28,938 bases of DNA from a virus. The translations under genes and the position numbers were made by a program. The DNA lies in the IMG/VR virus record IMGVR_UViG_3300025141_000541, positions 1 to 28,938 of that record, one strand, 5' to 3'. The notes beneath the pieces are model-generated. The model searched no databases and was not told the origin of the DNA. It was given only the letters and a program-made list of their open reading frames with translations. Positions 1 through 28,938 of the stretch are shown here, in pieces (position 1 is the stretch's first letter; each line of letters opens with the position of its first letter).

Positions 1-1811
1 TATATAACTATTTTAAAAATATTTATGATAAATGGATTGCCGGTAGTAAGAAAGATCAATTATCATACAATGCGTGTGGTACCCCAGGTAAAAATCTTAT
101 AGATTATTTTAAATTTATAAATAGAGGATTTAATGATATAGGATATAAGGCAGTTATAAATTTAGATAGTGTTGCTAGCTTATCGGAAAACATGAACACT
201 AATTTTTATTTTTTTATATCAAAATTATTAGGAGATAGTAATTTTTTATTTCAAATATTACCTAGTTTTATAAACTTTAAAGATGAGGAAGATATGAAAG
301 ATATATTTAGACCAGTAACAAATATATCTCAAAGAAATGCTAGTAGTGGTCCTACTTATCTATGTATATATGCTGGAGGCACTTCTGAAGTTTTAGATTT
401 AAATGAAAAAAGTAGATATACATATAAAAATGATGGTTTTTCATTTTTTGACAACCCCCCACCAGATATGACTACAGATAAAGAAGACGAAGATTTTAAT
501 TTAGTTGCGTTTAGAGTTGCATATGGGGCAGAAAATCAAACAATGTTTAAAAGTGTTTCATTAAATCAACAAGAACATAGAGAAACAGCAGAATATTTTG
601 CAGCTTTAACCGATTTAATTGATAAAAGAGGTGGAACACAAAGATCCTATCAAGGAACAGATTTATATAAAATTTTCAAAAGTAGGTCGTATAAGTGTGA
701 AGTGGAAGGATTAGGGTGTATGAGCTTACAACCAATGATGTATTTCCAATTAGATAATGTGCCATTTTTTAATGGGGCATATATGATACTTAATGTTAAT
801 CATACAATAACACCTAATCATATGGTAACTAGTTTTAGTGGTTTAAGACAAAGTAAAATATTATCACCACCAGTAGAAGAAATAACTACATTTTTAGATT
901 CAGATTTAACAGAAACATTAGATGAAGAACCATTTGTTTTTACTAATAAAACAGATAAAAATCCAGATAGATTTAATATTGGTGTTGACCCCAATAAAGA
1001 TCCAGATACTACATTTGGTTTAGCACAAATTGATGATAAAAGTTTAATAGATTTAGGTGTTGTAATTGAACCACCACCATTTTTTCCTACTAAATCAGGA
1101 TTAGGAGGGATTTTACAAACTCAATTTTCGAATTGGGGTGTCACAAGTAAATCTCAAGTTACTATGTTGTTAGCTAATATGATAACAATATCATCTGACG
1201 CAAATGGTCATGGATTTAGTCACATTGTTGAATCTTGGCCTGATCCTACTGAACCTACTATGCAACAAGAAGAGTATTATGCTGAAGGTAACCCGTACGG
1301 TAATCCACCACCTAATGTTGGGCTTAATGACCCATTTAGTGTGATGGCAGGATTTACTAATCTGAGTCCTTTCTCAGCGCAAACAATTGCACATAAATAT
1401 AGAGGAAGAGGATATATTCCTATTATTGGTATATCTGAATATTGGGAAGCCAGTACCGCTTTAGGAATTCCACAATTACTGAGTGATCCAGATCAAGCAT
1501 TTGGTATTACATCAACCACACCACAAGGAACAAATATAGAGTTAGCGGTAAAAGTTTCTTTATTTAAGTGGAATTACGGTGGATTAGAATCCGCATTTTC
1601 ATATTCTAATGGGGGAAGTGCGAGTAATTTTACACGCACAGTTCAAATACTTTCAGGTGAAGAAGGTACAACTATGGGAAAAAGCTTTGATAATTTTGCT
1701 AGGGTTTTAAGTAGATTTGATTTGATAGGTATAAATGTTGATGGTATTTCACCATCTATAGATACAACTACTATTGTACCAGGAGATACTTCCATTAACC
1801 CAGTTAATTAA
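1..1811 (+). CDS. Baseplate hub protein with C-terminal GH19-like domain (5' end outside window)
   Basis: The frame is open from base 3, so the true start lies upstream; about 602 residues are visible, and the ATG at 192 is only an internal Met. Around bases 736-855 the residues QPMMYFQLDNVPFFNGAYM, followed by an NHTITPNHM...TSFSG strand, look like the last beta-barrel segment of gp27/gpD-type tail hub proteins. From about 1090 onward the C-terminus resembles GH19 chitinase/lysozyme: the block KYRGRGYIPIIG (about 1393-1430) matches the family's conserved YRGRGxIQLTG motif, followed by a Leu-Gly-Pro helix and a W near the end. The usual catalytic AQxxHES is replaced here by ANMITIS (about 1171-1191), so activity is doubtful. 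Likely role (inference): central hub and cell-wall-contacting part of the baseplate. Family fit is moderate for the hub and good for the GH19-like fold. Confidence 0.6.
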   Translation, partial: YNYFKNIYDKWIAGSKKDQLSYNACGTPGKNLIDYFKFINRGFNDIGYKAVINLDSVASLSENMNTNFYFFISKLLGDSNFLFQILPSFINFKDEEDMKDIFRPVTNISQRNASSGPTYLCIYAGGTSEVLDLNEKSRYTYKNDGFSFFDNPPPDMTTDKEDEDFNLVAFRVAYGAENQTMFKSVSLNQQEHRETAEYFAALTDLIDKRGGTQRSYQGTDLYKIFKSRSYKCEVEGLGCMSLQPMMYFQLDNVPFFNGAYMILNVNHTITPNHMVTSFSGLRQSKILSPPVEEITTFLDSDLTETLDEEPFVFTNKTDKNPDRFNIGVDPNKDPDTTFGLAQIDDKSLIDLGVVIEPPPFFPTKSGLGGILQTQFSNWGVTSKSQVTMLLANMITISSDANGHGFSHIVESWPDPTEPTMQQEEYYAEGNPYGNPPPNVGLNDPFSVMAGFTNLSPFSAQTIAHKYRGRGYIPIIGISEYWEASTALGIPQLLSDPDQAFGITSTTPQGTNIELAVKVSLFKWNYGGLESAFSYSNGGSASNFTRTVQILSGEEGTTMGKSFDNFARVLSRFDLIGINVDGISPSIDTTTIVPGDTSINPVN

Positions 1812-1841
1812 TAAACAATTGAATTTTTAAAAAAAATATAT

Positions 1842-1849
1842 TATATTTG
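1842..1849 (+). promoter_or_regulatory. Candidate Bacteroidota-type promoter -7 box
   Basis: TATATTTG matches the Bacteroidota -7 consensus TAnnTTTG exactly. A TTG lies at 1819-1821, 20 bases upstream, within the usual spacing for the -33 element. The box ends only 4 bases before the ATG at 1854, so a transcript starting here would be nearly leaderless. In AT-rich DNA such a match can arise by chance. Confidence 0.35.
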
Positions 1850-1853
1850 TGAT

Positions 1854-2456
1854 ATGAATATTGGAAATATAGTATCATCTTCTAAAATTAATGAAGATAA
1901 TTTTAAGTTATTTGATGAAATTGAATCGGTGGATAATTCTTTACCTACACTTATTGTTGGTTGGGCTAAAACTAAAGAAATATTTGGAGATAAGATATCC
2001 ATTTTAAATAAAAAAATCAGTGATAATTTATATTGGACATTTTTACCAACTGAAAGAAGAGTGGATTATGATAATGATATAATAATATTCAAAAAGGTAT
2101 GCTATGATAATTTTGGTAGTGAATTATCATATGTTTATATAGATCCAATCCATGATAAACCACAAAAAATTAAAAAAATATTAAAAAAAATATATTCATT
2201 AAAGGAATCTATTTCATATTTTACTAATAAAAATATGTTATATATTTTAGGGGAAAATATAATTTTTGGTGTAAATTTAGAAATTACAGAGTTTATTGGT
2301 ATAAAAACTAATAGTATTATAACAAGAGTAGTTAATCTAAGAAATAGTGTTTTAATCGATAATGAAATATTTAATAAATGTAAGGAATTTATAAAAAAAC
2401 TAGATAATGAGTATAAACTAGTTCCTTATGTTGTTAAATATGGAAAATACTACTAA
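1854..2456 (+). CDS. Hypothetical protein, 200 aa
   Basis: Not recognised. The 200-residue product is Lys/Ile/Asn-rich, with no signal peptide or membrane segment. It alternates predicted strands (LPTLIVGW near residue 31, YVYIDP near 95) with a basic helix (KIKKILKKIY, about 104-113), suggesting a small soluble alpha/beta protein. It ends in tyrosines (KYGKYY). The ATG is the first in the frame after the hub stop, 42 bases upstream, and follows an A/T-rich leader. The 3' end overlaps the next gene, indicating translational coupling. It lies between the hub gene and the replication genes; function unknown. Confidence 0.7.
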   Translation: MNIGNIVSSSKINEDNFKLFDEIESVDNSLPTLIVGWAKTKEIFGDKISILNKKISDNLYWTFLPTERRVDYDNDIIIFKKVCYDNFGSELSYVYIDPIHDKPQKIKKILKKIYSLKESISYFTNKNMLYILGENIIFGVNLEITEFIGIKTNSIITRVVNLRNSVLIDNEIFNKCKEFIKKLDNEYKLVPYVVKYGKYY

Positions 2457-2853
2457 AATAATTACATTAGCTTCGTTTGTTTTAAATGATAAAATAGATA
2501 GTTTTAAAAAATACCTATATAAAAGATTTAAAGTACCAAACGAAAGGATTTTTATATATGATATAGATGATGACCCAGAAAAGAAGATTATAACCTTTAG
2601 GGTATATGTTAGAGATGGTAAAAGGGTTAATACAAGTTCCTTTTTCCCAACCACAATAATCGTTCATAAAAAGGGTGAATGTTTTTATACAATAAACGCA
2701 TTAAATAAATTAATTGAAAAAGAAACTGGAAGTGGTCCTGGAAATATTAACTATAAAGATTATCAGGTAGATTGGGATAATTATCAAGGAAAAATTTTAA
2801 TCGTAAAAGCAGGAGAATTATCAATAATGAATATTAATCGTAATTTTTCTTAA
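2440..2853 (+). CDS. Hypothetical protein, 137 aa
   Basis: Not recognised. The start is placed at ATG 2440 (MENTTK...); an in-frame ATG at 2428 would add four residues (MLLN) and deepen the overlap with the preceding gene from 17 to 29 bases. The protein looks soluble: an N-terminal strand and a basic helix (KKYLYKRFK), then IFIYDIDDDPEKK and strand pairs, then a helix NALNKLIEKETG, and a C-terminal KDYQVDWDNYQGKILIV block. The YQVDWDNYQ motif is the most distinctive part. Coupling to both neighbours suggests one transcript. No function can be assigned from sequence. Confidence 0.7.
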   Translation: MENTTKIITLASFVLNDKIDSFKKYLYKRFKVPNERIFIYDIDDDPEKKIITFRVYVRDGKRVNTSSFFPTTIIVHKKGECFYTINALNKLIEKETGSGPGNINYKDYQVDWDNYQGKILIVKAGELSIMNINRNFS

Positions 2854-2884
2854 GAACATGATATTTATAAATAAACCAATTATT

Positions 2885-3073
2885 ATGGTAGATAAAAACA
2901 AAGATAAAAACAAAGATAAAAACAAAAAAGATTTGAAATCTAAATTGGATGCCTTTTTGGAAGAAGAAAAAGAGTGTGTTGGTGAAGAATGTTTAATTAA
3001 TGATGGTAAAGAAATTGTTGAGAGAGTAAATAAAGTTTATAAAACTACCGATGGTAGACAATTATTAATGTAA
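2885..3073 (+). CDS. Small charged hypothetical protein, 62 aa
   Basis: Not recognised. The start is taken at ATG 2885 (MVDKNK...); an in-frame ATG at 2858 would add the hydrophobic stretch MIFINKPII, which seems less natural before such a charged protein. The first 14 residues are nearly all Lys, Asn and Asp, encoded by a perfect 12-base tandem repeat. The rest is acidic (LEEEKECVGEEC, with two cysteines five apart) and ends with VYKTTDGRQLLM. The gene ends 5 bases before the next start, so the two are probably co-translated. It may be a small accessory or regulatory peptide, but nothing in the sequence shows what it does. Confidence 0.6.
   Translation: MVDKNKDKNKDKNKKDLKSKLDAFLEEEKECVGEECLINDGKEIVERVNKVYKTTDGRQLLM
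2891..2926 (+). repeat. Perfect 12-bp tandem repeat, three copies
   Basis: The unit GATAAAAACAAA occurs three times in a row (2891-2902, 2903-2914, 2915-2926) and encodes Asp-Lys-Asn-Lys repeats at the N-terminus of the 62-aa protein. The unit length is a multiple of three, so copy-number changes by slippage would keep the frame. Confidence 0.9.
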
Positions 3074-3078
3074 TTGAA

Positions 3079-3858
3079 ATGAGTAAAAAAAATCTATTAA
3101 AAGAAGAATTAAATCGACACATGCAACTTTTGGAATATACATTCTATATGCCTGAAGTGGACGAAGACGATAATGAGAATTTATTATTTGATGATGCAGT
3201 TAATTTATATGAGCAAGATCCAGTACCTGGTGAAAAAGAACCTGCGGCAGATCCATTTGCAACACCAGAAGGAGAAGATGCCCCACCTGTAGATGCAGGT
3301 ATAGAGGCACCAGCTACAGATGCACCATCTGAAGATCCATTTGCAACACCAGAAGCGGGTGGTGAGGTAGAAACAGCACCAGAAGTTGATCCATTTGCTG
3401 TATCAGGTGAAGGTATGGAGGTTGAAGATGAATTTGCAACAGAAGAAGGTGGAGACGAGACAGTGGAGGTAGATGTTACAGATATAGTTGATAAAGCAGA
3501 AGAAACAAGAACAGAAATTGAAGGTCTTACCTCTAAAATGGAAGAATTAATGGGTAATTTTTCTGAATTATCAGACCAAGTAAGTGGTATGGATCAAGTT
3601 ATTGATAAAATTGATGGATTAGAAAAAGAAATTGAAAGGAGAAATCCAACCCCAGTAGAAAAATTAGAAATGAGATCTATGGATTCATTCCCCTATAGTA
3701 TTAAATTAACAGATTATTGGGATGATCAAGAAGGTTATGAAGTAGGAGAAGAAAATAAGGAAGAAGATTACGTTATAACTAAAAAAGAAGTAGACGATTA
3801 CAGCGCATCAGATATAAAACAATCATTTGATTACGATGCAAATGATGAAAATTATTAA
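3079..3858 (+). CDS. Acidic Pro/Glu-rich protein with coiled coil, 259 aa
   Basis: Not assignable to a function. The N-terminus (MSKKNLLKEELNRHMQLLEY) is a short helix. Residues about 45-130 form a low-complexity, strongly acidic Pro/Ala/Glu linker with recurring Asp-Pro-Phe-Ala units at about 58, 86 and 104 and a degenerate copy near 117. Residues about 134-190 show heptad spacing of Ile/Leu/Met (TEIEGLTSKMEELMGNFSEL) typical of a coiled coil. The C-terminus is compact and acidic, with FPYSIKLTDYWDD. No Cys, signal peptide or membrane segment is present. It is the last gene before a strong terminator, so it ends the small-gene group behind the hub. A disordered scaffold or virion linker protein is possible (inference). 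Confidence 0.7.
   Translation: MSKKNLLKEELNRHMQLLEYTFYMPEVDEDDNENLLFDDAVNLYEQDPVPGEKEPAADPFATPEGEDAPPVDAGIEAPATDAPSEDPFATPEAGGEVETAPEVDPFAVSGEGMEVEDEFATEEGGDETVEVDVTDIVDKAEETRTEIEGLTSKMEELMGNFSELSDQVSGMDQVIDKIDGLEKEIERRNPTPVEKLEMRSMDSFPYSIKLTDYWDDQEGYEVGEENKEEDYVITKKEVDDYSASDIKQSFDYDANDENY
3250..3355 (+). repeat. 22-bp direct repeat within the acidic linker
   Basis: An identical 22-base segment, beginning GATCCATTTGCAACACCAGA, occurs at 3250-3271 and 3334-3355. A diverged third copy (GATCCATTTGCTG) starts near 3388. They encode the Asp-Pro-Phe-Ala-Thr-Pro-Glu units and imply internal duplication of the linker. Confidence 0.85.
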
Positions 3859-3882
3859 GTCAGATCCCTCGTTTGACAAATT

Positions 3883-3924
3883 AACCTATAATGTGTAAAT
3901 TTATACTATTATAGGTTTTTTTTT
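3883..3924 (+). terminator. Rho-independent terminator
   Basis: The left arm AACCTATAAT (3883-3892) is an exact complement of ATTATAGGTT (3908-3917). The inner bases continue the stem with a G-U pair and one bulge, and a run of nine T residues starts at 3916. It closes the small-gene group just before the replication operon. Confidence 0.85.
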
Positions 3925-3925
3925 A

Positions 3926-3954
3926 TTGACTTTTTAAATAAAAACACTTATAAT
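3926..3954 (+). promoter_or_regulatory. Promoter of the replication operon
   Basis: TTGACT (3926-3931) and TATAAT (3949-3954) are separated by 17 bases, close to the bacterial sigma-70 consensus. Read the Bacteroidota way, TTG is followed after 20 bases by TATAATTG, one mismatch from TAnnTTTG. It sits directly behind a terminator and about 45 bases before the gp32-like gene, exactly where a promoter is needed. Confidence 0.65.
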
Positions 3955-3998
3955 TGTTTAGTTAGAAAAAATAATTTATTAATTAAAAAAAAAATAAG

Positions 3999-4883
3999 AT
4001 GAGCAAAACAACATTAGAATCAATTTTATCACAATACGAAAAAAATAGTGATGGTGGTAAAAAACCAAAAGTATCCAATGAGGATAGATTAAAAAAGTAT
4101 TTCACAGAAAAACTTAAAAAGGGTGAAAATAACACAACTAAGTCATTTAGAATTCTTCCAGGAAAAGAAGGAAGTTCTCCATTTGATGAAATCTATTTAC
4201 ATGAAAGAGAAGTGAACCATAGATATGAAAAAATTTATTGTAATAAATTAAATGATGGTGAGCATTGTCCTTTATGTGAAGCTGAAGAAGCTTTAAAAAT
4301 GGATGGTAGTAAAAAAGCCAAAGATATGGCAAAAGAATATACTGCACGTAAATGGTATGTAGTTAAAGGTATTGATAGAGATAATGAAGATCATGGTGTT
4401 AAATTCTGGAGATATAAACATAAATATACAGGAGATGGGGTACAAGATAAGTTAATGCCCGTTTTCAAATTAAAGGGGGATATTACAGATGCCAGAGAAG
4501 GTCGCGATATTATTATTACAACAAATCGTAATGATAAGGGTTGGAGTGTAGTTAGTTCTATTATGGCTGATGATGTTGCATTATTAACATCAGATACCGA
4601 AAAAGCCAATGCTTGGTTTAATAATGAAGAAACATTTAGAGATGTTTATGCTAAAAAATCACCTGAATGGTTAGATATAGTAGCAAAAAATATGACACCT
4701 ATTTGGGATTCAGGATTATCTAAATACGTTGCAGAAGAAGAAAAAGAAGAAACCGAAACTGCATCGTTAGAAGATGAAATTAATTTACTTAAAAATGATG
4801 TAGTTACAGATACATTAGTAAATGATAGTGAAGAGGTTGATGTAACCCCACTTGAAACTAGTGATGATGAACTACCATTTTAA
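3999..4883 (+). CDS. 32: Single-stranded DNA-binding protein, gp32-like
   Basis: This 294-residue protein fits the T4 gp32 family, which coats single-stranded DNA at the fork and during recombination and repair. The N-terminus (TTLESILSQYEK) resembles the cooperative-binding region. Residues 68-93 hold His68, Cys81, Cys90 and Cys93 (the CNKLNDGEHCPLC block), nearly matching the H-x12-C-x9-C-x2-C zinc site of T4 gp32. The core continues with RKWYVVKGIDR and VKFWRYKHK strands carrying aromatic and basic residues. From about 245 the C-terminus is acidic, as expected for partner recruitment, but ends in DDELPF, the form seen in bacterial SSB rather than in gp32. The leader is A-rich (AATTAAAAAAAAAATAAG) with no Shine-Dalgarno. 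It is the first gene of the replication operon, 13 bases before uvsX. Confidence 0.88.
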   Translation: MSKTTLESILSQYEKNSDGGKKPKVSNEDRLKKYFTEKLKKGENNTTKSFRILPGKEGSSPFDEIYLHEREVNHRYEKIYCNKLNDGEHCPLCEAEEALKMDGSKKAKDMAKEYTARKWYVVKGIDRDNEDHGVKFWRYKHKYTGDGVQDKLMPVFKLKGDITDAREGRDIIITTNRNDKGWSVVSSIMADDVALLTSDTEKANAWFNNEETFRDVYAKKSPEWLDIVAKNMTPIWDSGLSKYVAEEEKEETETASLEDEINLLKNDVVTDTLVNDSEEVDVTPLETSDDELPF

Positions 4884-4896
4884 AAAGTAAATTAGT

Positions 4897-5946
4897 ATGG
4901 CAAAAAAACCAATTAAGAAGAAAAAAACTGATTTTTCTAACATCAGAAAAAAGTTTTCATCCAAGGAAAAATATAAAGAACAAAAATATTTTGACTTGGG
5001 TGAAGCTTTTCAAAAAGCAACAGGTATTCCTGGACCAGCAATGGGTCAAATTAATATGTTATTGGGTCACAGTGACACAGGAAAAACTACCGCATTACTT
5101 AAAACTGCGGTTGATGCCCAAAAAAAAGGAATACTCCCAATTTTTATTATAACTGAACAAAAATTTAGTTTTCAATTCGCTAAACAATTAGGGTTAGAAA
5201 CTGAATATGTAGAAGAGGTAAATGAAGAAACAGGAGAAATAGAAGGTTATTGGGATGGATTTTTACTCTATAAATTAGGTTTTGACTATATTGAACAAGC
5301 ATTTGAATATGTTACTGAAGTATTAAATGGTCAAAAAAACGGAGAAATACCCCACGATATAGTTTTCTTATGGGATTCAATTGGAACTATTCCTTGTAAA
5401 ATGAGTTTTGAAGGTAAAGGTGGAAACCAACATACCGCTAGAGCTATTTCTGAAAAATGGGGAATGGGGATGGCGCAACGTATTACTTCGTCTAGAAAGG
5501 AAACATCACCATATACTAATAGTATGGTATTTTGTAACCAACCTTGGGTGGAGTTACCCGATAACCCATTTAGTCAACCTAGAATCCAACCAAAAGGTGG
5601 ACAATCTATTTATTTATCTTGTTCATTAGTATTCTTATTCGGGAATCAAAAAAGTGCTGGGATATCTAAATTAAATGCAACCAACAAAGGTAGAAAAGTA
5701 AATTTCGCAGTTAGAACAAAAGTAGGGATACATAAAAATCATATGAATGGTTTAGGATATGCGGATTGTAGAATATTGGCCACTACTCATGGTTTTATAG
5801 AAGATGATAAAAAAGCCATTGATGATTATAAAAACAACTATAAGGAATATTGGTCTGAAGTATTTGATAGTGTAGGAGAAGAAGTAGATTTCAAAATAAC
5901 CGAAGGAGAAACTATCGAATCACCAGTAGAATATTCTGATCAATGA
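4897..5946 (+). CDS. uvsX: UvsX/RecA-like recombinase
   Basis: The 349-residue product is a RecA-family strand-exchange ATPase of phage UvsX type, acting on single-stranded DNA coated by the gp32-like protein encoded just upstream. The Walker A motif GHSDTGKT is at residues 57-64, preceded by PAMGQINMLLG, as in RecA/UvsX. Walker B is IVFLWDSIG with Asp160. A KWGMGMAQRI helix near 187 and the VFCNQPW segment (about 211-217), containing the Asn-Gln that couples ATP state to DNA binding in RecA proteins, follow. GGQSIYLSCSLVFLF (about 234-248) is the next core strand. The N-terminus is very basic (KKPIKKKK). Length is close to T4 UvsX. The C-terminus is acidic, as in RecA proteins. Confidence 0.92.
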   Translation: MAKKPIKKKKTDFSNIRKKFSSKEKYKEQKYFDLGEAFQKATGIPGPAMGQINMLLGHSDTGKTTALLKTAVDAQKKGILPIFIITEQKFSFQFAKQLGLETEYVEEVNEETGEIEGYWDGFLLYKLGFDYIEQAFEYVTEVLNGQKNGEIPHDIVFLWDSIGTIPCKMSFEGKGGNQHTARAISEKWGMGMAQRITSSRKETSPYTNSMVFCNQPWVELPDNPFSQPRIQPKGGQSIYLSCSLVFLFGNQKSAGISKLNATNKGRKVNFAVRTKVGIHKNHMNGLGYADCRILATTHGFIEDDKKAIDDYKNNYKEYWSEVFDSVGEEVDFKITEGETIESPVEYSDQ

Positions 5947-5978
5947 TTTAGTATTTAATTTTATAATAGTTATGGATA

Positions 5979-7022
5979 GTGGTAAGATTAAATAAAGAAA
6001 AAAAATACACACATACCTTATTAGTAGATGGTGATTCATTATTGAAAACCGCCTATCATGGAGCTAAAGATCTTTTTTATAAAGATACCCATATAGGCGG
6101 TATTTTTCAGTTCTTAACTATGCTAAGAAAAGTTATTAATGAAAATCGTTTTGATAAAGTTTTTATATTTTGGGATGGTCAGTTTAGTGGAAGATTACGT
6201 TATGAAATTTATAAAGAATATAAAGCTAACAGAGAAAAAGATTTTTATAAATATAGAGACCCAAAAGATCCTGAATTATTTATTCAAAAAGAGAGAGTAA
6301 TACAATATTGTGAAGAATTATTCATACGACAATTTCAAGATGAAATAATTGAAGCAGATGATTCTATAGGATATTATTGCTCAAACATAGAAGAGGATGA
6401 AAAGGTTGTGATCATCTCTAACGATAGAGATATGTGCCAACTGATAGATAATAGAGTTGATATATACATTATTAATTTAAGGAAAATAATAAGTAAGGAT
6501 AATTATTATGAATATTTCAACCATCATTATACTAACGTTAAATTAGTAAAAATATTATCTGGTGACGCTAGTGATAATATAAAAGGTATACAAGGAATTC
6601 AAGAAAAAACACTTATAAAATATTTTCCAGAAATTATGGAAAAAACTTTGACATTGGAGAATATTATTAGTAAAATTGAAGTATTACAAAGCGAAAGAAA
6701 AACAAGATTGAAAACATTAGATAATATAAAAAATAAAGTTACGATTGGATGTCAGGGCGAAGATATTTTTGATATTAATGAAAAGATTATAAATTTAAGA
6801 AAACCATTATTAACAAAATCAGCAAAAGAACATCTTAATAGTTTATTTGTTTCACCTATTGACCCAGAAGATAGGACAACAAAAAACGTTATTAAGATGA
6901 TGTTAGAAGATGGATTAACAATGGCAATACCCGGTGGTAGAGATGGTTATATAAATTTTTTAAAACCATTTTTAAGAATAATAAAAAAAGAAAAAAATAG
7001 ATATTATGAAAAAGAATTATGA
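5979..7022 (+). CDS. FEN-type 5'-3' exonuclease / RNase H (T4 Rnh role)
   Basis: The 347-residue protein has the FEN/5'-nuclease motif order: LLVDGDS (Asp17, Asp19), IFWDG (Asp66), the arch segment RYEIYKEYKANR (about 74-85), EADDS (Glu125, Asp127, Asp128), SNDRD (Asp149, Asp151) and SGDASDNIKGIQGI, the metal-binding Asp pair (196, 199) plus helix-hairpin-helix. Such enzymes remove RNA primers and 5' flaps. T4 RNase H and the polymerase I 5' nuclease share this fold; the position beside gp32 and UvsX favours the Rnh role. The start is GTG 5979: an in-frame TAG lies at 5967-5969 and no ATG occurs before the first motif. A nearby ATG (5972) is in another frame and opens only a seven-codon peptide. 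It overlaps the next gene by 17 bases. Confidence 0.88.
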   Translation: MVRLNKEKKYTHTLLVDGDSLLKTAYHGAKDLFYKDTHIGGIFQFLTMLRKVINENRFDKVFIFWDGQFSGRLRYEIYKEYKANREKDFYKYRDPKDPELFIQKERVIQYCEELFIRQFQDEIIEADDSIGYYCSNIEEDEKVVIISNDRDMCQLIDNRVDIYIINLRKIISKDNYYEYFNHHYTNVKLVKILSGDASDNIKGIQGIQEKTLIKYFPEIMEKTLTLENIISKIEVLQSERKTRLKTLDNIKNKVTIGCQGEDIFDINEKIINLRKPLLTKSAKEHLNSLFVSPIDPEDRTTKNVIKMMLEDGLTMAIPGGRDGYINFLKPFLRIIKKEKNRYYEKEL

Positions 7023-7470
7023 AAACCTACCATATGAGTTTTTATTATTAATAAATAATAAACCAATAGTTGGTAGAAATTTCTCAATAAGAGGATTTAA
7101 TAATGATAGTTTAAGATCTCTTGAATTAAAATATGTAATAGATGATGTAGTTGACATAATTAAACACCAATTTAAGTTAAAAACATCAGATTACCTTTTT
7201 AAATATTATAACCCATATCTAGTTTATTCAGATAGTGTTAATGAAGAACCACATAAAGTAGATATATACACAAATGAAGATATATTCACTTTTCAAATAA
7301 AAGTAAAAGGTGATGTGGTAATTGAAAAGATTTTTACTGGTAATGACTATCCACCAAAAGTAAGATATGATGTCGATATAAGAAAAATTATACCTAGAAT
7401 CATCGCTACAATACAAAACGGATTAGTTCAGAAAAATTATACAAAAGAATTGTGCGGTTACGCGCTTTAA
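7006..7470 (+). CDS. Hypothetical protein in the replication operon, 154 aa
   Basis: Not recognised. It overlaps the end of the nuclease gene by 17 bases and ends 34 bases before the helicase gene, so it is transcribed and probably translated with them. The sequence starts with LPYEFLLLINNKPIVGRNF and FSIRGFNNDSLRSLELKYVID, followed by a helix DVVDIIKHQFKLKTSDYL, strand-rich IFTFQIKVKGDVVIEKIF, and a C-terminal helix DIRKIIPRIIATIQNGL. It contains one Cys, no zinc motif, and no membrane segment. Context suggests a replication accessory role such as a helicase loader (gp59) or mediator (UvsY), but no motif of either is visible, so this remains a guess. Confidence 0.75.
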   Translation: MKKNYENLPYEFLLLINNKPIVGRNFSIRGFNNDSLRSLELKYVIDDVVDIIKHQFKLKTSDYLFKYYNPYLVYSDSVNEEPHKVDIYTNEDIFTFQIKVKGDVVIEKIFTGNDYPPKVRYDVDIRKIIPRIIATIQNGLVQKNYTKELCGYAL

Positions 7471-7504
7471 AGGATATTTATTAATATAGTAAATTATAAA
7501 AAAT

Positions 7505-8893
7505 ATGACTAAAAAAAATAGTATAAATTTAGGTTACTTAGGTTTTAATTTTCAGATAAAATTAGTCAAACAGTTAATAGAAGATACAAAATTTTCAGAA
7601 GAAATAATGGATATTATTAGTCCACAATATTTCGACAATGAATATCTTAGATTAGTTGTTGCTAGTGTTAAAGATTATTATGAAAAGTATGAAACGATAC
7701 CAACATACGAAACAGTTTTTGAAATTATTAGAGTGGACATTAAACGAGAAATTGTTAGGGATTCTGCCATTGAAATAGTAAAAGATGTAAAAAATGGTGA
7801 TAGTAAGGATTGTTTACATATCCAAGATATTGCACTTAAGTTTTGCAAACAACAAGAACTTAAGAAAGCAAATCAAAAAATACAGAAAATTCTAGAATTA
7901 GGTGATTTTGACAGGTATGATGAATGTGAAGAAATTCTAAAAGAAGCTTTATCTGTGGGCGGAGAAAAGGACACAGGTATTGATGTTTTTTATGCTTTAG
8001 ATGATGTTTTATCGGAAGATTTTAGGAAACCAATAGCCACAGGTATGGTTGCAATAGATAATTTAATGGATGGTGGTTTATCTAAAGGTGAATTAGGTGT
8101 TATATTAGCACCTTTTGGTGTTGGTAAAACTACTTTGATCACAAAAATGGCAAATAACGCATATAATTTAGGGTATAACGTTGTTCAAATATTTTTTGAA
8201 GATAACCCAAAAGTAATACAAAGAAAGCATATAACGTGTTGGACAGAAGTACCATTAAATGAGTTAACAGAAAACAGGGAAGAAATTAAAAAAATAATAC
8301 CTAAATTTAAATCAAAAGAGGGTAACTTAATTTTAAAAAAAATGCCCAGTGATGGTACAACAATACTAAAAATAAAACAATATTTAAAAAAATTAACATC
8401 TAATGGTACTAAACCAGATATTATTTTTATTGATTATATGGATTGTGTTGTACCATCTAAACAATTTAAAGACGAATGGAGTGGTGAAGGAAATGTAATG
8501 AGACAATTTGAAACTATGATTACAGAATTAGATGTCGTAGGATGGACCGCAATACAAGGTAATAGAAGCTCTATTGGTGCTAATGTTGTAGAGGCGGATA
8601 TGATAGGAGGATCAATTAAAAAAGGTCAGATAGGTCACTTTATATTATCTATTGCTAAAACATTAGAGCAAAAAGAAGAAGGAACGGCCACTTTAGCTAT
8701 ATTAAAATCTAGATTTGGTAAAGATGGTATTATATTCGAAGATATATTATTCGATAATGGTACATTAAAAATTGATACTACAATATCTAGTGATGTTTCC
8801 TTTTTGGACTTTGAAAAAGGTGAAGAAAAGAAAAAATCTAATTTAGTTATTGAGGCGATGAAAAAGAAAAAACGAGTTTTCGGGGAACAGTAA
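7505..8893 (+). CDS. 41: DnaB-family replicative helicase (T4 gp41 role)
   Basis: The 462-residue protein has the DnaB/gp41 architecture. A helical N-terminal domain (residues about 1-150) bears EEIMDIISPQYFDNEYLR and repeated charged helices, followed by the linker and the RecA-like motor starting near GMVAIDNLMDGGLSKGELG (about 180-198). Walker A is APFGVGKT at 202-209; FFEDNP (about 230-234) matches motif H1a; Walker B is PDIIFIDYMD with Asp310; QGNRSS (near 355) is the expected Gln motif after the H3 strand; and ILKSRFGKDG (about 400) supplies the Lys-x-Arg finger. It would unwind the fork as a hexamer on the lagging strand. The C-terminal tail is Lys-rich. It is the last gene of the replication operon; no primase gene is visible in the window. 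Confidence 0.9.
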   Translation: MTKKNSINLGYLGFNFQIKLVKQLIEDTKFSEEIMDIISPQYFDNEYLRLVVASVKDYYEKYETIPTYETVFEIIRVDIKREIVRDSAIEIVKDVKNGDSKDCLHIQDIALKFCKQQELKKANQKIQKILELGDFDRYDECEEILKEALSVGGEKDTGIDVFYALDDVLSEDFRKPIATGMVAIDNLMDGGLSKGELGVILAPFGVGKTTLITKMANNAYNLGYNVVQIFFEDNPKVIQRKHITCWTEVPLNELTENREEIKKIIPKFKSKEGNLILKKMPSDGTTILKIKQYLKKLTSNGTKPDIIFIDYMDCVVPSKQFKDEWSGEGNVMRQFETMITELDVVGWTAIQGNRSSIGANVVEADMIGGSIKKGQIGHFILSIAKTLEQKEEGTATLAILKSRFGKDGIIFEDILFDNGTLKIDTTISSDVSFLDFEKGEEKKKSNLVIEAMKKKKRVFGEQ

Positions 8894-8902
8894 GGTATAT
8901 TT

Positions 8903-8910
8903 TAAGTTTG
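8903..8910 (+). promoter_or_regulatory. Candidate promoter -7 box upstream of the ribonucleotide reductase gene
   Basis: TAAGTTTG exactly matches TAnnTTTG. A TCG (8880-8882), one base off TTG, lies 20 bases upstream. A transcript starting near 8915 would have an approximately 75-base A-rich leader. The -33 element is weak, so confidence is limited. Confidence 0.35.
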
Positions 8911-8991
8911 TAAAAAAATTTTATTAATAATTAATTTTATTAAGTGGAATATCCCACCCCCTAATAAAAAAGAAAAATAAAAAGAAAAAAA

Positions 8992-10851
8992 ATGAAATTA
9001 TCAAACAAAATTTTATCAGATATTACGATTTATATGAAGTATGCGAGGTATTTACCAGAATTAAATAGAAGAGAAACTTGGGAAGAATTAGTTACTCGAA
9101 ACAAAAAAATGCATATTAAAAAATATCCAGAATTGGAGGAAGAAATAGAAAGTAATTATAAGTTTGTTTATGATAAAAAGGTTTTACCTTCTATGAGAAG
9201 TATGCAATTTGGTGGTAAACCTATAGAGATATCCCCAAATCGTATTTATAATTGTGCATACATGCCGATAGAACATATTGATACATTTTCAGAAACAATG
9301 TTTTTATTGTTAGGGGGAACCGGTGTTGGTTATTCAGTGCAGAAACATCATGTTGCTAAATTACCACCAGTTAATAGACCATATACTAAAAGAAAACGTA
9401 GATTTTTGATAGGGGATTCAATTGAAGGTTGGGCTGACTCAATTAAAGTATTAATGAAATCATATTTAAATGGGAAAAGTTCTAGAATAGAGTTTGATTA
9501 TTCTGATATTAGACCAAAAGGTGCTAGATTAATTACTTCAGGTGGAAAAGCTCCGGGACCACAACCACTAAAAGAATGTATTCTTAAAATAACAGGTATA
9601 TTAGAAAATCATGAAGATGGTGATCAATTAACCACTTTAGAGGTTCATGATATAATATGTTATATTGCTGATGCTGTTTTAGCGGGTGGAATTAGAAGGG
9701 CAGCATTAATAAGTTTATTCAGCGCTGATGATGATTCTATGATGAGTTGTAAAACAGGAAATTGGTGGGAGTTAAATCCACAAAGAGGTAGATCAAATAA
9801 TTCTGCAGTATTAATGAGACATAGAATTACTAAAGAATTTTTTATGGATATTTGGAAGAGGGTTGAACTAAGTGGTGCAGGTGAGCCTGGGATTTATTTA
9901 TCTAATGATAAGGAGTACGGCACAAATCCATGTTGCGAAATCGCACTAAGACCATTCCAATTCTGTAACCTTTGTGAAGTGAATGTAAGTAATATTACAA
10001 CCCAAGAAGATTTGAATGAGCGGGTAAAAGTGGCTGCATTTATTGGAACCTTACAAGCAGGATATACTGATTTCCATTATCTTAGAGAAATTTGGCAAGA
10101 AACAACAGAAAAAGAAGCTTTAATAGGTATATCTATGACGGGAATTGGAAGTGGTAGGGTATTAGGATATAATATGAGTAAATCCGCGGATGTTGTTAAA
10201 AGAGAAAATAGTAGAGTATCTAAATTGTTGGGTATTAAAAAATCTGCTCGAACTACTACAGTTAAACCAGCAGGTACCACTTCATTAACATTAGGAACGT
10301 CTTCAGGGATTCATGCGTGGCATAATGATTATTATATTAGAAGAATAAGAGTAGGTAAAAACGAATCAATTTATTCATACTTACTTAATAATCACCCTAA
10401 ATTAGTAGAAGATGATTATTTTAGACCACATGATACTGCTATTATATCTATACCACAAAAAGCACCAGAAGGTTCTATTCTAAGAAATGAGTCACCTTTT
10501 GAGTTATTAGAGAGGGTTAAAAAAGTTGCAAATGAATGGGTTAAGCCTGGTCATCGTACCGGAGCTAATAGCCATAATGTTTCTGCAACTATTTCACTAA
10601 AAGAAGAAGATTGGGAATTAGCTGGAGAATGGATGTGGGAGAATAGAGAACATTACAATGGTCTTTCAGTTTTACCTTATGATGGTGGAAGTTATGTGCA
10701 ACCACCGTTTGAAGATTGTACTAAAGAAGAATATAATAATATGTTTTCTTTTTTACAAGAAGTAAATTTATCTAATATAGTTGAGGAAAAGGATGAAACT
10801 AACCTAACTGGTGAATTGGCTTGTTCTGGCGGTGCATGTGAAATCACATAA
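8992..10851 (+). CDS. nrdJ: Adenosylcobalamin-dependent (class II) ribonucleoside-triphosphate reductase
   Basis: The 619-residue protein matches the monomeric class II reductase family, which converts ribonucleotides to deoxyribonucleotides using coenzyme B12. The key residues keep the spacing of the Lactobacillus enzyme: N312-P-C314-C-E316 (Asn, thiyl-radical Cys, Glu), Cys88 in YNCAY and Cys325 in FQFCN as the redox pair, and a C-terminal CSGGAC pair near the end for re-reduction. LLGGTGVGYSV (about 107-116), AGGIRRAALISL and VKPAGTTSLTLGTSSGIHAW are further conserved blocks. Class II enzymes need no separate radical subunit, and none is present nearby. The protein is somewhat shorter than cellular homologues (about 700-740), as is common in phages. 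The gene stands between a candidate promoter and a terminator, so it is probably its own unit. The leader is A-rich without Shine-Dalgarno. Confidence 0.92.
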   Translation: MKLSNKILSDITIYMKYARYLPELNRRETWEELVTRNKKMHIKKYPELEEEIESNYKFVYDKKVLPSMRSMQFGGKPIEISPNRIYNCAYMPIEHIDTFSETMFLLLGGTGVGYSVQKHHVAKLPPVNRPYTKRKRRFLIGDSIEGWADSIKVLMKSYLNGKSSRIEFDYSDIRPKGARLITSGGKAPGPQPLKECILKITGILENHEDGDQLTTLEVHDIICYIADAVLAGGIRRAALISLFSADDDSMMSCKTGNWWELNPQRGRSNNSAVLMRHRITKEFFMDIWKRVELSGAGEPGIYLSNDKEYGTNPCCEIALRPFQFCNLCEVNVSNITTQEDLNERVKVAAFIGTLQAGYTDFHYLREIWQETTEKEALIGISMTGIGSGRVLGYNMSKSADVVKRENSRVSKLLGIKKSARTTTVKPAGTTSLTLGTSSGIHAWHNDYYIRRIRVGKNESIYSYLLNNHPKLVEDDYFRPHDTAIISIPQKAPEGSILRNESPFELLERVKKVANEWVKPGHRTGANSHNVSATISLKEEDWELAGEWMWENREHYNGLSVLPYDGGSYVQPPFEDCTKEEYNNMFSFLQEVNLSNIVEEKDETNLTGELACSGGACEIT

Positions 10852-10873
10852 TATATTTTTATATATTAATAAT

Positions 10874-10902
10874 AAAGGGTGTTTTCGGACACCTTTTTTT
10901 TT
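10874..10902 (+). terminator. Rho-independent terminator after the reductase gene
   Basis: GGTGT (10878-10882) pairs with ACACC (10889-10893) around a TTTCGG loop that can form a UUCG-type tetraloop. Flanking A residues (10874-10876) extend the stem into a run of nine T residues from 10894. It separates the reductase gene from the structural operon. Confidence 0.88.
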
Positions 10903-10950
10903 ATCTACACTTTTCTTTTAAAAAATTTATTGTAGAATATTTATATACAA

Positions 10951-11334
10951 ATGGCAGAGAGTAGATTTATAAATATCGATTTTCCCTTTAGGGATAGTAA
11001 AGAAGGATTTTATTTTAATTTAACAAAAACAAATGAATCCGCAATACGTGCAGATCTTTTACATTTATTATTAACTAATAAAGGAGAAAGATTATATATG
11101 CCAGATTTCGGTAGTGATTTAAAAAAATTTATTTTTGAACCAAATGATGGTATAACACATATCGACATTAAAAATAATATAAACGAAACAATAAAAAAAT
11201 ATATACCGAATCTTATAATAGATTCCATTGAATTTAAAAACAACGATATTGAAGAATTGATAGTTGTTGAGGTAAAGTATACAGTAACAGAAGGAGCATT
11301 TACATCTTCAGATGTTGTTGAAATAACATTTTAG
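10951..11334 (+). CDS. 25: Baseplate wedge protein gp25-like
   Basis: The 127-residue product belongs to the gp25 (GPW/gp25) family, the small lysozyme-like wedge protein that joins the baseplate to the first sheath ring in contractile tails. Diagnostic parts are the helix AIRADLLHLLLTNKGERLYM followed by PDFGSDLKKFIFEPND (about residues 50-66), the conserved R-x3-P-x-FGs and F-E-P region, then a helix NNINETIKKYIPNL and a C-terminal beta pair (EELIVVEVKYTV). Length is typical. It opens the structural operon after a terminator and stops 2 bases before the gp6-like gene, a gene pair kept together in many contractile-tail phages. The region between the terminator and the ATG is very AT-rich, and no promoter could be defined confidently. 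Confidence 0.88.
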   Translation: MAESRFINIDFPFRDSKEGFYFNLTKTNESAIRADLLHLLLTNKGERLYMPDFGSDLKKFIFEPNDGITHIDIKNNINETIKKYIPNLIIDSIEFKNNDIEELIVVEVKYTVTEGAFTSSDVVEITF

Positions 11335-11336
11335 AT

Positions 11337-13154
11337 ATGGCTAAAAAAATAGATTATAACGCTAGGAATTTTGCGCAAGTAAGAACAGAACTTGTTGGAT
11401 ATATAAAACAATATTATCCAGAAATATTTTCAGATTTTAATGATGCATCAGTAGGTATGATGTTATTGGAACTAAATGCTGCGGTAGGTGATATGTTATC
11501 ATTTCATACTGATAGGATGTTTAATGAAACACAAATTGATTATGCGCAAGAAAGATCATCAGTATTAGAATTAGCTAGAACATTTGGGTTAAATATTCCA
11601 GGTAAAAGACCAAGTATAACAATAGTAGATTGGTCGGTAATAGTACCAACAGCTGGAGATACCTTTGACGTATCTTATGCCCCTTTACTATTAAAAGGAT
11701 CACAAGCAACTGGTGCAGGTAAAGTTTTTGAATTAGTAGAGGATTGTGATTTTTCATCACCATTTACAACAGGAGGAATACCAAATAGGTTGATAATTCC
11801 AAACATTGATGACTCGGGATTAGTATCAAATTATACTTTAACTAAAAGGGAGATAGTATTAAATGGAACAACAAAAATTTATAAAAGAGTAATAAATCAA
11901 GATGATTATAGACCATTTTTAGAGGTTTTATTACCAGAAGATAATGTTTTATCTATTGAAAATATAATTACACTAGAAGGTACAAATTTAACAACTGAGC
12001 CAACATTGAATCAATTTAATGAATTTGATAATAACTTCTATGAGGTAGAAGCATTGGCACAAGCTGAGGTATATATCCCAGATGGTAATAGAAAATCAGA
12101 TAAAACTGGTATAACCCCAGGCAGGTGGATAAATTCACCAAAAAGATTTATAAAAGAATTCACCGATAATGGTTTTTGTAAAATTATATTTGGTGGGGGA
12201 CAATCAGATATATCTGAATTAAATACGTTTATTGGTTGCAGGGGTCAAATAGATAGAATAGGTGATTTTGTTAATAATCTTTCATTAGGAGAGATACCAG
12301 TACCCGCAAATACGATGTTTGTTAAATATAGAATAGGTGGAGGAAATAGTAGTAATATTGGTCCAAATACCTTAACTAGTTTAGGGAATATAAGTATAAC
12401 AATTAATGGGGACGATTCAACACAAAATCAAGAAGTTAGAGATAGTTTAGAGGTTAATAATCCCATACCAGCAATTGGTGGAAAAGAACAACCTTCAGTT
12501 AATGAGGTTAGGAACTTAGTTAAATATAATTTTGCTGCGCAAAACAGGTGTGTCACCATTAAAGATTATCAAAGTAGAATACCATTAATGCCTGGTAGGT
12601 ATGGTGTTCCATTTAGAACTGGTGTGTGGGAAGAAAGAAATAAGGTAAATGTAACAGTATTATCATTAGATGAGAATAGTAAATTAAGTAATCAATCCAC
12701 ATCTACATTAAAAGAAAATATTGCAGAATATTTGGCAGATTTTAGAATGTTAAATGATTATGTTACAATAAAAGATGGAAGAATTATAAATATAGGTTTT
12801 GAAATTTCATTATTTTTGGATAAATCAATATCTAAAGGTGAAATTATTACAGATGTTATTGATGCTGTTACTGATTATTTTGATATTAATAATTGGGAAA
12901 TGGGGGATAATATTTATTTGGCTCAATTAATTGAAAATATTAATAATGTAGGTGGTGTGTTAAATGTTACAGAATTAAAGGCTTTTAATAAGGTTGGTAA
13001 TACTAAATATTCATTGAATAGTATATCACAACCTTATGTTGATGACGCAACTAGAGAAATTGATTTATTGGGGGAATATACTTTATATGGTGAACCAGAT
13101 TCAATGTTTGAAATAAAATATCCAAATGTGGACATAAAAGTTCGAGGAAAATAA
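11337..13154 (+). CDS. 6: Baseplate wedge protein gp6-like (baseplate J family)
   Basis: The 605-residue protein fits T4 gp6 / baseplate J, which dimerises to form the wedge core and binds gp25. The N-terminus DYNARNFAQVRTELVGYIKQYYPEIFSDFNDASVG, with MMLLELNAAVGDMLSFHTDRMFNE, is the characteristic start of this family. The middle is beta-rich with GRWINSPKRFIKEFTDNGF and a glycine-rich IIFGGGQSD segment. The C-terminal part has NEVRNLVKYNFAAQNRCVTIKDYQSRIPLMPG, the conserved 'A..R.VT..DY' element of baseplate J proteins, then an alpha/beta domain with KENIAEYLADFRMLNDYVTI. Length is close to T4 gp6 (660). It follows the gp25-like gene at 2 bases. Confidence 0.87.
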   Translation: MAKKIDYNARNFAQVRTELVGYIKQYYPEIFSDFNDASVGMMLLELNAAVGDMLSFHTDRMFNETQIDYAQERSSVLELARTFGLNIPGKRPSITIVDWSVIVPTAGDTFDVSYAPLLLKGSQATGAGKVFELVEDCDFSSPFTTGGIPNRLIIPNIDDSGLVSNYTLTKREIVLNGTTKIYKRVINQDDYRPFLEVLLPEDNVLSIENIITLEGTNLTTEPTLNQFNEFDNNFYEVEALAQAEVYIPDGNRKSDKTGITPGRWINSPKRFIKEFTDNGFCKIIFGGGQSDISELNTFIGCRGQIDRIGDFVNNLSLGEIPVPANTMFVKYRIGGGNSSNIGPNTLTSLGNISITINGDDSTQNQEVRDSLEVNNPIPAIGGKEQPSVNEVRNLVKYNFAAQNRCVTIKDYQSRIPLMPGRYGVPFRTGVWEERNKVNVTVLSLDENSKLSNQSTSTLKENIAEYLADFRMLNDYVTIKDGRIINIGFEISLFLDKSISKGEIITDVIDAVTDYFDINNWEMGDNIYLAQLIENINNVGGVLNVTELKAFNKVGNTKYSLNSISQPYVDDATREIDLLGEYTLYGEPDSMFEIKYPNVDIKVRGK

Positions 13155-13221
13155 TATTTAGGTGGTAATAGTAATTACTTTATGATTAAACGATATTAGT
13201 TTTTTATAAAAATATAAAGTT

Positions 13222-13689
13222 ATGGGATGTAATGAATGTAAAAAAAAACAAGGACAAAAAAATGAATCAACGACAATACCGTTAATACCAGAATCTATCA
13301 CCAATGGAGATTTTAGTGGAAATTTTCTTTTTAAGATAGTCGCATTTGGTGTAATAATTATTGCGTTACCATTTTTAATAATTATATTACTTGGTCAGAT
13401 GTTTATGGCGTTTTTTTTACCTAAATCTACACTTAATTTACCCTCTAAATTCGTTAAGTTTTTTGAAAATATAATTAAATGGTATGTTAAACGGAGAATT
13501 AATAATGAAGTAAATAGAAGAAAAGAGGAGTTTAAGAATACTACGGATTATAGTAGTTCTGATGATTATGAGGTTTATGAAACTGAAGAATATACAACAG
13601 AAGATATATTAGAAGATTCGGAAACACTTGAATGGGAAAATTTATCTAACCCTAAAGTAGAAGAAGGTAATAACAAAAAAGGTGAATAA
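13222..13689 (+). CDS. Small single-pass membrane protein, 155 aa
   Basis: Function not recognised. The protein starts MGCNECKKK, a CxxC pair beside a basic run. A long hydrophobic stretch at about residues 36-66 (FKIVAFGVIIIALPFLIIIL then LGQMFMAFFL) can span a membrane. It is followed by an amphipathic basic helix (FVKFFENIIKWYVKRRINN) and a Ser/Glu/Tyr-rich acidic tail. There is no cleavable signal peptide: the hydrophobic segment starts too far in. It lies between the gp6-like gene (67 bases after it) and the 1453-aa structural gene (7 bases before it), so it is likely made late with virion parts. It may act at the host membrane during assembly or entry, or serve the cysteine-rich neighbour, but this is inference. 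Confidence 0.75.
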   Translation: MGCNECKKKQGQKNESTTIPLIPESITNGDFSGNFLFKIVAFGVIIIALPFLIIILLGQMFMAFFLPKSTLNLPSKFVKFFENIIKWYVKRRINNEVNRRKEEFKNTTDYSSSDDYEVYETEEYTTEDILEDSETLEWENLSNPKVEEGNNKKGE

Positions 13690-13696
13690 TGAATAA

Positions 13697-16600
13697 ATGT
13701 CCAAATCAGTTAGAGTAAGAACAACCCCAAATGGTGATGATAAATATATTAAGGTTGAATTAAAACAAGATTTTGATCTTCTTGAAATTTTAAGTTTAAA
13801 ATTAAGACAAGAAGACGTATATCAAAATTTTTGCTCTAATTACGGTGTTGTTGCGGGTAGGGTTAGTGTCAATAATGGTTTTGGGTTACCTAATGTTAAG
13901 GTATCTATTTTTATACCTATAACACCAGAAGATTTACAAAATGAAACTATACGGACATTATATCCGTATGAATCCCCCCAAAAAGAGGATAAAAATGAAC
14001 AAGGTATTAGATATAATCTATTACCAAATCAACAGCAAAGCTTTGATCATACACCGGTAGGTACTTTTCCTACAAAAATAGAAATATTAGATAATGATAC
14101 CACTATTGGAATACATGAAAAATATTATAAATATACAACTACGACCAATGATGCTGGAGATTTTATTTTATTTGGTATACCAATAGGAAACCAGTTATTA
14201 CATTATGATTTAGATTGGAGCGATGTAGGGTTTTTATCTCTTAGACCTTATGATCTAATAGAAAGAGGGTTTAATAAAAACCTTTTTATGTCACCATTTA
14301 AGTTTAGTAGTTCACCGAATCTAGATAATTTACCTCAATTACAGAGCCAAAATTTTAATGTGTTGGTTGAACCTTTTTGGTGTGATGATTTAAGTACTGG
14401 TAGGGTAGTTGGTATCACTAGAAAGGATATCGCAATTACTACTATGGATTTAACACCTTCAGCAACATTTTTTGGTAGTGTATTCAGTGATGATGAAAAA
14501 GATTCAGTAAGTAAAAATTGTAGGCCGAGACGAAAAACAGGAAGATTAAGTGAGGTTATTACTACATCGGGTAAATTAGAAGTAATTAGAAGGACAGTAG
14601 ATGGCGCGATAGAAAAATATGATATTCCTGATGATGCATTAGATGATAATGGTAATTGGGCACTACAATTACCAATGAATATACGTAAAGTAGTTACTGA
14701 TGAATTTGGTAATTTAATTCCTAGTCCAGATGGTGTTAGTGGTATTGCAACAGAAGGTGATTATAGGTTTAGAATCGCCATGGATAAAACAAATAATGAT
14801 AAAAGATTACGACAAAGGGCAAAATATTTGGTTCCAAATATGACAGGTAATTATAAGTTTGGTACATATCCTGGAGTCGAAGGTTCAATTCCTTTTAACA
14901 TTAATGAACAATTATCAACCAATACTGTGGGGACAGCCTATTCTGCGCATACCACAAACCAATATAACTACTTGGAAGATTTTTTCACGTTTAGATGGAA
15001 AAAAGTATACACTATTAGGCAATTTATTGGTAGATACCAGAGTAGTAAAAGAGATGGTAGGAGAACCTTTGTCGGTATAAAAGATATTGAGAAAGCTGAA
15101 GGGGTAAATAAATTCCCATTTAATAGATTAGATACACACGTAAATCCATTATATGCTATTTTGTGTCTTATAATGAACTTGACAGGTATGATATTGTCCT
15201 TAATTAATTGGATTATTTTATTATTGAACTCAATAATTACAATGATATGTCAAATTAAAATACCTGTTGGTGTGTGTGTTGACTTTTGTTTATATTTAGG
15301 TGTTACAACTATATGTAGTCAAAATTATAAAGACTTGTGTGAAACTAGTTATTCGGGGTGTTCAGCAGGATCTACTGCTTGTAATAAGTGTGAATGTACT
15401 GGTGCTGGACCAGGTTGTGGATCTAGAGATAGTTACCTAAAGGTAAAATTAAAATTTAAATGTATATTTTCTGGTTTATTTTGTAAAAAATGTCAATTTT
15501 TATGTCCAGGAGGTAAACAACATAGTTGTTGTAGATGTGCCGACCCCGCCTCCGCCACTTGGGATTACGGATGTCCTTGTAACGAAGGGGTGTGTATTGA
15601 AGGTGATCTTGATGAAACATCAGCAAATAAAAAGTGTTGCAGTGATTGTTGTATAAAAATACCAATGATAGAACTTAACTGCGCTGAAGATTCAAGCTTT
15701 AATAACATAACACCATCTATACTCCCCACACCATTTGCGAGTAAAGTATGTAATTCTGTCTCTATTAAAGGAGTTTGTAGAGACTGTGCAGGTACTAGTC
15801 TCCCATTTATCAGTGCATGGGTTCAATGTATGTTGGAACCAATAGCCGCTTGGTTAAACATGTTAAAATTTGATTTTTATAATGACTGGGTAAATGGTTC
15901 ACTATATTTTCCATTATTTAAAAGAAAGTATAAAGTAAAAAAGAGGAAGAGTAAAGCTGGTCAAATTAAAAGTGATAAGTTTTGTGATTTTGATTGTGCA
16001 CCTACATTTCAACAAGATAGCGAAAGATGCTTTAGAGTTACTGTTACTAATCCAACACCATCGGATATAACCGTTAGGATTAAAAAATTCAAGATTGGAT
16101 ACACTGGATCTGGCGCATGGTGTGATATAACATTTAAGGGTGGAGAGACTCAAACAGGATATAACAGACAGGACACGGATATCGATGGATGGGCATGTGG
16201 AGATTTAACTGATAATTCAGGTCCCAATAACTATGGTTCTTGGAAAATGGCAAAAAGAAATGCATATTCAGCCCTACTAGTAAAGGGAACTGGACCCAAC
16301 GATACTGATTGCTCTGTAAATTTTAGAAAACTCTACAAGTCATCACCTGGTCCAAAACTGGGTGTTAATGACTTTGATGATTTTAATACTAGTCTTCTTG
16401 TTATTACTGAATCTGAGAAGCTAAAACAGGCAGAACATGATAAACCAAAATACATAGAAGTAGAAGACCCACTTACTGGTATAAGATACCAAAAAAACTT
16501 TGGTGGTCACGGTCACCATAGAAACAAATGTAATACAGTTTTTAGGGTTGAGGGGAAGGAATATTGGCAACCTGGGAGTAATTGTGTTGGTTCAACAAAA

Positions 16601-18058
16601 GAAGACGGTGAGATGACTGGTGCTGGTTTTACAGTAGATGAGGCTGCTATTGAACAAGAAGAAATGATATCTAACTGTGGTTCAACAGATAGTGCACAAT
16701 GTGAATTTAGTTCATGTCAATGGGGAGCATGTAGATGTAAAAAACATAAAGAAGGTGATGATATCAATGAGAAAAGACCATGTTGTAATTGTAATCCTAG
16801 ATATAATCCAAATAATATTAAACATGGTATTATTACAATGGAAGACTATGTATTATATTATGCATCTATCTCACCAGTTAATATAGATACACAAAATAAT
16901 AACGGAGGTTGGTCTGCCTCCAATCCAACTCATAACCCTGTAAATATAGAATATAAAAGTAATTTATTATTCCCTACTAATATTTGTGAAGTAGGTAGCT
17001 CAGTTTTTTGTGATATAGATGAGATACCATTTATAATGGATCAAATACCACCAACAACGTTTAGTATAAGTGAAGAAGCACAAAAATACAACGAAGGACA
17101 AGGCTCAGGCAGTGGAGATGGATTTTCTGAATATGACCCTATTGAGTTAGAGGAAAAAGATAAAGATAGTGCATCTATTAATATTAATGGGTATACATCA
17201 TTTGGTTGTTTTGGTGCTAAATGTTTAAATACACAAGCATCCGTAAATCAATCACAGATAGGTGTAGATACCATTGATAGAAATGATATAGGGTTAGAAA
17301 TTGGTAAATGTAAATTGTTATTTGATCATGATGAAGAAATAAGAGAGTATTTTTGTAGAAGATTTTCTGGGTATAAAAACAAGTATCTAGATGTTCACTA
17401 CCAAAGACCTGGATCGGCCCAATATGATAATGTATATAATACATATCCACCAGGTGTATTTTCCGGAAGTACACTATGGTATTCAATTGATAATGGGGTA
17501 CCAGCACAAGGGACGATAAATGATGAAGAAGAAATTCTTTTTGGTGATAGGTGTGGTATACAATATAGTAGTTACACTTTTAACTTTAATATTGATATAG
17601 ATGGAACACCAGTTAATTATGGTGCCCCAGTATCAAATCAAATAGGTGATATTGATTACTTTTACGGTCTTGCACCATTCATAACCAGTGGTAATGATAT
17701 GTCATTCGCACCAGTATTCCCGACCTATGAAGGAAATGTTACGGTTTATGGGACAGATAATTATGCTCAAACTACAACACCATCTATAAACATAGATAGT
17801 AATGGTGGACAAGCACATAGAGGAATAAACTTCGCAACTTCACAAACACCTTATTATTTTTATTTTGGTATTGTTAAAGGAAAAACAGCATTACATAAGG
17901 TAGTGTCTAAATATTTTGCAGATAAAATAGATGAAACAACATTAGAAAAATTAAGCGGAGAAAAAAGAAATAACCAATCAAACTTTAAAAACGTAGTTAA
18001 GAATCCTTTAACTCTTTATAAAACATGTTTAGGTACTAGTATGAAATCAACGAAATAA
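13697..18058 (+). CDS. Large virion protein with Cys-rich hydrophobic core, 1453 aa
   Basis: A very large protein in the baseplate operon where T4 carries its largest wedge genes; homology to gp7 or gp10 cannot be shown by eye. Residues about 48-75 (YGVVAGRVSVNNGFGLPNVK) and about 148-165 (TTNDAGDFILFGIP) look like a carboxypeptidase-regulatory-like beta domain split by an insertion. Residues about 484-545 are strongly hydrophobic (LYAILCLIMNLTGMILSLIN, WIILLLNSIITMICQ), resembling membrane helices. Residues 518-697 then carry about 28 cysteines in paired patterns: CNKCEC, CKKC, CCRC, CPCNEGVC, CCSDCC. A second cluster near 994-1045 has CRCKKH and CCNC. The N-terminal 480 residues have only three Cys. 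Residues about 735-755 are very basic (FKRKYKVKKRKSK). It is probably a structural, metal-binding or disulfide-linked component of the baseplate. Confidence 0.75.
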   Translation: MSKSVRVRTTPNGDDKYIKVELKQDFDLLEILSLKLRQEDVYQNFCSNYGVVAGRVSVNNGFGLPNVKVSIFIPITPEDLQNETIRTLYPYESPQKEDKNEQGIRYNLLPNQQQSFDHTPVGTFPTKIEILDNDTTIGIHEKYYKYTTTTNDAGDFILFGIPIGNQLLHYDLDWSDVGFLSLRPYDLIERGFNKNLFMSPFKFSSSPNLDNLPQLQSQNFNVLVEPFWCDDLSTGRVVGITRKDIAITTMDLTPSATFFGSVFSDDEKDSVSKNCRPRRKTGRLSEVITTSGKLEVIRRTVDGAIEKYDIPDDALDDNGNWALQLPMNIRKVVTDEFGNLIPSPDGVSGIATEGDYRFRIAMDKTNNDKRLRQRAKYLVPNMTGNYKFGTYPGVEGSIPFNINEQLSTNTVGTAYSAHTTNQYNYLEDFFTFRWKKVYTIRQFIGRYQSSKRDGRRTFVGIKDIEKAEGVNKFPFNRLDTHVNPLYAILCLIMNLTGMILSLINWIILLLNSIITMICQIKIPVGVCVDFCLYLGVTTICSQNYKDLCETSYSGCSAGSTACNKCECTGAGPGCGSRDSYLKVKLKFKCIFSGLFCKKCQFLCPGGKQHSCCRCADPASATWDYGCPCNEGVCIEGDLDETSANKKCCSDCCIKIPMIELNCAEDSSFNNITPSILPTPFASKVCNSVSIKGVCRDCAGTSLPFISAWVQCMLEPIAAWLNMLKFDFYNDWVNGSLYFPLFKRKYKVKKRKSKAGQIKSDKFCDFDCAPTFQQDSERCFRVTVTNPTPSDITVRIKKFKIGYTGSGAWCDITFKGGETQTGYNRQDTDIDGWACGDLTDNSGPNNYGSWKMAKRNAYSALLVKGTGPNDTDCSVNFRKLYKSSPGPKLGVNDFDDFNTSLLVITESEKLKQAEHDKPKYIEVEDPLTGIRYQKNFGGHGHHRNKCNTVFRVEGKEYWQPGSNCVGSTKEDGEMTGAGFTVDEAAIEQEEMISNCGSTDSAQCEFSSCQWGACRCKKHKEGDDINEKRPCCNCNPRYNPNNIKHGIITMEDYVLYYASISPVNIDTQNNNGGWSASNPTHNPVNIEYKSNLLFPTNICEVGSSVFCDIDEIPFIMDQIPPTTFSISEEAQKYNEGQGSGSGDGFSEYDPIELEEKDKDSASININGYTSFGCFGAKCLNTQASVNQSQIGVDTIDRNDIGLEIGKCKLLFDHDEEIREYFCRRFSGYKNKYLDVHYQRPGSAQYDNVYNTYPPGVFSGSTLWYSIDNGVPAQGTINDEEEILFGDRCGIQYSSYTFNFNIDIDGTPVNYGAPVSNQIGDIDYFYGLAPFITSGNDMSFAPVFPTYEGNVTVYGTDNYAQTTTPSINIDSNGGQAHRGINFATSQTPYYFYFGIVKGKTALHKVVSKYFADKIDETTLEKLSGEKRNNQSNFKNVVKNPLTLYKTCLGTSMKSTK

Positions 18059-18083
18059 TTTTAAAAAAATATATTTATATAAT

Positions 18084-20102
18084 ATGAATAAGGGATATAA
18101 AATACTATTGAATAAAGAGAAATCAGTATTGTCAACTAATATTAATGAAGAAATTAATATTAACATTGAAAATACTACACAACCACTACCTTTAGGAGAT
18201 GTAGAACATACGGTTAGTGCCTTTGAAGAATTTGAAAAGGAACGATTGGCATCTACAAAATATAGATTTTATGGTACAATAAATCCAATGATATCTAATA
18301 TGTTATATAATGATAATGTTTATATTATGAGTGGTAATACAGGTATAGTGGGTAAAAAAATAACCTCAGATAATATTTTTGTAAATGAAGGTTGGTATGG
18401 TACTTTTTTTGAAAATAATGATACAAGTGAGGAGGGAAGTCAATACGTTAATAAATTTAATGATAATAATTCTACCTTATGTAAATTTGTTCCTTTTGAT
18501 CCTGGATATGAAAAATTAAATATATTAGATACCGATGGAATACCAAATTATATGTTAAAATTAACATATCCTTATTCCACAAAAGATATAACTTTAGTTC
18601 ATAACGATGCCGGCATAACTTTGGCAGATGGTATACCTGTGATTGAACAAATGGGGGTAAGTATTCATGATAGGTTATATACAGGATTTAAAACCGCAAT
18701 AAATCATGGATTGGACGTTGGGGATGAAATTAAAATGTATAATTTTCAGGATATAACAGGTAATCTTGTATTAAGTGCTAGAACTATTAGTATTTTTTCG
18801 CTGGGAAATCAAGTAAATGATAACCCTGAAAGAATTTTTGTTGTGGATATTGACCCAGCAGAAATAAATATAAATATGGGTATTAGTACAATTAAAAGAT
18901 CTGTTATTGGTGTAGAATCAGAATATTATGTAAGATCATTTTCTGCTTTAACTACAAATGAAATAGATTATGATTTATATCCGGCAGCTTTCGGTGTAAA
19001 TTATTTTTATGATAAAGTTGCAGCATTTTACTTTAAAAATGATATTGATATAAAAAATATTAGGGATAATTTAGGTAGGCCACTTAGTGAGATATACTTA
19101 ACAATAATTAAACAAGGTGAAGAACTTGACCCCACTAATTATAATCACATGTATTGGATAAATCAACAAAGTGGGTTAACACCGTCTCTACAAACACAAT
19201 TTTGGGGACCCATAGCTGGAGGTTATAGTACTGAAAATGATAAAAATGTTAATTATAACATAAGGGCTTTTAGTGATACTGATTATCCACAGACTTATTA
19301 TACAGGTATTGATGTAAGTGATACAACATATGATGCAGATATTGTAGAGTATAATAGTAATGTATTACTTGAGAAAAAATTAGAGGATGTTTATCATAGG
19401 ATTAATACTGTTTATAGAGAAAACTTATCAGACATTGTTGGAGATGATCCCCCTGTAGATAATCTTACTGAAGGATATATTTATCTACCACATAAAAAAA
19501 TACAGATTAGGGAATTTTCAGATTTTATTGAAGAGGGTGATACTATAAATACTGTAGGTGTCCCCGATTATTCAACATCAAAGTATTCGGCGGATACACA
19601 ATCTTTGGCTACCGGTCCAATAGAGCCTATCCCATTAAGTAAAGTATCTAGACAATTTAAGTGGAGAGATTTGTTAGATATTGGTTTTATAGATAGTAAT
19701 GGTCTTGGTGTGGATTACCCATTTGAAAGTGGCGCACATTATTTAAATATAGATAATAGATTTTATTTGCAACGCCAAGATCCACCTTGCGATCCAGTTT
19801 TTAACCTCAAAGAAGATAAGTACAATAAAGTTAAATTTCCACCAGATTTGATATCATTGTTAGCGTCACCGAATTTTTATTCTTTTGAAATTACAAATAC
19901 CGATGAGTTAGATACAATATTCCAAGGAGCCGATTGGTATGATATAATAACAGATCCATCTTATCCTGGCGGTGATTATATATTTATTGCGTTTACTTCC
20001 CTAGAATATAAAGGCGAATATGAGTTAGGTAATAGATATACACCTGGTGGGTGTTTAGATTTCTCCAGTATTAATCAAAAAAATATAGATGATGAATGTT
20101 AA
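18084..20102 (+). CDS. Probable tail/baseplate structural protein, 672 aa
   Basis: Not recognised by family. The product is soluble, acidic and beta-rich, with many Asn/Asp/Tyr and few Cys (one near residue 127, then a DPPCDP and a GGCLDF site near the C-terminus, and the last residue). Landmarks include EHTVSAFEEFEKERLASTKYRFYG at about 49-72, YLPHKKIQIREFSDF, SRQFKWRDLLDIGFID (about 529-544), and a C-terminal PGGDYIFIAFTSLEYKGEYELG. The KWRDLLDIG helix followed by Tyr-rich strands suggests a wedge or fibre-attachment protein. It follows the Cys-rich gene after 25 bases and overlaps the next gene by 14 bases, so production is coupled with the structural set. The role as a virion protein is inferred from context. 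Confidence 0.7.
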   Translation: MNKGYKILLNKEKSVLSTNINEEININIENTTQPLPLGDVEHTVSAFEEFEKERLASTKYRFYGTINPMISNMLYNDNVYIMSGNTGIVGKKITSDNIFVNEGWYGTFFENNDTSEEGSQYVNKFNDNNSTLCKFVPFDPGYEKLNILDTDGIPNYMLKLTYPYSTKDITLVHNDAGITLADGIPVIEQMGVSIHDRLYTGFKTAINHGLDVGDEIKMYNFQDITGNLVLSARTISIFSLGNQVNDNPERIFVVDIDPAEININMGISTIKRSVIGVESEYYVRSFSALTTNEIDYDLYPAAFGVNYFYDKVAAFYFKNDIDIKNIRDNLGRPLSEIYLTIIKQGEELDPTNYNHMYWINQQSGLTPSLQTQFWGPIAGGYSTENDKNVNYNIRAFSDTDYPQTYYTGIDVSDTTYDADIVEYNSNVLLEKKLEDVYHRINTVYRENLSDIVGDDPPVDNLTEGYIYLPHKKIQIREFSDFIEEGDTINTVGVPDYSTSKYSADTQSLATGPIEPIPLSKVSRQFKWRDLLDIGFIDSNGLGVDYPFESGAHYLNIDNRFYLQRQDPPCDPVFNLKEDKYNKVKFPPDLISLLASPNFYSFEITNTDELDTIFQGADWYDIITDPSYPGGDYIFIAFTSLEYKGEYELGNRYTPGGCLDFSSINQKNIDDEC

Positions 20103-21027
20103 TAAATATAAAATACCATTAAGGGATATTAATGTATCAGGTACTTCTGTGAATATACCCATATCGTTATCATTTACACCTGTTGATAATTCTGAATTAA
20201 TTGAAACAAAATTTATAAATGATGAAGCAAATAAATCAATAAACCCTATAGTTGATTATAAAAAAGTAAGGTTTTTTCCCGCAGATAATAACTGGGATTT
20301 AATTAGAAAATTAAAAATCAACATTAATTTTTTTATTGATTTTTATGATAACAACCCACCTTTTGATTATTCATATTCAGAGTATGCAAATTTAAATACT
20401 AATGCAGGATATGGTGCAGGATATTATGGTGATATGGGTGCATCATTTGATGATTTATATTGTAGAACTAAAAGAGTAATGAATAGTTTTTTAAGGTTTA
20501 ATTTTTTTGATAGTAATATTAGTAGTGAAAATAATTTTTTATTCTTTAACGATATTTTTACTCAAATAGGGGTAGATCAAAAAAATGAATTTAATTTTCT
20601 TTTACCGGAAGATCAATCACCAGTTAACTATTATTTAGGTGATTCAGTGTTGGAACCAGAAATGATACATGAAGGATTTTACCTATATTGGTTTAAGGAT
20701 TTGGTGGACAATGCACCAAATCAAGAATTAGAAATTTATATGACTGCGGTTTATAATAATGCAATAAATGGGGAAACTATTGGGTTATATACCACCCAAT
20801 CAGATCTTCAAATACCACTTGAGGCGATAAATCTAAATGGGCCTAATGGGTTAAATTATTTAAAGGTTATATTAAAAAATGACAATGGAATTTATAAATA
20901 TAGATTTAGTGGGAATACGGATCAAATGGTGACAGGAGGGGGAGGTGTGGATATTAACCCACCTTTTATTAATGATATCCCCACAATAACATTTTGGCAA
21001 ATAGCGCCCAATATAGGAGAGAACTAA
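20089..21027 (+). CDS. Probable baseplate structural protein, 312 aa
   Basis: Not recognised. Two adjacent ATG codons (20089 and 20092) could start it; both lie inside the end of the upstream gene, giving 14 or 11 bases of overlap. The protein begins VNKYKIPLRDINVSGTSVNI, then SFTPVDNSELIETKFINDEA and RFFPADNNWDLI. The middle (YGAGYYGDMGASFDDLYCRT, about 106-125) is Gly/Tyr-rich, and the C-terminal half is strand-rich. Size resembles T4 gp8 (334 residues), a wedge protein downstream of gp7, but no sequence motif confirms this. The stop TAA shares one A with the next ATG (TAATG), indicating tight coupling. Confidence 0.7.
   Translation: MMNVNKYKIPLRDINVSGTSVNIPISLSFTPVDNSELIETKFINDEANKSINPIVDYKKVRFFPADNNWDLIRKLKININFFIDFYDNNPPFDYSYSEYANLNTNAGYGAGYYGDMGASFDDLYCRTKRVMNSFLRFNFFDSNISSENNFLFFNDIFTQIGVDQKNEFNFLLPEDQSPVNYYLGDSVLEPEMIHEGFYLYWFKDLVDNAPNQELEIYMTAVYNNAINGETIGLYTTQSDLQIPLEAINLNGPNGLNYLKVILKNDNGIYKYRFSGNTDQMVTGGGGVDINPPFINDIPTITFWQIAPNIGEN
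21015..21021 (+). promoter_or_regulatory. Strong Shine-Dalgarno-like site before the 301-aa gene
   Basis: AGGAGAG lies 5 bases before ATG 21027. It is the only clear Shine-Dalgarno match ahead of a start codon in the window; other genes use A-rich leaders. It decides the ATG start over an upstream in-frame TTG at 20994. It also encodes residues of the upstream protein, so chance is possible. Confidence 0.5.
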
Positions 21028-21932
21028 TGGATTTAATTAAACGAAAACGATCAATAGAGAGCTATATTATTAGGTATGTTCCAGAAAGGTTACAAGATGA
21101 AACAGAATTAGATATTAATGCTCCAGATTATTTTTATGGTAAAATACCCGATTTTAAGGTAGATAGTGATTGGAAATACATGAAAGATAGTGACGATAAT
21201 GATATTCCCAATACTGTTGATATTGATATATTTTTAACTCAGGATTTTGATGATATGGGAATTTTTACAGATGCGGTATTTAGCGCTCTAACCCCATACC
21301 TAACCGCATTACAAATACCAACAAATTTGGGTCCTTTTAATTCATTTATATATGGAAGATTTCCTGCAGCTCCTTTATCATTTTATATCCCCGCAAATAA
21401 ACCAGTAAATGGTACAAGTGACGATGGAAATTTAAGGGATGTAGAATCATATAAAAAGGTTTTATATACAAATGCCCCCATATATACACCGGGGTTAAAT
21501 TTATCAGAAGATATTACTATTAGGTTTGATGGTGTAATTGCTGAAGATACAATTGTGGGTGCAGATGTTACATATATTTTAGGGGGTGATTCTGACACAT
21601 TAGGAAATTACACACACATACCAAACACTGGAGTACGTTTTATAACTTTTAAAAATGAATATATTAACACTGAAGATCAAGAAGGTAATCCTATTAGGTA
21701 TAAAAGCACAAATTTTTATAGCCCAGTGGGAGGAATTAATAATAATAATGTAATATTATCCGCATTAACCAAACAAGAAGAATATTCTGGTGTAGTATTT
21801 AAGCCAGAAGTTGAGAGTGAAGTATTTATAAATAGAGGTGTAGAAAATATTTTTGAAAAACACGCAATGCTATCTGAAATAAAAACTACAGAAGATATAG
21901 ATAATAATAGAGGTGGATATTTACGAACATAA
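21027..21932 (+). CDS. Probable structural protein, 301 aa
   Basis: Not recognised. The start is ATG 21027 (MDLIKRKRSIESYIIRYVPE), overlapping the previous stop by one base and preceded by AGGAGAG; a longer TTG start at 20994 would read deep into the upstream gene. The N-terminal 20 residues form a basic helix. The rest is acidic and strand-rich, with YFYGKIPDFKVDSDWKYM, a YIPANKPVNGTSDDGN loop, and a long repetitive beta region. The C-terminus (FKPEVESEVFINRGVENIFE, KHAMLSEIKTTEDIDNNRGG) looks like an interaction tail. It is followed after 12 bases by the 303-aa gene. Position between other structural genes suggests a baseplate or tail component; no enzyme motif is seen. Confidence 0.7.
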   Translation: MDLIKRKRSIESYIIRYVPERLQDETELDINAPDYFYGKIPDFKVDSDWKYMKDSDDNDIPNTVDIDIFLTQDFDDMGIFTDAVFSALTPYLTALQIPTNLGPFNSFIYGRFPAAPLSFYIPANKPVNGTSDDGNLRDVESYKKVLYTNAPIYTPGLNLSEDITIRFDGVIAEDTIVGADVTYILGGDSDTLGNYTHIPNTGVRFITFKNEYINTEDQEGNPIRYKSTNFYSPVGGINNNNVILSALTKQEEYSGVVFKPEVESEVFINRGVENIFEKHAMLSEIKTTEDIDNNRGGYLRT

Positions 21933-21944
21933 AAAACAAAGAAA

Positions 21945-22856
21945 ATGGCAACAGGAAATTATGGAACAGTAAGACCAGCAGATGTAGCGGTTGAAGACAT
22001 AGAGATATTATATAGTTATAGTCCAACTAGGGGAAATACGGGAGAAGTTAATCTAGAGAGTTTAGATCCCACTCAAGTATTAATACCTGCAAATAATCCT
22101 AATAATTCACAAGAAATTTTAGGTGGTATGTATACATTAAAATTACCTACAACTGATTTTACTGCAAAAGGATTTTATAGTATTATAATTAGACCAAAAC
22201 AAATAAGAACAGTTATTGAAGATTGTGGTATTTTATCGGCTAGCCCAGATATTATAGGGTGTATTTTTAATTATGATGATTCTAATATAAGTCAAGCAGA
22301 TAAAGTTAAATTTGAAAATGGTAATCTTGTTGGGTATAGGATAGAATACCTATCAATCAGCGATGATGTAGCGCAAGATAAAATACAGAACTTATATAGA
22401 ATTGTTACATCTAATAATAGAGCTTTAGCTGTTAACCAAAATTTAAATAATAATGCTGATAAAAAATTAACATACTCTTTTGATGATAGTTCATCATTAA
22501 TTTTTTGTACATTAACACCCTCTTCAGCTCCTTCCGTTAAACCAAATGCGTTACCATATATTGGTACTCCAGGACAGGAGGTTATAATAACCAACACTTT
22601 TTTCAATCCAATTATGGTTGAAGTTGAAATGGTTGAATATGATGATGAAACATTAGCATACGCACTTTATTCTAATCAAACTAAATCATTAGATGATGGC
22701 GTATATACTATATATAACTTTAATAATGACATATATAAGCAATACACCTTATTTGAGGTTAAAGATCAATTTACTGGAAAACCATTGTATGAAGTAAGAG
22801 AGCAATTAACTTTACCTGATTTTACTAAGGAGTTTGATGATATAACTAATTTTTAA
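21945..22856 (+). CDS. Conserved-looking virion protein, 303 aa
   Basis: I cannot name the family with certainty. The sequence has the look of a well-conserved structural protein: NYGTVRPADVAVEDIEILYSYSP (about 5-27), DPTQVLIPANNPNNSQEILG, MYTLKLPTTDFTAKGFYSI, IRPKQIRTVIEDCGILSASP, and C-terminal GVYTIYNFNNDIYKQYTLFE plus LYEVREQLTLPDF. It is beta-rich and acidic, with three Cys and no membrane segment. The leader is A-rich (AAAAAACAAAGAAA), the usual start context here. It ends 7 bases before the giant tail gene, so it probably assembles with that protein, for example as an adaptor. This is inferred from position. Confidence 0.75.
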   Translation: MATGNYGTVRPADVAVEDIEILYSYSPTRGNTGEVNLESLDPTQVLIPANNPNNSQEILGGMYTLKLPTTDFTAKGFYSIIIRPKQIRTVIEDCGILSASPDIIGCIFNYDDSNISQADKVKFENGNLVGYRIEYLSISDDVAQDKIQNLYRIVTSNNRALAVNQNLNNNADKKLTYSFDDSSSLIFCTLTPSSAPSVKPNALPYIGTPGQEVIITNTFFNPIMVEVEMVEYDDETLAYALYSNQTKSLDDGVYTIYNFNNDIYKQYTLFEVKDQFTGKPLYEVREQLTLPDFTKEFDDITNF

Positions 22857-22863
22857 AATTTAA

Positions 22864-25800
22864 ATGGCGAATAATAATAGTAATAAGGTTAAAGTTACTG
22901 GTTATGCTAAAAGAACATTTTTTAATAGTAATATTGAATACAGGGATTTTAGTGATGACTTAGTTGGGTTGCAACTTACAAGTGAAGGTGGCACTCCCTT
23001 ATTCACTATGGGTAATTTTAAAATTACCACAAATTTATCGCCAAAAGTTAATAAATATTATAATCAAGGTACGTATTCTTTTTTTTATACTTTAGATAAT
23101 TTAAGTACATTAATTGAAAGTATAAACATTCAAAAAAATCAAAAAGCTCAATTAAATTTAGATCTTACTAACCCATTAACTTATGTTTGGTATGGATCAT
23201 CATCGGAATTAATTAGAATATCGTTAGAAAATCTTAAAAACCAATTTCCTGCAGCTATTTATGTAGATAATAAAGTTGGTAGTATCACAGGAAATAATAT
23301 TACTAATTTTAGTTATGATTTAGTAAGAGATGAATCAACATTTACGGTTAATAGTAGATATTTTGTTAACCCTTTTAGTATAAAATATACTATTGACTCA
23401 GCAATTATTGGAACAGAGGAGGAAATTAACCCACTAAGAAATTTAACACTAAAATATAAAAGTTATGTTATTGAACATAGTGGTATTACTAAAGATATAA
23501 TAGATTTTAGTGGTTCAGTACAAACTACAAATTCTGATGTTATAATTAAAGTTAAAGGAAACCCATTTCCAGAAATTACAGGGTTAAATATTTCACAATA
23601 TTCATTTTTAAATCCAATATTTGAGGGATCAATACAATATTTTATTAAACCTAATGTAACAAAACAAGATGACTTTTTTGCGTCATTAAATAATTTACAA
23701 ACCAATTTATTAAGAAGAGGAACATTACCATTATATACAAGTACTTTTAGTGTTCCTGAAATAACTGATGAGGGGGTCACCGTATACACACAAAAAACAT
23801 TAACTTTTCCAGTTTTATCGGATGGTTATAACCTAAACTTTTTTGATGGGATTTATATAACCTATTTGGATGAAATAACCAAAATAGGTGAAGATTTAGA
23901 TGAAACAAGAACAGATATAATGAAGCGACAATATGTTGCGGATGTAATAACTGGTTTTGATACCATTCCTAGAGGTGATGGTGATAACTTAGTGTTGGAT
24001 GGTGCAAAAGCCACTAAATTAATAAGATTATATGGGGTTTCTTTTGATCAAGTTAAAAAATATATAAATGGTATAAAATTTGCACATGTTATAACTTATG
24101 GTAAAGAAGATAATACTCCAGATTCTTTAGTAAAAGATTTAGCTAATATGTTGGGGTTATATACCCAATTTGGAAGTACTAGACAAGGGAGAATTGTAAC
24201 ACCATTTCTTTCTAATTTAAATTTAGAACAAATAGATATAATATTATTTAGGAGATTAATCTTAAATGTTGCTTGGTTGTGGAAAAGTAAGGGGGCAAGA
24301 AAAGCAATAGAATTTTTATTTAGATTTATTGGGGCACCAGAATTATTAGTAACATTTGATGAACATATAGTTATTGCAGATAAACCCTTAGACATATCAA
24401 AAATTAAAAAACTATTATATCTTTATACTGGGTCTTCAGATATAAGTAATTTACCTTTTGATAAGGATGGGTTTCCATCGCCATTAAAAGATGGTGCAAT
24501 TACTATTGTGGGATATACAACAACAATAACCACCGGTACAACATCAGGAACAACAAATACATTCTCTCCGATTTATGATACTATGTGGTTTCAAAAAGCT
24601 GGTGGTTGGTATAGAGAAACCGGGGGTGATAATTCACAAATTGACATAAATACAGGTAATAACCCACATGCTGGACCATATGATGGAGGTGCAGAATATC
24701 TACAACAATTTACAAAATGTCCATTACCCGATTTTAATAAAAATATTGCAATTAATGTAACTGGTACAACTATATATGAAAATCATTTTTTAAATTATAA
24801 TTATGGATTCGTAAATGGGACATCACCAGATTCTGAAATTTATATTACCCCATTAGAAAGTACAAATAATCAGTTTATTGAAAATTGTGTGGATATTAAT
24901 TTCAGTATAGTTAATGCACCCAAACTTTCAGGAGGGACAAGCATTTATGAGTTATTATGTATTGAGGCGATGGAAGAATATGAGAGATGGTTAGAATTAA
25001 TAAAAGAAGACTGTGAATTAATATACTCCCCAGAGTGGTATATTGTTAAACAAAATTATGAGGTTGCATCTACAAATTATAGTCAGGAGTTAGTAACTGC
25101 ACAATGTAATGAAAATCAATCCTTAGAGGTTTGTATTGATTTTAAAGATATAGAAATTATAGAAAATCCTTGTGATAAATATGAAGTACAATTTCTAGAT
25201 AATGGATTCATTATATTTATTAATGAAAATGGTAAACCAGTAACTTTTGATGAATTTCCACAATGTTGTGAGTCGGCGGGAGGACAATACTTTAGTTATA
25301 TTACACCTAGAGGTCAAGAGGCATATTTTTGTGCTTATCATACCCCATGTATTGGAGAACCAATTGGTGTTACAGAAGAAAATATAATTCTATGGGAAGT
25401 AGGTAATATAAATACATTACCAGAAGACATTTACTATGTTAATGGAAATTGTTATCAACAGATCCCAAATGATTCACAAGCAAACCCTAACTGGGATGAA
25501 CATAAATGTACGTCAAATATCAATAGTTACACAAACACACCTAACATTACAGGATATAATGATAATACTAACATATATAATTTTTTAGTTAACAATCCGA
25601 ATGCTCCCGAAATAGGTTCTTGTTTCACACCAGTAAATTGTGGGGTATACCAAACAGTTGAAAGTAGTATTGAATGTTGTGTTTATCATGGATATACCTA
25701 TCAAGTCGTATCTTATATGGGTCAAAGTATTATTGTATGTATACCACAATTGGATGGGACAACATCAAATAGTGACGGAAGAAAAATAAGTGATGGTGGA

Positions 25801-28800
25801 ATTAATTTACCAAAAGTAACAGGTTATAACGAATATAAACTAAATTCTAATTTAAATGCAAATCCAACGGATGCTGAAACAATTGCAACTCTCACTAATT
25901 ACGCAGAAGGGTCATATGTTAAAGGTATTGTAGATTCTTCTAATAAAGTAAGTACTGATTTTGGATCAAATAAACTAAATTCAGAATTAATGGATTGTGC
26001 ATCTTGGGAAGTGGCAGAAATTGATCAATATGGTAGAATATCGTTAAAACCTATTTATCCTGTGGATAGTACAGAAAGATTAGATTGGTTAGATACGGTA
26101 GAAACTGGCGCGGATCTTTATAAAGAATGTTGTATATCAAAAGGATACATCTATGGGACATTCATTATTAATTCTATTACGCAACAATTAATTTTAGTTG
26201 GTGATGAACCAGTTTCACAACCAACATGGAATGCTTGTGTAGATACTAATTTTATTCCTTGTACTGGCCTTAAAGATTTAAAATTAATTTTAGGTAGTAA
26301 TGGTTTTAGTGGGTTTTATTTACCACAAACAGACCAACATGGTTGTGATTGTGAATTAAATATCAGATTTGATTATATGATTAAATATACCCCAACATCA
26401 TTAATAAATTGTGCAAATTGTGGTAATTGTGAATGTGAAACTACTGGGGTAGGAACTATACCCACTACCCCAATTCATGTTTCACCTACTTTAACCTCTT
26501 CAACTACAACTGGATCTGTAACAGTAGTAGGTGACCAACCAACTGGGTTAGGTGCATCAACAGGATTATTAAATACGGTACCGGTACCAACCGAACATAT
26601 TGAGGGGTCGGTAGCTCCTTCGATACCACTTCCTGCACCAACAATACCACCAAATAATATTTCTAATATTCCTTGTTTACCTACTATTTTCCACGATCAA
26701 ACTTTAGAAAGTTTATTTTGTCCAGATTTTATAACATTTGTTAGTTCTGAAGAAGAAAGTGATTTACTATTAAATAATTTTGATGGGAATGATGGTGAAG
26801 AAGAAATCTGGACAAAACGAGTAATACAATTAAATCCACCAGTAGAATGTTGTGAAGCTTTAGGTGGTCAAGTAGTAGAATTGTATGGTAAACCTTCTCC
26901 ATTTAAAGAATTGTATAGTTTCAAGTGGAATCAAATAATGGAAGATATTAGTAATAATACATTACCAATTGGAACTGACCCCAATGTGAGTACTAATATT
27001 AATATTTATGATAATATTTTAACACAAATAGGGTTAATAAATGATGGTAGTTGTTTTGATAGAGTAGAAGGTTCATTTTCTTTTTATCCTGTATGCGATA
27101 ATACCATATTTAACTTAACCCCTAACGGTCAAATTATTGATATTGACTATAACTATATAACAACTCAGAGTATATGTGCATTATTTCCACCCGGTGATTG
27201 TATGTATTGGGCGGGACTATTATTTAATAGTAGATCAGTATTAAATAAAACAATTGAAATACAAGGAATATTAGAAGATTGTATTTCAGGAACTACTGGA
27301 GGAAAAAGTCTTTCAAATATAGATAGAAGTTTAATTACAACACAAGTAGAAATATCAGAAACAAATTTTACTAAGAAAAAATTAATTGATGATTCCCAAA
27401 ATAAAAAATTGGAACAACAAACAATTATTGATGAAATAAATAAAGAATTAAGCGGTATTCAAAAAAGAAAAGTATCCATCAATAGTCTTCAAAGTGAACA
27501 AACTACATCAATAGAATGTGGAGTATACCAACAACAAATTAATATCCTTGATGGGTTTGATGTGGCTGAATATTGTAGAAATAATTCAACAATAACTACA
27601 CCAGAACAAGAATCTAATGAGTATAATATTTGTGTTAATGAAAAAACTTCAGAAATAAATAAAGAAAAAGATGTTTATAAAAAATTAATAACTGAATGTA
27701 ATATAGCTAACACATCTAATGTTTTACTTAATCAAGCAAAATCTGATGGAAATACTGAAAAATCATCTTTATATACCCAACAATATAATGACGCATTAAA
27801 TAGAATAGACGATTTAACCCCCTCAACTAATTGTGACATACCAGAATTAAATACTAAATCTAGTGTAGAAGAACAACAACAAAATAATATAATTGATAAT
27901 ACTAAGGTAGTATCTGACATATTAGATGTTGAGCCAGAAACTTTAAGAAATGGTCCCAATATAACAATAACAGAAACACAAAATTTAACATTAAATAGAA
28001 TTAAAGTTACAGACGCTTCTCATATCACTAGACTTACTAATAGAAAAACAGAAGCGGTAAAGGTAATTAATAAACTAAATGGTGATGAGAAAGAAACTAT
28101 CAATCAAATAAATTTAAAATTAAGTAATTTAAACACTAAATTAGAAGAATTCCAAGCTAAAAAAGGAGAAGCTTCCCAACCACAATTAAAATCACCATGT
28201 TGTGTATCATTTTTAGGTAAAATAAATGTAATAATACAAGATTTATATCAACTAATTTCTGATATGGAAATATCAGCTCAATTATGTTATGATGAATGGG
28301 GCAATACAATACAAAGTGGTTATGATAAATTATTAAATGATTGTGACACATATTTAAGTTTTATTGATGATTTAAAAATAAATTTCACAATAGAGGTAGA
28401 TAATAATAATATTGGAACAATACCACCAAGTTTAACTCATTATAATTTAACAACATTACCACTTACTAATAATATAAATCCAATATGGGAGTTTACACCA
28501 CAAAATTATAGTGGTGTTATAATTGAAGGTGATGAATATGATGAAGTTACTGTAAAAGATCAAATAACACAAGAATTGATTAGTAATGGATTTACAGGAC
28601 TAACTAATATATTTGAACCACAATGGCAAACATTAAATTTTAATATTCCCACATCTATTTGTGAAGCACTTAAAAAATGTTACCCAAATAAACAATTTTT
28701 TATTGGTATCGAAATTGAAAATTATGAATGTGATGTTTGTTTATTAATTGATAATATACAAGTTAATTTTAATGAATGTGACATCGTAACTAAAATTACT

Positions 28801-28938
28801 ACTGAGTCTTGCCCAATGCCCGATTTAAAGTGTATTATAGATAATAGAAAATCTTGGGTATATTCAGATAAAGGTATAGAATATGTAAACGCATTAAATG
28901 ATGGTAGTTGTGTAGATGTCGAAATAAATTGTGAAGAG
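22864..28938 (+). CDS. Giant tail/baseplate protein with Cys-Cys repeats (3' end outside window)
   Basis: The frame starting at ATG 22864 (MANNNSNKVKVTGYAKRTF) is open to the last base, giving at least 2025 residues; I read it through without a stop. The N-terminal part is strand-rich. Residues about 459-486, with NVAWLWKSKGARKAIEFLFR and a following FIGAPE, resemble the KGT..I.fLL..fG motif of gpI-like tail proteins. From about 800, a motif CC-x3-G-[GY]-x-[YV] recurs at 801, 938, 1089 and 1329; the first two are followed about 20 residues later by another Cys. CANCGNCEC is at 1183-1191, followed by a Thr/Pro/Ser-rich linker (about 1192-1274). Residues about 1480-1780 are polar and helical with coiled-coil character. 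The C-terminal part is beta-rich. Likely role: distal baseplate or fibre-bearing, host-contacting protein. Confidence 0.8.
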   Translation, partial: MANNNSNKVKVTGYAKRTFFNSNIEYRDFSDDLVGLQLTSEGGTPLFTMGNFKITTNLSPKVNKYYNQGTYSFFYTLDNLSTLIESINIQKNQKAQLNLDLTNPLTYVWYGSSSELIRISLENLKNQFPAAIYVDNKVGSITGNNITNFSYDLVRDESTFTVNSRYFVNPFSIKYTIDSAIIGTEEEINPLRNLTLKYKSYVIEHSGITKDIIDFSGSVQTTNSDVIIKVKGNPFPEITGLNISQYSFLNPIFEGSIQYFIKPNVTKQDDFFASLNNLQTNLLRRGTLPLYTSTFSVPEITDEGVTVYTQKTLTFPVLSDGYNLNFFDGIYITYLDEITKIGEDLDETRTDIMKRQYVADVITGFDTIPRGDGDNLVLDGAKATKLIRLYGVSFDQVKKYINGIKFAHVITYGKEDNTPDSLVKDLANMLGLYTQFGSTRQGRIVTPFLSNLNLEQIDIILFRRLILNVAWLWKSKGARKAIEFLFRFIGAPELLVTFDEHIVIADKPLDISKIKKLLYLYTGSSDISNLPFDKDGFPSPLKDGAITIVGYTTTITTGTTSGTTNTFSPIYDTMWFQKAGGWYRETGGDNSQIDINTGNNPHAGPYDGGAEYLQQFTKCPLPDFNKNIAINVTGTTIYENHFLNYNYGFVNGTSPDSEIYITPLESTNNQFIENCVDINFSIVNAPKLSGGTSIYELLCIEAMEEYERWLELIKEDCELIYSPEWYIVKQNYEVASTNYSQELVTAQCNENQSLEVCIDFKDIEIIENPCDKYEVQFLDNGFIIFINENGKPVTFDEFPQCCESAGGQYFSYITPRGQEAYFCAYHTPCIGEPIGVTEENIILWEVGNINTLPEDIYYVNGNCYQQIPNDSQANPNWDEHKCTSNINSYTNTPNITGYNDNTNIYNFLVNNPNAPEIGSCFTPVNCGVYQTVESSIECCVYHGYTYQVVSYMGQSIIVCIPQLDGTTSNSDGRKISDGGINLPKVTGYNEYKLNSNLNANPTDAETIATLTNYAEGSYVKGIVDSSNKVSTDFGSNKLNSELMDCASWEVAEIDQYGRISLKPIYPVDSTERLDWLDTVETGADLYKECCISKGYIYGTFIINSITQQLILVGDEPVSQPTWNACVDTNFIPCTGLKDLKLILGSNGFSGFYLPQTDQHGCDCELNIRFDYMIKYTPTSLINCANCGNCECETTGVGTIPTTPIHVSPTLTSSTTTGSVTVVGDQPTGLGASTGLLNTVPVPTEHIEGSVAPSIPLPAPTIPPNNISNIPCLPTIFHDQTLESLFCPDFITFVSSEEESDLLLNNFDGNDGEEEIWTKRVIQLNPPVECCEALGGQVVELYGKPSPFKELYSFKWNQIMEDISNNTLPIGTDPNVSTNINIYDNILTQIGLINDGSCFDRVEGSFSFYPVCDNTIFNLTPNGQIIDIDYNYITTQSICALFPPGDCMYWAGLLFNSRSVLNKTIEIQGILEDCISGTTGGKSLSNIDRSLITTQVEISETNFTKKKLIDDSQNKKLEQQTIIDEINKELSGIQKRKVSINSLQSEQTTSIECGVYQQQINILDGFDVAEYCRNNSTITTPEQESNEYNICVNEKTSEINKEKDVYKKLITECNIANTSNVLLNQAKSDGNTEKSSLYTQQYNDALNRIDDLTPSTNCDIPELNTKSSVEEQQQNNIIDNTKVVSDILDVEPETLRNGPNITITETQNLTLNRIKVTDASHITRLTNRKTEAVKVINKLNGDEKETINQINLKLSNLNTKLEEFQAKKGEASQPQLKSPCCVSFLGKINVIIQDLYQLISDMEISAQLCYDEWGNTIQSGYDKLLNDCDTYLSFIDDLKINFTIEVDNNNIGTIPPSLTHYNLTTLPLTNNINPIWEFTPQNYSGVIIEGDEYDEVTVKDQITQELISNGFTGLTNIFEPQWQTLNFNIPTSICEALKKCYPNKQFFIGIEIENYECDVCLLIDNIQVNFNECDIVTKITTESCPMPDLKCIIDNRKSWVYSDKGIEYVNALNDGSCVDVEINCEE
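26440..26685 (+). other. Thr/Pro/Ser-rich linker inside the giant protein
   Basis: Residues about 1192-1274 of the giant protein are dominated by Thr, Pro, Ser, Val and Gly (for example TSSTTTGSVTVV and PSIPLPAPTIPPNN). Such segments are flexible linkers between folded domains. It separates the cysteine-motif part from the later helical part. Confidence 0.7.

Follow-up and report, generated by a model that had tools for sequence, protein, structure and literature searches.

A conserved cysteine-rich protein with a membrane-like helix encoded among the baseplate genes of large contractile-tailed phages

The baseplate gene block and the 1453-aa protein family

The window, which is the whole 28,938-nucleotide stretch of IMG/VR virus record IMGVR_UViG_3300025141_000541, contains a gp25-like and a gp6-like baseplate wedge gene followed by a 155-aa ORF, a cysteine-rich ORF of 1453 aa and a series of further ORFs (Table 1). 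The genes for gp25, gp6, the 155-aa ORF and the 1453-aa protein, then ORFs of 672, 312, 312, 303 and 2025 aa, follow one another in the same order in the 48 long close loci, to the extent that each locus covers them. Distant loci, where tested, also have a gp6 homologue directly upstream of the family protein. The preliminary description of this region placed the 1453-aa protein in a baseplate operon. This is confirmed, as the protein is encoded inside a conserved baseplate gene block with gp25 and gp6 upstream in the long close loci.

Table 1. Coordinates of genes, protein regions and motifs in the window.
Feature	Coordinates	Strand	Basis
gp25-like baseplate wedge protein	10951..11334	+	PF04965 8.5e-13; phrog_261 4.1e-22
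gp6-like baseplate wedge protein	11337..13154	+	phrog_10646 2.5e-21; phrog_219 9.6e-20
155-aa partner ORF with N-terminal CxxC and membrane-like segment, directly upstream of the 1453-aa ORF	13222..13689	+	
CxxC, residues 3-6 of the 155-aa ORF	13228..13239	+	alignment
Hydrophobic segment, residues ~37-66 of the 155-aa ORF	13330..13419	+	alignment, hydropathy
1453-aa Cys-rich protein, 57 Cys	13697..18058	+	ORF; ~90 close relatives, end-to-end alignment, MSKS start
Residues 1-483, conserved Cys-poor N-terminal region common to the whole wider family	13697..15145	+	alignments
Residues ~45-175, probable CarboxypepD_reg / transthyretin-like beta-sandwich	13829..14221	+	PF13620, Foldseek, AF2
Residues 484-518, single 35-residue hydrophobic helix with small/polar heptad stripe	15146..15250	+	hydropathy, alignments, two overlapping models
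Residues 519-588, hypervariable Cys-containing insert (0-15 Cys in relatives)	15251..15460	+	alignments
Residues 589-767, conserved Cys core (17-23 Cys in relatives)	15461..15997	+	alignments
CxxC (C596, C599) soon after the hydrophobic region, kept in the wider family	15482..15493	+	alignments
FDFYNDWVNGSLYFPLFKRK motif, conserved in the wider family	15869..15928	+	45/46 full-length distant relatives; largely invariant in close ones
GGHGHH motif, residues 936-941, followed by invariant C945	16502..16519	+	close-relative alignment
SQTPYYFYFGIVKGKTALHK, conserved C-terminal motif	17840..17899	+	close-relative alignment
Giant Cys-rich ORF, 2025+ aa, cut off at window edge	22864..28938	+	

The 155-aa ORF is present in all 81 close loci and begins with MxCxxC, and the CxxC occurs in all aligned rows shown. 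Its KD21 of 2.91 is the highest in the window, and it and the 1453-aa ORF are the only membrane-like ORFs there. Similar ORFs occur in several intermediate clades. They are missing from the most distant clades, in which the family protein's own hydrophobic region is longer on average.

The giant downstream ORF contains 56 Cys, none of them before residue 619, and its relatives reach 3036 aa and 103 Cys. Pfam, PHROG and NCBIfam scans of this ORF return no match; it contains a segment, GARKAIEFL, which we take to resemble P2 gpI and T4 gp7. In a 198-kb relative (L127, G004 51128-53107), a 659-aa ORF in a fibre-like gene region contains 44 Cys (6.7%), so cysteine enrichment touches several tail ORFs of these phages.

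The start codon of the 1453-aa ORF is supported by its relatives, which begin with MSKS. The preliminary description reported a dense cysteine cluster at 15143-15790, corresponding to residues 483-698, and a recount on the translated ORF agrees with it. Exactly 28 of the 57 Cys lie in residues 518-697, only C46, C229 and C275 lie in the first 480 residues, and the motifs CNKCEC, CKKC, CCRC, CPCNEGVC and CCSDCC are all found. The density in residues 518-697 has P = 1.8e-21 relative to the cysteine rate of the other window ORFs. Shuffled versions of the protein (n=2000) contain a maximum of 20 Cys in any 180-residue window.

Profile scans assign the 1453-aa protein to no family in Pfam, PHROG or NCBIfam, and in the same collections it has no sequence or profile homology to T4 gp7/gp10-type wedge families. 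A PDB sequence search gives one insignificant match (E 0.023), and residues 470-1453 have no viral match at E<=0.001. A tblastn search with seven family members finds no full match in 50,697 phage records, so the family marks a blind spot of cultured phage biology. For one distant member, tblastn gives a short, weak match within gp7-type genes of cyanophages, apparently a shared insert, and the sole PHROG "wedge" match in the family is a short insert in one distant relative. Searches of the literature on cysteine-rich or membrane-anchored baseplate proteins turned up no member of the family. Comparisons by blastp, phmmer and family HMMs gave no homology to the large ORFs that follow gp6 in Mel-JY01, immuto and LR756508, and these were rejected as homologues.

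Relatives from IMG/VR number 36 in the first search and 94 (about 90 close relatives) thereafter, and a more diverse profile recovers at least 489 wider relatives. A0A8S5LA66 from Myoviridae sp. ctPuP5 (BFVD), labelled in the database as an uncharacterised protein, clearly belongs to the same family; it is a Foldseek match to the model of residues 1-780, with 36% identity over 550 aligned columns (E 1.3e-32). The module exists, is conserved and has no earlier description within the reach of these searches.

The wider family shares the N-terminal ~470 residues, the hydrophobic region, the CxxC after it, the motif NxWxNGxLY and a C-terminal FYFGLxxGxTA. In an alignment of 114 proteins, more than 90 columns of the N-terminal region are near-invariant, and C46, C229 and C275 are invariant in close relatives. 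The CxxC positions are Cys in 96 of 101 and 90 of 96 aligned wider-family sequences, and NxWxNGxLY is found in 45 of the 46 full-length distant relatives. An equivalent of SQTPYYFYFGIVKGKTALHK, PFYFYFGLxxGxTA, is present in the distant-relative consensus. Hoc-like domains occur in the C-terminal part of 4 of 20 distant relatives, which suggests that this part is exposed. Close relatives differ widely in the length and composition of the insert at residues 519-588 (15251-15460), which resembles a hypervariable exposed loop.

Residues ~45-175 probably form a CarboxypepD_reg / transthyretin-like beta-sandwich. PF13620 (CarboxypepD_reg) matches 9 of 49 relatives with E<=0.01, the lowest E value being 0.0028, and does not match the window protein itself; the similarity lies below a confident level for this protein and covers about a tenth of its length. 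Parts of these residues have an AF2 pLDDT of ~65-80, and a low-confidence model gives weak Foldseek matches to generic beta-sandwich domains such as 3qec and SpaA. Taken as a whole, the AF2 models are of low quality, with mean pLDDT values of 57 and 49.

The hydrophobic helix and the cysteines

The preliminary description gave residues 484-545 the hydrophobicity of membrane helices. This stands for residues 484-520, with a Kyte-Doolittle peak of 2.22 (19-residue window) within residues 485-520, and falls for residues 521-545, which are only moderately hydrophobic and contain the conserved K521. In two overlapping AF2 models, residues 484-518 form one continuous helix with pLDDT mostly ~82-90. 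A two-helix hairpin for residues 484-520 was rejected because both models contain one helix. The helix is present in all close relatives. In 45 of 46 distant full-length relatives, a hydrophobic segment occurs at the same spot; its sequence is not conserved and its length ranges from 21 to 102 residues.

Across residues 486-518 of 52 sequences, 3 of 1716 cells are charged. Positions 487, 490, 494, 497, 501, 504, 508, 511, 515 and 518 form a stripe with perfect 3-4 heptad spacing. These heptad a/d positions are small or polar, with 2.7% bulky hydrophobic residues versus 84.8% at the remaining positions. The window protein is off-pattern at position 508 (Leu) and fits at the other stripe positions. 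Inside-out coils of this kind, with small or polar a/d positions and bulky hydrophobic residues elsewhere, are characteristic of packed membrane helices, and the pattern is reversed in soluble coils. The 1453-aa protein contains a membrane-grade hydrophobic helix without charged residues, and the segment originally called membrane-like carries, in its heptad stripe and near-absence of charge, the sequence signature of a packed membrane helix. In the simplest reading, the Gly/Asn/Thr face of the helix would mediate packing and its other faces would lie embedded in lipid. Cysteine contrast across the helix was rejected as a general topology mark, since it is 0.6% vs 4.6% in the close clade and 1.3% vs 1.4% in the wider family.

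A lack of conservation of the cysteines in homologues or a confident match to a known cysteine-rich fold with a different role had been named beforehand as possible refutations. In the 39 non-redundant, full-length close relatives, 29 alignment columns are Cys in every sequence, and profile, PDB sequence and Foldseek searches match no known cysteine-rich fold. The dense cluster is conserved within the clade of the window. It is special to this clade and is not a core feature of the family: in distant full-length members, the densest 180 residues contain mostly 4-11 Cys and up to 17.

The total number of Cys is even in 30 of the 39 close relatives and odd (57) in the window protein. On a family tree that leaves out the Cys region, the Cys number changes at least 27 times with only 6 changes of parity, and the other 19 residues have 10-16 parity changes on the same tree. 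In simulations of single-step Cys gain and loss, 6 or fewer parity changes occur in 0-1.3% of runs. When Cys are gained or lost in random blocks, 6 or fewer parity changes are reached in 1-5% of simulations at similar spread and in 30% at low spread. Whole Cys pairs enter together, such as two Cys 36 residues apart in C-terminal extensions. Tandem-mutation logic of this kind is a published means of predicting disulfides (PMC4498770), and even Cys numbers are preferred in exported bacterial proteins (PMC7678975). Neither the wider family, where the parity signal is weak, nor the downstream Cys-rich ORF, where it is absent, clearly reproduces it, and it therefore counts as moderate evidence. The Cys-rich part is most likely held by disulfide bonds, to judge from these patterns.

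Proposed role and alternatives

We consider the 1453-aa protein to have about an even chance of being a membrane-engaging, disulfide-stabilised tail-base protein of large contractile-tailed, probably Bacteroidota phages. The N-terminal region would anchor the protein in the baseplate. The helix at residues 484-518 would pack with its own copies through the Gly/Asn/Thr stripe, and possibly also with the membrane segment of the 155-aa ORF. Its aliphatic faces would be exposed to a lipid bilayer, either at infection or while the tail is being assembled, and the Cys-rich part would lie on the non-cytoplasmic or exposed side, held by disulfides instead of metal. The most likely job of such a protein would be to engage or cross a host envelope membrane on tail contraction; a role as membrane anchor in assembly ranks second. 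We infer virion location, membrane insertion, oligomer, disulfides and host from sequence. AF2 of the Cys region has low confidence and gives no usable fold, and because the models are poor overall, no fold supports this scheme. Several points count against it. Phage tails are normally assembled in the reducing cytoplasm, a relative encodes thioredoxin- and glutaredoxin-like ORFs, and 35 residues are long for a single membrane crossing.

A bolder version, quite unlikely in our estimation, is a baseplate-borne membrane-penetration module. Here an oligomer of the inside-out helix, together with the small CxxC membrane partner, would build a bundle or conduit across the membrane. The domain capping it would be locked by disulfides and may switch during entry through thiol exchange with the host envelope.

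The same cysteines could bind several Zn ions or Fe-S clusters. The CxxC pairs C596/C599 and C694/C697 and the CC doublets resemble metal knuckles, the reducing cytoplasm in which tails assemble would permit metal binding, and the neighbouring 155-aa ORF also has a CxxC. The Cys number, however, changes in twos and not in multiples of four, with 17 changes modulo 4 and only 6 modulo 2, and neighbouring pairs often differ by exactly 2 Cys. Few conserved His accompany the cluster, and profile and PDB sequence searches of the 1453-aa protein and the relatives searched match no Zn or Fe-S ligand profile. Metal binding is disfavoured on these grounds and seems unlikely. The metal-stabilised module of the preliminary description, which mentioned disulfides only as an alternative, is not supported because gains and losses of cysteines on the family tree come in twos, as expected of disulfides.

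It is rather unlikely that the helix is non-membranous and buried in a protein bundle of the baseplate or tail tube, with the protein an ordinary adhesin-bearing baseplate part. The heptad pattern is like that of a coiled-coil-like bundle, the Hoc-like domains of some relatives suggest an adhesive or display role, and cysteine richness extends to other tail ORFs of these phages. Against this, small or polar residues are confined to the core stripe of the helix and every outward face is aliphatic, so no face is left for water. The range of hydrophobic lengths among relatives is as in membrane regions, and the baseplate regions of three related phage records contain almost no comparable hydrophobic segment. 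A membrane-anchored phage protein outside the virion, acting as an assembly platform or superinfection block and located in the baseplate operon by chance, is improbable. The adjoining small membrane-like ORF, which with the 1453-aa ORF makes up the window's only membrane-like pair, is in its favour, but the size of the protein, its CarboxypepD_reg-like domain, its fixed place among baseplate genes and its relatives' Hoc-like display domains fit a structural protein better.

The T5 pb2 tape measure and T7 gp14-16 are tail proteins thought to enter membranes. In the favoured membrane-engaging reading, the 1453-aa protein would resemble them as a tail-associated protein whose strongly hydrophobic helical segment may insert into the host membrane. 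Unlike them, it is encoded between gp6 and downstream baseplate genes and has a probable N-terminal beta-domain and a Cys-rich C-terminal part, and in PHROGs and Pfam it has no family match to membrane-entering tail proteins. It shares a gene block with the T4-type wedge proteins gp6/gp7, as an operon neighbour, but does not match the PHROG wedge families. How the DNA of contractile-tailed phages crosses the inner membrane is an open question in most systems, and a conserved membrane-grade helix from a baseplate operon in hundreds of environmental phages provides a concrete protein to test. If the tail protein is disulfide-rich, the question arises of how and when bonds form in a virion built in the cytoplasm. 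If a membrane helix is indeed joined to a disulfide-held part, this would give phage tails an unfamiliar means of gripping or crossing bacterial membranes.

Phage lineage and other observations

The phages of this lineage have contractile sheaths, and sheath genes are found in 8 of the 11 large records. Their GC content is ~29-30%. The 198-kb relative has no Shine-Dalgarno excess (6 of 155 vs 6.0 expected) and has A-rich sequence at -14 to -10. Both the absence of Shine-Dalgarno sequences and an A-rich -14 to -10 region are reported for Flavobacterium johnsoniae (PMC6847099). A RecA-like ORF has matches only in Flavobacterium immuto phages. These features make a Bacteroidota host likely. The only match in genome collections (L116) is an 83.8-kb contig of the Prochlorococcus single-cell genome AG-409-L21. 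Prochlorococcus was considered as the host and set aside, as the Shine-Dalgarno absence and RecA-like match favour Bacteroidota; the virus may have infected the AG-409-L21 cell or been co-sorted with it.

In four loci (L083, L086, L087 and L088; about 3950-5690), ~1.7 kb separates gp25 and gp6, which are adjacent elsewhere, and an inserted gene is likely. In L230 (G017), a gp7-like ORF is split, with a TAG stop inside the match, for which a frameshift, an error or recoding is possible. In the window, positions 2890-2926 contain an intergenic, perfect 12-bp tandem repeat of 3.1 copies, AGATAAAAACAA.
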